Part shown: positions 1-64,000 of the stretch, piece by piece | Layout of the letters: each line of letters opens with the position of its first letter | Position numbering within the stretch: position 1 is the first letter of the stretch | Source of the DNA: Halarcobacter ebronensis | Lineage (GTDB): Bacteria; Campylobacterota; Campylobacteria; Campylobacterales; Arcobacteraceae | Length of the DNA: 64,000 bases | Direction: 5' to 3' | Assembly: GCF_013201825.1 (NCBI RefSeq) | Contig: NZ_CP053836.1 | Location: forward strand, 2,108,001-2,172,000 | The notes under the pieces: model-generated | Seen by the model: the letters and a program-made list of their open reading frames with translations, nothing else | What the model was told of the DNA's origin: nothing | The model's database searches: none | Translations under genes and position numbers: made by a program

Positions 1-45
1 CCTGAAATAGTGATGTTCTTACCAAACATTATGTATGGAAGCTAA
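1..45 (+). CDS. 3' end of a plus-strand gene, possibly TRAP transporter large permease
   Basis: Only the last 14 codons and the TAA stop are present. They read PEIVMFLPNIMYGS. A hydrophobic C-terminus of the form P-x-[IL]-x-x-[FW]-L-P is common at the end of DctM-type TRAP transporter large subunits, but 14 residues are far too few to assign a family. A bidirectional terminator follows directly, which supports this being a real gene end. The family guess is inference. Confidence 0.4.
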   Translation, partial: PEIVMFLPNIMYGS

Positions 46-52
46 TAAAAAA

Positions 53-79
53 GAGTAAGGTGGATTTTCCATCTTACTC
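53..79. terminator. Bidirectional intrinsic terminator
   Basis: A 12-bp stem with one G-T pair (GAGTAAGGTGGA against TCCATCTTACTC, loop TTT) is flanked by A6 on the left and T7 on the right, so it can terminate from both sides. It serves the gene ending at 45 on the plus strand and the NosL-ended minus-strand operon, whose stop codon lies inside the right arm. Confidence 0.8.
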
Positions 80-658
80 TTTTTTTAATAACTCTCTTTT
101 AATCATAGGATTAAGCAAAGTCTCTCCTCTATTTGCATAGAGTTTAATTTCATCAAAACTATAAATCTGTTTATTCTCTCTTTTTATCTCAAAAGTACCT
201 ACTTGTGATTCAATAGAAGATCTTGTTTTACCACTGGTAATTGCTCCTATTGAAGTTTCGTAAGCTCCAAAACCATAACCAATTGGTGTATTTGCATCCC
301 TTACATACCAAGCCAAGTTTGCATCTATATAGGCTCCTGTATCTGTAGTAAATACATAAATTCTAACTTCATTTTTGAAATCTTGTCTATTAAGCCATCT
401 AAGCATACATCCAACATCATCAAAAACATATACATCTCCAGTTGAAGAGATAACTTGCGCTGAATTTTGATAGCTTTTAATCATCATCCCACAGTCATTA
501 CAAATATATCTATTTTTGTAAGTTTCTAAAACAATTCTATAAGGACCCTCACCATAATATCCATGTACAACTTTTATATCTTCTCTTGTTTCCTTTGAGT
601 AATTATATAAAGTCAAACTAAGAGCTACTAAAAAAAGATAAGGCCAAACTCTTCTCAT
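74..658 (-). CDS. NosL-family copper-binding membrane-anchored protein
   Basis: A 194-residue protein with one N-terminal hydrophobic segment (about residues 5-18, uncleaved anchor or signal) followed by a periplasmic NosL-like domain. It shows the family motif CNDCGMM near residue 53, then a second conserved stretch with VFDDVGCMLRW and a late GYGFGAYE segment. NosL proteins bind Cu(I) and deliver it to periplasmic copper enzymes. No nosZ is present; instead the gene is the last of a minus-strand chain that starts at the octahaem sulfite reductase MccA, whose active site carries copper. The start overlaps the stop of the preceding gene by 4 nt (ATGA). A role in copper delivery to MccA is inference from context; NosL family membership is well supported. 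Confidence 0.8.
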   Translation of the reverse strand: MRRVWPYLFLVALSLTLYNYSKETREDIKVVHGYYGEGPYRIVLETYKNRYICNDCGMMIKSYQNSAQVISSTGDVYVFDDVGCMLRWLNRQDFKNEVRIYVFTTDTGAYIDANLAWYVRDANTPIGYGFGAYETSIGAITSGKTRSSIESQVGTFEIKRENKQIYSFDEIKLYANRGETLLNPMIKRELLKKE

Positions 659-1608
659 AGAAATACTCCATTTTTTATATAATATATAAGAACAAAGTAA
701 CTACAAATTGCAGTAAAAATGGTATTAAAAAGAATTGAATATTTAAAAAAAGTAGTCTCTTTTATTTTTATAATAGACTCAACTACATAAGCAGCTATTC
801 CAAAAAAAACTCCAAGGAAAAGAGAAATCCAAATAAAATATCCTATATAAAAATACTCTTTCTGCAAGATACAAAAAGGGCACTGATGATTTGGTAAAAC
901 ATAAATATAAATACTAAAAAAATAGGTAACTGCGAAATAAGAAGAAAAAAGAAAAATAGCATTTAATAAAAAGCTCAATATAATCTTTTTTAAATAACTT
1001 ACAACTATTGTTACTGCAAAAATGGCATAAAAAGCCAATGCTAAAGTTGTTCTATCTAATCCAAAAGGCAAGGCATCTGCTTTAAAAATTGTTGAACAAC
1101 AAAATACTGGAACTTTCAAAGGAATATTACTAAAATATAAAACCTCTGCAAGCAGTTCAATAAGAACAAGAAGAAGCAAAAAATTAAAAAAAAGATACTT
1201 CTTTTTTATATAAACAAATCTTTTTGATTTCAAATCAAGCCTATTTATTATTAACCACACAGCAAGCATAAAAACAATAAAGATTTTAAGAAGGAGGAGA
1301 ACCTCTCCATAATCGTTTGCACCAACGACCCCAGCTATGCACATAGCCCCAGGAACAACATGGGAGAGTTCAGCCAAGGTTTTTATAAAAAAGATAAAAA
1401 GAACAATTTTGCCTATTATTGTAAAATCTATTATTGTATTAACCAAGTAGTTTCTTTTTTCCAAAGAGTATTGCAAAGAAGTAGTTACTCCAAAATCCCA
1501 TTTTCTTAGGATTTTTATAACAGAAAACTCACTAATAAGCATTAAAACTACAAGGATTATTTCAATAAAAAGGAAAACAATAATATCATTTAACAAAAAT
1601 ATATTCAC
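655..1608 (-). CDS. Polytopic membrane protein with CC and CPFC motifs, unknown function
   Basis: About eight predicted membrane segments in 317 residues. I do not recognise a named family. Its distinguishing feature is a small set of cysteines: C90 after a P-G-A-M stretch, an adjacent pair C170-C171, and C243-P-F-C246 just after a membrane segment. The CxxC near a membrane face recalls DsbB/VKOR-type thiol redox proteins, and paired cysteines also suit copper binding, but neither is shown. It overlaps the ABC ATPase upstream and the NosL gene downstream by 4 nt each, so it is probably made in fixed ratio with them and may pass electrons or copper within the same apparatus. Confidence 0.75.
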   Translation of the reverse strand: MNIFLLNDIIVFLFIEIILVVLMLISEFSVIKILRKWDFGVTTSLQYSLEKRNYLVNTIIDFTIIGKIVLFIFFIKTLAELSHVVPGAMCIAGVVGANDYGEVLLLLKIFIVFMLAVWLIINRLDLKSKRFVYIKKKYLFFNFLLLLVLIELLAEVLYFSNIPLKVPVFCCSTIFKADALPFGLDRTTLALAFYAIFAVTIVVSYLKKIILSFLLNAIFLFSSYFAVTYFFSIYIYVLPNHQCPFCILQKEYFYIGYFIWISLFLGVFFGIAAYVVESIIKIKETTFFKYSILFNTIFTAICSYFVLIYYIKNGVFL

Positions 1609-2285
1609 TCTATTATCTCTCCATCTTTTATATCAATATATCTATCAACAAAATCCAAGTTTTCAAAAAGCGAATCGTGGGTTGCAACAACTACTGTTTT
1701 ATTCAACTCTTTAAATTTTTTTAACATCTCCACAAAAACCAAAGAGTTACTTTTATCCAAATTTGCCGTTGGTTCATCTGCTAAGATTATTGAAGGATTC
1801 ATTACAAGAGCTCTTGCTATTGCACATCTTTGTTTCTCTCCCCCACTTAGACTTTCAACTTTTTGTTCCCTTTTATGTTCAATATTTGCTAAATGTAGAG
1901 CCTGTGATATTTTTGATTCTAAAAGCTCTTTTTTTAAAGGTTTTAAAACCAAAGGTGCCATTACATTTTCATAGGTGCTTAATCCGTTTATTAGATTAAA
2001 AGATTGAAAAATAAAACCTAACTTCTCATTTCTAAAGTTTGAAGTATAAATATCTGGAAGTTTTGCAATATTCTCATTATCAACTAAAATATCACCACTT
2101 GTTGGTTTACTAATACCTCCAATTATTGATAAAAGAGTACTTTTTCCACTTCCACTTTTACCTCTTAATACTATAACTTCGCCACTGTTTATCTCTAAAT
2201 TTATATTTTTTAGGGCTACAAACTCATTTTGTTTTTTTTCATTATAGATTTTAAATAGATTTTTTATTAGAACTTTTTTCATCAT
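1605..2285 (-). CDS. ABC transporter ATP-binding protein, LolD/MacB type
   Basis: A 226-residue single ABC domain of LolD/FtsE/MacB length. Walker A is GKSGSGKST at residues 42-50, the signature is LSGGEKQR near 145, and Walker B is IILADEP near 165, followed by the ANLD D-loop typical of LolD-like ATPases and a switch histidine in VVATHD. It couples by a 4-nt ATGA overlap to the FtsX-type permease upstream, so the pair forms one transporter. MacB/LolD-type systems usually work mechanically on periplasmic or outer-membrane substrates rather than as importers. Context with NosL proteins suggests it helps copper-site assembly in the periplasm; the actual substrate is unknown. Confidence 0.9.
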   Translation of the reverse strand: MMKKVLIKNLFKIYNEKKQNEFVALKNINLEINSGEVIVLRGKSGSGKSTLLSIIGGISKPTSGDILVDNENIAKLPDIYTSNFRNEKLGFIFQSFNLINGLSTYENVMAPLVLKPLKKELLESKISQALHLANIEHKREQKVESLSGGEKQRCAIARALVMNPSIILADEPTANLDKSNSLVFVEMLKKFKELNKTVVVATHDSLFENLDFVDRYIDIKDGEIIE

Positions 2286-3382
2286 TTCATTATCTCACTT
2301 AGATCTTCAATGGCAACTCTCCAAGAAGGAATCAAAATAAAAGCTAAAAAAGGGATAACTGTAAACATAAAAAGAATAGATAACATTCTAAAATCAATAA
2401 CAGGAGTGAAAATAAGATACTCCATGCCATCCCCTAAAAATATATTTTTAAGAAGTGGTGCATTAAAAATAAAAACAAAAAAGTATGCCAAAGAGATTCC
2501 AATAATAAAAGCACTAAAAGAGACAACACAGTTTTGAATAAATTTTAAAGCAATAATATCTTTTATTGAAAACCCAATGCTTCTTAAAACTGCTATCTCT
2601 CTCTTTTTATCTCCAAACATTGATGAGACTTGATTTTTCAAAAGAATAAAAAAAGCAAGCATACAAACAATATACAAAATCATAAAAATTCCACCTTTAT
2701 AATAGAAAATATGTCTAAAATCTGCCTCTCTTTGCAGATTTGTTTCTGCTTTTATATTTGGATAAATATCCATGATTTTTCTAGCTAAGAAGTCTGCTTC
2801 ATCACTATTTGGAACATAAACTGTCATATAAGAGTACTCATCATCACTCATTTGCAAAAGTTTTCTTGCCATATCAAAACTAACAAAAATTGTATTGTTT
2901 GATAAAATATTTGAGTTTATAACTTTTGATATTGGTTCTGTAATTATTCCATTTAAAGTTAAAAAATTAAACTCTTCTATATATTCAAATTTTTTAAAAA
3001 GCTCTTGTATATCTTTTGAGATAACCATTGTTTCATCATCTAAATTCTCATCGCCAACAATATGAATATATCTTTGACTTTGGGCAAAATTATAATATCC
3101 ATCAACTTTTCCCATCACATCTTCAACTCCATTTAGTTGAATTATCTCATCAATATGACTCTCCATCAAAGGATAATATTTCCCTGCTTTTGTATTTGTT
3201 AATGTAATTTGATCTTTTTTGCCTATAGTTGATAACAAATCATATTTTATAGAGTCAGAGACAAACAAAACTGAACTTAAAATAAAGATAATAAAAGTAA
3301 AAATAAAGAAACTAAAGAAGTGCTCCATTTTGTCTTTAAACAGCAGTTTTATTGAATAATCTATAAAATTTTTATTTAGCAT
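2282..3382 (-). CDS. ABC transporter permease, FtsX/MacB type
   Basis: One membrane segment near residues 25-45, then a periplasmic domain of about 190 residues (MacB-PCD-like) and three C-terminal segments with the FtsX-family stretch KKREIAVLRSIGFS. This four-helix layout is that of MacB/LolC permeases. I chose the ATG at 3382; a TTG two codons upstream is also possible. The start overlaps the small gene before it, and the stop overlaps the ATPase start by 4 nt. With the ATPase it forms one transporter in the putative copper-delivery block. Confidence 0.88.
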   Translation of the reverse strand: MLNKNFIDYSIKLLFKDKMEHFFSFFIFTFIIFILSSVLFVSDSIKYDLLSTIGKKDQITLTNTKAGKYYPLMESHIDEIIQLNGVEDVMGKVDGYYNFAQSQRYIHIVGDENLDDETMVISKDIQELFKKFEYIEEFNFLTLNGIITEPISKVINSNILSNNTIFVSFDMARKLLQMSDDEYSYMTVYVPNSDEADFLARKIMDIYPNIKAETNLQREADFRHIFYYKGGIFMILYIVCMLAFFILLKNQVSSMFGDKKREIAVLRSIGFSIKDIIALKFIQNCVVSFSAFIIGISLAYFFVFIFNAPLLKNIFLGDGMEYLIFTPVIDFRMLSILFMFTVIPFLAFILIPSWRVAIEDLSEIMK

Positions 3383-3557
3383 ATACAAACTCTTTATACT
3401 CTTTTGATTTAAAAATAAATGATGGTTTTAAATATATTTTTGAAGATATCTCTTTTAACTCTTCTACCTTTTTGTTTTTATCATAACTACTATAATTTGT
3501 AAAAATAGCTACAAATAGAATCATAAAAAGAATAGATAGTTTAATTAAGAAACTCAT
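3372..3557 (-). CDS. Small single-pass membrane protein, unknown
   Basis: A 61-residue protein with a hydrophobic N-terminus (residues 4-20) and a short charged tail. No family is recognised. It begins with a 4-nt overlap with the tandem NosL gene and ends inside the start of the permease gene, so it sits tightly inside the operon and is likely translated. It could be a small accessory subunit of the ABC transporter, which is inference from position only. Confidence 0.6.
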   Translation of the reverse strand: MSFLIKLSILFMILFVAIFTNYSSYDKNKKVEELKEISSKIYLKPSFIFKSKEYKEFVYAK

Positions 3558-4606
3558 TTTAAATATGTTAATACCTCATCTGTCATTTCGCTAAAAGTCA
3601 TTACTCTTTTACCAAAATGATCATTTTTAAAGCTATATGCAGCCTCATCAGACTCAAAAGCAACTAAATCTTTGCCCATAGGACCATAAACATCAGAACC
3701 CATTACAAAATAGGCTTTTCTTCCATCAACTTTTTTAGTTGTAAAATAGTCGCTTACATATATCTCACCAATACTCTCTTTTCCCTTTTCAAAGATATAT
3801 TTAAACATATCTTTTGGACCATCAAAATAGTAGTGTTTTCCTTCAAATTCAAGCATTGAAGCCCATTTAGGATATTTTGCAACAAACATACCACATATAG
3901 GACACTTTGCATCTTTTGGAATATTTAGTGTCTCAATTACTCTTAATTTTTTACCTAACTTTTCTATGTCCCATAAATATGTAGCAATGGCTTGTAAATC
4001 TTTATCTTTTTTTGTTTTACAACTGCTACTTAATTTAGCTTTCAATTTTGCAATAGAGTTAAAACTCTTTGCATCAATCTTATTACATCTTGCTTTGTAA
4101 AGTTTCATTCCTATTTTATATATCTTTTTCTCTTTTTTTGTATCAATCATTGCACTATCTTTTACAAAATCATCTTTTGCAATTTTTAGTGTTGAAACAA
4201 AATCAAGAAGCTCTCCACCGTTACTTTTTTGAAAACTTAATGCATCCTCTTTTGTCTCAAAGGCATATTTACTATTCATAGTCATTGTTCCAGGTTTTTT
4301 ACTTCCAACAACAAAAAAGGCTTTTTTTGCATCAATAAACTTTAGTTTTTTTGCATCAACAACTTTTAATTCATCTTCAAAATTACCTTTATTTGCCTCT
4401 AAAAGGGCGTGGAAAGAGCAGTATTGATGGTTTTGATAAATATAGTTTGTTTTATAATACATAGGAAGACTCATACCACAAGAACTACAATAATATTTAT
4501 CTTCCCCTTCATTTATAAATACCCCTTTATCTTTTAGTACAGATTGAAATATTTGGGCATTTAAAATAGTAATAAACAATCCAATTGTGAAAAGTATAAT
4601 TTTCAT
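3554..4606 (-). CDS. Tandem NosL-domain copper chaperone-like protein
   Basis: A 350-residue exported protein with a signal peptide (about residues 1-18) and two NosL-like domains. The first has C40-S-S-C43-G-M and a late GTMTMNS segment; the second has C235-P-I-C238-G-M and the canonical GPMGKDLVAF. Between them, residues 165-220 hold two cysteines (C174 and C196) and a helix LQAIATYLWD that resembles the C-terminal part of a small cytochrome c, but with no CxxCH. NosL proteins bind Cu(I). Two domains in one chain suggest copper relay or storage. It is coupled by 4-nt overlaps on both sides. Delivery to MccA is inference. Confidence 0.85.
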   Translation of the reverse strand: MKIILFTIGLFITILNAQIFQSVLKDKGVFINEGEDKYYCSSCGMSLPMYYKTNYIYQNHQYCSFHALLEANKGNFEDELKVVDAKKLKFIDAKKAFFVVGSKKPGTMTMNSKYAFETKEDALSFQKSNGGELLDFVSTLKIAKDDFVKDSAMIDTKKEKKIYKIGMKLYKARCNKIDAKSFNSIAKLKAKLSSSCKTKKDKDLQAIATYLWDIEKLGKKLRVIETLNIPKDAKCPICGMFVAKYPKWASMLEFEGKHYYFDGPKDMFKYIFEKGKESIGEIYVSDYFTTKKVDGRKAYFVMGSDVYGPMGKDLVAFESDEAAYSFKNDHFGKRVMTFSEMTDEVLTYLK

Positions 4607-4827
4607 TTCCCATCCTTTATACTCTTTTTATCTAAACTCTTTTCACTCAAACAAGAGTTTTTTAATTCAAGAATACAATACTCTTTCTCTTTAATATCTT
4701 TTTTTAAAACAAGAGAATTTTTTTCTATCTTTTTTAGAAACAGATCTTGTTTTTGAACTTCAGGTTTAATCTCTTTTGAACACAAGATATCTAACAAAAT
4801 AGCTATTAAAAGTAGAGTTTTTATCAC
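4603..4827 (-). CDS. Small exported protein, unknown
   Basis: A 74-residue lysine- and glutamate-rich protein with an N-terminal signal-like hydrophobic stretch (residues 3-16) ending in LLDILCS, which is not a good lipobox. Two further cysteines lie in the tail (CILELKNSCL). No family is recognised. Its 4-nt overlaps with both the Sel1 gene and the tandem NosL gene support real translation. Cysteine content fits the metal or thiol theme of the block, without proof. Confidence 0.6.
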   Translation of the reverse strand: MIKTLLLIAILLDILCSKEIKPEVQKQDLFLKKIEKNSLVLKKDIKEKEYCILELKNSCLSEKSLDKKSIKDGK

Positions 4828-5681
4828 TTATTTGCCTTTGTATTATGATAATCTTTTAATAAATCATAGTTTGAACAAGCTAGACCTAATCCTTTGTCGC
4901 AAGCATTTTTAAACAGCTCTTTTGCTTTTGTAAAGTTTTGTTCTACGCCACTTCCATTAACATATAAAACTCCAAGATTATTACACCCTTTCAGACCATC
5001 TTTGCCTTTGCATGATTTATCATATAACTCAAAAGCTTTTTTGTAATCAACTTTTACACCTTGTCCATTTTCATACATATGACCTAAGTTCTCACAAGCT
5101 ATTGAAACACCTGCATTGCATGATTTTTCATATAGTTTAGTTGCCATAACAATATCTTGTTTTACTCCACTACCATTAGCATACATAAAAGCTAAGTTAC
5201 TACATCCCATTTCATCATAACTATTACAAGATTTTTTATAGTATTCAAAAGCTTTTTTAATATCTTTTTTTACCCCATCTGCTGTATCATAAATTCTTCC
5301 AAGATTGTTACATCCTGCTCCATCATTTCCATTACAACTTTTTTCATAAAGGATAATTGCTTTTTGAATATCTCTTTTTACATCTTTACCTGTATAATAG
5401 ATAAGTGCCAAGTTATAACAAGCAGAGATAAAGTTATTTGAACAAGCCTCTTTATAATATTTCAAAGACTTTTCAATATCTTTTTTAACTCCAGTCGCAC
5501 CCATATATAAAACTCCAAGGTTATAACAAGCAGAAGCTTTTTTCTCTTCATTACAAGCTTTCTCATAAATTGAGGCTACTTTTTCATGCTCCCCTTTTTT
5601 ATGTGCTTCAACGCTATCTTTTATATAACCAGCCTCAAGCATGGTTAACAAAAGAGTAAATATAAATAGAATCTTTGCCAT
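4824..5681 (-). CDS. Secreted cysteine-rich Sel1-repeat (Hcp-like) protein
   Basis: After a signal peptide ending near EAGY, the protein consists of about seven Sel1/TPR-like repeats of about 36 residues, each carrying a cysteine pair as in Helicobacter cysteine-rich proteins (pattern Y-x-x-[AS]-C then C-x-N-L-G-x-x-Y). Such proteins are periplasmic solenoids stabilised by disulfides and usually act as protein-binding scaffolds. I chose the ATG at 5681, which has AAAGGA 8 nt upstream; an upstream in-frame ATG at 5708 lies inside the preceding gene and would add nine residues before the signal peptide. It precedes the coupled NosL/ABC block and may scaffold it. Confidence 0.85.
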   Translation of the reverse strand: MAKILFIFTLLLTMLEAGYIKDSVEAHKKGEHEKVASIYEKACNEEKKASACYNLGVLYMGATGVKKDIEKSLKYYKEACSNNFISACYNLALIYYTGKDVKRDIQKAIILYEKSCNGNDGAGCNNLGRIYDTADGVKKDIKKAFEYYKKSCNSYDEMGCSNLAFMYANGSGVKQDIVMATKLYEKSCNAGVSIACENLGHMYENGQGVKVDYKKAFELYDKSCKGKDGLKGCNNLGVLYVNGSGVEQNFTKAKELFKNACDKGLGLACSNYDLLKDYHNTKANK

Positions 5682-5691
5682 AATAAATCCT

Positions 5692-6531
5692 TTAAAATCC
5701 CATATCATCTAACATGAGATACTCTAAACAACTTGCATTGTCACCCAAGTTACAAGCTCTTTCATATATGCTTTTTGCTTGAACATAATTTTGCTCTATT
5801 CCTCTTCCTGTTGCATATAAAACTGCATATTTATAACAACTAACAGTATCATCTTTATCACATCCAGTTTTATACTCTTTAAAGAGTTTTTTATAATTGT
5901 CTGGGTTCTGTGTAGCAATATCTTTTATATAAAGATCAACAAGTCTAAAACATGACTCTGTATCTTTTCTATCACACCCTTTTTTATACCAAACAACAGC
6001 AGCTTTTTCATCTTTGTTTTTACCAAGAATATTCCCCGCTTTATAACATCCCAAAAGGAACCCATCATCACAAGATTTTTCATATAAAGCCAAAGAATTT
6101 TTACTGTTTTTTTCTGGCTCATAAAAATATTGATAGATTGAACCAAGGTTATAACAAGCCAAAGGGAAACCATTTTTACAAGACTTTTGATAATACTTTT
6201 CTGCTATTTTATAATCTTTTTCAACTTTAACAATTCCACCTTTGTCATAACAAACTCCCACATTAAAACAACCCCTTTTATTTCCTAAAGAGCAAGATTT
6301 ATCATAATATTCAAAAGCCTTTTGAAAATCTTGTTTTACACTTTGTTTGTTTTCATACATAAATCCTACTTTATAACACCCTTCACTACTTCCTTTGCTA
6401 CAAGCCTCTGTATAAAGAGAAAAGGCTTTCGCATATTCTCCCTTTGAATAGCTACTATCTGCTTGTTCTTCTACACTATTTGCATAAAGGAAAAGTGTCC
6501 CTAAAATAAACAGTAATAAAATCTTTTTCAT
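5692..6531 (-). CDS. Secreted cysteine-rich Sel1-repeat (Hcp-like) protein
   Basis: A signal peptide (residues 1-17, ending LYA) is followed by six to seven Sel1 repeats with paired cysteines, as in its downstream paralogue. The start has a strong GGAGGA upstream. The two proteins look like an old tandem duplication, because repeat register and cysteine spacing are alike while sequence has diverged. Placement between the radical SAM gene and the NosL/ABC block suggests a periplasmic assembly role in the sulfite-reduction locus, which is inference; Hcp-type proteins are often simply structural. Confidence 0.85.
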   Translation of the reverse strand: MKKILLLFILGTLFLYANSVEEQADSSYSKGEYAKAFSLYTEACSKGSSEGCYKVGFMYENKQSVKQDFQKAFEYYDKSCSLGNKRGCFNVGVCYDKGGIVKVEKDYKIAEKYYQKSCKNGFPLACYNLGSIYQYFYEPEKNSKNSLALYEKSCDDGFLLGCYKAGNILGKNKDEKAAVVWYKKGCDRKDTESCFRLVDLYIKDIATQNPDNYKKLFKEYKTGCDKDDTVSCYKYAVLYATGRGIEQNYVQAKSIYERACNLGDNASCLEYLMLDDMGF

Positions 6532-6555
6532 AATTGTCCTCCAAAAATATAATTC

Positions 6556-6590
6556 TCTCTTCTAGATACTAAATTAGTATTTAGAAGAGA
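6556..6590. terminator. Hairpin, possible partial terminator inside the operon
   Basis: A 15-bp stem with one mismatch (TCTCTTCTAGATACT against AGTATTTAGAAGAGA, loop AAATT) lies between the radical SAM gene and the first Sel1 gene. There is no clean T-run on the minus-strand side, so it may be a weak terminator or an mRNA-stabilising hairpin that lowers expression of the downstream genes. Confidence 0.5.
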
Positions 6591-6594
6591 AAAT

Positions 6595-7863
6595 CTAGTT
6601 TGATTTAATACTTTCTCTTAACTTTGCTCTAACTCTATCCATGCCCATATAAAACTCTTTCATCATAACTAGCGTTAAATATTCCCCAAATCTTGTTGGA
6701 TATATTTTGTCTCCTTCAAAACTAATTGCACCTGCTATTTTTAGCATCAAAAGTTCAACTTTTAATCTCTCTTCAACTCTACAATTAAAGAGTTTATTAA
6801 ATTTTTTTATATCAACAACTCCACCAAAAAGATGAACCAAAAATTGATATTGTAAAGATTTTTTTGCACTAAACTCTTCTGTTCTTGCAATAATTGCATT
6901 TGAATTACTATTTAATAAATAAGAGTACTCATCTAAATCATAAGCATTTACATATAATCGTTTATTAATATAAGAAAAAGCTCCACTTCCTACACCAATA
7001 TACTCGCTACTTTCAACAATATATTCATCAACAAGTTTTTCTGCAGTTTTTGAAAAAGCCCAAGCATTGTTTGCGATGTAATATTTCAACTCCTCTTTAA
7101 TAACTTTATAAAACTCAAACTCTTTACTTCTTTTTAGTGCATTTATATACTCTAATGTTGTAGCATATTTGTGTTTTGTCATTAAAGGATAAGTTACAAT
7201 TTGTTGAGAACCTAAACTTTTTGCAATTTCTAAATCATTTATAAGCATTTGGGAACTCTGCATTGGGAAATTGAAAATCAAATCTAAACTTACAATAGGA
7301 AACTCACCTATTATTTTTGAGATTTTCTCTTGAAGCTGTTTAGAAGAGCCATATCTTTCATATCTTTTAGTTTTTTTAAGAATCTCATCATCAAAGGTTT
7401 GAACGCCAATTGATAACCTATCAATAACTCCTCTAAATTTTCTTAAAACTTGAGGATCAATATGATTTGGTGTTGTTTCGCAAGAAACACTTCTAATACT
7501 AAAAATCTCTTTTGCAAACTCTATTGTCTCTAATAGTTCGCCTTCATTTATCAAAGGGGTTCCACCTCCAATATATAAAGTGTTAAAATCAACACCCAAC
7601 TCTTTTATTTTCAGTAACTCAACCCTTAATTTTTTGAAATATTTTTTGCAATCATACTCATTGTATTTAAACTTATGAAAAGAACAAAAAGTGCAAAACT
7701 CTTCACAAAAAGGGATATGCATATATAAAAGATATTTTTTGTTTTTATCAAAATTATGAACTATTTTCTCTTTTGTATACTCTATATTTACGCAACTATT
7801 CATAGAGTTCTCAATTAGTTTCGAGCCATAAAGAAAAGCTAATGGTTCAATAAAATTTTTCAT
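6595..7863 (-). CDS. Radical SAM protein of the HemN/HemW coproporphyrinogen oxidase-like family
   Basis: A 422-residue protein with the radical SAM motif C53-x3-C57-x2-C60 (IPFCEEFCTFC), a GGGTP motif near residue 100 and the SIGVQTFDDEILK segment typical of HemN/HemW/HutW relatives. Family members bind a [4Fe-4S] cluster and SAM; true HemN decarboxylates coproporphyrinogen III, HemW handles haem, and HutW/ChuW open the haem ring. Which applies here cannot be read from the sequence. It follows the CcsBA haem lyase in the mcc locus, so a role in haem supply or modification for the octahaem cytochrome is an attractive inference. The C-terminal HemN winged-helix-like region is present. Confidence 0.85.
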   Translation of the reverse strand: MKNFIEPLAFLYGSKLIENSMNSCVNIEYTKEKIVHNFDKNKKYLLYMHIPFCEEFCTFCSFHKFKYNEYDCKKYFKKLRVELLKIKELGVDFNTLYIGGGTPLINEGELLETIEFAKEIFSIRSVSCETTPNHIDPQVLRKFRGVIDRLSIGVQTFDDEILKKTKRYERYGSSKQLQEKISKIIGEFPIVSLDLIFNFPMQSSQMLINDLEIAKSLGSQQIVTYPLMTKHKYATTLEYINALKRSKEFEFYKVIKEELKYYIANNAWAFSKTAEKLVDEYIVESSEYIGVGSGAFSYINKRLYVNAYDLDEYSYLLNSNSNAIIARTEEFSAKKSLQYQFLVHLFGGVVDIKKFNKLFNCRVEERLKVELLMLKIAGAISFEGDKIYPTRFGEYLTLVMMKEFYMGMDRVRAKLRESIKSN

Positions 7864-7878
7864 CTTAATTCTTTTCTC

Positions 7879-10554
7879 TTATTTAATAACTTTCACTTCT
7901 TTTTTAGGATAAGCAAAAAGAACTATAAGTAAAACTATACCTATTACATAATAGATAAAACTTGGAACAGGAACTTTATCTCCTGTTGCATATGAGTGCA
8001 TACCTGATAGATAAAAATTCACTCCAAAATATGTCATTATAATAGATGAAAAAGCAAAAACTGTTGCTACTAAAAACACATATACACTATTTAATTTTGG
8101 AATAAATCTAAGGTGTAAAACTACTGTATAAACAATAATTGAGATAAAAGACCAAGTCTCCTTTGGATCCCAACCCCAATATCTTCCCCAACTCTCATTT
8201 GCCCAAACTCCGCCAATGAAGTTTCCAACTGTTAGCATTGATAATCCAATAATAATACTTATTTCTGCAATTGCTGCAAGTTGTCTAATTTGAAGCTCAA
8301 CTCTAGGTCTGTTTTGTTCTGTTTTAAAAATCATTAAATCAAGGGCTAAAAACGCTAACAAAGCAGAGAATCCTAAAAATCCATAACTAGCTGTAATTAT
8401 TGAAACATGAATACTCAGCCAATAAGATTTAAGTACAGGCACCAAAGGGGTAATTTGTGGACTTATAAAATTCAAATTAGCAACTAACATAATTATTGCA
8501 CCTAAAATAGCTGCAGAAGATAATGAAAGCAGAGACTTTCTAAAAACAAGTATCCCTGCTAAAATTGCTGACCAACCCACATAAATCAAAGATTCATAAG
8601 TATCACTCCAAGGGGCATGACCTGAGATGTACCATCTCATTCCAAGACCTAAAGTATGGGCAATAAAACCTAATAATAAAAGGGCAAAAAGTATATTTTT
8701 AATAAATGGATACTCTTTTTTAAAGAAGATTAATACAATTGCAAAGATAAGAGAAACAACCCCTAAAATAAAGTAAAAACCTGTTAGTTTTTGGAAGATT
8801 TTTAACTCATTTGAAAGAAGTTCAATCTTTGTTTGATACTCTGAAGGCAAAATATCACCATCAATCTCTTTTTGATTTATTTTTAGTATTTCAAGGGTTT
8901 GATTTGCATTATTCCAATTATTATTTAAAATTCCCTCATTTAGTCCATTTATATAGCTAAAAATAACACTTTTCATATCTTGGTCAAGCCAAGGTTCATC
9001 AATAGCTTTTTGTGGACTATACCATTTGCTTGTACTATCATAAGGATTTGGAATAAAGTTATAAAACATTCCCATAGTTGCCAAATAAAAGATATTTAAT
9101 CTCTCGTCTAGTTTTATTAAATCTTTCTCAAAAGTTCCTCTTTTTGAAGGCATTTTTTCATTTGCATCATTAACATAACTATTTAATATATATTTACCAT
9201 CACTATCAAAAGCTTGAGAAAATGAGATCATCTTTGTATCTTCTGGTAATTTCAAAAGCTTTTTAATTTCACTGTTTTTTATTTTTATTAATTTAATCTC
9301 TTCCCAAAGGGCAGAGTCTGCTAAAACCCCAAGCATAATTTGTGTGGCAGTTAGACCATAAAGAGAACTTTTACCTGACATCTTATTTAAAATATCAATA
9401 GCTTCAGTTCCCATTGGTTTTACACGACCATTATAATCTTGTACATAAATTTGAGCAAAAGATTTTGCATGTTCTTGTGTATTTGCTCTAAAAGTATCTA
9501 AATATTTTGTTGTATCGGCTTTTAAAGTTATACTAAAAACCACTAACAGTGGTAGTATTAAAGATAAATTGTTATTTATTAAAAAGCCTCTTAATCTATC
9601 AAATCTACTTTTTTTTGTAAAAAAGTTTAAAACAAATCCCAAAGATAAAAGAAAATATGCAAAATATGTTGGCCATTTTCCTGGATCTCTGTTTACAGAT
9701 AAAACTGTACCTTTTTCATCTCTATCATAAGATGATTGAAAAAATTTAAACCCTTTGTATGTTAAAGGATTATTCATATATATTCCATAATTAAAACTAT
9801 CACTGTTATCAATCAATTCCACTGCACTTGCATATGAAGAGGGGCTTTGTGAACCTGGGTATCTCTCTATTTGGAAATCTCTAAGTTTTATATTAAAAGG
9901 TAATTTTATAATTTTTGATCCCCAGCTAAGTTCAATTTTTTTACCATTTGCTTCAAAAGTTGAAGCTGGTTCTAAACTTCCATGTCCACCATTAATCTCT
10001 ATTAATTTTTTTATTCCATCATAAGATACATTAACAAACAGTTGCTCAACATTTGTCCCTTTTGTATATTTGTAACTTAAAAAGTTTACAACAAAATCTT
10101 TTCCATCTATTTTGTCAGTAAACTCAAAACTATTATCTCCAATTTTCCCAAGGGCTAAGGGGTGTTCATAAACTTCATTAGCAACTTTTATTTGTAAGTA
10201 GCTCTCTTCTGAGATAACTCTATTTTCAGTCATCCCTTCTCTTATATGAATAACCCCTTCATAGCCAAAATATCTAGTAACACCAGCTCCAATTAAAACA
10301 AATACAAAACCTAAATGAAAAATAAAAGCACCTGCTCTTTTATACATTTTTTGTTTTATAATTACTCCAACCAATGAGATGGTTAAGATTATCATTACAG
10401 TTTCATACCAAAATGAGTTATAAACCAAAACTTTTGCAGTTTGTGCATCATAATCGTTTTCTATAAAAGTAGCAACGGCTGCACCTAAAGCCAAAGTAAG
10501 CAACATAAAAATTATAAATTTGTATGAAAGAAATAATCTACTAAAAAAATACAT
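7879..10554 (-). CDS. ccsA1: Cytochrome c biogenesis protein CcsBA (fused ResB/CcsA haem lyase)
   Basis: At 891 residues this is the fused system II haem lyase of Campylobacterota. The N-terminal ResB/CcsB part (four membrane segments around a large periplasmic domain) is followed by a CcsA part with the haem-handling WWD domain WANESWGRYWGWD at residues 784-796 and conserved histidines in SGHAPW, LSIHV and GMHSYA. It carries haem across the membrane and attaches it to apocytochrome cysteines. In Wolinella a dedicated paralogue, CcsA1, is needed for the CX15CH haem site of MccA. Its position right after mccABCD, with AAGGG 7 nt before the ATG, argues that this copy has the same specialised job. 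Symbol is by analogy. Confidence 0.9.
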   Translation of the reverse strand: MYFFSRLFLSYKFIIFMLLTLALGAAVATFIENDYDAQTAKVLVYNSFWYETVMIILTISLVGVIIKQKMYKRAGAFIFHLGFVFVLIGAGVTRYFGYEGVIHIREGMTENRVISEESYLQIKVANEVYEHPLALGKIGDNSFEFTDKIDGKDFVVNFLSYKYTKGTNVEQLFVNVSYDGIKKLIEINGGHGSLEPASTFEANGKKIELSWGSKIIKLPFNIKLRDFQIERYPGSQSPSSYASAVELIDNSDSFNYGIYMNNPLTYKGFKFFQSSYDRDEKGTVLSVNRDPGKWPTYFAYFLLSLGFVLNFFTKKSRFDRLRGFLINNNLSLILPLLVVFSITLKADTTKYLDTFRANTQEHAKSFAQIYVQDYNGRVKPMGTEAIDILNKMSGKSSLYGLTATQIMLGVLADSALWEEIKLIKIKNSEIKKLLKLPEDTKMISFSQAFDSDGKYILNSYVNDANEKMPSKRGTFEKDLIKLDERLNIFYLATMGMFYNFIPNPYDSTSKWYSPQKAIDEPWLDQDMKSVIFSYINGLNEGILNNNWNNANQTLEILKINQKEIDGDILPSEYQTKIELLSNELKIFQKLTGFYFILGVVSLIFAIVLIFFKKEYPFIKNILFALLLLGFIAHTLGLGMRWYISGHAPWSDTYESLIYVGWSAILAGILVFRKSLLSLSSAAILGAIIMLVANLNFISPQITPLVPVLKSYWLSIHVSIITASYGFLGFSALLAFLALDLMIFKTEQNRPRVELQIRQLAAIAEISIIIGLSMLTVGNFIGGVWANESWGRYWGWDPKETWSFISIIVYTVVLHLRFIPKLNSVYVFLVATVFAFSSIIMTYFGVNFYLSGMHSYATGDKVPVPSFIYYVIGIVLLIVLFAYPKKEVKVIK

Positions 10555-10583
10555 TTAAAAACCCTTAAGATAATCTATATATC

Positions 10584-11528
10584 CTAGATACTAAACGTTT
10601 GTCCTGCATAAATAATAAATAGACGCAGGCATAACACTCCAATAATACTGCATAAAGCAGATACATAAAACACTACATTTGTATTGGCAATTTTTTTACC
10701 AAACAAAAAATTTAAAACTAAAGGAAGAATAAATCCAATTCCTACAATTCCCAGCCAAAAAACATTTGACCAAACACCTTCATGAAATCCAGCTTGTGCA
10801 GTCTCATTTGCTGCATTACCAGTTGCCAAAGAGATATAAAGCATAAATAAAAACATAATCTCAATTGCCATAATTGGCCACTCTACTTTATGTAAAATTG
10901 CCATATCACTTGAGTGAGCATCCTCTTTAAAAAACCTTCTTGCAACTATACATAATGCTGCTGTTCCAGCCGAAAGCCCAGAAATAACAAAAAGTGCAGG
11001 AAGAATTGAAGTGTTTAATAAGGGGAACCTAACTAACACCGAAATTAAAAAACCTGTATATGCACAGATAATTACAGCAAATAAGAAAAGAACTCCCTCT
11101 AAAACAGCTCTAAATCTATTTAAAATATCAATTATTCCACACAGAAATGGAAGCTTTTCTCTAAGCTCTTTTTCGAAAGCATAAATAACTGCAACAAAAG
11201 CTAAAGGTATATATAATAAAAGTGCAGCCACCCCAATAGACATTACTGATGTCCAATTGTAATTTATTAAAATCTTCCAAAACATTAGAGGTCTTGTTAA
11301 ATCGCCAACTAAACAAACCATTCCTAATAAAATAGTAAAGAATGAAACCAAAGCTGATGCTTTGTAAACTGCTGTACTTTCAACTTGGTTTTTATAAAAT
11401 CTAATCAACAGTGCAACAATAATTGCACCACCAGAGATTCCTGCTAAAAGCAGATATATTGAAATTGGCCATTCCCAACCAATCTCCTCAGTAAAACCTG
11501 AGCTGTAATTAATTATCTCATTCATCAT
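10584..11528 (-). CDS. mccD: NrfD/PsrC-type quinol dehydrogenase membrane subunit MccD
   Basis: A 314-residue polytopic protein with about eight to nine membrane segments and the N-terminal IGWEWPISIYLLLAGISGGA stretch of the NrfD/PsrC family. Such subunits oxidise menaquinol and pass electrons to a periplasmic iron-sulfur partner. It overlaps mccC by 11 nt. GGAG lies just upstream of two consecutive ATG codons; either could start the protein. In the sulfite-respiration scheme known from Wolinella, MccD and MccC together feed MccA from the quinol pool. Function by family and gene order is well supported. Confidence 0.9.
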   Translation of the reverse strand: MMNEIINYSSGFTEEIGWEWPISIYLLLAGISGGAIIVALLIRFYKNQVESTAVYKASALVSFFTILLGMVCLVGDLTRPLMFWKILINYNWTSVMSIGVAALLLYIPLAFVAVIYAFEKELREKLPFLCGIIDILNRFRAVLEGVLFLFAVIICAYTGFLISVLVRFPLLNTSILPALFVISGLSAGTAALCIVARRFFKEDAHSSDMAILHKVEWPIMAIEIMFLFMLYISLATGNAANETAQAGFHEGVWSNVFWLGIVGIGFILPLVLNFLFGKKIANTNVVFYVSALCSIIGVLCLRLFIIYAGQTFSI

Positions 11529-12198
11529 AAACTCCTGTTTTGAGTTTTGGTATATATCTAAGACTTGGTTTTGTACCGAAGCCAGGTTTTAGTCTAGCCG
11601 CATCTTTTACAGCTAATATCTTATTTATATAAGATTCTTCATCATTTAAATCCCCAAACACAAGTGCATCATATTTACATGCAGCTACACATCCAGGTTC
11701 TTTGCCCTCTTTAAAATTTGTATTAAGACAAAAGTTACAGTTTTCTGCTGCATTTGTCTCTTCATTAATAAATCTCACATCATAAGGACATGCTACAATA
11801 CAATATTTGCATCCAATACAGTCATCTGTATTCATGGTAACTATGTTTGTAATAGAGTCTTTATGACAAGCCTTTGTTGGGCAAACTTCTGTACAAGGTG
11901 AATCCACACACTGTTGACAAGAGACTCTCATATATTTTTTAAATTTTAAATCATTAGGATTGGTCTGATCTTCAACATATAACCTATGTTGTCCTTTCGG
12001 TACATGATTTACTTTTGCACATGCTATTTCACAGTCACTACAGCCAACACATTTATTTTGGTCAAATAGCATTGCATAATGAGGTTTTTTCTTTTTGCTC
12101 TCTTCAGAGGCATTCAAGCCATACTGAATAGAACCAAGAAGAGCAGACCCTAAACCTATTCCTTTTATGAAGCTTCTTCTTTTATTTTCACTACTCAT
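11518..12198 (-). CDS. mccC: Tat-exported 4x[4Fe-4S] ferredoxin-like protein MccC
   Basis: The N-terminus has a twin-arginine motif (KRRSFIKG), so it is probably exported folded. Four cysteine clusters are visible: CVGCSDCEIAC, CQQCVDSPCTEVC, CIGCKYCIVAC and CNFC with a later GCVAAC, which fits four [4Fe-4S] centres as in NrfC/PsrB-type proteins. It would take electrons from MccD and hand them to MccA in the periplasm. The ATG has AGAGGA at good spacing. It follows mccB by 17 nt and overlaps mccD. Confidence 0.92.
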   Translation of the reverse strand: MSSENKRRSFIKGIGLGSALLGSIQYGLNASEESKKKKPHYAMLFDQNKCVGCSDCEIACAKVNHVPKGQHRLYVEDQTNPNDLKFKKYMRVSCQQCVDSPCTEVCPTKACHKDSITNIVTMNTDDCIGCKYCIVACPYDVRFINEETNAAENCNFCLNTNFKEGKEPGCVAACKYDALVFGDLNDEESYINKILAVKDAARLKPGFGTKPSLRYIPKLKTGVYDE

Positions 12199-12215
12199 TG
12201 TTGTATCCTCTTAAC

Positions 12216-13007
12216 TTAATTAGAAACTTTTGAGGTCTCCATTTTTGTAGTACCATGTCCTATTTCAACATTATTATTTACTTTCATTTCTCCAGGTTTT
12301 AAAACTTTTGATAGTTCAATTTCAAAAACAAGAGCTGAATTTGGTGGAACATCTCTCATTTGAACACTTCCATAAGCTAATTTACTTGGGATGTAAAATG
12401 TATATTTTGAACCAGTACTCATTAACATTAGACCCTCTTTTAAGCCATCTATAACATTGACCATTGATAAATGTGCAGGAGTTTTTCTCTCATAAGTATC
12501 ATCAAACACATATCCATCACTAAGTGAAGCTTTATAATTAATAATTACAATACTTTCAGGTTTTGGTTTCTCACCTTTTGCGTCTTTTATGACTTTATAT
12601 TGCAATCCAGATTTTGTAACTATTACACCATCTTTTTTTTCATTGTTTGCAAGAAACTCTTTCTCTTTTTTTGCATTTGCTTCTTGCTCTTTTTTTATAT
12701 TATCTTTTTGAACAGCATTTAATGTTTCTGCTCTTTTGTTCAAACTAGCAATAATATCTTTCTCATCCATTTGTAACTTCTGTTTTAATGCATCTTCAAA
12801 ACCTTGAACAATCAGATCTATGTCTGTTTGTGCACCTAATTGAAGTTGTCCATATATTTGATTACTTATATAGTTACCAGTTGAAGCACCTAAACTATAT
12901 GACTCTTTTTGTACATCAGTTTTTAGCTCTGTAGCAAAAGTGTGTGCTGTTAGTACTGATAAAGTCATTGGTACTATAAAACTTAATTTTATCCTTGTTA
13001 ATTTCAT
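12216..13007 (-). CDS. mccB: Periplasmic FKBP-type peptidyl-prolyl isomerase MccB
   Basis: A signal peptide is followed by an FkpA-like helical dimerisation region (residues about 30-130) and a C-terminal FKBP domain with VIINYKASLSDG, FDDTY, GLKEGLMLM, IPSKLAYG and PPNSALVFEIEL, which carry the usual active-site positions. It catalyses prolyl cis-trans isomerisation, here probably during folding of apo-MccA around its haems. I chose the ATG at 13007, with AGGA 8 nt upstream; a TTG directly before it gives the 264-residue version. An FKBP gene directly after the octahaem cytochrome gene is the arrangement reported for mcc clusters. Confidence 0.9.
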   Translation of the reverse strand: MKLTRIKLSFIVPMTLSVLTAHTFATELKTDVQKESYSLGASTGNYISNQIYGQLQLGAQTDIDLIVQGFEDALKQKLQMDEKDIIASLNKRAETLNAVQKDNIKKEQEANAKKEKEFLANNEKKDGVIVTKSGLQYKVIKDAKGEKPKPESIVIINYKASLSDGYVFDDTYERKTPAHLSMVNVIDGLKEGLMLMSTGSKYTFYIPSKLAYGSVQMRDVPPNSALVFEIELSKVLKPGEMKVNNNVEIGHGTTKMETSKVSN

Positions 13008-13030
13008 CAATTGATCCTTGTCATTTAATC

Positions 13031-13057
13031 AAGGATTACACAAAAAGTGTAATCCTT
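13031..13057. other. Perfect hairpin between mccA and mccB
   Basis: An 11-bp perfect stem AAGGATTACAC/GTGTAATCCTT with loop AAAAA sits 18 nt after the mccA stop and ends 24 nt before the mccB ATG. On the minus strand it is not followed by a T-run, so it is more likely an mRNA 3'-end stabiliser or a processing barrier than a terminator. That would allow more MccA than MccB to be made from one transcript. Confidence 0.65.
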
Positions 13058-13074
13058 ATTTTTGGTTTTAAATA

Positions 13075-15186
13075 TTATTTAGAAGCTTTAGATAAAATAT
13101 TTTGAGCCTCTTCAACATAAGCTTTTGCAGCTTTTGCTCTTCTTTCAGTGAATTTAAATCCATGCACACCCCATGAACCATCTTTTTTGATTAAGTCCAT
13201 AGTCTCTTGAGCTTTTTCAATTAATTCATTAACTCTTGATCTATCTTCAACACTCAATTTAGTTACATCTAACATTTCATATACACCTTTGATTGCAACA
13301 GTAACTTCTGAGTAGATTTTTTTGATTGGTTTTTGCCAACCTATAACCTCATCATAAATTCTGTTTTGGTCTTTAAAGTGTAATGTATTTTTCAATTGAG
13401 ATTGAACAATACTATGGCATCCTTTATTGTCTACCATATCTTTATCTGCCCATGAAGTTTTTCCACAAGCCCACATTAAGTCAATATAGTTGTGCCCTTC
13501 ATCATTTTTAGCAATATACCAATCTTTGTATTTTTTTGGTACTGTTTGTTCTCTTGGTTGACCATCTGGTGGGTTAAGAGTTTTATGATCAGGACTTACA
13601 TCAATTTTCCAAATATGAGATCTTCTTTGTGTATCAAATCCACCATGATCTTGATATTGAACAGCATAGAAGTTTTCACAACTCATTAAATAAGGCATGT
13701 GACAAGATTGACAAGATACTTTACTGTGAGTATCTTTTGTATTATCAGCAATATATGCTGCTTCTTTGTGACAGCTTGCACAACTTTTTCTAATACTTGG
13801 TTTAGTATAGAATGAACTTAAATAATCACCAGTATCTTGATATACACCACCTGGTTTTGCTGTATCAGTTACAACATATCCTGTTACATCGTGAGGATCG
13901 TGACATGTAGTACATCTCATACCTGCTTCATAGTGTGCAGTAAAATATGATTGTGAACCTTCTGTACCACATCCTGGACCTGCAGATTTAAATTTAGATG
14001 TTAATCCAAGTTCAGCAGCTCTTGCTTTCATTTTTGGATCTTTAGAGTTTCTATATTTTTCAGCTAAGAAAGGTCTAAAACTAAATCTTTGGTGACATCT
14101 TTCACAGTTTGAAGTCATTAGTCCTTCGCCACCTTTTAAGTGACCACCAGCACCATGACACTCTTCACAGCTAATACCTTTTGAAATTGTGTGTTTTTGT
14201 AACTCTTTTGCGTTACCAAGTGCAGCTTCAAACTCTTTTGTAGTTTTGAAATCAAATTTCCAAGGGTGACAAACTTGACAATATGAAGATGCAGCTTGTA
14301 CAGCCATACCTTTTTTATATTTAGCCGCATAAGAAGCTAAACCTCTAACATAACCAGAATTATCACCATGTTCTTCCAAAGTTACTGGGAAATTAGGAAT
14401 ATATTTTCTAATCTCTTTTGCAACATCAGGAGTTAAATCATTTGCCCAAGTTCTTTGAAATTGGTTTGAACCTGCTACAACTGTACCAGTTCCATCTTTT
14501 AATAATCCATCAACTACATGGTATGTACCTCTTAACAGCCAAGCATCGAAGTATCCCATTTTAGTTCTAAGGTGACCTATTGTACAATAAATTGCGTCGG
14601 GAGTAATACCTTTTGGTAAGATTGAAGCTGTATCAGGACCGAAAACTGATTTATTTAACTCATTACTTACTTCAGGGTGTTCTCCTGGGAATCTAACAGT
14701 AGAAGAGTGTCTTGATCTACTCCATTTTTCATATTGTGCAGCGTGACACTCACCACATTTATCAGGTCCAATAAATTTATTTGGAAATACTAATGGATCA
14801 GTAGCTGGTAGTCTATACATAGTAGAAGTAACACCTTTTCTTTTACTATATTTTTGGAAATCATTACCATGACCACCCTCTACAAACTCTTCACCCCTAT
14901 CTACGACACTCAATTTACCAACAACTTTATTGTTTGGCAAATATTTTGTAAAAATTGGATGGTTTTTAAAAATCCAGTCATATCTCGCTTTTTCTTGAAT
15001 AACATAATCTTTTAAAGTTACAACGCCTCTTGTATCTTTAGTACCAGCATTCTCAGCAATAATATGTTGAGCCTCTTTACTCATCTGCATTTTACTATTG
15101 TCTTGGCTTGATGCAAATGATGCACTAGCCATAACACCTACAGACAAAAATAAACCTAGCATTAGCTTTCTGTTTACTTTTTTCAT
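13075..15186 (-). CDS. mccA: Octahaem cytochrome c sulfite reductase MccA
   Basis: A 703-residue periplasmic protein with a signal peptide ending near SFA. Seven CxxCH haem sites start at C144, C303, C340, C361, C425, C469 and C492. The eighth is the hallmark CX15CH, from C574 to C590-H591 with exactly 15 residues between the cysteines. No CxxCK is present, which excludes NrfA. MccA reduces sulfite to sulfide using a haem-copper site in Wolinella, where (from memory) Cys399 and Cys495 bind Cu(I). Here the non-haem C406 and C503 have almost the same spacing (97 versus 96) and are the likely equivalents. A strong AGAGGAGGAG precedes the ATG, in line with high expression. It heads the mccABCD-ccsA1 operon. 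Confidence 0.96.
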   Translation of the reverse strand: MKKVNRKLMLGLFLSVGVMASASFASSQDNSKMQMSKEAQHIIAENAGTKDTRGVVTLKDYVIQEKARYDWIFKNHPIFTKYLPNNKVVGKLSVVDRGEEFVEGGHGNDFQKYSKRKGVTSTMYRLPATDPLVFPNKFIGPDKCGECHAAQYEKWSRSRHSSTVRFPGEHPEVSNELNKSVFGPDTASILPKGITPDAIYCTIGHLRTKMGYFDAWLLRGTYHVVDGLLKDGTGTVVAGSNQFQRTWANDLTPDVAKEIRKYIPNFPVTLEEHGDNSGYVRGLASYAAKYKKGMAVQAASSYCQVCHPWKFDFKTTKEFEAALGNAKELQKHTISKGISCEECHGAGGHLKGGEGLMTSNCERCHQRFSFRPFLAEKYRNSKDPKMKARAAELGLTSKFKSAGPGCGTEGSQSYFTAHYEAGMRCTTCHDPHDVTGYVVTDTAKPGGVYQDTGDYLSSFYTKPSIRKSCASCHKEAAYIADNTKDTHSKVSCQSCHMPYLMSCENFYAVQYQDHGGFDTQRRSHIWKIDVSPDHKTLNPPDGQPREQTVPKKYKDWYIAKNDEGHNYIDLMWACGKTSWADKDMVDNKGCHSIVQSQLKNTLHFKDQNRIYDEVIGWQKPIKKIYSEVTVAIKGVYEMLDVTKLSVEDRSRVNELIEKAQETMDLIKKDGSWGVHGFKFTERRAKAAKAYVEEAQNILSKASK

Positions 15187-15479
15187 CTTCTCCTCCTCTC
15201 TATAATTAGTATTTAAAAATTAACTTTAATTAAAAAATAAAATTAATCTATAACTACCGATTAAAATAGTAACAATAAAAAGGGTGGCAAAAGGGAGAAA
15301 ACTCTATAAATAGGATAGATTTGCAAAGTTTTTTCAGAATTTCAAGAACAACCTAATTTGTAATTTTATAGATTTTTTATATTTAAAAAGTCTATATATA
15401 TCAATTTTATGACTCTAAATATAAATATGTAATTTTAGATTTTATTTTTAAGTTTAAATTTAAGTTTTAAAAAGTGTTA
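15187..15479. promoter_or_regulatory. mcc operon upstream region
   Basis: This 293-nt AT-rich gap lies between mccA and the sensor kinase end, both read leftwards. It must carry the mcc promoter. The AGGAGGAG ribosome-binding site is at about 15189-15196. I see no convincing -35/-10 pair or sigma-54 site. A GC-richer patch with GGGTGGC and AAAGGGAG near 15281-15296 is the only compositional anomaly and might be a regulator target. Confidence 0.4.
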
Positions 15480-16904
15480 TTAAAATTTTATTTTAAAGAT
15501 AACTCCATCATCAATATTTTTAACACTAATATCACCTTTATATCTCTCAATTATAACTTTACAAATATAAAGACCAATACCTGTTGCAACACTTAAATCT
15601 TTTGTGGAAAAATAGGGTTTAAATATTTTATCTATTACCTCTTTGCTTATCTCTCCTGCATTATTTTGAATTGAAACAATAGTTTTTCCTCCATTTTTAT
15701 ATGAACGAATAAGAATCTCTCTATTCTCTATTTTATTTGAGATAAAAGCATCTTTTGCATTGTTTATAATATTTACAAATACTTGAACAAACTCATTTCT
15801 AGAACCCACAAAAGTAAAATTCTCTTCTATATCAATTATTACTTTTATATTGTTTTTATTAAGTGAGGCTTGAAGCAGTCTTACAGATTGTCCAATAATA
15901 TCTTCAATTTTAAAATCACTATTAATCTCTTTTGGTGAGAAGAAGTTTTTAAAATCATTAATTGTATTTGACATAAAAGAGATTTGTTCATTTGCATCAC
16001 CTATTTTACTAAGTACTTTTTCATGGCTTAGTTTTCCTCTTTCACTTAAAAGCTCAATATTTATAAGCATTGAGGACAAATGGGACAAGGGTTGTTTCCA
16101 CTGATGGGAGATATTTCCTATCATACTTCCCATCACTGCTAATCTATTTTGATGTTCAAATAAAATCTCTTTTCTCTCTTGAAGTTTCACATTCTTATTA
16201 TAGATTATATATATCAAAATAATAAAAATAATAAAAACTGCAAACATTGTAATACCACCTGTTACAAACTCATCTTTATGGTACTCAATAATATCAGATA
16301 TGGCAATTTTAAGATATATCATAGCTCTTAGATCACCCTCTTTTTCATAAAATCCTCTTGTATCTCCATATTGATCTACCAATCTTTTTGGGGCATCTGC
16401 TGGATTTCCATGACAAAGTAAACAAGCTTTTGTATTTCTACTTATTGGTTTTGCTATAAAGAAGTAAGATTCTCCATTCTCTTTTATAATTGAAAAGTAG
16501 TCTTGAATTTTATTATCTCTAAATTTATTCAAAATATTTGCTTCAAAATCGGTAGCCATGTGAATAGGGTTTAAAGGATTAGTTGCTACAAGTTTGTATC
16601 TATATTTTAACTCTTTGTTCTGTCTTTGTTTTTCATATATATATTGGGAAATATAAGTTGAAGAGAGTATTCTTGCATCAAAATATTTATCTAAGGATTG
16701 ATTATCTTCAATAAGATTATATATCATAGGTCTTTGGATTTCTTCAATATAGGTTCTAATAGCATTCATACTATTTAACATAGAACCAGCCTCTTGTCTG
16801 GTATCTTTTATAGCTATCTCTTTATAAAAATTGAAAAAAAGAAGGGTAATTATTGCATATAAAACAATAAAAATAGCTATTATAAACTTGAAATTAAATT
16901 TCAC
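15480..16904 (-). CDS. Sensor histidine kinase with haem-binding DUF3365/Tll0287-like domain
   Basis: Membrane segments at about 8-27 and 216-236 enclose a periplasmic sensor domain. It contains C161-L-L-C164-H165, a c-type haem site embedded in the KACLLCHGNPADAP pattern of the DUF3365 (Tll0287-like) family. The cytoplasmic part has the H-box SHQWKQPL (phospho-acceptor H267) and a full HATPase domain ending in the GIGLYICK G-box. It starts with GTG and overlaps its response regulator by 11 nt. A haem-based redox or ligand sensor next to the mcc operon probably controls it; a MccR/MccS system is reported beside mcc in Wolinella (from memory). Confidence 0.88.
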   Translation of the reverse strand: MKFNFKFIIAIFIVLYAIITLLFFNFYKEIAIKDTRQEAGSMLNSMNAIRTYIEEIQRPMIYNLIEDNQSLDKYFDARILSSTYISQYIYEKQRQNKELKYRYKLVATNPLNPIHMATDFEANILNKFRDNKIQDYFSIIKENGESYFFIAKPISRNTKACLLCHGNPADAPKRLVDQYGDTRGFYEKEGDLRAMIYLKIAISDIIEYHKDEFVTGGITMFAVFIIFIILIYIIYNKNVKLQERKEILFEHQNRLAVMGSMIGNISHQWKQPLSHLSSMLINIELLSERGKLSHEKVLSKIGDANEQISFMSNTINDFKNFFSPKEINSDFKIEDIIGQSVRLLQASLNKNNIKVIIDIEENFTFVGSRNEFVQVFVNIINNAKDAFISNKIENREILIRSYKNGGKTIVSIQNNAGEISKEVIDKIFKPYFSTKDLSVATGIGLYICKVIIERYKGDISVKNIDDGVIFKIKF

Positions 16905-17583
16905 ACTTATAACCTAAACCATAAATATTTTTTATGACATCCCCACCAATTTTTTTTCTAAGCTCTTTTACTATTGCTTTTACAGCCTCTTTGCTTGGTT
17001 TATCATAATCCCACATATAATCAAGTATCAAATCATAAGTTATGACTTGATTTAGATTATTAAAGAAATACTCCAACAATCTACTTTCGCTTTTTGATAA
17101 TGGAATAACTCTATTCTCATTTTCTAACTGTTTTTTAGAAAAATCATAAAAACAGTGTTCATTTAAGCTTAGTGTTGGATTATAATCAACAAGTTCCAAT
17201 GCAACCAACTCCAAAGCATCTAAAATCTCTTCTTTTATAAAAGGTTTTGTTAAATATTTTGTGATTTTAAGATCAACAGCTCGCCATAAATACTCTTGAT
17301 CGGTATGTGCAGAGAGAATAATAATAGGAACTTTTTTATTAAATTTTCTGATTTTTTTAATTGCTTCCAAACCATCCATATTTGGCATGGAAATATCAAA
17401 AATCATTACATCATATAAATTATTTTTTGCCTCATCTAAGGCTCTTTCTCCATTATTAACGCCAACAACATCTTTGAAAAAAAGTTCTAAAATCTCTATA
17501 ATCTCTTTTAATATACCTTCATTGTCATCAGCACACAAAACCTTTTTATCCGATAAAATATCTAATCTACTATTTGATTTCAT
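16894..17583 (-). CDS. OmpR/PhoB-type response regulator paired with the haem sensor kinase
   Basis: A 229-residue protein with a receiver domain (KVLCADDNEG acidic pair, phospho-acceptor D in VMIFDISMPNMDG, lysine in YLTKPF) and a C-terminal winged helix ending in IYGLGYKCEI. I start at the ATG at 17583 because an upstream in-frame extension to 17736 adds 51 hydrophobic, cysteine-rich residues with no family match and runs into the preceding gene. It is transcribed with the kinase, and both are upstream of mccA. The likely target is the mcc promoter. Confidence 0.9.
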   Translation of the reverse strand: MKSNSRLDILSDKKVLCADDNEGILKEIIEILELFFKDVVGVNNGERALDEAKNNLYDVMIFDISMPNMDGLEAIKKIRKFNKKVPIIILSAHTDQEYLWRAVDLKITKYLTKPFIKEEILDALELVALELVDYNPTLSLNEHCFYDFSKKQLENENRVIPLSKSESRLLEYFFNNLNQVITYDLILDYMWDYDKPSKEAVKAIVKELRKKIGGDVIKNIYGLGYKCEI

Positions 17584-17720
17584 ATATATACTTTCAAAAG
17601 TTTTTTGATAATTATAACATAAAAATATCTTACAAAATGAACAACTGTTCATAAAGTAAAATATATATGTTATAAAATTATTTATATTTAAAAGAAATAT
17701 TTTTTTCGTACAGTAGAAAA

Positions 17721-18176
17721 CTACTGTACTAAGCATTTTTGAATTTTATATCTTTTTAAACTAACTATTAATGATAAAATTAAAAATATTGTAGAGATTA
17801 TAAAAGTTATCCAAAATGCAATATCAATATCTATTGCAACTTCTAAATTCTTTTTGAATCCATTTTTGGGAAGAATATCACCAATTTTTTCTACCACATG
17901 ACCTTTTCCTGCTTCAAGTAAAATCTTATATGGTTCCTCTGGAATTTTTATAATAAGGCTTCCTGATTCAGGTAATTGTTTTTCATATAGATATTTTTTA
18001 TTTACTAAAGATTGTATCTTTAGTATTGCACCTTGCGCAGTTACTCCTGTACTATATGCTCCCATAACTTCCATTGTTCCATCTTCATTATCTATAGTAC
18101 TTAACAAAATAGTATGGGAAAACAAAGAGAGTTTTAAAAGCAATAAAACTCCTACAATTTTAAATGCCATTTTCAT
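17721..18176 (-). CDS. Exported membrane-anchored protein of the PepSY iron operon
   Basis: A 151-residue protein with a signal peptide (to about residue 20), a small beta-rich periplasmic domain with a DNEDGTMEVMGAYSTG stretch, and one C-terminal membrane segment (about 115-138). This layout resembles periplasmic regulatory-like domains found with metal transporters, but I recognise no named family. It abuts the PepSY gene with no gap, so it is probably an accessory subunit of that iron-uptake operon, whose first gene is a Fur-box-preceded TonB receptor. Confidence 0.7.
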   Translation of the reverse strand: MKMAFKIVGVLLLLKLSLFSHTILLSTIDNEDGTMEVMGAYSTGVTAQGAILKIQSLVNKKYLYEKQLPESGSLIIKIPEEPYKILLEAGKGHVVEKIGDILPKNGFKKNLEVAIDIDIAFWITFIISTIFLILSLIVSLKRYKIQKCLVQ

Positions 18177-19712
18177 CTATAAACCTTCAAATCTTTTTAG
18201 AAATTTTATTTTCTCTATTTTGAAAATTAAAATAGACAATAAAATAGAGAAAGCAAGTATTGTCAAATCAATATAAAAAGCTACTTTTAGATTACTAAAA
18301 TAGAGTTCCCAAATAAAAAATCCTGTTGTTATTTGATGAACAAAAAAGATTAATATCAAAAATATCGTGGTAAAAAAAGTAAAGATTTTTAGAGTTATAA
18401 GTGTTTTTTTAATATAAACACAAAGAAATAGAGAAAAACTCCAAAAAGCAAAAAAAGAACCACTTAACCAAGTTGCTCTATCTTCTATATCAAAAGGAAG
18501 AAGCCAATAGAGCAAAACAACAAAAGTTGTTGCAGGAATAATTCCTAAAGATGAAGCAAAAATAAGTTTTGAAAAAATACTAAAATAGTTCCCATTTATA
18601 CTCACTTTTGATTTGCTCTTCTCTATCCAAATAAGAAGTCCAAAAACCATACTAATAGCAAAACCTATACCAAATATAAAATAGAGTAATCTAACAACAA
18701 ACCCCTCATCTGGAATAAAATGGAAAAAGTAAAATCCAGATAAGAAGGTGCTTATTAGATGACTTTTTTCTAAACCTTTTTTATCAATTAATTCCCCGTT
18801 TACACCACTTAATGTTACTGTTGCTCTATTTACTTTTCCTGTTAATATTCTGTTGTTTTGTAAATATCCACTAAATACAATCTGTGCATTTTTATCTTCC
18901 CATTTAAAAAGATTTATATTTGTAATCTTTAACTCTGGATATTTCTCTTTAGCTATATTAAATAGAGTCAAGAAAGACAACATTTCAGCACTCTCATTAC
19001 TCATCTTTACTTTTGCTAAAGGAGGATAAATAATAGGTCGTACAACTTTCCCAGTACTACTCTCTTTTCCATTTGTTGCACTTTTAGTAAAAAACTCTGA
19101 ATTACCAAGGGTAAAACCAAAAAAAGCACCACTTATAGCAAAAGCAAAAATATATGGAACTGCAATCAAAGATAAATCTTTGTGCCACTTAAACCAAAAA
19201 TTCTTTACTTTTACTCTGTTTTTCCTATTTAAAAGCCAAAGATATACTCCTGTAAAAGTTAGAAAAATAATACCTATAGATGAGAGACCAATTAGTGTTT
19301 GTCCAACTTTTGACATGTTTAAATTAATATGCATTTTATTGAAAAAATCTGATAGAAAATTGTCTTCTAATTTCGTATCTAAAAGCTCTCCTGTAGCTGG
19401 ATTTACATAAACTTTATTTGATAAACCAAAGTTTACACTTAAAGCTCTATCTTTAAAAGAAGGTAACTCAACTTGAACTCTATCTTTTGGATTTCCAAGT
19501 TGTTTTAAAGCATTGTTAATTGAACTATCCAAATCTATATTTTTTGAAGTATCAACAAAATATCTAGAAGGATTTTGCCAACTATTTAGATATGGCTTTA
19601 ATAAAGTTATTGTTCCAAAATAGGTTGATAAGAAGAAAAAAAACAGAACAAAAATACCTATTATTGTATGTGATCTAATTAAATATTTTAAATAAAGATT
19701 ATCTATATTCAT
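18177..19712 (-). CDS. PepSY-associated TM protein (PiuB-like iron-uptake protein)
   Basis: A 511-residue inner-membrane protein with the PepSY_TM layout: a first membrane helix with RSHTIIGIFVLFFFFLS, a periplasmic PepSY region, helices with WFKWHKDLSLI (histidines in position to bind haem b), a second PepSY region, and further C-terminal helices. PiuB/FoxB-type members reduce or handle ferric siderophores at the inner membrane. It lies between two small membrane protein genes without gaps, downstream of a TonB receptor. Regulation by Fur through the receptor promoter is likely. Confidence 0.88.
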   Translation of the reverse strand: MNIDNLYLKYLIRSHTIIGIFVLFFFFLSTYFGTITLLKPYLNSWQNPSRYFVDTSKNIDLDSSINNALKQLGNPKDRVQVELPSFKDRALSVNFGLSNKVYVNPATGELLDTKLEDNFLSDFFNKMHINLNMSKVGQTLIGLSSIGIIFLTFTGVYLWLLNRKNRVKVKNFWFKWHKDLSLIAVPYIFAFAISGAFFGFTLGNSEFFTKSATNGKESSTGKVVRPIIYPPLAKVKMSNESAEMLSFLTLFNIAKEKYPELKITNINLFKWEDKNAQIVFSGYLQNNRILTGKVNRATVTLSGVNGELIDKKGLEKSHLISTFLSGFYFFHFIPDEGFVVRLLYFIFGIGFAISMVFGLLIWIEKSKSKVSINGNYFSIFSKLIFASSLGIIPATTFVVLLYWLLPFDIEDRATWLSGSFFAFWSFSLFLCVYIKKTLITLKIFTFFTTIFLILIFFVHQITTGFFIWELYFSNLKVAFYIDLTILAFSILLSILIFKIEKIKFLKRFEGL

Positions 19713-20003
19713 CTAAAAAACCTTTAATAAAATTATACAGGGTAATAAAATTACAACTATTTTTAAAATTACCAAAAGTAGTTTTTTTGATAAAAGCAGC
19801 CATATTCCATAAAGAGGTATAAGTATAGAAGAGAATATAACAGAAGGCATAATTTTAATGGCATAATCACCAATCATAAATTTTGAATAAACCATCATTG
19901 TAAGATATGCTAAAACAAAAGAACCTAATATTGCAAGAGTTGCATGAACCAAACCAATTTTTGGTTTGGATTCATTCATATAACTATATATTTTGTTAAA
20001 CAT
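19713..20003 (-). CDS. Small three-helix membrane protein of the iron operon
   Basis: A 96-residue protein with three predicted membrane helices (about 18-38, 48-68 and 73-94). No function is known to me; comparable small proteins often precede PepSY_TM genes in siderophore-uptake operons. It starts 8 nt after the receptor gene and touches the PepSY gene. Real translation is supported by this tight packing. Confidence 0.7.
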   Translation of the reverse strand: MFNKIYSYMNESKPKIGLVHATLAILGSFVLAYLTMMVYSKFMIGDYAIKIMPSVIFSSILIPLYGIWLLLSKKLLLVILKIVVILLPCIILLKVF

Positions 20004-20011
20004 ACTAACTC

Positions 20012-22018
20012 TTAAAATTTATATGCCAACGTGATTTTAAAGTTTCTTCCTGGCTCATAATCAGTTGTATACCCATATCCTGCAAAATATCTATTTTCTG
20101 AAATATGAGAAGAGTAAGCTTTGTCAAAGATGTTTTCAACTCCTGCAATAACTGTTAAATCTTTTACACTTTCTGGTCTCCATTTAAGTGCTATATCATG
20201 TACATCATAAGCTTTTTTCTCTTGATAAGCTCCTGAAGGAACATCATCCTCTTTTAGTACAAATAAAGACTCCCAAGAGATATCTAATCGTGGAGTCAAT
20301 TTATAATCAATTCCTAAAGAGATTGAATCTCCTGGCTCTTCAATCAAAGGTTCACCTGTTCTCTCAAAGTTTGAAGATGAGTGAGCGTATGTTAGAAGTG
20401 AGTTTAAATTCCCTTTATTGTATGCAAAATTTGCCTCAAAACCTTTTATATCTAACTCTCCCATATTTGACATTGCTGAAGAGTCTTGGAATATATAATC
20501 ATCAATTGTAGTATTAAAATATGTGAAAGAGACTCCTATTGTATCCGCACCTAAGATATTGTTTTTAATATATTTAAATCCAATCTCTTTATTTATACCT
20601 GTTTCAGATTTTAAATTGGTATTATCTGCAACAACTGCTCTATTTGATGCTAAAACATCAACCATCTCTACACCTTTAAAAAGTGTTGTTGCACTTGCAA
20701 ATAGAGTTAAATCTTCATTTACACTATACTCTGTTGCCAAACCATAAGTAACTTCACTATCATCCATCTTCCCATATGAACCATCAAAATCATAGTTGTT
20801 ATATCTAATACCTGGAGTTACGATTAAACCATTATTAAAATCTATTGCATCTTCAATATAAAATGCTAAAGATTTTGCCTCTTCATCATCTCCATATTTT
20901 TTACCCTCCCAAGTTACTTTACTTGTTTGTTTATCATAAAGGCCACCATAAGTAAATCTATGTGAGATTGAACCTGTTTCAACAAATGATTGAGCTTTAG
21001 AGTTAATCCCCTCTGTTTTTACTTTTCCAATTAACATTCCTTCAAAACTACTTGTTCCAGCTGGAAGTCCTGCGGGTGGTCTAACTCTTGATCCACTGCT
21101 TAAAGGACCTTCATATCTTTCTAACTCATTTTCATTTGAATAAATTGAAGTAGTTAAAAATAGTTTATCATCTAAATCTAACTCATGTTTTAGGATTATT
21201 GTCTCTCTTGTATATTCAGTAGGAAAAGTATCTAAACCTGTTCTTGCCTCATTATACTCTCTACCAAAATCTGGTCTTGGTGCATAATCACCCTCATCTT
21301 TTAAAGTATCATAAGAGAGAGAAAGCCTTTGATTGTCAGTTAGATTAACACCAAATTTAATAAGTGTATTATTAACCTCTCCATCTACACCAAAAGTTTC
21401 AGTACCATTACCATCTTTCCAGTTATTTTTATTTAAATAGTTGTGATAAATTAGAAAATCTGCATTTTCAAAAACTTTTCCATATGCAGAGAGAGAACCA
21501 CCTAAACTATCATTTGATTCATATGTTGTAGAGATTCTAGCTCCATAATTTTTCCCATCAGTAAGCATATCTTTTCCATCTTTTGTCTCAAAAGCTACAG
21601 AACCACCCAAACTTCCATTTACAACAGAATTTGTACCAACTTGAATATTTGCTCTTTTCAAAATATCTGGGTTGATTAAAAGATTTCCAATATGGTGAAA
21701 CATATTTGCATTTTGAATTTTTGCTCCATCAAGGGTAATGTCTAAATTTTCATCTTGAAGTCCTCTAATATTTATTCTATTATTAATAGAGTGAGTTCCA
21801 CCAACATCAACTCCAGGAAGATCTCTTAACAAATCACTTAAATGATCAGCTTGTTTTGTCTCTATTGAATTCTCACCTAAATTTAAAGATGAACTAATAA
21901 TTTGCGTATCCCAAACATCAACTGACTCAACATTTTTAACAGCTTCATCTGCTAATATATGCGTTGAAAAAATTGCAAAAGATGTAATTGCACTTAATAA
22001 AACCCTACTTTTATCCAT
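20012..22018 (-). CDS. TonB-dependent outer-membrane receptor (iron or haem)
   Basis: A 668-residue protein with a signal peptide, a plug domain (DLLRDLPGVDVGGTHSINNR, INIRGLQDENLDITLDGAK, and a FHHIGN segment) and a beta-barrel ending in KITLAYKF with terminal phenylalanine. The receptor imports a ferric complex or haem with energy from TonB. The FHHIGNLLI plug region resembles receptors annotated for haem or haemoglobin, but the partner PepSY protein favours a siderophore; the ligand remains open. It heads the operon with the small membrane protein, PepSY protein and 151-residue protein, and a Fur-like site sits 22 nt upstream of its ATG. Confidence 0.92.
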   Translation of the reverse strand: MDKSRVLLSAITSFAIFSTHILADEAVKNVESVDVWDTQIISSSLNLGENSIETKQADHLSDLLRDLPGVDVGGTHSINNRINIRGLQDENLDITLDGAKIQNANMFHHIGNLLINPDILKRANIQVGTNSVVNGSLGGSVAFETKDGKDMLTDGKNYGARISTTYESNDSLGGSLSAYGKVFENADFLIYHNYLNKNNWKDGNGTETFGVDGEVNNTLIKFGVNLTDNQRLSLSYDTLKDEGDYAPRPDFGREYNEARTGLDTFPTEYTRETIILKHELDLDDKLFLTTSIYSNENELERYEGPLSSGSRVRPPAGLPAGTSSFEGMLIGKVKTEGINSKAQSFVETGSISHRFTYGGLYDKQTSKVTWEGKKYGDDEEAKSLAFYIEDAIDFNNGLIVTPGIRYNNYDFDGSYGKMDDSEVTYGLATEYSVNEDLTLFASATTLFKGVEMVDVLASNRAVVADNTNLKSETGINKEIGFKYIKNNILGADTIGVSFTYFNTTIDDYIFQDSSAMSNMGELDIKGFEANFAYNKGNLNSLLTYAHSSSNFERTGEPLIEEPGDSISLGIDYKLTPRLDISWESLFVLKEDDVPSGAYQEKKAYDVHDIALKWRPESVKDLTVIAGVENIFDKAYSSHISENRYFAGYGYTTDYEPGRNFKITLAYKF

Positions 22019-22039
22019 TTTTGTCCTTATGTATTAATT

Positions 22040-22058
22040 GATAATGAGTATCATAACC
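22040..22058. promoter_or_regulatory. Fur-box-like operator
   Basis: The 19-mer GATAATGAGTATCATAACC matches the classical Fur consensus GATAATGATAATCATTATC at 15 of 19 positions. It lies just upstream of the TonB receptor start. A near-identical copy stands before the second receptor, which supports shared iron control. Confidence 0.75.
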
Positions 22059-22083
22059 CATAAAAATCACAAAGAAATCACAT

Positions 22084-23661
22084 TTATTTATTTAACAATA
22101 TTTTAAGACCATAAGGTAGAATAACTCTCCAAGAAAAATAGTCATGTCCTCCTGCAATCTCTTCATAAAAAACTTTATAATCTTTTGCTCTTAGAATATC
22201 TCTAAAATATCTATTTGAGTTTAATATCTCAATTTCACTATCTCCACCTTCAAAAATTCCTGCACTTAAAAAAAACTCTACAGGAACTTTTTCACTTTTT
22301 ATAAACTCTTTTGATAACCATCTATACTCTTTATCTTCATCAGGTTTCCACCAATAAGAGCCTGACATACTTAAAACTTTTCCAAAAATATTTGGATATT
22401 TAAATGCAATATATGAAGATGCCAATCCTCCATAACTTGAACCAATCAAGATATTATTTGAGGCTTTGAACTCTTTTTTAAACTCTTTTTTTATGTATGG
22501 ATATAACTCTTTTGCCATAAAATTTGCAAAATCTTCATTACAAGGAAGTTCTGTGGCCCTTGATTTTGGTGTAGGATTTGCTATAAAAACTGCTATTACT
22601 TCAGGAATAACATCTTTTGAAATAAGATTATTTAAAATTGTTTGTGTATCGATTTTAGATTGATAATCAACAGAATCAAAAATAAAAAGCAGTGGATACT
22701 CTTTCTCTTTTTTCAGCTCTTTTGGTCTTAAAATAGTTATATCTCTACTATTTTTAAGATACTCACTTTTAAAAGTTATCTCTTTTTTATCAAAGTTCTC
22801 TTTAGCTTTTTCTAAAGACCAATCTTTTAACTTACCATTTGGTAAAACAATTGATGAAGATATATTATATTTATCTTTATAATTTCCATAAATTAGTGGA
22901 TATTTATTATAATTATCTTTTTGAGCCGTTGCTAAAATTGATACTCTCTTTTCCCATCTAGTTCCTTCAAAAATTGGAGTATCAGGGGCTAATTGATAAG
23001 ATAGTCTTGTTCCTTTAGGCACAATAAAACTTTTATACCAAATATCACTTTCTAATAATCTTTTTAGTTTTACATGTTCTGAAACAGGAGCACCTAATAT
23101 TTTTACATCTTTTTTTGCATCTCTATATAAAAAAGTTAAAACATAACTCTCCTTGTCATACTCTTCAACTAAAGGAGTTCCCTCTTTTTTAACATTTTCC
23201 CAAAACCTATCTGTATTGCCTTTGTTTTTTAATTCTTTATAAACTTCTTCTATTTTTTTACTTAAAAAATCTTCATTTTCTGCACTACTATTTCCTTTTG
23301 TAGTAACAACTTTTTCAATTTTAATTTTAACTTTATTGCTCTCATTTAAATTTTTTATTTCAAAAAAATAGTTTTGCGTAGCATCTGCTAAAAAGTAGAA
23401 ATTGCCGTTTTTTTTATTATCTTTATCTAATCTTCTAATCAAATTTCTTTTTTCATCTAAAAGATTTAAGGACTCAACATCACTACTAAAACTATAAGAA
23501 CCAACAATATACTCATCTTTTGAAAACTTTATTGATGTCTTATTTATACCATTTGCTTCTATTTGTACCTCTATCTCTTTTGCATCATTTGCAAAACAAA
23601 AAGAGAAAAGAAGCAAAGGTAATAAAATTACCCTTACTACTTTTTTAGAATTTATATTCAA
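22084..23661 (-). CDS. Exported enterochelin esterase-like protein (Fes family)
   Basis: The protein has a signal peptide (KKVVRVILLPLLLFSFCFA), an N-terminal Fes-like beta domain, and an esterase_D alpha/beta-hydrolase with the nucleophile elbow G-S-S-Y-G (Ser409 from this start) and a C-terminal GGHDYFSW histidine. Fes enzymes hydrolyse ferric catecholate-siderophore esters to release iron. An exported form would act in the periplasm, as reported for Campylobacter Cee (from memory). I chose TTG at 23661 with GGAG 6 nt upstream, since it puts the signal peptide right at the N-terminus; an upstream ATG at 23700 adds 13 residues. The start overlaps the receptor gene, so they form one operon. 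Confidence 0.88.
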   Translation of the reverse strand: MNINSKKVVRVILLPLLLFSFCFANDAKEIEVQIEANGINKTSIKFSKDEYIVGSYSFSSDVESLNLLDEKRNLIRRLDKDNKKNGNFYFLADATQNYFFEIKNLNESNKVKIKIEKVVTTKGNSSAENEDFLSKKIEEVYKELKNKGNTDRFWENVKKEGTPLVEEYDKESYVLTFLYRDAKKDVKILGAPVSEHVKLKRLLESDIWYKSFIVPKGTRLSYQLAPDTPIFEGTRWEKRVSILATAQKDNYNKYPLIYGNYKDKYNISSSIVLPNGKLKDWSLEKAKENFDKKEITFKSEYLKNSRDITILRPKELKKEKEYPLLFIFDSVDYQSKIDTQTILNNLISKDVIPEVIAVFIANPTPKSRATELPCNEDFANFMAKELYPYIKKEFKKEFKASNNILIGSSYGGLASSYIAFKYPNIFGKVLSMSGSYWWKPDEDKEYRWLSKEFIKSEKVPVEFFLSAGIFEGGDSEIEILNSNRYFRDILRAKDYKVFYEEIAGGHDYFSWRVILPYGLKILLNK

Positions 23662-25738
23662 GAGATACTCCAAAACTTCGTGGTGCTCCATATGTTGCAT
23701 ATGGTTTGATCAATCCACCATAATATTTTTTATCAAAAACATTATCCACATTAAATGCTAACTTCATTGCATTACTAATCTTATAACTTGCCACTAAATT
23801 ATAAATTGTATATTTCCCTTGTTTTATTGCAGCATTGTTTGTTTCGCTTCTATAATTTGCAGATGCTCCAATTTTTAGTGCTTTTAAAACATTAGGAGAG
23901 TAAGAGAGTGTTGCTTTTAACATCTGTCTAGGAATATATGCATTAACTTGTAAACTGTCTGCATCCTTAATAGTTAAATTTGTATATCCAAGTGATGCAT
24001 CAATCTCATCGGTAATATTTCCTGCAACTTCAAACTCAAAACCTTTTGTTGTAACTCCATCAATAGCCCTATAATAAGTTCTTCCTGTACCATCACTTAA
24101 AATACCAACGCTTTCTGCAACATTGTCTTGTTTGGTTTTAAATAGTGCAAAAGCAGTATTTAATTTACCATCAAAAAATGAAGATTTGATTCCAGCTTCA
24201 TAGTTTATACCCTCTTTTGGAGTAAGTTGTGTAGCACTTGCATCTATTTCACTTTGAGGAGTAAAAGTAGTTGTATAACTTACATATGTAGATAAGTTGT
24301 CATTAAATTTATAAGATAAAGAAGCATACGGTAAAAATTTATTGCTATCTTTTTGAAATAAAGCACTATTTGAGTTTATACCACTCTTTTCATAGGTAAC
24401 AAGTTTTGAACCAGCTAATAAACTTAAACTATCAGTTATATGGAAATTTGTTGCTGCAAAAAATGATCTCTCTTTTTGTGTCCAATCAGATTTACTATAT
24501 CTATCATCAAATACAGGTGTTGCAGTTGAACCATCCCAAGTGTCCAAATCAACAATTGTTCCATAATGGCTTGTATCATAAGAGTTTAATTCATCATACT
24601 CTTGCCTTGTATAATTTAAACCAAATACAACTTCATGATCTTTATCAAAAAGATTATAGACTCCATCTAAAGTAATATCAAAAATATGTTGTTTAGTCTC
24701 ATTTTCAGATTTTATAAAATTTTCTAAATAGCTTTGACTTGGATTAGCACCTGTATGCCAAACAGTAAGCATCTGTGCATCTTGATCAATTTTTTTATAA
24801 GCATAAGTACCTTTTATTTTCCAAAAATCAGAAAGATTTGTATCCAGCTCTAAAAAAGCGTCAGTAGTGTCAATATCTCTATATGCCCAATCAGGAGCAG
24901 TTGTAGTTGAAATATCATAATCTCTTACAGCTAAACTATACGCATCAAAACCACCCTGCTCTGTTCCATCGTTGTCATCTATATTTTTACTTATACCAAC
25001 AGTTACAGTAGAATTATCTGTTATATCAGCATCAAACATAGCAGATAATAACTTTGTTTTACTTTTGTATCTATCTTGAAAAGATTCACTATCTTCAAAA
25101 GAACCTATAACTCTATATCTAATAGTTTTGTCTTCATTTAAAGGACCTGATATATCAGCTTCAATCCCTTTATAATTCCAAGATCCACCAGATAATTTTG
25201 TACTTGCCTGAAACTCTTTTGTAGGTCTTTTTCTAACTAAATTTATTGAAGCAGAAGGGTCACCATGATTACTAGAAAGTCCTGTTGCTCCTCTTGTTAC
25301 TTCCACATGGTCATATAAAGTCATATTTAAATCACCATTAATATAGATAAAAGTAGTAGGAGCTCCTACACCATCAATTAAGAAATTTGTTATATCAAAA
25401 CCTCTTGAAGTATAATGGGTTCTATCTCTTTCAACTTTTTGTACATCAATACCTGTTGCCACACCTAAAACATCATTTATATCTGTTAACATAAAATCTT
25501 CTATTTGTTGAGAAGTTACAACTGAAACACTTTGAGGTGTATCAAGAGGTGAAAGCTTCATTTTTGTTGCACTTGACATATAGTTAATGGTATAAGAATC
25601 GCTACCTTCTGTCATATTATTTATTCTATCTTCAATAGTTACATCTTGAAGTTTTGTTGTCTCTTCTGCTTTTAGTAGTACACTACTTATAAGAGCAAAA
25701 GATGCAAATATTGAGAGCATTTTATTTCTACCTATCAT
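23645..25738 (-). CDS. TonB-dependent siderophore receptor (FpvA/FhuE-type)
   Basis: A 697-residue protein with a signal peptide, plug motifs SPLDTPQSVSVVTSQQIED, TSRGFDITNFLIDG and YDHVEVTRGATGL typical of siderophore receptors, a DPSASINLVRKRPT stretch, and a barrel ending SFGVSLEYKF. It would import a ferric siderophore; the esterase downstream suggests a catecholate ester. AAGGA lies about 7 nt before the ATG. A Fur-box-like site is 22 nt upstream, shared with the divergent response regulator gene. The two receptors of this region are only distant relatives. Confidence 0.93.
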   Translation of the reverse strand: MIGRNKMLSIFASFALISSVLLKAEETTKLQDVTIEDRINNMTEGSDSYTINYMSSATKMKLSPLDTPQSVSVVTSQQIEDFMLTDINDVLGVATGIDVQKVERDRTHYTSRGFDITNFLIDGVGAPTTFIYINGDLNMTLYDHVEVTRGATGLSSNHGDPSASINLVRKRPTKEFQASTKLSGGSWNYKGIEADISGPLNEDKTIRYRVIGSFEDSESFQDRYKSKTKLLSAMFDADITDNSTVTVGISKNIDDNDGTEQGGFDAYSLAVRDYDISTTTAPDWAYRDIDTTDAFLELDTNLSDFWKIKGTYAYKKIDQDAQMLTVWHTGANPSQSYLENFIKSENETKQHIFDITLDGVYNLFDKDHEVVFGLNYTRQEYDELNSYDTSHYGTIVDLDTWDGSTATPVFDDRYSKSDWTQKERSFFAATNFHITDSLSLLAGSKLVTYEKSGINSNSALFQKDSNKFLPYASLSYKFNDNLSTYVSYTTTFTPQSEIDASATQLTPKEGINYEAGIKSSFFDGKLNTAFALFKTKQDNVAESVGILSDGTGRTYYRAIDGVTTKGFEFEVAGNITDEIDASLGYTNLTIKDADSLQVNAYIPRQMLKATLSYSPNVLKALKIGASANYRSETNNAAIKQGKYTIYNLVASYKISNAMKLAFNVDNVFDKKYYGGLIKPYATYGAPRSFGVSLEYKF

Positions 25739-25759
25739 AATTTAATCCTTTTTTAAATT

Positions 25760-25778
25760 GATATTGAGTATCATAACC
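25760..25778. promoter_or_regulatory. Fur-box-like operator in divergent promoter
   Basis: GATATTGAGTATCATAACC matches the Fur consensus at 14 of 19 positions and the site at 22040 at 18 of 19. It lies 22 nt upstream of the receptor ATG and 37 nt upstream of the TTG of the divergent response regulator, so iron could control both directions. Confidence 0.72.
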
Positions 25779-25814
25779 TATATTACTCACAATAAAATCA
25801 CAAAAGGAAATTTT

Positions 25815-26528
25815 TTGCAAAAAATTGAAAAAAAAGATATCTCTATTTTAATTGTAGAAGATGAAGTAATATTAGCTTTAGGACTTGAACATACACTTCA
25901 ATCTTATGGATATGAAGTATGTGGTATTGAGTGTAATGGTAATGAAGCAATTAAACATTGCTTTTCAAAACTTCCTGATATTGTTTTAGTTGATATTAAT
26001 TTAAAAGGAAATTTAAGCGGGATTGATGTGGCAAAAAACATTTGGCAAACAAAAAAAATACCTATAATTTTTTTAACCTCTTATTGTGATGAAAAAACGA
26101 TTAAGCAGTGCATGGAGTGTGAACCTTACTGCTATTTAGTTAAACCTTGTAAAGATATAGAGCTTAATGTAGCTATTCAAACTGCAATTCATAAACATAA
26201 ATATTTTTTCAAAAATATTGAAGTCTTTGATACAAAATCAAGTCTTGTTTTAATCAATGAAAAAGTGAAATTTCATAAAGGGAAAAATATCTTATATGTA
26301 GATGATTTACCAAAAAAACTAACGGGAAATGAGATTAAACTTATACAGATATTATGTGAATATAAAGGTGAGACTATAACTTTTGAAAGAATTGCATCAT
26401 ATATTTGGAGAGAAGAGTTATATGATTTAGGAAAACTTAGAACTCTGGTGTATAGACTAAAACAAAAAATAGATGAAGATATAATAGAGAATATCTTTGA
26501 AACTGGATATAGATTAAAAGTAGCATAA
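25815..26528 (+). CDS. Response regulator with winged-helix output
   Basis: A receiver domain (VEDE acidic site, phospho-acceptor D in DIVLVDINLKG, lysine in YLVKPC) is followed by an OmpR-like C-terminal winged helix ending IFETGYRLKVA. I place the start at TTG 25815, which has AAAGGAAA about 7 nt upstream; the longer frame opening at 25758 would begin inside the Fur-box-like site. It pairs with the kinase gene that follows after 1 nt. Facing a siderophore receptor operon across a Fur site, it may sense siderophore or iron status, which is inference. Confidence 0.85.
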   Translation: MQKIEKKDISILIVEDEVILALGLEHTLQSYGYEVCGIECNGNEAIKHCFSKLPDIVLVDINLKGNLSGIDVAKNIWQTKKIPIIFLTSYCDEKTIKQCMECEPYCYLVKPCKDIELNVAIQTAIHKHKYFFKNIEVFDTKSSLVLINEKVKFHKGKNILYVDDLPKKLTGNEIKLIQILCEYKGETITFERIASYIWREELYDLGKLRTLVYRLKQKIDEDIIENIFETGYRLKVA

Positions 26529-26529
26529 C

Positions 26530-28353
26530 TTGTTTAGATACAAAAACCTCTCTTTAAATATCAAAATTGCTTTTGTACTATTTTTACTTGGTCTTTTTCT
26601 TCTTACTTTTCTATTTTTACTTCTAATCCCAAAAATTCAAGAAGAGCAGTACAAAGAGGCTTTAAATAATACAGAGAAAAAAGTATTGTTAATAAAACAA
26701 CAAGTTAGATTAGTGGTTGACTATTTTAAAGAGTATGGTAGTTTTAGAAAAGAGGAAGCAAAAAAAGAGATATTAAACCATATAGAAAAGGTAAAATTCA
26801 GATATAAAATTGATAAAAACTATACAAAAGAGGAGTTAACAAAAGAGATAAATGAAATCTCAAAGGAGTACAACTGTCAAGTAAATATTCTAAAAAAGGA
26901 CTCAGTTTTAGATAAAAAGAATTTTATAAATTTTGATTTTGAAAAAATAAAAAATGATGAGTGGTTACATATAGAGACAAAAGATAACTTATGCCCACAT
27001 CCTAGCAACTTTTTGTATAAAACCCTTATTAAAGATATGCAAATAGAGTTAAACTGCAGCTCATATTTTAAACCTGACCCTAAAAACATTGAGTTAAGAG
27101 TAAAAAAAATCATTCAAGAGGGTTTTTCACTAAGCCAAGCTATTCACAAAGGAAAAGTTTTTCTAATGTGGGTAAATAAAAACCCAAATACAAAGGGCTT
27201 AAATACGCCACTTGCTCAATTAGATAATGAACACAATAAAAACTACTGTATTAGTAAAATATCAAATATAAAAATCCCCACATCAGGAGAACTTACACTA
27301 AAAGAGATTTTGAAAATCAAAGATACAAACTATCTATATCATAAGATAGAAAATAGAGATAGTATAACTTTTGTAAGTACTATCTATGAAAATGATACAG
27401 AAAAATTTATTTTTGTATTAAGTGCCTTTGAAGATGATTTTAAAAGTAATATAAACTCTCCAATATTAAGAATATTGCCAATCTCTATTTTTGCCTTACT
27501 TGCTTCAATTTTTCTTGGAATAATAATTTTCAAAAAATGGATAAAAAATATTGATAGATTATCAACAGTTGCAAAAGCAGTCAAAAATGGAGATTTAAGT
27601 ATTAGAAGTGAAGTTAAAGGAAATGATGAACTTGGTTTATTAGGTGTTACTTTTGATTTAATGCTTGATGATTTAGAAGATAATATAAAAAACCTTGATA
27701 AAAAAATAGAAGAGAGAACAAAAGAGTTAACAAAAAATGTAAAATCAAAAGAGATACTTCTAAGGGAGTTGAATCATAGAGTAAAAAACAATCTTTTTAT
27801 GATAATCAACTTTATAAAACTACAAAAATCAAAATTAAAAAGTGAAGAGATTATTGACTCTTTAAATACAATTGAAAATAGAATCTATACAATCTCTTTA
27901 ATACACACAAAACTTTTTGAGTTAAAAAGTTTTGATTCTATTTGTGCACAACACTATATTAATGATTTAATTGATTCAATTTCAAATACTTTCAACAACT
28001 CACAAAATATAAAAATCAAAAAAAATATACAGATGATGGATTTGGATATTGAAACTGCTATGAATTGTGGACTAATATTAAATGAACTAATCACAAATAG
28101 TTTTAAATATGCCTTTGAATTAAACAAAAACAATTTGATAAAAATCAAATTTTTTAAAAAATCAAAAATATATACCTTAATCTTTGAAGATAATGGAAAA
28201 GGATTAAAAAAGGATTTTGATATAAATAGTTGTAACTCTTTGGGAATGAAGCTTATAAACTCTATAACTACTTATCAATTAAATGGAGAAATTAAAGTAG
28301 AAAACACTAAAGGATTGAGAGTCTCAATCTCTTTTGCTGTTTCAAAATATTAA
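26530..28353 (+). CDS. Membrane histidine kinase, HisKA_2 type with HAMP
   Basis: A 607-residue kinase with membrane segments at about 11-31 and 318-338, a periplasmic sensor domain of about 280 residues, a HAMP domain, and a HisKA_2 dimerisation region whose H-box is [15 protein letters not shown]. The HATPase part has [17 protein letters not shown] and LGMKLI. It starts with TTG 1 nt after the regulator stop and no clear ribosome-binding site, so it is probably translationally coupled. HisKA_2 kinases paired with OmpR-like regulators are less usual than with other outputs. Its 3' end overlaps the convergent mntP by 4 nt. The ligand is unknown. Confidence 0.87.
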
Positions 28354-28904
28354 CTTAACAAAGTATGTTCAATTAATATTTTAAGTCCAATCCCTATTAA
28401 TACAATTCCACCTATTTTTTCTGCTTTATCCTCTAAAAAAGCTCCACCTTTTGTTCCTATAAAATTTCCAATATATGAAAAAATAAAAGTTACTACTGCA
28501 ATTATAAGCATTGAAAGATAAGGATCCAATCTAAGTAAAGAAAGAGTAAATCCTGCTGCCATTGCATCTATACTTGTTGCAATTGCCAAGATAAGCAGAA
28601 CTTTGTTTGTTACTATACTTATCTCCTCTTCAGTATTTTCACCAAAACTCTCATAAAGCATTTTCCCACCAATCAAACTTAAAAGAACAAATGCTATCCA
28701 ATGATCAAAAGCTTCAATAAATGTCCCAACTCCAACACTAGCTAAATATCCAACCAAAGGCATAAAACCTTGAAAAAAACCAAAAAGGAGTGCACTTTTA
28801 AAAGCCAAAGATTTGTTAAATCCTTTGCCTTTTACTCCAAGACCTATTGAAACAGCAAAGGCATCCATTGACAAAGCAAATGCTAAAAATAATACTTCAA
28901 TCAT
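28350..28904 (-). CDS. mntP: Manganese efflux pump MntP
   Basis: A 184-residue six-helix membrane protein with the two family repeats: [12 protein letters not shown] at residues 12-23 and [11 protein letters not shown] near 108. The aspartates in these motifs are required for Mn(II) export in the family. Length matches E. coli MntP (188). It stands alone, divergent from zupT across 77 nt. I see no yybP-type riboswitch in that short gap. Export of manganese next to a ZIP importer points to metal balance, but co-regulation is not shown. Confidence 0.93.
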
Positions 28905-28981
28905 AATAATCCATCCATATTTTTAAAAAAGAGATTATATCAAAAGAAAGAAATATTATCCTTTATGTTAAAATAAAAAAA

Positions 28982-29839
28982 ATGAAAGATAATGATATGT
29001 TTGAAATTTATGAATTTAATAACTTTTTTTACGCTTTTTTATTAACTCTTTTTGCAGGGTTATCCACCTCAATTGGAGCAGTTATCGCTTTTTTCTCAAA
29101 AAGCAGAAGTTATACTATTCTCTCACTAGGACTTGGTTTTTCAGCTGGAGTTATGATTTATGTCTCATTTATGGAAATTTTAATTAAAGCAAAAGACTCT
29201 TTTATAAAAATTTACTCAAATGAAATAACTGCCCAAGTCTTAGTTTTAGTCTGTTTTTTTGCAGGTATTGCCCTTAGCGCATTAATTGATAGACTAATAC
29301 CTGAAGATGTAAATCCCCATGAACCAAAATCTTATAATGAATTAAAAGAGTTAAAACCAAACTCTTTAGAAAAAGATACAAAAAGTCTAAAAAGGACAGG
29401 TATTTTTACTGCACTTGCAATAGGTATTCATAATTTCCCTGAAGGGTTTGCAACTTTTATTTCATCTTTAGATGATTTAACCATAGGAATAACAATTGCC
29501 TTTGCAATTGCAATACACAATATTCCAGAAGGTATGGCAGTTAGCCTTCCCATCTATCATGCAACAAACAATAAGAAAAAAGCTTTTTGGTATTCAACTG
29601 CTTCTGGGTTTGCTGAACCAATTGGTGCAATAATCGGTTTTTTTATTCTATACCCTTTAATGGGAAGTGCAACACTTGGAATCACTTTTGCTTTAGTTGC
29701 AGGAATTATGATTTATATCTCCTTTGATGAACTCCTACCAGCAGCTAGAGTTTACGGAAATGCTCATACAGCAATATTAGGAATTACACTTGGCATGTTT
29801 ATAATGGCTTTTAGTTTAATTCTTTTTAAACTTATATAA
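28982..29839 (+). CDS. zupT: ZIP-family metal transporter ZupT
   Basis: A 285-residue protein with eight predicted helices and the ZIP binding motifs H150-N-F-P-E154-G and H179-N-I-P-E183-G, followed by SGFAEPIGA. ZupT imports zinc and other divalent metals by facilitated transport. A variable loop rich in charged residues lies between helices III and IV (about 105-140). The ATG at 28982 is used; a second ATG five codons on is possible. Its last 12 codons have a second, diverged copy 2.2 kb downstream, flanking the cdi-like remnant. Confidence 0.92.
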   Translation: MKDNDMFEIYEFNNFFYAFLLTLFAGLSTSIGAVIAFFSKSRSYTILSLGLGFSAGVMIYVSFMEILIKAKDSFIKIYSNEITAQVLVLVCFFAGIALSALIDRLIPEDVNPHEPKSYNELKELKPNSLEKDTKSLKRTGIFTALAIGIHNFPEGFATFISSLDDLTIGITIAFAIAIHNIPEGMAVSLPIYHATNNKKKAFWYSTASGFAEPIGAIIGFFILYPLMGSATLGITFALVAGIMIYISFDELLPAARVYGNAHTAILGITLGMFIMAFSLILFKLI

Positions 29840-29875
29840 AAAAACTTTCTTATTTTAACTCTTAAAATATATTAA

Positions 29876-30838
29876 CAAGCAAAAATAATAAACTATTTAG
29901 CTTTTAAATATAAAAAAATAATAAAAATTCCTAATAATTTTAAAGAAGAAAGTAAGTTAAAACTGAATACCGCTTCAATCAAATATGCAAATAGTAAAAC
30001 ATATGAAAAATCAAAAACTCTAGCAACAATAGGAAAAGGAAACTTAACTATTGCAGACAAAGAAAACTCTGATGATACAACTGCTTTAAATAGAGATACA
30101 ACAAAAACACCAAAAGATATCTACTCTGCAAAAACTAACCTTAAAGCAGATATGAATGTGGATGGTAATATTGTAGAAAATGTAAAAAATTTGGTTGATA
30201 ATATTGAAATCTTGAGCAATATTATTATAAATTATGACAAGATAATTGAGATACAAAAAAATGCACAAGAAGCTACTACTAAAATAACAAAAGAATTGGC
30301 TAGATTAGAACAAGAGAATCCTCAATTATATGAGGATACATTAATCGCCTTACAAGAATATGATAGAGCTTTAAAACAACAGCAAGAAATGGGGGAACAA
30401 ACTGCATTTCTTCCTGCAATTGCAATACCATCTTTAGTATATGAACTTTTAATTTCTGCAGGTATTATTACTACAACAATTGTTGCAACAAAAGATGCAA
30501 GAAATAATAGTGTTGATGGTATAATGGGGAATGAGAGTGGAATCAATATTAATCCTGTGGATTATAGAGATAACCCAAAACAAAAAGTTCGTACTGCAAA
30601 TGAAGGTGATTATGTTCAGACACCTCTTGATGAAAAGGGAAAGATAAGAGCAGGATTTACCAAAAATGGGGCAAATTATCGCAATAATAAAACAGGTGAA
30701 ATATGGCAAAAAGAAGACAATAATGGACATTATGGAGAAGATGGCTGGAAAGTAGGAAATAAAAAAAATCAAGAACCAGCAAGGGGAAATAAAACTACAG
30801 TTGATAAAAATGGAAAAATTATTAAAAAGGATAAATAG
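29876..30838 (+). pseudogene. 3' remnant of a filamentous haemagglutinin/CdiA-type toxin gene
   Basis: The frame is open from just after a stop at 29873-29875 to 30838 without a start codon until ATG 30152. Translated upstream of that ATG it reads SKTLATIGKGNLTIADKEN and LNRDTTK, a conserved stretch near the end of many FHA/CdiA exoproteins, so this is the severed C-terminal part of a much larger gene. The remaining 228-residue open frame has a coiled-coil helix, a hydrophobic pretoxin-like segment and a C-terminal domain with YRNNKTGEIW, a central H-Y-G and GWKV. That pattern recalls Ntox21-type CdiA-CT nucleases, which is a weak inference. The neighbour 3 nt downstream is probably its immunity gene. 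Confidence 0.75.
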
Positions 30839-30841
30839 TAA

Positions 30842-31789
30842 ATGTTAAAAGTAAAATATACAGAATTATTTTTATCTTGTATTGAATTATACCCGACATA
30901 TCTATATCTTGGAAAACGATTTCAATTTGAAGAGATATATTTGGAAAAAAGTTTAAAACATATTTTTAATTTAGAGGATAGTTTGATATATTCTCTTCAT
31001 ACTTCAATGCTTCATGAAATCAGAATTGTGTTACAAGACTTAATCCCAAAACAAATGAAAATGGAAAAACAAATAATATGCAAATATGATATAGATATGA
31101 AAAAATTATATAAAAGATTTATCAAGGCATATATCAATAAAAAAGATGCCATTTACAAAAAAGAAATTAAAAAGAAAAAATTGATTTTTATTGATGATTT
31201 TTCTAGTGAGTTTGTAAAAAAATGGCAAACTAAAAAACTTAAATCTATATGGCTAGATGAAAATAAAGTTTTTGATAAAGATTATAATTTAATATATAAA
31301 TTAAGAGCGAATACTGAACAAACTAAAAATTATAAAAATTGGTGGTATGAAAATTATAAAAGAACAGCCCCAGTTGTATATCAAATAAAAGATATATATC
31401 CTAGAAGACATTTAAGAATACATAGCTTACCTCTAAGTAAACAATATGCAGAAACAGATGATGAAAAAAAAGAAATTTTATATCGTCATAATCAAATTGC
31501 CAGCGAAGTTTTAGGTGACAATGCAGAGTGTATAGTTTTTATTCCAAAAAAATATTTACAATATGATGATTTTAAAATAAATTCTATGATTTGGAAATCT
31601 AATAGCTTTAATAACTATCTTCTAGAGATTGCAGATGATAAAATTGAATTTCCTCTTATCGTTTCACTAAAAACTCAGAATATATATGCACCATATGATG
31701 GAGGAATGGATTTATTTATCATAAATTTAACTGAGAAAGAAAAGTTTATACAAAAATATTGGGATTGGTTACCAAGAGAAATAACTTAG
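30842..31789 (+). CDS. Putative immunity protein (DUF3885-like)
   Basis: A 315-residue cytoplasmic protein with no signal peptide or membrane segment. Its C-terminus has IYAPYDGGMDLFIIN, the type of motif seen in DUF3885, a family often found as immunity proteins beside polymorphic toxins. The N-terminal half is lysine-rich and unrecognised. The gene begins 3 nt after the toxin-like remnant, the normal order for a cdiA-CT/cdiI pair. No export partner (CdiB) is in the window, so this is an orphan pair. The immunity role is inference from position and motif. Confidence 0.65.
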   Translation: MLKVKYTELFLSCIELYPTYLYLGKRFQFEEIYLEKSLKHIFNLEDSLIYSLHTSMLHEIRIVLQDLIPKQMKMEKQIICKYDIDMKKLYKRFIKAYINKKDAIYKKEIKKKKLIFIDDFSSEFVKKWQTKKLKSIWLDENKVFDKDYNLIYKLRANTEQTKNYKNWWYENYKRTAPVVYQIKDIYPRRHLRIHSLPLSKQYAETDDEKKEILYRHNQIASEVLGDNAECIVFIPKKYLQYDDFKINSMIWKSNSFNNYLLEIADDKIEFPLIVSLKTQNIYAPYDGGMDLFIINLTEKEKFIQKYWDWLPREIT

Positions 31790-31879
31790 AATAAAGAGTA
31801 AAATCAGGGGACAGTATATCAATTAATTACAAACTGTAATAACTTTCTATCTAAAAAATAAAGAATCATTGTCTAAAGC

Positions 31880-31985
31880 AAATAGGGCAAATAGGGCGTC
31901 ACAAATAGGGCGTCAGGGGATAACGATAACATCAAATAACAAATAGGGCAAATAGGGCGTCAGGTGATAACGATAACATCAAATA
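31880..31985. repeat. Short direct repeats, REP/RAYT-like debris
   Basis: The unit AAATAGGGC occurs five times. The longer block AAATAGGGCGTCAGG-K-GATAACGATAACATCAAATAA occurs twice, at about 31904-31939 and 31949-31986. Just upstream at 31804-31815 is TCAGGGGACAGT, a string I associate with REP-type elements that accompany TnpA-REP (RAYT) transposases, though no transposase is present. GC content is above the local level. The link to RAYT elements is from memory and unproven. Confidence 0.6.
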
Positions 31986-32011
31986 AAAGCAAACTTGCTT
32001 TGCTTTTATTT
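31981..32011. terminator. Perfect 13-bp hairpin at the end of the repeat block
   Basis: AAATAAAAGCAAA pairs perfectly with TTTGCTTTTATTT around a CTTGC loop. It ends the repeat block and could terminate transcription of the toxin/immunity remnant, or it may be the palindrome of a REP-like element. A clean T-run is lacking. Confidence 0.5.
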
Positions 32012-32041
32012 GTATTATATCATGTAGATACGAAGCACCTT

Positions 32042-32086
32042 TTTTTTGTTATGGCTTTTAGTCTAATTCTTTTAAAAGTAATTTAG
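32042..32086 (+). pseudogene. Degenerate duplicate of the zupT 3' end
   Basis: The frame reads FFVMAFSLILLKVI and then TAG, against MFIMAFSLILFKLI and stop at the end of zupT. Of the 23 nt starting ATGGCTTTTAGT, 22 are identical and the one difference is synonymous. It lies on the far side of the toxin remnant, so the foreign segment is bracketed by two copies of a ZIP gene end. The TAG overlaps the stop codon of the convergent MBL gene. Confidence 0.75.
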
Positions 32087-33123
32087 TCTTTTCTCCACCA
32101 CTTTGCAGTTTTTTTAGGTTCTAAAATAGAGATTATCTCTCCCATTTTTGGATGTCTTATTTCTATTTTCTCTTTTTTTGCAATATCTGTTACAAGATTT
32201 AATGGCTCATTCCAAGGATGAAAGGAGAGTTTGAAACTACTGTTATGAATGGGAAAGAATACTTTTCCTCCTAAATCTTTATGCGCTTGTATACTCTCTT
32301 TAGGCATCATATGTATCTCTTTCCATCTTTCATTATAAGCTCCAGCTTCAATAAAAGTCATATCAAAAGGACCATATTTTTCACCAATTTTTTTTAAGCC
32401 ATTGAAGTATCCAGTATCTGCACTAAAAAAAACATTTACTTTTGAAGATGTTATTACCCATGAAGCCCATAGGGTTTTATCCCTATCAAATAAACCTCTT
32501 CCTGAAAAGTGCTGAGCTGGCGTTGCTGTAACTTTTATACTTTTTATTGTACATGATTGCCACCAATCAAGTTCACACACTTTCATAGTATCCACACCCA
32601 AATCAATTAAAGACTGTTTTACACCCAAAGTAGTATAAAAATGTCCTACTTTATCTTTTAGTTTAATAATACTTGGCTCATCTAGATGGTCATAATGGTT
32701 ATGTGAAATAATTACTATATCTATAAAAGGCAACTCTTCTATTGTAATAGGTATTTCATGGAATCGTTTAGGAGCAACAAAAGGAAAAGGAGTAATCATA
32801 TCAGAGAATACAGGATCAGTTAAAATATATCTATTATCTATTTTAAAAAGAAGTGTTGAGTGTACTAATCTTACAACTGAATTATCAGGCATATTTAAAA
32901 TATCATCTTTAGATAGTTTTACAATTGGAATACTATTCTCTTCAGGAATTTTATTTTCTGTTTTATCATTTAAAAATGTCCATACATTAGAAAAAAACTC
33001 ACTAAAATTTGAACTATAATCTATCTCTAAATTTCTAAATTTCCCATTTGCATAATGATCTGCTTTGTATTCTATACTCTCTTTATTTCGTAAACACTCA
33101 ACCATTTTATTTCTTTCTGTCAT
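32083..33123 (-). CDS. MBL-fold metallohydrolase (NAPE-PLD/UlaG-like)
   Basis: A 346-residue protein with the metal motif H141-N-H143-Y-D145-H146-L, a later ATPAQHFSGRG and a C-terminal IHNSSF-FHPWNEP pattern. This is the NAPE-PLD/RomA-like branch of the metallo-beta-lactamase superfamily, with two zinc ions and a hydrolase role; the substrate is unknown. No signal peptide is seen. The start is 3 nt after the alcohol dehydrogenase stop and lacks its own clear ribosome-binding site, so it is probably coupled to it. A second in-frame ATG lies six codons on. Confidence 0.88.
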   Translation of the reverse strand: MTERNKMVECLRNKESIEYKADHYANGKFRNLEIDYSSNFSEFFSNVWTFLNDKTENKIPEENSIPIVKLSKDDILNMPDNSVVRLVHSTLLFKIDNRYILTDPVFSDMITPFPFVAPKRFHEIPITIEELPFIDIVIISHNHYDHLDEPSIIKLKDKVGHFYTTLGVKQSLIDLGVDTMKVCELDWWQSCTIKSIKVTATPAQHFSGRGLFDRDKTLWASWVITSSKVNVFFSADTGYFNGLKKIGEKYGPFDMTFIEAGAYNERWKEIHMMPKESIQAHKDLGGKVFFPIHNSSFKLSFHPWNEPLNLVTDIAKKEKIEIRHPKMGEIISILEPKKTAKWWRKD

Positions 33124-33126
33124 AAA

Positions 33127-34167
33127 TCAAATTGTTGCAGTATCAATCACGTATCTATATCTAGCTTTTTTCTCTTCAACATTTTTCCAAGCTTGTGTAA
33201 TTTCACTAGCTTTAATAATTTGGATTTCAGGTAATATATTGTTTTTTGCACAATAATCTACCATCTCTTGAGTCTCTTTCATTCCACCAATTAGTGAAGC
33301 ATTAAAGTTTACTCTACTTGCAGCAAGCATTAAATTATTTAATGTTATTTGAAATCCTACAGGCATACCAACCATTGTAAAATAACCATAAGGTTTTACA
33401 ACAGAAGCATATGATGCCACATCAAATTGATACGGAATAGTACAAATCATATAATCCATTTGCCCTGCATATTGATATAATTTTTTTGTATCATCAACAA
33501 CAATTACCTCTTTTGCTCCCATTTTTTTAATATCTTCAACTTTATCAGCAGTTGTTGTAAAAGCATAAACCTCAGTACCTTTTGAAACTGCAAGTTTTAC
33601 AGCCATATGTCCTAATCCACCAATACCAGCAATAGCAACTTTATCACCTTTTTTAATATCTGCTTTTATAATTGGTGAGTATGTTGTAATACCAGCACAT
33701 AGAAGTGGTGCAAGTTTTTCAAAAGATATATTTTCAGGTAAATGTACTGCATAATGATCTCTTACAACTATATGTGTTGAGTATCCACCTTGAGTGATAC
33801 CTGTTGGCTCTTTCTTTTCTGGATAACCATAAGTAAATTTTGTATCTGGTTCATATTGTTCTTCTTCGCAAGTTGTACAACCATTAACCATACATCCAAC
33901 ACCTGCTCTGTCACCAATTTTGAATTTTATTACATTTTTTCCTACTTGTGTTACAACACCAGCTATCTCATGTCCTGGAACTTGTGGATATTGTTGTTTT
34001 CCCCAGTGACCTTTTTCTTGGTGAATATCTGAGTGACAAATACTTGCTGCTTTGATTTCAATTAGGATATCATCATCACCAACAGCTCTTCTTTCAAACT
34101 CCCAAGGTTTAATAACCCCTGATTCATCAAATGCTGCATATCCTCTTGTTTTTACTGTATTATTCAT
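33127..34167 (-). CDS. Zinc-type alcohol/aldehyde dehydrogenase (YahK/CAD-like) lacking full structural zinc site
   Basis: A 346-residue medium-chain dehydrogenase. Catalytic zinc ligands are C44 (CHSD), H66-E67 (GHE) and C157 (LLCAG); the nucleotide-binding motif is GIGGLGHMA at 181-189. Relatives of YahK and Helicobacter cinnamyl-alcohol dehydrogenase carry a four-cysteine structural zinc loop near residue 95-110; here only C97 and C100 remain and the loop reads CTTCEEEQYEPDTKF. The enzyme likely reduces aldehydes with NADPH. It overlaps the upstream cyclophilin-like gene by 4 nt, and an AraC-type regulator lies nearby. Confidence 0.9.
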   Translation of the reverse strand: MNNTVKTRGYAAFDESGVIKPWEFERRAVGDDDILIEIKAASICHSDIHQEKGHWGKQQYPQVPGHEIAGVVTQVGKNVIKFKIGDRAGVGCMVNGCTTCEEEQYEPDTKFTYGYPEKKEPTGITQGGYSTHIVVRDHYAVHLPENISFEKLAPLLCAGITTYSPIIKADIKKGDKVAIAGIGGLGHMAVKLAVSKGTEVYAFTTTADKVEDIKKMGAKEVIVVDDTKKLYQYAGQMDYMICTIPYQFDVASYASVVKPYGYFTMVGMPVGFQITLNNLMLAASRVNFNASLIGGMKETQEMVDYCAKNNILPEIQIIKASEITQAWKNVEEKKARYRYVIDTATI

Positions 34168-34511
34168 AATTTACCCTTTTTTATCTCTATTTTTCCAAAG
34201 ATATTTTTAATATTTTCACTGCCTGATACGACAGAACCTAATTCGTACAATCCTCTAACACTTCCAAAATCTTTATAAAACATCACCACATCACCCCAAG
34301 GTGCATAGTATGCTAGCGTTCCAGCTTTTGCATTTGCTACAGGAGTATTTTTTATTGATAATTTAATAGGGGGATAAAATATCTTCTCATTGTTCCCAAA
34401 GTTTTCAGTCTCTATACTCAATGGTAATTGGGCATATAACTCTTTAGAAGCATTTGATTCATTAAGTTTAAAAACAATCGTATTACCATTTGAGTAAACA
34501 TTTATTGTCAT
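34164..34511 (-). CDS. Cyclophilin-like fold protein
   Basis: A 115-residue protein of the cyclophilin-like family (PF18050 type), recognisable by FKLNESNASKELYAQLPL near the start and the AYYAPWGDVVMFYKDFG stretch. Members are small cytosolic proteins often encoded beside oxidoreductases; no catalytic role is established. It starts the minus-strand operon with the alcohol dehydrogenase and MBL hydrolase. A 19-bp repeated site sits 93 nt upstream of its start, shared with the nearby AraC gene promoter. Confidence 0.82.
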   Translation of the reverse strand: MTINVYSNGNTIVFKLNESNASKELYAQLPLSIETENFGNNEKIFYPPIKLSIKNTPVANAKAGTLAYYAPWGDVVMFYKDFGSVRGLYELGSVVSGSENIKNIFGKIEIKKGKL

Positions 34512-34603
34512 TGACTCTCCTTTTTTTCATACTAGACTCCTAAACTTTATTGTTAAATTATAATCTATCCTTTTATTTTAAGAATAGAAAGATAATCCAA
34601 AGG

Positions 34604-34622
34604 AATTGCCAAATTCTCTAAA
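34604..34622 (+). promoter_or_regulatory. Repeated 19-bp site, candidate AraC-regulator binding site
   Basis: AATTGCCAAATTCTCTAAA lies in the divergent promoter region between the cyclophilin-like operon and the LLM oxidoreductase gene. Two near copies (16 and 17 of 19 identical) occur in the araC/cupin divergent region about 2.2 kb away. Confidence 0.6.
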
Positions 34623-34764
34623 TTTAGTTTTTAATAAAGTTTAAAAATCTCATAGCAAGTTTTTTTAAATAAAAATATCATGCAAAATCTATAGATAATT
34701 ATTCTATTGTAACTAAGACTTTTTTTGTATAATCCTCAATAAAGAACGAAAGAGGAATATAAAA

Positions 34765-35757
34765 ATGAAACAATCTATACCCCTATCAGTACTCGATTTA
34801 GTTCCTATTGCAGAAGGCTTTTCAATCACGCAAGCCTTAGAAAATAGCACAAAACTTGCACAAGCAGTTGAGGCTTTTGGCTTTAGTAGATATTGGATTG
34901 CAGAACATCACAATTTTATTAATATAGCAAGTGCTGCAACCTCTGTTATTTTAAGCCATATAGGTGCAAAAACAAGTAAAATTAGAATTGGTTCAGGTGG
35001 GATAATGTTACCCAATCACCCTCCTTTGGTTATTGCAGAACAGTTTGGAACCTTGGAATCTTTATATCCAAATAGAATTGATTTGGGATTAGGTAGAGCA
35101 CCAGGAACGGACCAAAGAACGGCAATGGCACTAAGACGAGATAAAAATGATGGCTCAGATTTTCCCCAAATGCTTAATTATTTACAATACTATTTATCAA
35201 ATGAAGCAGGTAAAAATGGAATAAAAGCAATTCCTGGATATGGTTTAAATATTCCAATATGGCTTCTTGGCTCAAGTACTTTTAGTGCTTTTTTAGCGGC
35301 ACAAAAAGGTCTTCCTTTTGCTTTTGCCTCTCATTTTGCTCCAGATGCAATGTATGCAGCAATAAGAGAGTATCGAGTCAATTTTAAACCCTCAAAACAA
35401 CTACAAGAGCCATATATTATTATCTGTATTAACGCAATTTGTGCTAATACACAAGAAGAGGCTGAATTTCTAGCTACTACAGAGTATCAAAAATTTCTTT
35501 ATCTACAAAGGGGAGATGACAGATTATTATCTAAACCTACACATGATATGGATAAGCTTTGGGAAGATTGGGAAGAACAGGCTATAAAACACAAACTTCG
35601 TGAATCAATTTGGGGAACACCTGAATATGTAAAACAAAAACTTGAAAGTTTAGTTGAACGAACAGGGGCAAATGAGATAATGATTAACTCTTGGATTCAC
35701 GATCCAAAAATACGAATACAATCTTATGAATTAATTTCAAAAGTTTGGCAACTCTAA
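34765..35757 (+). CDS. LLM-class flavin-dependent oxidoreductase
   Basis: A 330-residue bacterial-luciferase-like protein with the family openings PLSVLDLVPIAEG, RYWIAEHHN, IRIGSGGIMLPNHPPLVIAEQFGTL and DLGLGRAPGTD, which build the FMN/substrate barrel. It probably oxidises an unknown organic substrate with reduced flavin. AGAGGA precedes the ATG. It is transcribed away from the cyclophilin-like operon, and both share an upstream region with one candidate AraC site, so it may belong to the same stress regulon. Confidence 0.88.
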   Translation: MKQSIPLSVLDLVPIAEGFSITQALENSTKLAQAVEAFGFSRYWIAEHHNFINIASAATSVILSHIGAKTSKIRIGSGGIMLPNHPPLVIAEQFGTLESLYPNRIDLGLGRAPGTDQRTAMALRRDKNDGSDFPQMLNYLQYYLSNEAGKNGIKAIPGYGLNIPIWLLGSSTFSAFLAAQKGLPFAFASHFAPDAMYAAIREYRVNFKPSKQLQEPYIIICINAICANTQEEAEFLATTEYQKFLYLQRGDDRLLSKPTHDMDKLWEDWEEQAIKHKLRESIWGTPEYVKQKLESLVERTGANEIMINSWIHDPKIRIQSYELISKVWQL

Positions 35758-35799
35758 TTTATAGTTTACGTGATAATAAAAAGTTCCTAATTCTTTAAA

Positions 35800-36711
35800 T
35801 CAAGCTCCATATTTTAGGTGTTGAGCATGTGCTTTTGGAGACATTCCAAACATTCTTGAATACTCTCTACTAAACTGAGAAGGAGATTCATATCCAACTG
35901 CAAAAGCTACTTCAGAGGCATCAATTTTTTGATTTAAAAGCATAAGTTTTGCTTCTTCTAGTCTAATCTTTTTTTGAAATTGAATAGGAGACATGGAAGT
36001 AATGGTTTTGAAGTTTTGATATAATGAAGATTCACTCATATCAATCATTCTTGCTAACTCTTTAACATTAAGCTTCTCATTAAAATTATCTTTAATCTCA
36101 GAAATTGCATGTACTATTTTATTAGAAACCGTACCTTCCATGGCAAATTTATTTAAGAAATATCCACTTTTATTGTTAATTAATATAAAAAGAATCTCTT
36201 TTATAATTAAAACAGACAAATATTGTACCTCTTCAGTTGTCCGATTTAATAACTTAATCAATCGATAAACAGGCTCATATAATCTATCATTAATATCATC
36301 AAAGAACAATCCTTTTTCAGATTTTTCACTTATAACTAATTTTTTTGGATTAACATTTTTAATCACATCATAAATATCATCTAATGTAAATCTTATACGA
36401 AATGAAACATATGGAGTCTCTTTAGTTGCTTCAAGTATTCTTACTTTTGCAGGGACATGGGTTGAGGAAAGAAGATACTCTTTAGTTCCATAACTATAAA
36501 GTTCCTCACCAAATCCAACTGCTTTACTTCCTTGTAGAATAATACAAAGAGATGGTTCATATATTGTAGAAAGGAACTCTGTTTGTTCATTTGAAAAATA
36601 GAAATCCAAATTAGGAATCTCTGTTTGTAATCCACCATTGATTCCTAAAGTATATCGTTCTTCAATTAGTCTAAGTATATCTTTTCTAAAATCTTCTATG
36701 TTTTTTTCCAT
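35800..36711 (-). CDS. AraC-family regulator with AraC_N domain (YqhC-like)
   Basis: The N-terminal AraC_N domain (PSLCIILQGSKAVGFGEELYSYG, then YLLSSTHVPAKVRI) is followed by a two-helix-turn-helix AraC domain (NVKELARMIDMSESSLYQNF and VAFAVGYESPSQFSREY). E. coli YqhC of this subgroup senses reactive aldehydes and activates an aldehyde reductase. I start at ATG 36711, with GGAG 8 nt upstream; an ATG at 36726 falls in a palindrome. Its neighbours are an alcohol dehydrogenase, LLM oxidoreductase and cupin, so control of an aldehyde or quinone detoxification set is a reasonable inference. Confidence 0.88.
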   Translation of the reverse strand: MEKNIEDFRKDILRLIEERYTLGINGGLQTEIPNLDFYFSNEQTEFLSTIYEPSLCIILQGSKAVGFGEELYSYGTKEYLLSSTHVPAKVRILEATKETPYVSFRIRFTLDDIYDVIKNVNPKKLVISEKSEKGLFFDDINDRLYEPVYRLIKLLNRTTEEVQYLSVLIIKEILFILINNKSGYFLNKFAMEGTVSNKIVHAISEIKDNFNEKLNVKELARMIDMSESSLYQNFKTITSMSPIQFQKKIRLEEAKLMLLNQKIDASEVAFAVGYESPSQFSREYSRMFGMSPKAHAQHLKYGA

Positions 36712-36724
36712 AATTAACTCCAAC

Positions 36725-36754
36725 ATATAATATATAAATATTTATATATTATAT
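36725..36754. promoter_or_regulatory. Perfect 30-bp AT-only palindrome in the araC leader
   Basis: This stretch equals its own reverse complement over 30 nt and contains no G or C. It lies directly upstream of the ribosome-binding site of the AraC gene. It could be an operator for a dimer, a promoter core, or an mRNA hairpin. AT-only palindromes do arise by chance in such genomes, but 30 perfect bases is long. Confidence 0.6.
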
Positions 36755-36793
36755 AAAATATTCGAAAATGTGAGTATAAAAATTCTCTAGCTT

Positions 36794-36812
36794 AATTGCC
36801 TAATTCTACAAA
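36794..36812 (+). promoter_or_regulatory. Repeated 19-bp site, copy 2
   Basis: AATTGCCTAATTCTACAAA, 83 nt upstream of the AraC gene start. It differs from the copy at 34604 at three positions. A half-site AATTCTCTAG lies 4 nt before it. Confidence 0.55.
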
Positions 36813-36840
36813 ATCTATAAAACTTGAACTATTTCTATTA

Positions 36841-36859
36841 TTTAGAGAATTATGCAATT
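36841..36859 (-). promoter_or_regulatory. Repeated 19-bp site, copy 3, inverted
   Basis: On the minus strand this reads AATTGCATAATTCTCTAAA, two changes from the copy at 34604. It lies 100 nt upstream of the cupin gene and forms an inverted pair with copy 2, centre to centre 47 bp. Confidence 0.58.
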
Positions 36860-36958
36860 AATTTATAAAATTGTGCTATTTAAAAAAACTCTTTTTATAT
36901 ATACTAAAAACAAAGATATATTAAAAAACACCCTAAACCTTATTATAAAGGATAAAAA

Positions 36959-37396
36959 ATGAAATATAAAAACAAAGAAGAATTTGAAAAAGCAAATATG
37001 TTTGGAATGGGGCAACCTAATGATAACTATGCACAATATTTTATAGGTAACTCTTTCCTAAATTTTTTAGTTAACCCAGGAGAAACTCCAATTTTTATGG
37101 CAAATGTAACATTTGAACCTGAATGTAGAAATAATTGGCATATCCATCATGCAAAATCTGGTGGTGGACAGATACTTATTTGCACGGCTGGTGAAGGTTG
37201 GTATCAAAAAGAGGGAGATAAACCTGTTAGTTTAAAAGAGGGTTCTCTTGTATATATACCAACAGGAACAAAACACTGGCATGGAGCAAAAAAAGATAGT
37301 TGGTTTAGTCATATCTCAATTGAAGTTCCTGGAACTAAAACAAGCAATGAGTGGTTAGATCCTGTTTTGGATAACTATTATAATTCATTAAACTAA
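36959..37396 (+). CDS. Cupin-domain protein
   Basis: A 145-residue single cupin with the metal-binding motif NNWHIHHAKSGGGQ and the second motif GSLVYIPTGTKHWHGA. Proteins of this type often accompany carboxymuconolactone decarboxylase genes and aldo/keto or alcohol dehydrogenases. The enzymatic role is not established. AAAGGA stands at good spacing before the ATG. Two candidate AraC sites lie upstream. A broken carboxymuconolactone-decarboxylase-like gene follows 13 nt after its stop. Confidence 0.85.
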   Translation: MKYKNKEEFEKANMFGMGQPNDNYAQYFIGNSFLNFLVNPGETPIFMANVTFEPECRNNWHIHHAKSGGGQILICTAGEGWYQKEGDKPVSLKEGSLVYIPTGTKHWHGAKKDSWFSHISIEVPGTKTSNEWLDPVLDNYYNSLN

Positions 37397-37409
37397 AAAA
37401 AGAACAACA

Positions 37410-37615
37410 ATGATAAAACAATTATTAACTTTTATTTTTGGTCTATTTATTTTTTTAACATATCAAATGCAAAGGATTTGAATTTGAAATTATTAGATAA
37501 CAAATCACAAAGTATTATTGAAATCTCTGCTTTAACAACAACAGGGGAGACAGAAAAACTAAGCATTGCTTTAATTAAAGCTTCAGAAGTTTCAACAGCT
37601 TTACAAACACTTTAA
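37410..37615 (+). pseudogene. Frameshifted, truncated carboxymuconolactone-decarboxylase-like gene
   Basis: From ATG 37410 a signal-peptide-like start MIKQLLTFIFGLFIF runs into a T7 tract at 37450-37456. Beyond it the reading continues in another frame as SNAKDLNLKLLDNKSQ and ISALTTTGETEKLSIALIKA, then ends early. Adding one T restores a single frame. The second part resembles the first helix of exported CMD-family proteins. The conserved catalytic region (ExxxH/CxxxH) is missing, so the gene is both frameshifted and truncated. The CMD assignment is moderate. Confidence 0.65.
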
Positions 37616-37662
37616 TGCAAACAAATATGAGTAAGAGATTCTCTTATTCATATTTACTCTTT

Positions 37663-38781
37663 TTACTCTTCACCTTTATCAAATTCCATTATAAATTTGA
37701 CTCCCAAATTTGAATTTTCTAAAGTAAGATTTCCTTCAAATGAATTTTTAACAACTAATTTAACCATATAAAGTCCAATTCCCGTACCCTCTGATTTTGT
37801 TGTGTAGTATGGATCAAAAATCTTTTCCAAATCATCTTCATTTATTCCACCTGCATTGTCACTAAAAGTTAAGTAGTTTTTATCATCTTTAGAGTAAACC
37901 TCTATTTTTATTTTTCTATCACTTATTCCTCTTTCCTCAAAGGCTTGTATAGAGTTTGTAACAAGATTCATTAATACTTGGGTTAACTCCATCTCTACCC
38001 CTTTTAAAGAGAAATCCTCTTTTAAATCCAACTCAAGCTCTACATTATTTTTTTTAATCATTGAATCAACTAAATCAAAACTTCCATCCAAAGTTTTTTT
38101 AATAGTAAAACTGCTTTTCTCTTTTGTAGGTTTAAAAAACTCTAAAAAGCCATCAATAGTATCTCTCATATGGTGTATCTGAAGTTTTGTATTTACAGAG
38201 AAATCGTCTATTGTAGCCTTATCTAACTCCCCATACTCAAAAGAGTATTTAATATCATCACAATACAATGACAATATATTTAAAGGCTGTTTTAACTGAT
38301 GTGAAATAACTCCAATCATCTCTCCTATTGAAGCCATCTTTGTATTATGGACTACTAATTTATTTGCCTCGTTTAAAGACTCTTTTGTCTCTTTATTTTT
38401 ATGAAAAAGATCAATATAAACTTTTAGTTTTGAGCTTAATAAATTTACATCAATTGGTTTAGAGATATACTCAATTACCCCCAAATCATACCCTTTTTGT
38501 TGATAAGCATCTTTATCATAAATACCTGTAATAAAAATAATTGGAATATCTTTTAATTTATCAATACCTTTTATATACTCTACAAATTGAAATCCATCAA
38601 TATCAGGCATTTGAATATCACTTAAGATAAGATCAATATCATTATTCATCAGAATTCCAATGGCATCACTTGCATTTAAAGCTGTATATATATCAACATC
38701 AAACTCTTCAATCAAAAGTTTTAAAGAGTATATATTCTCTTCAACGTCATCCAAAATTAAAATTGAAAATCTATTCTTCAT
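37663..38781 (-). CDS. Receiver-histidine kinase hybrid (soluble)
   Basis: A 372-residue protein with an N-terminal receiver (ILDDVEEN, phospho-acceptor in LILSDIQMPDIDG, lysine in YISKPID) and a kinase with H-box SHQLKQPLN and HATPase motifs NLVTNSIQAF, DNAGGI and GTGIGLYM. No membrane segment is present. A receiver in front of the kinase suggests that phosphorylation by another kinase controls it. It is the last gene of a four-gene minus-strand operon and overlaps the upstream kinase by 4 nt. The four proteins probably form one phosphorelay. Confidence 0.9.
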   Translation of the reverse strand: MKNRFSILILDDVEENIYSLKLLIEEFDVDIYTALNASDAIGILMNNDIDLILSDIQMPDIDGFQFVEYIKGIDKLKDIPIIFITGIYDKDAYQQKGYDLGVIEYISKPIDVNLLSSKLKVYIDLFHKNKETKESLNEANKLVVHNTKMASIGEMIGVISHQLKQPLNILSLYCDDIKYSFEYGELDKATIDDFSVNTKLQIHHMRDTIDGFLEFFKPTKEKSSFTIKKTLDGSFDLVDSMIKKNNVELELDLKEDFSLKGVEMELTQVLMNLVTNSIQAFEERGISDRKIKIEVYSKDDKNYLTFSDNAGGINEDDLEKIFDPYYTTKSEGTGIGLYMVKLVVKNSFEGNLTLENSNLGVKFIMEFDKGEE

Positions 38782-40292
38782 CTTCTTCCTCCAATAAACT
38801 CTTTAATATTATTTATATCCACTATGTTCTCTTTTATTACATATATTTCATTGTTAAATTTCTGTTTTAATATTTCAAGCTCATATTTTGAAAGACCTGC
38901 GCTATCAACTATTACAACATCAAAAGAGTCATTTACTTTTTCTAACAAAGTTTCAAATTTTGTAACTTGTGTTAAAGAATGGCTCTTTTGAAGTTGTATA
39001 ACAATATTTATAAATTTAACTGCATCGGTATTAAAAATAAGTATATTTTTTCTTATTTCCAACTGTTTTTCATAATCTATTTTTTTCTCTTCTTTTCTCT
39101 TTTTTGATTCAAAAACATCAATATCTAAAATATCCAAACATCTAATAGTATCTTTGTTTTTAGGAAGAGTTACATAAAAAGTTGTTCCAACTCCTAGTTT
39201 ACTTTTTACATAAACTGAACCTTTTAGTAAAACTAATAACTCTTTTATAATTGCCAATCCCAAACCTGTTCCACCAAATTTTCTAGTTGTACTACTATCT
39301 GCTTGTTTAAACCTATCAAAGATATCAATTAATTTATCTTGGGCAATTCCTATCCCTTCATCTTCTACTAATATTGTTATATTTTCATCTTCATCTTTTA
39401 CTCTAAAATAGATTGATTTACCACTTTGTACAAATTTCACAGCATTACTTAGTAAGTTTTTTACAATCTGTTTTATCTTCTTTTCATCACTATAAATTTC
39501 ATCTATATTTTTATCGTATTCAAAATATAACTTAATTCCCTTCTCTTCTGTTTGTGGTAAAAACATCAAATAGACCTCATCAAGAACCTTATATAAATCC
39601 AATTGGGCAAAATCAAGAACACTCTTTCCTGATTCTAGTTTAGAGAGGTCTAAAACATCATTTATCAAATCTAAAAGATATTTGCCTGAGCTATTTATAA
39701 TTTGGAGATTTTTTACATCTTGAACAGAAAGATTTCCTTTTTTATTCTCTTTCATTAAAGAGGAGATTACATTAATAGAGTTTAGTGGAGTTTTTAATTC
39801 GTGGCTCATATTTGCCAAAAAATCGTCTTTTGATTTATTTGCAATTTCCAAATCTCTTTTTTGCTCATTCAAAAGTTCATTTTTTTCTTTCATTGTTTGA
39901 ACATTTAGGCAAGATTTAATACTAAGATTAAGTTTAGAGATAAAACTCTCAAACATAGAGATAAAAAAGTTCATATCAGAATCAAGCTGTTTTATTACAA
40001 GAAAAATAGAGCCATAATCTAGCCTTAATATCAATACTATTTTATTCTCTTCAACTATTTTATTAATCTTATCTTGATATTTTTTGTAGTTCAAAGGATG
40101 AAAATTATCTATTTTCCCAAAAGAGGAGATCTCTTCAATATTATCAGCCTCTTCAATACAATAAACAGCATATATGGCATAAGTTTCACATACAAAAGTT
40201 CTTAAGGCTTCACTCATCATCTCTTTTAAATCCAAAGAATTACCTATAGAGGCAAAACATTTATATGTGATAGCTAAATTATTTACTAACAT
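38778..40292 (-). CDS. Histidine kinase with GAF-like input and degenerate C-terminal receiver
   Basis: An N-terminal region of about 140 residues looks GAF-like, followed by a coiled linker, the H-box NMSHELKTPLNSIN, and a HATPase with NLLSNAVKF, DEGIGI and GTGLGLAI. The last 90 residues (from about 415) resemble a receiver fold (FDVVIVDSAGLS) but lack the usual acidic pair, so they may only bind a partner. I start at ATG 40292, which has GGAG 6 nt upstream; the frame opens at 40310 inside the FIST gene. It is soluble and coupled to the FIST sensor gene and the hybrid kinase. Confidence 0.87.
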   Translation of the reverse strand: MLVNNLAITYKCFASIGNSLDLKEMMSEALRTFVCETYAIYAVYCIEEADNIEEISSFGKIDNFHPLNYKKYQDKINKIVEENKIVLILRLDYGSIFLVIKQLDSDMNFFISMFESFISKLNLSIKSCLNVQTMKEKNELLNEQKRDLEIANKSKDDFLANMSHELKTPLNSINVISSLMKENKKGNLSVQDVKNLQIINSSGKYLLDLINDVLDLSKLESGKSVLDFAQLDLYKVLDEVYLMFLPQTEEKGIKLYFEYDKNIDEIYSDEKKIKQIVKNLLSNAVKFVQSGKSIYFRVKDEDENITILVEDEGIGIAQDKLIDIFDRFKQADSSTTRKFGGTGLGLAIIKELLVLLKGSVYVKSKLGVGTTFYVTLPKNKDTIRCLDILDIDVFESKKRKEEKKIDYEKQLEIRKNILIFNTDAVKFINIVIQLQKSHSLTQVTKFETLLEKVNDSFDVVIVDSAGLSKYELEILKQKFNNEIYVIKENIVDINNIKEFIGGRR

Positions 40293-41356
40293 AATACTCC
40301 AACAACACAAGTTCTATTATAAAAATTTATATACTCATTTCCACTATTTGCAATTTCACCTAGACTCAAAGCTCCAAATACTCTTTTTGTTGGAACGGCA
40401 TCTTTTATTACAGCCAACTCTTTTTTAAAGTCTTTTTCTAAAAACTCTTTTCTAGATATGCAATCAAAAATAATTATATTTTTAATATTATCTTTATCTT
40501 TGATTTTTTTCAAGGCATTTTTAATGGCAAAAGATGAAGAGTTAATAAGTTTCTCTTTTTTACCCGTTAAAAAATTGATTGTTGAGTTTTGCTCAATATC
40601 ACCTATTAAAATTATATTCCCATTCTCATCTAAACCTATTGCATCTCTTACAACTATCTCTTTGTTAAATCTAATTATTCCCAAAGGGTAAGATTTTGCA
40701 ATATTAAAAAACTGCTCTTCATTAAACTTTAACCCACTACTCTCTTCAACTATGCTTTTATAAACATCAAAAGCATTTGAAAAGTTTAATGATTTTAATA
40801 GATTTTTTTCCGCAGAAGTTACTATAAAAGGACCTTCTAAATACTCCCACCCATTTTCAACCCCAACGCTAATTGTCTGTTTTCCTGCAATTAGAATTGC
40901 TGCATCTTGAAGTATTCCATCCTTTGAAAAGATAACAGGTTCTTGTTTTAAAGTCATCTTTCCTGCTCCTCCTCCCACAATCTCACAATCAATTGGCAAA
41001 AGATGAAAAATTGACTCTAAAAAAGTTGTAAGATGTTTACTAAGTCCATCTACAACAATGATTACAGAGTCATATTGTGTAAAATCCTCTTTCTTTAAAT
41101 CTATATTTGTAATATCTTCAATAAAAATAGTATCACTATCTTCACTTAGTTCACAAGCTACAATTCCACTATCTGAATTGAAATCTTCATATACAATTTG
41201 AGGAACTATTGCTCCTTTGAAATTAATATTTGACTCTTTTAGAAGTTCAATATCAAAATCTGTATTCTCTCCTACTAAAAGAAGATACTCTGCATTTTTA
41301 TCTCTATTTGTATCTATAAATGTTTTTAACTTCTCATAATATTTTATAGTTTTCAT
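40286..41356 (-). CDS. FIST-domain sensor protein
   Basis: A 356-residue soluble protein with FIST_N (IVGGGAGKM near residue 135 and AILIAGKQTISVGVENGWE) and FIST_C domains (YPLGIIRFNKEIVVRDAIG, then FDCISRKEFL and RVFGALSLGEIANSG). FIST proteins are proposed small-ligand sensors, possibly for amino acids, that signal through a neighbouring kinase. Here the partner kinase overlaps the 3' end. AGAGG precedes the ATG. It has no catalytic motifs, so a sensory role is the family-based expectation. Confidence 0.9.
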   Translation of the reverse strand: MKTIKYYEKLKTFIDTNRDKNAEYLLLVGENTDFDIELLKESNINFKGAIVPQIVYEDFNSDSGIVACELSEDSDTIFIEDITNIDLKKEDFTQYDSVIIVVDGLSKHLTTFLESIFHLLPIDCEIVGGGAGKMTLKQEPVIFSKDGILQDAAILIAGKQTISVGVENGWEYLEGPFIVTSAEKNLLKSLNFSNAFDVYKSIVEESSGLKFNEEQFFNIAKSYPLGIIRFNKEIVVRDAIGLDENGNIILIGDIEQNSTINFLTGKKEKLINSSSFAIKNALKKIKDKDNIKNIIIFDCISRKEFLEKDFKKELAVIKDAVPTKRVFGALSLGEIANSGNEYINFYNRTCVVGVLC

Positions 41357-41367
41357 AAATCTAACCT

Positions 41368-43158
41368 CTACCTATCTTCATATTTACTATTAATATCAAG
41401 AATCTTATCAAGATTTTTAATTAACAAATCAACGATTCTAGGTTCAAAAGCATACCCTGCTTTTGAACACATATAATCAATAACTTCCTCTAATGACCAA
41501 CTCTCTTTATATACTCTTCTACTAATTAATGCATCAAAAACATCTGCAACAGCAGTTATTCTTCCAAAAATATGTATTTGATATCCCTCTAATCCTCTTG
41601 GGTACCCTGTTCCATCCCATTTTTCATGGTGTTCATAAGCAACAACAGAAGCACTTCTTAATATTTTTCTATTTGAATTTTTGAACATGTTATAGCCTAT
41701 AGTTGTATGTGTTTTAATCACATCATACTCTTCATTGGTTAATTTACCTGGTTTATTTAATATAAAATCAGGAATACCAATTTTTCCAATATCATGCATT
41801 GGAGAAGCCATTTTCAAAAGGTTTGCCTCCTCTTCAGAAAGTCCATACTCTTTTGCCAAAAGATAAGAATATAAAGCAACTCTTTTTACATGATTTGCTG
41901 TCTCTTTACTTCTTGATTCTCCTATTGTTCCTAGAGTTAATATCAAATCTTTTTGAGTATCTTCTATTTCAAATTGTAGTTCTATTAATTCACTTATATC
42001 GCTACCTACAGCTAAATAATCAACAACCTCTTTTAGCTCATTAAATACAGGGGTAAAAGTAAAATCAATATATTTCTCTTCACCTCTTTTGTTAGTAATT
42101 GTTAAAATCCCTCTATACTCTTTTTTTTGTGCTAAGGTACTATGAATCTCATCATAGATTGTTTTATCATTAACTATTACTTCAAGTTTTTTACCTAAAT
42201 ACTCTTCTACTCTTCCTTTTGTTAGTTGTAAAAATTTACTATTTACATTTATAATTTTAAAATTCTTATTTATACTTATAAAAACTGAAGAGATATCTAA
42301 ACATCTTTTATACTCATTTAAAAGGTAGTTTTTATTACTTAAAATATCTTTTGACTCTATTAGTTCCACTTGAAGCAGTTCATTTATTGCCTCTTCTTGT
42401 GTAATATCATTTGAAATTGCAATATACTCAATAATATTGTTGTTGTAATCAACTACTGGAAGTATTGAAACATCAAGAACAAAGCTTTTATTCTCTTTTG
42501 TTTTACCTTTTAACTTTCCTCTCCATGTCTCTTTGTTTTCAATCTTTTCCCAAATTTCTGAGAAAGTTTTTTCAGAAACACTGCTTAAAAAGTTGAAATT
42601 AAAAAATCTATTTTTAACTTCTCTCTTTTCATATTTTGTAAGCTCTTCATACTTTTCATTTACAAAAGTAATTTTACCTTCACTACTAAATTTAAAAACT
42701 ATAGAGGTTTTATCAACAACATCTTTATACTCTTCAAGCAACTTTTTAGATTCAAATGAGAATATTTTCTCCCCTGCTTTTTTAACCTTATCTATTAAAG
42801 TTGAGAAATCTATTGGTTTTAATATAAAAGAGTCAACATTTAAATCAATTGCTTTTATAAGGCAATCTGATTCATTTCTTGCTGTTGTAAATATTATTGG
42901 AATATCTTTGTTGCTCTCTCTTATTTTAGAGGCCATTTGCATTCCATCCATAACAGGCATATTTATATCACTGATTATTAGATCAATACTCTCTTTATTA
43001 AAAACATCCAAAGCCTCTTTTCCATTTATACAATAAAAGATATTATCAAAAACTCTACTTAGAAGTTTTTGCAATCTATTTGCTGCTTCTGCCTCATCTT
43101 CAATATATAAGATATTTAATCTCTTTAAATATTCATTATTTAACATTAAACTAACCAT
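41368..43158 (-). CDS. Response regulator with two PAS domains and HD-GYP phosphodiesterase
   Basis: A 596-residue protein: receiver (IEDEAEA, phospho-acceptor in LIISDINMPVMDG, lysine in FILKPID), PAS domains at about 145-265 and 285-395, and an HD-GYP domain with HDIGKIGIPD and HHEKWDGTGYPRGL. HD-GYP enzymes hydrolyse cyclic di-GMP, so output is a change in second messenger. The ATG at 43158 has AAAGGA at good spacing. It is the first gene of the operon with the FIST sensor and the two kinases, so these likely regulate its phosphodiesterase activity. Confidence 0.92.
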   Translation of the reverse strand: MVSLMLNNEYLKRLNILYIEDEAEAANRLQKLLSRVFDNIFYCINGKEALDVFNKESIDLIISDINMPVMDGMQMASKIRESNKDIPIIFTTARNESDCLIKAIDLNVDSFILKPIDFSTLIDKVKKAGEKIFSFESKKLLEEYKDVVDKTSIVFKFSSEGKITFVNEKYEELTKYEKREVKNRFFNFNFLSSVSEKTFSEIWEKIENKETWRGKLKGKTKENKSFVLDVSILPVVDYNNNIIEYIAISNDITQEEAINELLQVELIESKDILSNKNYLLNEYKRCLDISSVFISINKNFKIINVNSKFLQLTKGRVEEYLGKKLEVIVNDKTIYDEIHSTLAQKKEYRGILTITNKRGEEKYIDFTFTPVFNELKEVVDYLAVGSDISELIELQFEIEDTQKDLILTLGTIGESRSKETANHVKRVALYSYLLAKEYGLSEEEANLLKMASPMHDIGKIGIPDFILNKPGKLTNEEYDVIKTHTTIGYNMFKNSNRKILRSASVVAYEHHEKWDGTGYPRGLEGYQIHIFGRITAVADVFDALISRRVYKESWSLEEVIDYMCSKAGYAFEPRIVDLLIKNLDKILDINSKYEDR

Positions 43159-43197
43159 AAAAATCCTTTGAAAAAGTATAACGATAAATGGTATTTG

Positions 43198-43232
43198 AAA
43201 AGTAATTTTTTTTTTGAGAAAAGGTTACTTTT
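43198..43232. promoter_or_regulatory. Inverted repeat in divergent promoter
   Basis: AAAAGTAA at 43198-43205 and TTACTTTT at 43225-43232 form an 8-bp inverted repeat with a 19-nt spacer. A TATAAT hexamer lies at 43250-43255, before the OmpR-type gene. It may be an operator for that regulator, though eight bases in AT-rich DNA is weak evidence. Confidence 0.35.
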
Positions 43233-43277
43233 GAAATATTCTTTGTTGTTATAATTTTCAAAAATAAGGAGATTATT

Positions 43278-43961
43278 ATGACAATGAGAACATACAGTTA
43301 TGAATTAATAAGAGATAAGTCAATACTATTTTTTGGATTAGATTCAAAAACAAATAGTAAAGTTAAATCATCATTAAATAATTATGTCAATAATATTGAT
43401 ATAGTTCAAGAGATACCTAGATATGTAAATCTTGCAAACTATGACCTAATATTAGTTGATATAGATGAGTTCAATATAAATGAGTTGACTCATATACTTT
43501 CTAATGATTTTTATAATACACCTATTATATTTCTAACATCAGATTTAAATAGTGTGGATTTTAATCAGGTGCAAAATATATCAGTTAAAAATATATTGTT
43601 AAAAGAGCCTATCTTTTTAGATAACTTATTTATCTATACATATATTATTTTACAAAAAAGTGACAAAATAATATTAAAAAACGATTTTTCATACTCTTTA
43701 AAAGATGAAAAATTCTATCACAGAAATGTAGAGGTCTCTTTAACAAAATTGGAGTTGAAAGTTTTTGAATATTTAATCAAAAATGTCAATAGAGTTGTAA
43801 GTTATGAAGAGCTTAAAAGAGATGTATGGAAAAATAAACACTGTTCAATTTATAGTATGAGAAATGTTATTAATAAAATAAGAGAAAAATCTTATTATGA
43901 TATTATCTCTAACGCATCTAAAAAAGGGTATTCGATTAATAACGACTATACTTACTTTTAA
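43278..43961 (+). CDS. OmpR-type regulator with degenerate receiver
   Basis: A 227-residue protein with a receiver-like N-terminus and a clear C-terminal winged helix (SLTKLELKVFEYLIKN, VVSYEELKRDVW, IRNVINKI-like recognition helix, KKGYSIN). The receiver keeps an aspartate in LILVDIDEFN and a lysine in LLKEP, but the usual pair of acidic residues after strand 1 is replaced by FGLD, so phosphorylation may be weak or absent. AAGGAG precedes the ATG. It is divergent from the HD-GYP operon and could regulate it. Confidence 0.85.
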   Translation: MTMRTYSYELIRDKSILFFGLDSKTNSKVKSSLNNYVNNIDIVQEIPRYVNLANYDLILVDIDEFNINELTHILSNDFYNTPIIFLTSDLNSVDFNQVQNISVKNILLKEPIFLDNLFIYTYIILQKSDKIILKNDFSYSLKDEKFYHRNVEVSLTKLELKVFEYLIKNVNRVVSYEELKRDVWKNKHCSIYSMRNVINKIREKSYYDIISNASKKGYSINNDYTYF

Positions 43962-44005
43962 AAATATGGTACTATTATAGTACCTTATTTTAATAGAATT
44001 GAGCC

Positions 44006-44740
44006 ATGGATAATTTTAAAGATTACGAAAGAAATATAAAAATACTGTTAGTTGAGGATGATTTGCATACTCAAATGAAGTTGGTAAAAATTTTAAATAG
44101 ATTCTATGAAGATATCGTTGTTGCAAAAAATGGCGATGATGCTTTAAGACTTTATAGGGATTATTATTTAAAAAGAAAACCTTTTGATTTGGTTATTAGT
44201 GATATTAATATGCCTATTATGAATGGGATTAGTCTCCTTGAAAATATAAGGCAAATTGATGAACTATTGCCATTTATATTTGTAACTGCACAATTGGAGT
44301 TAGAGACTCTTTTAAAGATTGTAAGGTTAGATATAGATGACTATATTTTGAAACCAATTGATGTTAATACTCTACTTAAAAGTATAGAGAAAACCATCAG
44401 AAAAAGTTTCAAAAGGAAATTCCTCTCAACAGCAAAAGAACAAATATTTCTAAGTAGTAAACTCTATTGGGATCCTGTTGAAAAATCTATTTACCAAGAT
44501 GAGAAAGTCGTTAAGTTGACAAAAAAAGAGATCCTCTTTTTAGATATGTTGTGTACAAGCATTAATCAAGTAGTAAACACAGATACCATTCTCTATGAGC
44601 TTTGGGAAGACTCACTTGATTATGATTCAAGTCTCTCAAATTTGAAAAACTTAATATCTAGAATCAGAGTAAAAATACCTGATTTAAAGATAGAGAATGT
44701 TTATGGTCTTGGTTACAAATTAAGGATGATAAATGAATGA
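44006..44740 (+). CDS. OmpR-type response regulator
   Basis: A canonical receiver (LLVEDDLHT, phospho-acceptor in LVISDINMPIMNG, lysine in YILKPID) followed by a winged-helix output ending VYGLGYKLRM. It overlaps the next gene, a receiver-PAS protein, by 8 nt, so the two are co-transcribed. Closest look-alikes in this window are the regulators at 47625 and 16894. No direct target can be read, but both neighbouring kinases are candidates to phosphorylate it. Confidence 0.9.
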   Translation: MDNFKDYERNIKILLVEDDLHTQMKLVKILNRFYEDIVVAKNGDDALRLYRDYYLKRKPFDLVISDINMPIMNGISLLENIRQIDELLPFIFVTAQLELETLLKIVRLDIDDYILKPIDVNTLLKSIEKTIRKSFKRKFLSTAKEQIFLSSKLYWDPVEKSIYQDEKVVKLTKKEILFLDMLCTSINQVVNTDTILYELWEDSLDYDSSLSNLKNLISRIRVKIPDLKIENVYGLGYKLRMINE

Positions 44741-46007
44741 AATAGATACATCTACATTTAGAATTTTATATATTGAAGATGAAGAGTTAGCTAGGGAAAA
44801 GTTTGGAAAATTTCTACACAGAAGATTTTCAGAAGTTATTTTAGCAGCTAATGGTGTTGAAGGTTTTATGAAGTTTCAAGAATACTTTATGAAAAACCAA
44901 AAATTTGATTTAATAATCAGTGATATAAATATGCCTAAAATGGACGGTCTTGAGTTATTAGAGGGGATTAGAGAGTATGACAAAGAAGTCCCTGTAATAT
45001 TTATAACTGCAAGATCTGAATCTGAACAGATGCTAAAAGCTATAAACTTACATGTTGAAGGTTATATTCTAAAACCAATAGATTTTGATGTTGTAAACAG
45101 TAAATTAGATATGGTATGTAAAGATATTTTTTATAGAAAAATATTTAATAAACAAGAGTCAGAAATGAAAACCTATATGGATATTCTTGATCAAGAAGCT
45201 TTAGTATCAAAAACTGATTTAAAAGGGAAAATAACTTTTGTTAATGATGGGTTTTGTGAAGTTTCTGGTTATTCAAGAGAGGAACTTATTGGTTCACACC
45301 ATAATATAGTAAGACACCCTTCTGTTCCAAAAGAGTTTTTTGAAGAGATGTGGGAAACTATAAAAGATGGAAAAGTTTGGAGTGGCACACACAAAAATCA
45401 AGCAAAAAATGGAGAAACTTATTATGTTAGTTCAAAAATTTTTCCTGTATTTGAACTTGATAATAAAAATATAAAAGAGTTTATGGCAGTTAGATTTCTA
45501 GTAACAGAAGCAGAAACACAAAAAAGAGAGAGTCATAAAAACTATTTAAGTCAAATTACAAACTTCAAAATGGCATTTAATACACTCAATAAAGAGAAAG
45601 AAGTTTTACTCAAACAGTTAAAAGATGTTGATGTTAATATCTCTTCATTAAATGAGAAATATCAAAATAGTGAAAAAAGAAGAAAAGAGTTAATGGCTCA
45701 ACTTGAGGCATATGAAAAAAGCCATTTAGAATATAATAAAAAAGAGTTAATGACACAAAAAGATAAAACAAAACAGTTTGAAGAGATTTATAACTCTTAT
45801 AATAATCTCAAAACAAAATTTAACAAAATAGAAAAAGAGTTAAAAGAGAAAGATAGACTCTATCAAAATAAAGTTCAAGAGGTTGATGATTACATAACAA
45901 GAGAACTAAAATTGAATAAAAGAATTGCTGATTTAAAAGATTTGGTTACAAACTTACAAAAAGAGAATCAACAAGTTATTAAAAACAAATCGATGCTCTC
46001 TTTTTAA
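44733..46007 (+). CDS. Receiver-PAS protein with long coiled-coil tail
   Basis: A 424-residue soluble protein: receiver (IEDEELA, LIISDINMPKMDG, YILKPID), an Aer-like PAS domain (ITFVNDGFCEVSGYSREELIG, NIVRHPSVPKEFFEEMW, GKVWSG), then about 150 residues of charged heptad-like coiled coil. No DNA-binding, kinase, GGDEF or methyl-accepting output is present. The NIVRHP motif is typical of PAS domains that bind FAD in Aer redox sensors. It may act as a scaffold or redox-tuned phospho-adaptor for the adjacent regulator. It meets the convergent kinase gene with no gap. Confidence 0.85.
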   Translation: MNEIDTSTFRILYIEDEELAREKFGKFLHRRFSEVILAANGVEGFMKFQEYFMKNQKFDLIISDINMPKMDGLELLEGIREYDKEVPVIFITARSESEQMLKAINLHVEGYILKPIDFDVVNSKLDMVCKDIFYRKIFNKQESEMKTYMDILDQEALVSKTDLKGKITFVNDGFCEVSGYSREELIGSHHNIVRHPSVPKEFFEEMWETIKDGKVWSGTHKNQAKNGETYYVSSKIFPVFELDNKNIKEFMAVRFLVTEAETQKRESHKNYLSQITNFKMAFNTLNKEKEVLLKQLKDVDVNISSLNEKYQNSEKRRKELMAQLEAYEKSHLEYNKKELMTQKDKTKQFEEIYNSYNNLKTKFNKIEKELKEKDRLYQNKVQEVDDYITRELKLNKRIADLKDLVTNLQKENQQVIKNKSMLSF

Positions 46008-47576
46008 CTATTTGGGCAAGATTATATCAAATCTTGCTCCAAACTCACCAGCTTTGACTTTTAGTTTTCCATTCATATTTTTTTCAACAATAATTTTTGA
46101 CATATATAGACCAATACCTGTTCCATCACTATCTTTTTTTGTTGTAAAGTATGGTTCAAAAATTTTATTTTTTGGTTCAACTTTAATACCACCACCATTA
46201 TCTTCAATGCTAATAATTATATTATTTTTATCGTACTCTTTACTATCTACTTTTATCCAAGGTTTCTCTATTTTATTCTCTATAATTACATCTTTTGCAT
46301 TACTTATTATATTTAGTATTACTTGCTGAAACTCATTTAAATAGGTATTTAACACAATATTATTATCAATACAAATAGTGATGTTTATATTATTGTTTGA
46401 TAAAGAGCTAGAGATAATGGTCATAATAGAGTCCATAGCAGTATTTAATACAAAATTCTCTTTCTCTTTTTTTGGCATAAAGAAGTTTCTAAAATCATCA
46501 ATTGTATGGGACATATACTCCAAAACAAAGTCAGCCTCTTTTGATTTTTGTTTCATAACCTCTTCATTTAGTTGCCCCATATTGTATTTAAATTTAATAA
46601 ACATCAATATTGTTGAAAGCTCTGAAAGGGGTTGTCTCCATTGGTGGGCAATATTTGAAATCATCTCTCCAAGAGCTATAAATCTAGATTTTTGAACAAG
46701 AAGTTGCTCATGTTCCCTATTTTTTTCTATCTCCTCTTCTACTCTTTTTTCCAAAGTCTCATTTAACTCTTTTAAAGCTTTTGATTTTGACTGAACACTC
46801 TTTTGATATCTTTTAAAAACTTCATCGATTTTTTGTGAAACCAAAATTGAAATAACAATGGCAATAGATAAAAATAGTAAAAATAGCAGAATATTTTGAA
46901 CAACTTGATTTTTAACCCTTTTACTTAAATGTTCTTTACTACTTTGAATCTCTTGTTCTATATCATCAACATAAATTCCAACAGCAATTACCCAGTTCCA
47001 TCTAGGAAAATATTTAAAATATGAGAGTTTTTGTTTTGGTTCGTTTGTATAAACTTTATTGTATGAATACTCCATAAAAGATTCACCATTTTCTCTTATA
47101 TCTCTCATAAAATCTTCTCTAAATTTTTTGCCATTAGAGTCTTTATAGTTTGTTGAGATTAATTCCCCTATCAAATCAGGTCTATTTGGATTTACCAAAA
47201 GTTTTGCAAAAGCATCCCCACCCTCAATTTTAAGAATATCATATACAAAAATATAGTTACTTTTATCCCTGTCAAAAGTAATATTATTTAGAAGTCTTAC
47301 TGTATCTGCTTTTAACTCTCTCTCATCTTCATCACTTTTTGTTGCATTATAATTGATAATGTCAATTATGGTACTTATCTCTTTTTTTAGAATTGTTTTT
47401 TGATTTTTATACTTATCTTGAACAAACTTCTCCATTTGAATATTAAAGTCTTCATAGGTATTTTTAACATAAAAGTAAGATATCATCAAAATCATAGAGG
47501 TCATAATAATTATAAAAATATAAATGATGATTTTTGAGATATTTTTTTCTGTAATAAACTTCAATTCAACTTCCAT
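46008..47576 (-). CDS. Cache-domain membrane histidine kinase
   Basis: Membrane segments at about 14-34 and 220-245 flank a periplasmic Cache_2-type sensor domain (NYIFVYDILKIEGGDAFAKLLVNP, PNRPDLIG, YFPRWNWVIAVGIYVDDIEQEI). After a coiled linker the H-box is NIAHQWRQPLSELS and the HATPase has NIISNAKDVI, DNGGGI and GTGIGLYMSK. Cache_2 domains often bind small organic acids. The promoter region with the divergent response regulator at 47625 is only 48 nt, so the two probably form a pair. Confidence 0.9.
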   Translation of the reverse strand: MEVELKFITEKNISKIIIYIFIIIMTSMILMISYFYVKNTYEDFNIQMEKFVQDKYKNQKTILKKEISTIIDIINYNATKSDEDERELKADTVRLLNNITFDRDKSNYIFVYDILKIEGGDAFAKLLVNPNRPDLIGELISTNYKDSNGKKFREDFMRDIRENGESFMEYSYNKVYTNEPKQKLSYFKYFPRWNWVIAVGIYVDDIEQEIQSSKEHLSKRVKNQVVQNILLFLLFLSIAIVISILVSQKIDEVFKRYQKSVQSKSKALKELNETLEKRVEEEIEKNREHEQLLVQKSRFIALGEMISNIAHQWRQPLSELSTILMFIKFKYNMGQLNEEVMKQKSKEADFVLEYMSHTIDDFRNFFMPKKEKENFVLNTAMDSIMTIISSSLSNNNINITICIDNNIVLNTYLNEFQQVILNIISNAKDVIIENKIEKPWIKVDSKEYDKNNIIISIEDNGGGIKVEPKNKIFEPYFTTKKDSDGTGIGLYMSKIIVEKNMNGKLKVKAGEFGARFDIILPK

Positions 47577-47624
47577 AAAAAGGTTTTTTGATATGATAGC
47601 ATATCTTTTATAATAAGGCTTTAT

Positions 47625-48308
47625 ATGGACAAAACACTAATTTCAAACTTAAGTAATTTTACACTTTTATATGTGGAGGATGAAGAGGGAATTAGAAACA
47701 ATATATATGAGATTTTAAGACACCTATTTAAAAAAACCTTTGTTGCAAAAAATGCAAAAGAGGCATATAATATGTACGACTCAAATAGACCCGACTTAAT
47801 AATTACAGATATAAAAATGCCCAATGAAACAGGAATTGAATTTATAAAAAATATTCGAAAAAGAGATAGTAAAGTAAGAGTTATTATAACATCTGCTTAC
47901 ACTGATTTAGAGTATATGTTAGAAGCTACAGAGCTTCATTTGGTAAAATATATTATTAAACCTATAACAGAAGATAAACTAACAGAAGCTCTTGAAGCTT
48001 TTATAAAAAGTTACCATAACACAGAGATATTTAATTTAAAAGAAGGCTGGCTTTTTGATGCTAGTAAATCAATAATTCAAGCAGATCATCAAGAGTTTAA
48101 ACTAACAAAAAAAGAGAATCTCTTTTTAAATCTTTTAATTAAAAAGAATAGAATTATCAGCTACCAAGAGATGGAAAATGTAATTTGGACAGAAGATAGT
48201 ATTATGACACCAAATGCAATGAGACTCTTTATTAAAAACTTTAGAAAAAAACTTCCACCAGATACACTAAGAAATGTACAAGGAACAGGATATAGATTAG
48301 TTCTCTAA
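47625..48308 (+). CDS. OmpR-type response regulator
   Basis: A 227-residue regulator with receiver (VEDEEGI, phospho-acceptor in LIITDIKMPNETG, lysine in YIIKPI) and winged helix (FKLTKKENLFLNLLI, NAMRLFIKNFRKKL, VQGTGYRLVL). AAGG lies before the ATG. It is divergent from the Cache kinase and ends 12 nt inside the convergent EI24-type gene. Pairing with the Cache kinase is inference from position. Confidence 0.9.
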   Translation: MDKTLISNLSNFTLLYVEDEEGIRNNIYEILRHLFKKTFVAKNAKEAYNMYDSNRPDLIITDIKMPNETGIEFIKNIRKRDSKVRVIITSAYTDLEYMLEATELHLVKYIIKPITEDKLTEALEAFIKSYHNTEIFNLKEGWLFDASKSIIQADHQEFKLTKKENLFLNLLIKKNRIISYQEMENVIWTEDSIMTPNAMRLFIKNFRKKLPPDTLRNVQGTGYRLVL

Positions 48309-49109
48309 ATCCTGTTCAATAAGTTTTGAATTATTTTCTTTTTTATTTAAACTTCTTAACTCTAAAAAATATGCATGTCCCAAATAGATAACAAAAAATA
48401 CAGCAGTAAAAAGCATTAAAGAAGGGATAAGTGATAAGAAGTATAAAAACAGTGTTCTAAATCTAAAAGCATTAGCTTTTTTATGATGAATTATTGCATA
48501 CTGTTCATCAGTTAAGATTGTAGAAGCAACATCATGATTTAACATCTTATGAAAAAAGTAATAAAAAGGAAAATTTATAGCCAAAATATTAACTAATGGA
48601 ATAAAATATAGAGGTATAAACAAAAAGAAAAGTCCTATCATTATTAAAAAACTTTTCACTGCAATAAATAGTGGAGTCATCATTGTTCCAAATCCATTTA
48701 TTGGAAGTTCTTGGTAGTGTCTTTGGTGTAAAATACCTAAAATCATTGGCGTTAAAAAACCTATAATTATTACAGTTGTAAAAACTGAAAACATCATAAT
48801 AAAAAGCGTTCCCACAGTATAAACTAAAAAGCCAACTAACCAAGAAGTAATTGAATACTTAAATAAAAAAGCCATTAAAGTTGTCATCCAAACAAAATAA
48901 AAAGGTGCTTGTTCATCTACAAAAACATCTTGTCCATTTTGTGTTTGCTGAATATAAATTTGTAAAGAATCAAAGCCATAACCAGCAGCCAAATAAAAGA
49001 GTGACAACATAATTATTAAAGTTAAAAGAAGTGGCACAACGGCAATCTTCAACATTGGTTTTGTAAAAAAATCTTTCACACTTTGAGCTATAATTTCACC
49101 CTCTAACAC
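48297..49109 (-). CDS. EI24/CysZ-like membrane protein
   Basis: A 270-residue protein with about five hydrophobic segments and the EI24-family start LEGEIIAQSVKDFFTKPMLKIAVVPL and a central FIPLYFIPLVNILAINFPFYYFFHKML motif. CysZ relatives import sulfate, but the EI24 family is wider and Campylobacterota members are uncharacterised. Sulfate transport is therefore only possible. It is the last gene of a minus-strand set and overlaps the radical SAM gene by 7 nt. Confidence 0.82.
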   Translation of the reverse strand: MLEGEIIAQSVKDFFTKPMLKIAVVPLLLTLIIMLSLFYLAAGYGFDSLQIYIQQTQNGQDVFVDEQAPFYFVWMTTLMAFLFKYSITSWLVGFLVYTVGTLFIMMFSVFTTVIIIGFLTPMILGILHQRHYQELPINGFGTMMTPLFIAVKSFLIMIGLFFLFIPLYFIPLVNILAINFPFYYFFHKMLNHDVASTILTDEQYAIIHHKKANAFRFRTLFLYFLSLIPSLMLFTAVFFVIYLGHAYFLELRSLNKKENNSKLIEQDLEN

Positions 49110-49969
49110 TCTATTTCCTTTTTATCAAATCTTCTTCTGTAATCACACTTTTGACACAACTCTTCAACCAAAGAGTTGTTTTTAAAGCCCTTTTTCATCT
49201 CAATTGCTCTTTTTGAGTTTAAAATCTCTTTTAGGCTTTGTTCTTTTATATCTCCTAGTTTTATAACTGCATCTTTATCCAAACAACAAGGAACAACCTC
49301 TCCTGCACTTAATATAGCAAAATGAGAGTCTAAACCATAACAAAACCCTTTTTGTGAAACTACTTCATTCTCTAAATTTGGCCATTTAAAATAGTCATCA
49401 AAATTAAAAAACACCATTCTTGCAATTTTTATATTTTTAGGTTTTGTTGCATAAACTTCGTCCATATCAATATTGGTTTTAAATCTAGCATTAACTCTTT
49501 TAAAAACCTCTTTATTAAACTCTTTTGCACTTCTGCTTTCATCTAAATTCCAGATTCTAAGATTTATAAAAAAGTGTTGTCTCTTTTCAAGGGCAAATTC
49601 AATAAAATCTAAAATTGGATTTAGATACTCATCTATACTTTTTTTATGAGAGTTTGCATTATATGAATTTATTGAAAAATTTATCTGTTTTATTGTTTCA
49701 TTCATAAGAGAAGAGAAATGCTTTTTTTGAAGATTATTTGCAGTTGTTGTTATATTTACTTTTAAACCATGTTTCAAACTTATATTTAGATACTCTTCTA
49801 GGTTGCTTAAAACCAAAGGATCTCCAACTACATGATAAGCTAGTTCATTTGTCATCTCTTTTAACTGGGCATTTAAACTATCAAAGTCTTCAAGACTCAT
49901 GGTGGCATTTGGTACACTTTTGGGAGGACAAAAACTGCATTTTAAGTTGCAAATATTTGTTATCTCCAC
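49103..49969 (-). CDS. Radical SAM/SPASM enzyme
   Basis: The radical SAM motif C-N-L-K-C-S-F-C lies at the very start (EITNICNLKCSFCPP), and a C-terminal SPASM-like region carries FCYGLD, VPCCLDKDAVIKLGDIKEQSL and CQKCDYR cysteines for extra clusters. The family modifies peptides or small molecules; no precursor peptide is visible nearby. The start given is GTG at 49969. Reading further upstream in frame gives IKKFRKVHV, which usually belongs to this family's N-terminus, with AGGA before an ATA codon, so an ATA start near 50000 is conceivable. It follows the 180-residue gene by 32 nt. Confidence 0.85.
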   Translation of the reverse strand: MEITNICNLKCSFCPPKSVPNATMSLEDFDSLNAQLKEMTNELAYHVVGDPLVLSNLEEYLNISLKHGLKVNITTTANNLQKKHFSSLMNETIKQINFSINSYNANSHKKSIDEYLNPILDFIEFALEKRQHFFINLRIWNLDESRSAKEFNKEVFKRVNARFKTNIDMDEVYATKPKNIKIARMVFFNFDDYFKWPNLENEVVSQKGFCYGLDSHFAILSAGEVVPCCLDKDAVIKLGDIKEQSLKEILNSKRAIEMKKGFKNNSLVEELCQKCDYRRRFDKKEIEC

Positions 49970-50001
49970 ATGTACTTTTCTAAACTTTTTTATATAATAT
50001 C

Positions 50002-50544
50002 CTATTTTAAAAGGTAAGGTAGATCTCTACTTAGAGACTTTAACAAATCTTCATTTATAAAAAACTTTGCAAACGCTTGGTCTTTGTTTTTATAAGCAAA
50101 GGCACAGACATATCTGTTTCTTCTAATTAACTCTAAACTCTCTTCTAAGGCTACTTTTAAATCCTCATTTGCCTTTTGATAATACTCATATATTTCAAAT
50201 AAAGGCTCTTCATAATTGGTATCTTTAAAGAAAACCACATTATCCTCTAAGAACTCTATTACATTCTCTTCATTTGTTTTTATATTTAAAAAAGCCTCTT
50301 TTATATCATTCATTCGTAAATCAAATTTAAAGCCCAAAAGAAGAAGCTCTTTAAAATTTTTAATATCATTTTTTTGGAAATAGTATTGTAGAAGTAGAGT
50401 TAAATAGTGCTCTTTTATATCACTCTCATAGGCATCAAGATATTGTGTAACATAATCTAAATCATCTATTTTCCCATCTTCAAGCAAAGTTTTGTGAATC
50501 ATACTAACTTGCGCCATTATCTCATGTAATCTGCTATCACTCAT
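50002..50544 (-). CDS. Helical cytoplasmic protein, unknown
   Basis: A 180-residue, mostly helical, acidic protein without signal peptide or membrane segment. I recognise no family. It begins 9 nt after the PAS kinase stop and is followed by the radical SAM gene, so it belongs to a kinase/unknown/radical SAM/EI24 operon. The content (long helices and a few aromatic residues) would suit a partner-binding adaptor, but no function is proposed. Confidence 0.75.
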   Translation of the reverse strand: MSDSRLHEIMAQVSMIHKTLLEDGKIDDLDYVTQYLDAYESDIKEHYLTLLLQYYFQKNDIKNFKELLLLGFKFDLRMNDIKEAFLNIKTNEENVIEFLEDNVVFFKDTNYEEPLFEIYEYYQKANEDLKVALEESLELIRRNRYVCAFAYKNKDQAFAKFFINEDLLKSLSRDLPYLLK

Positions 50545-50553
50545 ACTCTTTCC

Positions 50554-52131
50554 TTAATCTTGCTCTAAAGGTATTTTTAGCTCAAAACAAGCGCCAACAT
50601 ATGTTTTATTATTATACTCAATTTCTATATTTTTAACTTCAATAGTTCCATTAAGGTGCTTCATAATATTTTTTGACATATATAGCCCTATTCCTGTACC
50701 TTGATAACTATGTTTTGTAGTAAAGTATGGTTCAAAAATCCTATCAATTATTCTTTGTGATACACCACCACCATTATCTATTATCTGAATACTAAGATAA
50801 CTATTCTCTTTTAAACTTTTTATAAAAATTGCTTTTTTATATCTTTTTTTAATCAGTTCATCAACCGCATTATTTATAATATTTAGAATAACTTGCAGTA
50901 ATTCATTTTCGTAACTATAAATCTCTGTATTATCTATCTTTTTTATAAATTCAATTGAGAGATGATTGTATCTTGAATTAATAAGTTTAATTGCACTATC
51001 TATTAGCTGCTCTATTTGAAATCTGCTTTTCTCTTTATTTGGTTTGAAAAAATTCCTAAAGTCATCTATTGTTTTAGATAAATACTGAACTTGTTCACTT
51101 ATTGTATTAAGCCCTGAAGTTAGAATATCTTTATTTAAAATTCCCTCTTCATTTTGTAAAATCATTCCACTAGAAAGCACAGAAACAGCAGATAAAGGTT
51201 GTCTCCACTGATGGGCAATATTCTCAAGCATCTCTCCCATTGCAGCCATCTTTGATTGCTTTTTCATTATATCTTCATACTCAATAAGCTCTTTTTTTAC
51301 CTTTGCAATCTCTTGGTGTAGAGTTCTATTGTACTCTTTTAATTTCCAATTTAGTTCCTCTTTTTTCTCTTCAATCTCAACTCTATCTCTAATATCTCTT
51401 GAAATTGCAATTGCAAAATCTCTTCCTAAATAACTTTTTGCATGAATTGAAGTCTCCACAGGAATGAATGTGCCATCTTTACATTTATATTTAGCAAAAG
51501 TTATTAGATTCTCCTCTTTCTCAAGTCTTCTAAAAACTTCATCTATCTCTATTTTTTGTTTCCCTTCAACAGAAAATCTAAATTCAGAGATTCTCATACT
51601 CTTTAGCTCATTAATATCATATCCCAGATTATCAGATACAGTTCTATTTGCAAACTCTATTAATTCACTTTTTTTGTCAATAAGAAAAATCATATCTCTT
51701 GATGATTCAATCAATTCAAAATATAAATCTATTTTTTCTGTTCTTTTTACTCTTGAAGAGATATCTTTAACATAAGAGATAAGATACTCTTTTTTGTCTA
51801 TTATAATATCTCTTGAATGGATTTCAACAGGAAAGATTTCGCCATTTTTCTTTTTATGCAAACTCTCTAAAGAGTTGGTATTATTCTTGCCATCGTTTAG
51901 TTTAATTTCTGAAAATCTTTCATAAAATCTATTTTCATCTTTTAAAACAATATCCACTTCCCAGACTTTAAGTCTTTGTAGTTCAGGAAGAGTATAATCC
52001 AAGTAATTAAGTGCATTATTATTTGCAAAAACAAATCTTCCATATTCATCTATTAAAAATATTGATTGGTTTGAGAGGGAGAATGTTGCTTCTAATATAT
52101 TAAAAAAGTTTTTTTCTAAAAATTCTGTCAT
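50554..52131 (-). CDS. Soluble PAS-PAS histidine kinase
   Basis: A 525-residue protein with two PAS domains (about 10-130 and 135-260), a coiled linker, H-box NIAHQWRQPLSAVS, and HATPase motifs NIINNAVDELI, DNGGGV and GTGIGLYMSK. No membrane segment is seen, so it senses a cytoplasmic cue such as redox state or a ligand. It heads the operon with the 180-residue protein, radical SAM and EI24 genes. No response regulator is adjacent on its strand; the OmpR-type protein at 47625 is the nearest. Confidence 0.9.
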   Translation of the reverse strand: MTEFLEKNFFNILEATFSLSNQSIFLIDEYGRFVFANNNALNYLDYTLPELQRLKVWEVDIVLKDENRFYERFSEIKLNDGKNNTNSLESLHKKKNGEIFPVEIHSRDIIIDKKEYLISYVKDISSRVKRTEKIDLYFELIESSRDMIFLIDKKSELIEFANRTVSDNLGYDINELKSMRISEFRFSVEGKQKIEIDEVFRRLEKEENLITFAKYKCKDGTFIPVETSIHAKSYLGRDFAIAISRDIRDRVEIEEKKEELNWKLKEYNRTLHQEIAKVKKELIEYEDIMKKQSKMAAMGEMLENIAHQWRQPLSAVSVLSSGMILQNEEGILNKDILTSGLNTISEQVQYLSKTIDDFRNFFKPNKEKSRFQIEQLIDSAIKLINSRYNHLSIEFIKKIDNTEIYSYENELLQVILNIINNAVDELIKKRYKKAIFIKSLKENSYLSIQIIDNGGGVSQRIIDRIFEPYFTTKHSYQGTGIGLYMSKNIMKHLNGTIEVKNIEIEYNNKTYVGACFELKIPLEQD

Positions 52132-52314
52132 TAAAAATAAATCCTTAAAATGTTAATGATTTTATTTAAGTTCAAATTAAAATATAGTTAAAACTAAACT
52201 CTGTGACATAAATCTTGAAATAATTACACAAAAAAATAAAAGAGTGTGTCAAAAATCAAGCAGTTAAATAAAAATTAAAGATTATTGATTAAAATTCCTT
52301 ATCAAAGGTAATAT

Positions 52315-53208
52315 ATGAAATCACAAAATGTCGCATATAAATATGCAATAACAGCTATTTTTTTATGGTCAACGGTAGCTACAGCTTTTAAAGTTGCCCT
52401 TAAATACTTAAATCCTGTAGAGTTGGTTTTTTATGCTTCAATTAGCTCAGCACTTATTCTACTTTTAATTATCCTTATAAAAAAAAGAGTTAAAGATGTT
52501 CAAGTTTTTATAAAATCAAACTGGAAAACTGTTTTTTTATTAGCCTTAATCAATCCTTTTTTATACTATCTTGTTCTATTTGAGGCTTATAATATTTTAC
52601 CAGCACAAGAAGCTCAAGCCATAAACTATACTTGGGCTTTAATGTTGGCTTTTCTTTCAGCTATTTTTTTAAAACAAAAACTAACATTAAATGATATTGT
52701 TGCTGGAATTATTTGCTACTTTGGTGTTCTTATAATCTCAACAAAAGGGGAACCTTTTTCTCTTAATTTTTCAAATATAGATGGAGTATTATTAGCACTG
52801 CTTTCAACAATTCTTTGGTCTATGTATTGGATTGCAAATACAAAAAATAGAGTTGATCCGCTAATTGGAGTATTCTCTAATTTTCTTTTTTCTCTCCCTT
52901 TGATTGCTCTTTATGGATATTTTTCAGGAACTCTAAACTCTTTGCCAGAACTTAATGGAATTTTTGCTTCACTTTATATTGGAGTATTTGAAATGGGAGT
53001 CACTTTTTTATTTTGGTTAAATGCAATGCAATATGCAGTTTCAACATCAAAGATTGCAAACTTAATCTTTATCTCTCCCTTTTTATCTTTAATATTTATT
53101 CATTTTGTATTAAAAGAGGAGATATATTACTCTACTTTGTTTGGTTTGATTACAATTATAGCTGGACTTGTGATACAACAATTAAAAAGAGACAGGAGTA
53201 ATAACTGA
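52315..53208 (+). CDS. EamA/DMT-family transporter
   Basis: A 297-residue protein with ten predicted helices in two EamA repeats (first with FLWSTVATAFKVALKYLNP, second with LLALLSTILWSMYWIANTKN). Family members export amino acids or other small metabolites. AAAGG lies 6 nt before the ATG. Its 3' end overlaps the convergent XRE-cupin regulator gene by 27 nt, which suggests that the regulator may control it, but this is inference from adjacency. Confidence 0.9.
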   Translation: MKSQNVAYKYAITAIFLWSTVATAFKVALKYLNPVELVFYASISSALILLLIILIKKRVKDVQVFIKSNWKTVFLLALINPFLYYLVLFEAYNILPAQEAQAINYTWALMLAFLSAIFLKQKLTLNDIVAGIICYFGVLIISTKGEPFSLNFSNIDGVLLALLSTILWSMYWIANTKNRVDPLIGVFSNFLFSLPLIALYGYFSGTLNSLPELNGIFASLYIGVFEMGVTFLFWLNAMQYAVSTSKIANLIFISPFLSLIFIHFVLKEEIYYSTLFGLITIIAGLVIQQLKRDRSNN

Positions 53209-53778
53209 CAGATAAGAGGCTTTTTTGTTACTTCTATTCTCTATTTTATGAGGTATTTCAGGATTAAATCTAATAGAATCTCCCTGTTGAAGTGAAAACT
53301 CTTTTGTATTTAAAGTCACTACAATTTCACCCTCTAATACATAATCACACTCTTCTCCACCTTTTGTATGTGGAATTATCTCATCAGTAACTCTATTTGG
53401 TTCCATATTTACTTGTAACATCTCAATATCCCCTTGTAGATCAGGAACTAACAGCTCACAAGTATATAAAGGATCAGGAAAAGATATCTTTTTTCGCTCA
53501 TCTTTTCTAACCACATAGTGTTTTTCATCATTTATTGCATCCATATTCCCATTTGCCAAATAATCTTCACTATCATTTGTAAATAGAAATGCCAAAGTTA
53601 CATCAAGTACTTTTGCTATTTTTCTTAATGTTTCAACAGAACCTTGAGTTGAACCTTTTTCAAGTTGCGACAACATACCAAAAGATATTCCTGACTGATT
53701 TGCCAAATCTTTTGCTGTCATTGACTTTTTAACTCTTAACTCTCTTATTTTGCTACCTACGTTTATCTCTTCTTTCAA
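53182..53778 (-). CDS. XRE-family regulator with C-terminal cupin domain
   Basis: A 198-residue protein with an N-terminal helix-turn-helix (KIRELRVKKSMTAKDLANQS, GISFGMLSQLEKG) and a cupin sensor domain (IPHTKGGEECDYVLEGEIVVTL and GDSIRFNPEIPHKIEN). This PuuR-like layout is typical of regulators of amino acid or polyamine metabolism. It is a single minus-strand gene, divergent from the RHH gene across 242 nt, and overlaps the end of the EamA exporter gene. Both neighbours are possible targets. Confidence 0.9.
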   Translation of the reverse strand: MKEEINVGSKIRELRVKKSMTAKDLANQSGISFGMLSQLEKGSTQGSVETLRKIAKVLDVTLAFLFTNDSEDYLANGNMDAINDEKHYVVRKDERKKISFPDPLYTCELLVPDLQGDIEMLQVNMEPNRVTDEIIPHTKGGEECDYVLEGEIVVTLNTKEFSLQQGDSIRFNPEIPHKIENRSNKKASYLSVITPVSF

Positions 53779-54020
53779 TTTAAAACCCTCTAAAAAAAGG
53801 AAAGTTTATCTAAAAAACATTTAATATGTTTTTATAAATGGACATTAATCTTAAAAATAGCTTATTTGTTACAAATAAATCATATGAATTGCTTATTAAT
53901 TATACATGTTTCCTATTATAAATTAAGTTTCACTTAAGTTTTAATATGAAATAATTTACTATGTTTCAATTAGTACTACAAAAAGTAATACTAAATTAAC
54001 TTAGATAAGGCTTAAACAAT

Positions 54021-54254
54021 TTGGCAAAACTAAAGAACAACAGAACCATTATTAAAAAGGTTATTAATAAACATAAAGAGGGCTCAAAAAAAGAGATTGC
54101 TCAACTTACTATTAAGATTGATAGTAAATTGGATGAAGCTTTAGCTATTCTAAGCAAAGATTTGAATATCTCAAAAAATAGACTTATTGAAGATATACTA
54201 TATGAAAGTGGTATAATTCAAGAAGTTGATGAGAACTATGTGGAGATTGATTAA
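54021..54254 (+). CDS. Small ribbon-helix-helix-like DNA-binding protein
   Basis: A 77-residue lysine-rich protein with a C-terminal segment of RHH/CopG type (QLTIKIDSKLDEALAILSKD, then NISKNRLIEDILYESGI). It starts with TTG, with AAGG 10 nt upstream. It overlaps the next gene by 1 nt (TAATG), and the liv operon follows 42 nt after that gene, so it could regulate these genes. PutA proteins of enteric bacteria carry an RHH domain; the PutA here lacks one, and this separate RHH protein might replace it. The last point is speculation. Confidence 0.75.
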   Translation: MAKLKNNRTIIKKVINKHKEGSKKEIAQLTIKIDSKLDEALAILSKDLNISKNRLIEDILYESGIIQEVDENYVEID

Positions 54255-54913
54255 TGGGTATATTTCCTTTAAAAGATGATGTTATATCTGCTGTTATTTC
54301 AGGAATCAAAAGCGCAAAAAAGAACTATACTTTTTGGACTTGTGATGAACTCTATTTATCATATGCTCCACCAAAGTTTTTATCAATTCATGTTGCACAA
54401 GAGATTGCAAAGTTAAACAATGCACCAGAAATTTTCATTGATGCAACTATCTCCGATATATTAAGATGTTCCCTACCAAATAGATCTGACTTTAGAGAGT
54501 TTATGAGAAAAAACTACATTATGGAAAGAAATTTCTGCATAACTTTAGACGAAAGATTTGAACACAAAAGTGATAATGACTCAATTTCAAGAGTTATAAT
54601 CTCTTTAAAAAACGGTGTAAGGAACGTTCAACAAGAGTACCTTGATGATATTGAATTGATGTGTAAAGTATTGCAAAGAGAACATAAAAATGATACAACT
54701 TTAGATTATGGAATTTTTGCTTTTTATTTAGATATCTCTTCAAGTGCAAGAAAGAAAGCAGATGTTAGACTTGAGTCTATAATTGAATCTTTTGATAATA
54801 TAGTATCAAAATTCAATAATCTTAAATCAACTTTTAAAGGAGGGGAAATAGCAAACATAGAAAAGATAGGTGAGTGGTGTATTGGATGTTATATCATTGA
54901 ACCAACTTTATAA
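54254..54913 (+). CDS. Unknown cytoplasmic protein coupled to the RHH gene
   Basis: A 219-residue soluble protein. I recognise no family. Visible features are an N-terminal WTCDELYLSYAPPKFLSIHVAQEIAK segment, a SARKKADVRLESIIESFDNI helix and a C-terminal GEWCIGCYIIEP. It is translationally coupled to the RHH protein, an arrangement seen in toxin-antitoxin pairs and in regulator/sensor pairs alike, but there is no toxin-like motif. Position just before livK with no clear promoter between suggests co-transcription with the liv operon. Confidence 0.75.
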   Translation: MGIFPLKDDVISAVISGIKSAKKNYTFWTCDELYLSYAPPKFLSIHVAQEIAKLNNAPEIFIDATISDILRCSLPNRSDFREFMRKNYIMERNFCITLDERFEHKSDNDSISRVIISLKNGVRNVQQEYLDDIELMCKVLQREHKNDTTLDYGIFAFYLDISSSARKKADVRLESIIESFDNIVSKFNNLKSTFKGGEIANIEKIGEWCIGCYIIEPTL

Positions 54914-54955
54914 TCAAACAATAAGACAAAAAGTAAAAAATTTTAGGAGTCAAAT

Positions 54956-56074
54956 ATGAAGAAAATTATAAAAACGCTAGCGCTTAGTAGTATTGTTACT
55001 TGCTCATTACTAGCAAGTGATGTGGTAAAAATTGGGGTGCAAGCACCTATTACAGGTAAATATGCAAATGAAGGGCAAAGTATTGATAACTTTGTAAAAC
55101 TTTTAGTTGACGAAAAAAATGAGCAAGGTGGAATTTTAGGTAAAAAAATTGAAGTTGTAACTTGCGATGATGAAGCAAAAGCACAAAAAGCGGCAGTGTG
55201 TGCAAAAAAACTTGTAAATGCAGGTGTTATAGCTGTAATTGGTTCATACACTTCAGGAGCAACAGAAGCTGCTCAAACTACATATTATAGAAATAAAGTA
55301 TTACAAACAAGTGATGGAACAAGTGATTCTCTAATAGAAAACAAATATTGGACTTTTTTTAGAAACTCTTTTCCAAACTCTTCACAAAGTGACTTTACAG
55401 CTGATTATTTTGTAAATCAAAAAAAATATCAAAGAATTGTTGTTTTATCTGATTACTCTTCATACTCTGATGGACTTGGTACAGCAACAGAAGAGTCTTT
55501 AAAAAAACTTGGAGCAAATGTAATTTTTAGAGGAAAGATTAAATCGGGAACTCAAAATTTTACAGCAGTTCTAACAAAAATCAAAGCTATGAAACCTGAT
55601 GTTATCTATTACTCTGGGTACTATACTGATGGAGGTCTTTTAAGAGCTCAACAACTTCAACTTGGAATCAATGCTGATTTTGTTGGTGGAGACTCAAATG
55701 ATAACCCAGACTTTTATAAACTTGCTGGCGATGCAGCTGAAGGTACAGTTATTATAAACTTCCCTACTCCAGAAATTTTACCTTATGAAGCGGCAAAAAA
55801 ATATTTAGCTGCATATAAAAGAGAGTTTAATATGAATCCTCCTTCAATTTGGCCTGTTACAAATGCTGATGGATTAAGAGCAATTTTTGAAGCTATTGAA
55901 AAAACAAGTTCATTAGATACTAAAAAAATCTCTGACTATATTAGAAATGATATGAAAGATTTCCCAGGTATTACTGGACCTTTTAATATTAGAGAAGATG
56001 GAGAAAGAGTTGGAGCTAAATTTGTAGTATATAAATTGAATAACAATGGAACAAAAGACGTTGTAGGTCAATAA
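54956..56074 (+). CDS. livK: Branched-chain amino acid ABC transporter substrate-binding protein
   Basis: A 372-residue periplasmic binding protein with a signal peptide (MKKIIKTLALSSIVTCSLLA) and the type I fold motifs VKIGVQAPITGKYANEGQSI, VIGSYTSGATEAAQ and DVIYYSGYYTDGG. TAGGAG lies 6 nt before the ATG. LivK-type proteins bind leucine, isoleucine or valine, but relatives also bind other amino acids or amides. With putA shortly downstream, proline or a related substrate cannot be excluded. Confidence 0.93.
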   Translation: MKKIIKTLALSSIVTCSLLASDVVKIGVQAPITGKYANEGQSIDNFVKLLVDEKNEQGGILGKKIEVVTCDDEAKAQKAAVCAKKLVNAGVIAVIGSYTSGATEAAQTTYYRNKVLQTSDGTSDSLIENKYWTFFRNSFPNSSQSDFTADYFVNQKKYQRIVVLSDYSSYSDGLGTATEESLKKLGANVIFRGKIKSGTQNFTAVLTKIKAMKPDVIYYSGYYTDGGLLRAQQLQLGINADFVGGDSNDNPDFYKLAGDAAEGTVIINFPTPEILPYEAAKKYLAAYKREFNMNPPSIWPVTNADGLRAIFEAIEKTSSLDTKKISDYIRNDMKDFPGITGPFNIREDGERVGAKFVVYKLNNNGTKDVVGQ

Positions 56075-56090
56075 AAGATAAAGGAGCAAT

Positions 56091-56993
56091 ATGGATATTT
56101 TTCTTCAACAGTTAATTAATGGTTTAACTATAGGAAGTCTATATGCATTAGTTGCTTTAGGTTATACTATGGTCTATGGGGTAATGAAGTTAATCAACTT
56201 CGCCCATGGAGACCTAGTTGCCTTTTCAGCTTATGTTGGACTTACAATCTTTTCTCAATTATTTGGTAGCAGTGCAACTTCTTTTGTTAGTGTAATTATT
56301 ATTTTTGTATTAACTTCAATTATTGTTGCTTTTGTGGGTGTCCTTCTTGAGCGCCTTGCCTATAGACCTTTAAGAACGGCACCAAGACTTAGTGCAGTTG
56401 TATCTGCCCTTGGAGCGGCTTTAGTTATACAAAATGGTATCATGCTTATTTGGGGACCAAATATGTTAATTTTCCCAGCAGATTTACTTCCAAATACCAC
56501 ATGGAATATTGGTGGAGTTATTATCACTTTTACACAAGTCTGTATTCTGATTTTATCAGCTGTTTTAATGGCAGCTTTATATATATTTATTAATAAAACC
56601 AAAATGGGTACAGCAATTAGAGCAACTGCAATAGATCAAGATGCAGCAAAATTAATGGGAATCAATGTAAATAGAATTATTATGATTATCTTTATAATAG
56701 GTTCAATTTTAGGAGCTATTGGAGGTCTTTTTATTGGTCTTTATTATAGAGCTTTAATTTTTGATATGGGATGGCTTTATGGTTTAAGTGCCTTTATTGC
56801 AGCAATTATTGGTGGAATTGGTTCAATCCCAGGAGCAATGATTGGTGGACTTTTATTAGGACTTTTTAATGCTCTAATTGCAGGTTATATCTCAACTGAA
56901 TGGGCAGAGACTTTTACTTTTATTCTATTAATTATCATTTTAATAGTTAGACCAACGGGTATCCTTGGTGAAAAAACAGCGGAGAAAGTATAA
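56091..56993 (+). CDS. livH: Branched-chain amino acid ABC transporter permease LivH
   Basis: A 300-residue permease with about eight helices and the LivH motifs LINGLTIGSLYALVALGYTMVYG, LINFAHGD, AIRATAIDQDAAKLMGI and GGIGSIPGAMIGG. It forms half of the transmembrane channel with LivM. It starts 16 nt after livK, and its stop overlaps livM by 1 nt. Order livK-livH-livM-livG-livF is complete. Confidence 0.95.
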   Translation: MDIFLQQLINGLTIGSLYALVALGYTMVYGVMKLINFAHGDLVAFSAYVGLTIFSQLFGSSATSFVSVIIIFVLTSIIVAFVGVLLERLAYRPLRTAPRLSAVVSALGAALVIQNGIMLIWGPNMLIFPADLLPNTTWNIGGVIITFTQVCILILSAVLMAALYIFINKTKMGTAIRATAIDQDAAKLMGINVNRIIMIIFIIGSILGAIGGLFIGLYYRALIFDMGWLYGLSAFIAAIIGGIGSIPGAMIGGLLLGLFNALIAGYISTEWAETFTFILLIIILIVRPTGILGEKTAEKV

Positions 56994-57946
56994 TGAATAA
57001 AACAACAGCAATAGCAACACTTTTTGTTGTAGTAATGGGAGTTTTTCCATTTTTAGTTGACTCTGCTTGGTTATCAATAGGAATTACTTTTTTAGTTTTT
57101 GCAACAGTTGCCTTTTCTCAAGATATTATTTTAGGACGAGCTGGTGTGTTTAATATGGGACATGCAATTTTCTTTGGAATGGGAGCATATACAACTGCTA
57201 TTTTAAATGTACATTTTGGATTTGAAATTATTGCAACTCTTCCTTTTGCAATCATTCTTCCTGCAATTATTGCCCTACTTCTTGCAGGTCCAATTATTCA
57301 CTTAAGAGGGGATTATCTTTTAGTAGCGACAATTGGATTTAACATCATCTTTGAACAAGTTCTAAAAAATGATATATTTGGTCTTACAGGTGGGCCAAAT
57401 GGTATTTTTGGTATTGATGTAGTAAGGGTTTTCGGATATGAGTTATTCTCAGATAAAGCGATCTATTATATAGCTTTTGCACTTCTTCTAATAACACTTC
57501 TAATTATTAGGAACTTGGATAACTCAAGATATGGAAGAGCGCTTTATTATATAAACAAAGATGAAATTGCTGCAAAATCTATGGGTATAAATATTCCATA
57601 TTATAAACTTTTTGCTTTTGCATTAGGAGCTGCTATTGCAGGAGCTGCTGGAAGTGTATTTGCAGTCCAATATTCAGCAGTTAGTCCAGAATCATTTAAC
57701 TTTATGCAATCAGTTATGTTTTTTGCAATTGTTCTTGTAGGTGGTTCAGCTTCCCTTCCTGGAGTTATAATTGGTACTTTTGTAATGTTTGTACTACCTG
57801 AGTTATTTACAGAGTTTAAAGAATCAAGATATTTAATCTTTGGAGCAGCAATGGTTTTAACAATGGTTTTAAGACCAAATGGTGTTTGGCCAGCAACTTT
57901 TGGAAATATTCCAAAATTTTTAAAACCAAAAAAAGGGGTTAAATAA
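56993..57946 (+). CDS. livM: Branched-chain amino acid ABC transporter permease LivM
   Basis: A 317-residue permease with LivM signatures AFSQDIILGRAGVFNMGHAI, LLLAGPIIHLRGDYLLVATIGF, GLTGGPNGIFGID and YSAVSPESFNF. It pairs with LivH in the membrane. It overlaps livH and livG by 1 nt at each end (ATGA/TAATG-type coupling), which fits equal synthesis of the subunits. Confidence 0.95.
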   Translation: MNKTTAIATLFVVVMGVFPFLVDSAWLSIGITFLVFATVAFSQDIILGRAGVFNMGHAIFFGMGAYTTAILNVHFGFEIIATLPFAIILPAIIALLLAGPIIHLRGDYLLVATIGFNIIFEQVLKNDIFGLTGGPNGIFGIDVVRVFGYELFSDKAIYYIAFALLLITLLIIRNLDNSRYGRALYYINKDEIAAKSMGINIPYYKLFAFALGAAIAGAAGSVFAVQYSAVSPESFNFMQSVMFFAIVLVGGSASLPGVIIGTFVMFVLPELFTEFKESRYLIFGAAMVLTMVLRPNGVWPATFGNIPKFLKPKKGVK

Positions 57947-58722
57947 TGGAATATGTATTAGAGATAGAAAATGTATCTAAATTTTTCCATGGTTTAGTTG
58001 CAATTGATGATTTAACAATAAAGGTAAAACCTGGACAAATTTATGGAATCATTGGTCCAAATGGAGCTGGGAAAACTACACTTTTTAACTGTGTAACAGG
58101 TATTTATACCCCTGAACAAGGAACAATTAAATACAAAGGTGAAAATATAACAGGAATGCAACCACATAAAATTGCAGCAAGGGGTATTTTAAGAACTTTC
58201 CAAAATATTAGACTTTTTAAAGAGATGAGTGTTGCAGAAAATATTATGGCAGGATACCATACAAGATCAAAACAAAAATGGTATCACGCAATTATTCATA
58301 CACCTTTTTATAAAAAAGATGAGAGACTTGCTTGGCAAAGAGTAGATGAACTAATGAAATTTTTTAATCTAAGCGCTTACTCAACAACTCCTACTGGAGA
58401 TTTATCTTACGGTAATCAAAGAAAAGTAGAAATGGCAAGAGCATTAGCTGCAAATCCTGAACTTCTTATTTTGGATGAACCAGCAGCTGGTCTTAATGAA
58501 AATGAGACCGAAGAGTTAACAGAAATAATAAGAGACATCAGTAAAATGGATATCGGTATTATGATGATTGAGCATGATATGGAGATGGTTATGAATTTAA
58601 CTGACTATATTACTGTTATAAATTTTGGTAAAGAGATATCACAAGGAGTTCCAAGCTTTATACAAGATGACCCTAAAGTTATTGAAGCATATATTGGTAG
58701 TGATGATGAAGAAGAGGAGTAA
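57946..58722 (+). CDS. livG: Branched-chain amino acid ABC transporter ATPase LivG
   Basis: A 258-residue ATPase with Walker A GPNGAGKTT, the LivG-specific GILRTFQNIRLFKEMSVAENIM segment, signature LSYGNQRKVEMARAL and Walker B LLILDEPAAGLN. Together with LivF it powers the importer. The signature LSYG instead of LSGG is the normal LivG form. It is followed after 2 nt by livF. Confidence 0.95.
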   Translation: MEYVLEIENVSKFFHGLVAIDDLTIKVKPGQIYGIIGPNGAGKTTLFNCVTGIYTPEQGTIKYKGENITGMQPHKIAARGILRTFQNIRLFKEMSVAENIMAGYHTRSKQKWYHAIIHTPFYKKDERLAWQRVDELMKFFNLSAYSTTPTGDLSYGNQRKVEMARALAANPELLILDEPAAGLNENETEELTEIIRDISKMDIGIMMIEHDMEMVMNLTDYITVINFGKEISQGVPSFIQDDPKVIEAYIGSDDEEEE

Positions 58723-58724
58723 CA

Positions 58725-59447
58725 ATGGTGAATAATGAAATTCTATTAGATATAAAAGATTTAGAGGTAAGCTATGGAGCTATTGCTGCTATTAAAGGTA
58801 TCTCATTACATGTAAAAAAAGGTGAAGTTGTTACAATTTTAGGTGCCAATGGTGCAGGGAAAACAACAACTCTTAGAACAATTTCAGGACTACTTAAAGC
58901 AAAAGCTGGGCATATAATTTTTGATAAAAATGATATTACTAAATGTGAAGCACACGATATTGTAGCTCTTGGGATGTCACACTCTCCTGAGGGAAGAAGA
59001 GTATTTGGAACGTTAAGCGTCCAAGAGAATCTAATGATGGGTGCTTATACTTTAAAAAGCCATGATAAGGAGACTTTAGAGTGGATATATGATATTTTAC
59101 CAAGACTTAAAGAAAGGAGAAAGCAATTAGCAGGAACTCTTTCAGGTGGTGAGCAACAAATGCTAGCTATTGGAAGAGCGATTATGAGTAAACCTAAATT
59201 ACTTATTTTGGATGAGCCCTCACTTGGACTTGCTCCAATTTTGGTTAAGGCGATATTTAAAGCAGTTAAAGAGATTGCTTTAAGTGGTGTTACTGTGTTA
59301 TTAGTTGAACAAAATGCAAAAGCTGCACTAAAACTAGCAGATAGAGCATATGTTTTAGAAGTTGGAAAAATTACCCATCAAGGAACATCTGAAGAGTTGT
59401 TAAATTCAAAAACAATTCAAGAGGCATATTTGGGTAAAAAACATTAA
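58725..59447 (+). CDS. livF: Branched-chain amino acid ABC transporter ATPase LivF
   Basis: A 240-residue ATPase with Walker A GANGAGKTT, the LivF-type SHSPEGRRVFGTLSVQENL segment, signature LSGGEQQMLAIGRA and Walker B LLILDEPSLGLAP. It closes the liv operon. A structured, GC-rich stretch begins 19 nt after the stop and precedes putA. Confidence 0.95.
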   Translation: MVNNEILLDIKDLEVSYGAIAAIKGISLHVKKGEVVTILGANGAGKTTTLRTISGLLKAKAGHIIFDKNDITKCEAHDIVALGMSHSPEGRRVFGTLSVQENLMMGAYTLKSHDKETLEWIYDILPRLKERRKQLAGTLSGGEQQMLAIGRAIMSKPKLLILDEPSLGLAPILVKAIFKAVKEIALSGVTVLLVEQNAKAALKLADRAYVLEVGKITHQGTSEELLNSKTIQEAYLGKKH

Positions 59448-59466
59448 TCAAAAGAAGAAAAATATC

Positions 59467-59540
59467 AAGTAGCAAGAGGGGTTTTACTTGGCGGTGTTCC
59501 CCTCTAAAGCACATTTGAAAGCGTGCGCTTTAGGCTACTT
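59467..59540 (+). ncRNA. Candidate cis-regulatory RNA: three-way junction upstream of putA
   Basis: The stretch can fold into a closing stem P1 (AAGTAGC at 59467-59473 with GCTACTT at 59534-59540, 7 bp), P2 (AGAGGGG at 59475-59481 with CCCCTCT at 59499-59505, 7 bp, 17-nt loop) and P3 (AAAG plus CAC at 59506-59512 with GTG plus CTTT at 59523-59531, two-base bulge). Junction strands are 1, 0 and 2 nt. Base composition is near 50% GC in DNA of well under 30%, a usual sign of structured RNA. I do not recognise a known riboswitch class. It could regulate putA or form part of the liv 3' end. Confidence 0.55.
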
Positions 59541-59568
59541 AAAATTTTATTAAACCTCAATAAATTTT
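59541..59568 (+). promoter_or_regulatory. AT-rich hairpin directly before the putA ribosome-binding site
   Basis: AAAATTTTATT can pair with AATAAATTTT (one bulged T) around an AAACCTC loop. It lies between the three-way junction and the AAGGA of putA (59569-59573), so it could serve as the expression platform that opens or closes the start site. Being AT-only, it is weak on its own. Confidence 0.35.
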
Positions 59569-59579
59569 AAGGACAGTGT

Positions 59580-62500
59580 ATGAAAAATGAAGAAACTATT
59601 ATTCAATCTGCAATACAATTAGCAGAAAAATGGCAAAATAGAGCAACAGAACTTGTAAGCGATTTTGATAGAGAATTTTATGTAAAAATGAACAAAATGT
59701 TAGAGCATCCAAAGGATAAAGCTCTTTTAATAGAATTAATGGATCAATGTTTTAGATGTGATTCAAATGCTAGAGTGGCTGATCAAATCTGCTTTTTATT
59801 AGAAAAACATGGAATGGCACACTTCTTTACAACAAAAGATAGAATGCTTTTATGGTTATTCCAAAATGTAGGTAAATTTTTACCAAACCTTTCTGTTCCT
59901 ATGTTTATAAGTCAAATTAGAGAAGATACTAAAACAGTTGTAATAAAAGGTGAAAAAGAGATTTTTAATAAACACCTAGTTATGAGAAAAAAAGAAGGAA
60001 CAAGGGTTAATATTAACCTTATTGGTGAAGTAGTTCTTGGAGAAGAAGAGGCTAGTGAGAGAATTGAAAAATATTTAGATGCCCTATCTAATCCAAATAT
60101 TGACTACATTTCAATTAAAATTTCAACAATCTATTCACAAATAAATGCACTAAATTTTGACAATACTGTTAATGTTTTAGTTGACAAATTAAGTAAAATC
60201 TACGCTCAAGCAAAAAAATATCCTTATATCGCACCAGATGGAACAAAATCAAACAAATTTATAAATCTTGATATGGAAGAGTATAGAGATTTAGCTATTA
60301 CTGTTGCAGTATTCAAAAAAACATTAGAGAAAGAGGAGTTCAAAGATTTCTACGCAGGAATTGTTCTTCAAGCTTATCTTCCAGACTCATACAATTGGCA
60401 AAAAGATTTAAGAGAGTGGGCTAAAGAAAGAGTAGAAAATGGTGGTGCACCTATTAAATTTAGACTTGTAAAAGGTGCTAATATGGAGATGGAAGAGACT
60501 GAAGCTTCTCAAAAACATTGGGAAATGGTAACTTATACAGATAAAAGTGATACAGACTCAAACTACAAAAGAATGATTAAATATGCCCTACTTCCAGAAA
60601 ATGCTCCCTATATGCATGTGGGAACTGCTTCACACAACCTATTTGAACAAGCTTTTGCTACTGAACTTGCAAAAGTAAATGAAACTTCACAATACCATAC
60701 TATTGAGATGTTAGAAGGGATGAGTGAAGCTGCAAGACTTGCAATTAAAGAGATATCAAAAGAGGTAATTTTATATGCACCAACAGCAGCAAAAGAGCAG
60801 TTTACAAATGCTATTGCATATTTAGTTAGAAGACTTGATGAAAATACAGGGGAAGATAACTTTATTAGATACTCATTTGGTCTTAAAGTTGGTTCAAAAG
60901 ATTGGCAAATGCAAAAAGAGCTTTTCCTAAAATCTTTTGAAAATGAAAAAACTTCTTTTGTTGGGGCAAAAAGACAACAAAATAGGCTTACAGAAGATTG
61001 GTCAAATTTTGACAAAAGTTCTTATGATACAAAAGAGTTCCATAATGAAGCTGATACAGATTTCGTTCTTCCTCAAAACCAAGAGTGGGCAAGAAACATT
61101 GTAAAAAAATGGCAATTTACAAAAGATACAGAACATAAAATTGTACCTGTAGTAGTTGCAGGTGAAGATATCACAGATAGAGTAATTGTTGAAGCTATTG
61201 ATAAATCACAACTTGAAGAAAATATCCTTGCAGGTAAATTTGCAACAGCAAATGCACAAGATTTACAAAAAGCAGTTGAAGTTGCAAAAGCAGATCTTGA
61301 TGGATGGAGAGCTTTAAGCCATGAACAAAGACATAAAGCATTAAAAGAGGTTGCTAAAATAGTTAGAGAAAGAAGAGATGATTTAATAGGAATTGCTGCA
61401 GCAGAAGTTGGAAAAGTTTTTATTGAGACTGATGTTGAAGTATCTGAAGCAATTGACTTTTTAGAGTTCTATCCATACTCAACACACTACTTTGAAAAAT
61501 ATAAAAACCTCCAATTTAGTGGTAAAGGTGTTGGAGTAGTTATCCCACCTTGGAACTTCCCTGTTGCTATTCCAATGGGTGGGGTCGTTGCAACTTTAGC
61601 TTCTGGAAATACTGCAATTATAAAACCAGCTTCAGCAGCTGCACTTACTGCTTATGAGATGTGCAAATGTTTTTGGGATGCAGGAATATCTAAAAATACT
61701 CTTCAATTTGTACCTTGTTCAGGAAGTTTAGCAGGAGAACATCTAATTAAAAATGAAGATGTTGATTTTGTAATCTTAACAGGTGGTGAAGATACAGCTG
61801 CAACTATGCTAAATACTAGAGCAAATCTATTTTTAACAGCAGAGACTGGTGGGAAAGATGCAACTATTGTAACAAGTATGGCAGATAGAGAACAAGCTAT
61901 TAAAAATGTTTGTCATAGTGCTTTTTCTAACTCAGGGCAAAAATGTTCTGCTACTTCACTTTTAATTCTTGAAGAAGAGGTTTATAATGACGAAAACTTC
62001 AAAAAGGCACTTCTTGACACAGCTAAATCTATGAGTGTAGGTTCTGTTTGGGATTTAAAAAATAGAGTAGGAACTTTAGCAAACAAAGTTTCAGGTAAAC
62101 TTCAAAAAGCTATTAGCACTTTAGAAGATGGTGAAGAGTGGTTATTGGAGCCATCTTATGCTCAAAACAATGAATACATGTTAAAACCTGCAATCAAATG
62201 GGGTGTAAAAGAGGGAAGCTTTATGCACATGAATGAGCTTTTTGGTCCAGTGTTAGCAGTAATGAAAGCCAAAGATTTAGAACATGCTGTTAAAATTGTA
62301 AATGCAACTGGTTATGGTCTAACTTCTGGAATTGAATCATTAGATGAAAGAGAAGTTAATTATTGGAGATCTAATGTAAAAGCTGGAAATCTATATATTA
62401 ATAGAGGAACAACAGGAGCAATTGTACTTAGACAACCATTTGGTGGGATGGCTAAATCAGCAATTGGTTCAGGAAGAAAAGCAGGAAGCTTAAACTATGT

Positions 62501-63149
62501 AACACAGTTTATGAACTTTACTGAAATTTCAGAACCTAAAGCTTCTAAAAAATATAATAATGACTTAACTAGATTTATTGAAAATCTAAAAGATAATAAC
62601 CTTGATAAAGATGATAAAATAAAACTACAAGCTGCACTTCAATCATATCTAGAGAGCTATGAAAATGAGTTTTCTAAAGAGAGAGATTATTGTAAAGTAA
62701 GAGGTGAAGACAATATTTTTAAATATCTTCCTATAAAAAATGCTCTAATAAGAGTATCAAATGATGATTCACTTTTTGAAGTTATCTCAAGAATTCTTGC
62801 AGCAAAAGTGTCAAAAGTACACTTTAGAGTATCTATTGATAACAATAAAAGAGTAGAAAATTTTTTAACAACTCATAAAAATGAACTTTTTGGACCTAGA
62901 GATGCCTTTGCTGTTGAAAATACTAAAGAGTTTATGCAATCAATTCCACATTATGAAAAAGTTATTTACTCAGATATAACAAAAGTACCTGCTGAAGTTT
63001 TTGAAAAAGCTGCTAAAACTTTAACTTTCATTATAAGAGCAAAACCTATGATGGAGGGAAGAGTTGAACTTCTTAATTACTTTATAGAACAATCAATATC
63101 TCACTCATACCACAGATATGGAAACATCGGTGCAAGAGGAATAAAATAA
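59580..63149 (+). CDS. putA: Bifunctional proline dehydrogenase/P5C dehydrogenase PutA
   Basis: A 1189-residue enzyme. The N-terminal proline dehydrogenase (to about 460) shows RLVKGANMEMEE and RRLDENTGEDNF for FAD and proline binding. The P5C dehydrogenase (about 510-1000) has PPWNFPVAIPMGG, general base E755 (AETGGK) and nucleophile C789 (SGQKCSA). It converts proline to glutamate in two steps with substrate channelling. There is no N-terminal RHH domain, so it should not repress its own gene. About 190 residues follow the dehydrogenase core, a C-terminal extension of unknown role. AAGGA precedes the ATG. Confidence 0.96.
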   Translation: MKNEETIIQSAIQLAEKWQNRATELVSDFDREFYVKMNKMLEHPKDKALLIELMDQCFRCDSNARVADQICFLLEKHGMAHFFTTKDRMLLWLFQNVGKFLPNLSVPMFISQIREDTKTVVIKGEKEIFNKHLVMRKKEGTRVNINLIGEVVLGEEEASERIEKYLDALSNPNIDYISIKISTIYSQINALNFDNTVNVLVDKLSKIYAQAKKYPYIAPDGTKSNKFINLDMEEYRDLAITVAVFKKTLEKEEFKDFYAGIVLQAYLPDSYNWQKDLREWAKERVENGGAPIKFRLVKGANMEMEETEASQKHWEMVTYTDKSDTDSNYKRMIKYALLPENAPYMHVGTASHNLFEQAFATELAKVNETSQYHTIEMLEGMSEAARLAIKEISKEVILYAPTAAKEQFTNAIAYLVRRLDENTGEDNFIRYSFGLKVGSKDWQMQKELFLKSFENEKTSFVGAKRQQNRLTEDWSNFDKSSYDTKEFHNEADTDFVLPQNQEWARNIVKKWQFTKDTEHKIVPVVVAGEDITDRVIVEAIDKSQLEENILAGKFATANAQDLQKAVEVAKADLDGWRALSHEQRHKALKEVAKIVRERRDDLIGIAAAEVGKVFIETDVEVSEAIDFLEFYPYSTHYFEKYKNLQFSGKGVGVVIPPWNFPVAIPMGGVVATLASGNTAIIKPASAAALTAYEMCKCFWDAGISKNTLQFVPCSGSLAGEHLIKNEDVDFVILTGGEDTAATMLNTRANLFLTAETGGKDATIVTSMADREQAIKNVCHSAFSNSGQKCSATSLLILEEEVYNDENFKKALLDTAKSMSVGSVWDLKNRVGTLANKVSGKLQKAISTLEDGEEWLLEPSYAQNNEYMLKPAIKWGVKEGSFMHMNELFGPVLAVMKAKDLEHAVKIVNATGYGLTSGIESLDEREVNYWRSNVKAGNLYINRGTTGAIVLRQPFGGMAKSAIGSGRKAGSLNYVTQFMNFTEISEPKASKKYNNDLTRFIENLKDNNLDKDDKIKLQAALQSYLESYENEFSKERDYCKVRGEDNIFKYLPIKNALIRVSNDDSLFEVISRILAAKVSKVHFRVSIDNNKRVENFLTTHKNELFGPRDAFAVENTKEFMQSIPHYEKVIYSDITKVPAEVFEKAAKTLTFIIRAKPMMEGRVELLNYFIEQSISHSYHRYGNIGARGIK

Positions 63150-63170
63150 GAGGGGTTCCCCCTCTTATTT
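63144..63170. terminator. Terminator-like hairpin after putA
   Basis: AAATAAGAGGGG pairs perfectly (12 bp) with CCCCTCTTATTT around a TTC loop and overlaps the putA stop codon. A short T3 ends the stem, then an A-run follows, so the signal is best on the minus strand but should also stop plus-strand transcription. The AGAGGGG/CCCCTCT core equals stem P2 upstream of putA. Confidence 0.7.
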
Positions 63171-63190
63171 AAAAAAATAATTTATTTACC

Positions 63191-63219
63191 TTGATTTTAA
63201 TTAATTTTCCTTATATAAT
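63191..63219 (+). promoter_or_regulatory. Sigma-70-type promoter for the Cache sensor gene
   Basis: TTGATT at 63191-63196 and TATAAT at 63214-63219 are separated by 17 nt, the optimal spacing. The start codon of the next gene is 39 nt downstream of the -10 box. Confidence 0.65.
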
Positions 63220-63258
63220 TGAAAATCACAATTCGTTTAGAAGAAACAAGGTATATGT

Positions 63259-64000
63259 ATGAAATTTTCTCTCTCTAAAATAAATTTTTTAAATCTTATT
63301 TGTACAATCCTAGTTTTTTCAATTGTAACTGCTTTTTTTATTTTTAAGTTTGTAGATGACTTTTATAACAGCCGTATGGACGATTTTGAGAAAAGATATA
63401 TTGAAAAAAATAAAATCCTAATCAAAAATGAAGTTGAAAGATCAATTCAAAGAGCAGAAATATTAAAAGATCTTGAATATGAAAACAATAAAAATAAATT
63501 AGAAGAAAAGATTGACTTTGTTCAAAAAGTTTTAGATAACAAATATATAAATACCAAAACAGCGGAAGAGTTTGTAAAAAGCTATAAAAAAGAGCTTGAT
63601 TTATATAAATGGGATAACGACACTGGATATATCTATATTTTTAACGATAAAGGAAAAGTTTTATATCATGGATATAATGAAACACTTCTTTCAAAAAATA
63701 TATTTAAGATTGCTAAAAATAATCCTGAATTAGACTCTTTTTTATCTGAAACTCTAAAAAAAGATGAAAATTATGGAAGTTATAAATGGCAAATGCCAAA
63801 TATAAATAACAATCAACTCTTCAAAAAATATGTGTATATAAAAAAATATCAGAGATTAAAAATTTTTATTGCAGCTGGTGTATATAAAAAGGAGATGGAT
63901 AAAAAATTAATTGATGTTTATATAAATGAGCTTAAAAAAGATAGGTTTGGAGAATCAGATTATGGCTACTTTTGGGTACAAAATACTGAAGCAAAAGTAG
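63259..64000 (+). CDS. Cache-domain membrane sensor, 5' part only
   Basis: The frame from ATG 63259 runs to the window edge (247 codons). It encodes a membrane segment (about residues 10-33), a charged helix and a Cache_2-like sensor with GYIYIFNDKGKVLYHGYNE and FIAAGVYKKEMDKKL, and a second unit starts with SDYGYFWVQN at the end. The ligand-binding layout is that of sensor kinases, diguanylate cyclases or chemoreceptors; the output lies outside the window. AAGG precedes the ATG at 8 nt. Confidence 0.8.
   Translation, partial: MKFSLSKINFLNLICTILVFSIVTAFFIFKFVDDFYNSRMDDFEKRYIEKNKILIKNEVERSIQRAEILKDLEYENNKNKLEEKIDFVQKVLDNKYINTKTAEEFVKSYKKELDLYKWDNDTGYIYIFNDKGKVLYHGYNETLLSKNIFKIAKNNPELDSFLSETLKKDENYGSYKWQMPNINNNQLFKKYVYIKKYQRLKIFIAAGVYKKEMDKKLIDVYINELKKDRFGESDYGYFWVQNTEAKV

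Follow-up and report, generated by a model that had tools for sequence, protein, structure and literature searches.

Riboswitches of the purine type are three-way junctions closed by P1, whose two hairpins are capped by conserved loops. For amino acids, the pertinent section of a 2022 review lists only glycine, lysine and glutamine as ligands of validated direct-sensing riboswitch classes (PMC9971707). The glycine (gcvT), lysine and glutamine-I/-II riboswitches lie in the 5′ leaders of amino-acid genes, where a conserved multi-stem aptamer is followed by an expression platform, and gcvT RNAs are common before degradation genes according to the relevant part of PMC7266159. In proline metabolism, the T-box leaders of proBA and proI in Bacillus sense uncharged tRNA and control biosynthesis, as described in the section concerned of PMC13198045. 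Two orphan leader RNAs, the proX motif and an opuB-associated riboswitch candidate, are found close to genes for (proline) betaine transport, and a masked ribosome-binding site is described for the proX motif (PMC8632094; PMC11109978).

Here, we describe an element that, from its sequence, looks like an RNA family without an Rfam entry, resembling a riboswitch leader for proline catabolism. The window, that is, the whole 64,000-nucleotide stretch of DNA that was analyzed (G000:C1:2108001-2172000, in a genome of 3.17 Mb), lies on a contig whose closest named relatives are Arcobacteraceae, which gives the window its family. Reading of the sequence and its open reading frames placed the element on the coding strand between the end of livF (59447) and the start of putA (59580). 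Like the glycine, lysine and glutamine riboswitches, it stands in the leader of an amino-acid gene, with a putative multi-stem aptamer followed by a putative expression platform, and, as is common for gcvT RNAs, this gene serves degradation. It differs from them in being a single small three-way junction with the loops ACUUGGCGGU and ..AAAGC, in its putA/ocd (ornithine cyclodeaminase) context, and in having no Rfam match. With the Bacillus leaders it would have in common RNA-level control in proline metabolism, but it has no T-box match. Its general shape is that of a purine-type riboswitch, but there is no Rfam covariance match, and the loop and junction consensus differ from the purine consensus as generally known. 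The proX and opuB motifs differ in their genes and in their bacteria (proX being primarily from Spiribacter), their sequences having been compared with the element via the Rfam scan only.

The Rfam 15 models gave no match above the gathering cutoff in the window or in six further loci, in agreement with the original prediction, which knew of no matching class, and at E<=10 the region 59400-59640 yielded only three unrelated low-scoring matches. In open-licence PubMed Central, the phrase "proline riboswitch" was not found, nor were putA, riboswitch and structured RNA found together. Proline dehydrogenase, riboswitch and putA do co-occur in four papers, in one of which passages show them to be unconnected, and wordings for a proline-sensing RNA or a putA motif led only to a paper on a T-box. 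The words putA and Arcobacter are absent from the main texts of PMC8632094 and PMC11109978. Stav et al. (2019; PMC6429828) included Arcobacter sp. L in their study and gave no names to motifs confined to one genus; the words putA and proline are absent from its main text, and the element could possibly be among these unnamed Arcobacter-confined motifs. On balance, we favor reading 59467-59573 as a cis-acting RNA of an undescribed family, confined so far to Arcobacteraceae, that would control putA translation, with proline as its likeliest ligand.

Architecture and conservation of the putA leader element

Upstream of the element on the plus strand, open reading frames from 54956 to 59447 make up a liv-type amino-acid ABC transporter operon with a binding protein, two permeases and two ATPases. 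The binding protein matches NF011933 below that model's cutoff, and the permeases and ATPases were named from reading their sequences. Downstream, putA (59580-63149, plus strand) encodes a bifunctional proline dehydrogenase/P5C dehydrogenase with Pfam Pro_dh and Aldedh domains; its matches to the NCBIfam PutA models are below their cutoffs. Escherichia coli PutA represses itself via a ribbon-helix-helix domain. In the window PutA, a Pfam search found Pro_dh and Aldedh only and no DNA-binding domain. The gene after putA (63259-63999) has an N-terminal dCache_2 sensor domain.

The three-way junction spans 59467-59540 on the plus strand. P1 is formed by the 5′ strand AAGUAGC (59467-59473) and the 3′ strand GCUACUU (59534-59540) in the fold and the structural alignments, and the final CUU of the latter is also the proposed anti-Shine-Dalgarno (anti-SD) sequence. 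P2 pairs AGAGGGG (59475-59481), where compensatory changes were seen, with CCCCUCU (59499-59505), and in the minimum free energy (MFE) fold it encloses an inner stem UACU/GGUG and a loop. The near-invariant hairpin ACUUGGCGGU within P2 (59486-59495) is, by its loop conservation, a candidate ligand or tertiary-contact site. P3 consists of the 5′ strand AAAGC-A-CAU (59506-59514), with a single A opposite C, and the 3′ strand GUG-C-GCUUU (59523-59531), paired as 59506-59510 plus 59512-59514 with 59523-59525 plus 59527-59531; its loop (59515-59522) often ends in AAAGC or GAAGC in the alignments. A linker of 39 nt from P1 to the putA ATG contains an AU-rich hairpin and the SD sequence AAGGA (59569-59573), which is spaced 6 nt from the ATG.

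The original prediction had named a local GC peak and three stems closing a three-way junction, and both were borne out. The MFE fold of 59466-59540 is the closed three-way junction (-26.8 kcal/mol, z -2.31), with 4 of 200 shuffles as good. The 75-mers at 59463 and 59468 have a GC content of 0.47, tied with that at 31885 as the highest among 641 intergenic 75-mers sampled in the window, intergenic being crudely defined as outside ATG frames of at least 100 codons. Among the same 641, the element fold is the second most stable, behind 43179. For the longer segment 59460-59590, the single-sequence MFE prefers a different fold (z -2.11). Folding of the reverse strand is at least as favorable (z -3.30). 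Thermodynamics by itself is modestly unusual, and it is the comparative evidence that lifts the element above chance. Comparably stable intergenic folds lie elsewhere in the window, at about 43179-43253 on the plus strand (-26.7 kcal/mol per 75 nt) and at 31970-32044 on the minus strand (-23.9 kcal/mol per 75 nt).

In the structural alignment, compensatory changes were present in 12 of the 23 pairs and 93.5% of cells were paired, the pair statistics coming from models R2 and R3 only. Covariation was 0.258 compared to 0.036-0.070 for slid structures, in an alignment of 49 matches (33 distinct rows, including decayed copies) that was fitted to the model and hence biased toward the structure. Against a tree-simulated null, five of the 23 structure pairs, tested alone, reached E<0.05 (four in P3 and one in P2); this test used 28 of the 30 rows of alignment A5, the two second copies (see below) having been dropped with P3 badly aligned. 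When all 2628 column pairs were tested against the tree null, none reached E<0.05; the best three of the 2628 were structural (E 0.155, 0.765 and 1.2), followed by non-structure pairs at 1.83 and 2.54. P1 contains no significant covarying pair because it hardly varies. The main loop follows the pattern ACUUG[GC]C[GC]G in 27 of the 28 intact copies before putA and is exactly ACUUGGCGG in 24 of them, or in 26 of 30 when the second copies are counted. Covariation and conservation upstream of putA, by which the original prediction was to be judged, are thus both present, and we regard it as nearly certain that the element is a real conserved cis-regulatory RNA. As a riboswitch would, it appears to combine a conserved structured aptamer with covariation support and a place in the 5′ leaders of genes that belong together metabolically.

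Wobble pairs do not distinguish the active strand. Within the 23 pairs, 52 cells are G-U (26 of them from one loop pair) compared to 13 that are A-C, and the extra single-A position in P3, which is A/C in 21 of 30 rows and A/U in 6, would add 21 more. We assumed activity of the coding strand, given that the element keeps a constant position, spacing and SD with respect to putA.

Distribution and genomic context

A DNA similarity search detected the element in close relatives, and covariance models extended the search. Model R1, trained on 15 copies, matched in 30 of 104 family genomes, and by tblastn a putA start follows directly after the element in all 30 R1 loci. Model R3, trained on 28 putA copies and two second copies and thus including copies that it scored, matched in 28 of the 104 genomes at E<=1e-9, with five further weak, decayed copies (G049, G047, G011, G006 and G048). 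In all 28 strong-match genomes the element precedes putA, and two of these genomes carry an additional copy elsewhere; in the window's own genome, genome search and covariance models detected a single copy of the 75-nt element. A putA start was found in 47 family genomes, of which 28 have an intact element, five a decayed one and 14 none; three genomes were dropped from this count, G071 and G076 with the N-terminus unmatched and G084 with 36% identity over the N-terminal part only. None of the remaining 57 family genomes has an element at E<=0.001 (Fisher p 4e-13, for species that are not independent).

No credible copy was found outside the family in 398 order genomes (R2) or 397 phylum genomes (R3); both samples include some family members and were scored with stricter filters. 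Seven non-family matches (L135-L138 and L163-L165; E 0.03-0.35) were rejected, all lying wholly or mostly inside open frames of at least 120 codons. Twelve R3 matches within the family scored lower, among them the second hit in G098 and those in G019, G063, G027 and G066 (E 0.51-0.76); the seven that were read (L167-L173) were rejected, four being terminator-like and three lying in coding stretches. In two Sulfurospirillum leaders (L051 and L060), the last 130 nt before putA contain an AU-rich hairpin that likewise masks the SD, and possibly a P1/three-stem fold, without the ACUUGGCGG loop. We do not claim these as a distant version of the element, as there are only two such sequences, which resemble each other, and no model matched them.

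The two additional copies are located in G094 (L134:8320-8402) and G090 (L154:4349-4443, minus strand), each before an operon. Behind the G094 copy lie ctlX (NF046062, 415.5 bits, cutoff 334), ornithine cyclodeaminase (NF005762, 462.5, cutoff 350) and a gene of the arginase family, which scored 221.6 with TIGR01229, just below the cutoff of 227.6, and above the cutoff with Pfam Arginase. In G090, ctlX is a short remnant upstream of ocd and arginase. Together, ctlX, ocd and arginase make up a route from arginine/citrulline via ornithine to proline, feeding PutA. Both second copies retain the loop and fold into a three-way junction with rebuilt stems. Their SD fronts a short frame (58 codons in G094, 9 codons in G090), not ctlX or ocd, so that coupling, or plain duplication of the putA leader, must be considered. 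The link to ocd comes from two related genomes of one genus.

We also compared what precedes putA with and without the element. No terminator-like site was found in 58700-60000, and among the 30 element-bearing leaders a terminator was called in one, a spurious match inside the aptamer. The original prediction would have failed had the segment been only the liv operon terminator, and this is not what we found. A terminator precedes putA in 14 of 23 contigs from other groups that have no element (selected from 50 loci after exclusion of L043 and of all that bore an element, belonged to the family, were truncated or were very distant). The same holds for 4 of 18 regions of the family in which the element is missing or decayed. 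Since the element leaders lack a terminator, liv transcription probably enters putA, and control must then act on the RNA. In L041 and L098, which have an identical element sequence and like scores, the gene upstream of the element and putA is a different ABC-transporter gene, read from sequence in L041 and represented in L098 by an upstream ATPase 31% identical to livF. This gene order indicates that the element tracks putA, not liv.

A GTANTAC-N5-GTANTAC repeat occurs upstream of putA in 7 of the 14 element-less family genomes (L111, L112, L114-L116, L119 and L120) and in none of the 30 element leaders (Fisher p 9e-5). It was also seen in 9 of the 23 element-less contigs, mostly Sulfurospirillum or Campylobacteraceae (L048-L050, L053, L056, L063, L071, L072 and L075), one of the nine having a slightly shorter spacer. 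From these sequences, putA without the element often appears to have its own operator-like site. Nature thus provides a comparison between related putA genes that are seemingly governed either by RNA or by a DNA operator. A frame of about 20 codons (MRHKRRLQSKVQDLHKGQ type, recognized by eye) lies between the transporter genes and putA in L032, L034, L041, L043, L117, L118 and L126, where it mostly accompanies a decayed or missing element.

Proposed expression platform and predicted switching

The proposed expression platform (59538-59571, plus strand) is an AU-rich hairpin, CUUAAAAUUU / AAAUUUUAAG, in which 59538-59547 pairs with 59562-59571 over the SD start (z -2.19 for this leader). The hairpin, described in the original prediction as touching the putA ribosome-binding site, does enter the SD AAGGA (59569-59573), so the feature runs a few bases beyond the originally given end at 59568.

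Folding of the P1 3′ strand, linker and SD together gave, in 25 of 30 leaders, a hairpin in which the P1 3′ CUU is paired to the AAG of the SD; the other five do not have the full CUU/SD pairing. In both second copies the P1 3′ strand reads CCUU and pairs with AAGG. Compared with dinucleotide-shuffled linkers, the P1-strand/SD hairpin had z<0 in 28 of 30 leaders (mean -1.74); taken one by one, 16 of the 30 leaders ranked within the best 5% of their shuffles. P1 closure and SD pairing need the same bases, so P1 formation should expose the SD. In the second copies the junction-closing stem shares a region with the CCUU strand, and the MFE stem of L134 stops at CUAC, just before CUU.

By ensemble modeling of the 30 leaders, forcing the aptamer raised mean SD exposure from 0.55 to 0.69. 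The gain exceeded 0.05 in 17 of the 30 leaders and was at most 0.05 in 13, with a lowest change of -0.03; this set includes the two second copies, which align poorly, and without them 15 of 28 gained more than 0.05. In-silico switching is thus modest. The pairing and exposure data lend in-silico support to the originally proposed arrangement of an aptamer plus a platform, here one that would mask the SD.

From this modeling we infer switching and its direction as follows. The aptamer, a three-way junction whose two hairpin loops are conserved, would be followed by the AU-rich platform; without ligand, the CUU at the 3′ end of P1 would join the AU hairpin and pair with the SD AAG. A ligand would stabilize the junction, the strand would be retained in P1, and the ribosome site would open, giving an ON switch. 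We consider translational ON logic fairly likely and hold the element to be quite probably a small-molecule riboswitch.

Candidate ligand and alternative explanations

The most plausible ligand would be proline, which PutA consumes and ornithine cyclodeaminase produces. The original prediction had suggested a role in sensing proline or P5C, and this gains support because the second copies precede an ornithine cyclodeaminase operon. At E<=1e-30, ocd was found in 6 of the 28 intact-element genomes (G013, G050, G090, G091, G094 and G095), which makes ornithine unlikely as the shared link; in four of these six, no element was found at the ocd region. Judged by its genes, a proline or P5C signal would fit the putA and ocd contexts better than ornithine. 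We infer proline (or P5C) as the ligand with about even confidence.

A riboswitch of the same architecture could instead sense nitrogen or carbon status (glutamine, glutamate, 2-oxoglutarate or related compounds) and gate amino-acid catabolism generally, which seems to us rather unlikely. The putA and ocd pathways, as generally understood, both yield glutamate and release nitrogen. Nitrogen management is also well represented among riboswitch ligands in the section concerned of the 2022 review (PMC9971707). However, the credible copies have only putA and ctlX/ocd/arginase as their contexts, and no Rfam glutamine riboswitch model matches. We think it unlikely that, instead of sensing a metabolite directly, the RNA is bound by a protein such as PutA itself or by a trans-acting sRNA, for instance one that recognizes a loop. 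Protein-bound leader RNAs can resemble such elements, the two short conserved loops could serve as recognition sites, and further copies of the loop complement were found in three of five genomes (G000, G001 and G091). In G014 and G094, however, an exact complement to the 10 bases of the main loop is present only at the element, which argues against a perfectly matched sRNA there, and conservation covers the entire junction, not one hairpin.

The element is intergenic, GC-rich and stable, as a passive structure between liv and putA would be, whether a liv terminator or an mRNA-processing or stability structure. Its leaders lack genuine terminator-like sites, as described above, it is not tied to liv (L041 and L098 have another transporter gene, and G094 and G090 carry it before another operon as well), and its loops are conserved beyond what the stems alone require; we regard a passive role as very unlikely. 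Amino-acid genes are commonly controlled by ribosome-mediated leader-peptide attenuation or by a T-box (PMC9971707; PMC13198045), but here attenuation through a proline-rich frame, or a T-box, is extremely improbable. Leader frames vary in frame and length, a closed frame with at least three Pro occurs in 1 of 30 leaders and an ATG-started frame of at least 6 codons in 9 of 30, and the Rfam T-box model gave no match.

If the favored reading of a proline-responsive RNA is true, a compact three-way-junction aptamer switches on the breakdown of proline and, in two species, its formation from arginine/citrulline too. It might then be the first natural proline riboswitch and the fourth case of a directly sensed proteinogenic amino acid, making the ribosome-binding site accessible in bacteria of a lineage with no DNA-binding autoregulator domain in PutA; this fuller claim is tentative, and we place it somewhat short of even. 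The narrow gene context and the relatives in Malaciobacter halophilus DSM 18005, Poseidonibacter ostreae and lekithochrous strains make a proline-sensing RNA testable with a transcript of about 77 nt.

Separately, we observed that 54254-54913 of the window encodes a 219-aa protein with no Pfam or NCBIfam match. A relative 55% identical to it lies upstream of the G094 second-copy operon; others, recognized by eye, are divergent from putA in G002, G003, G008, G009 and G010 and stand directly before putA in G056.
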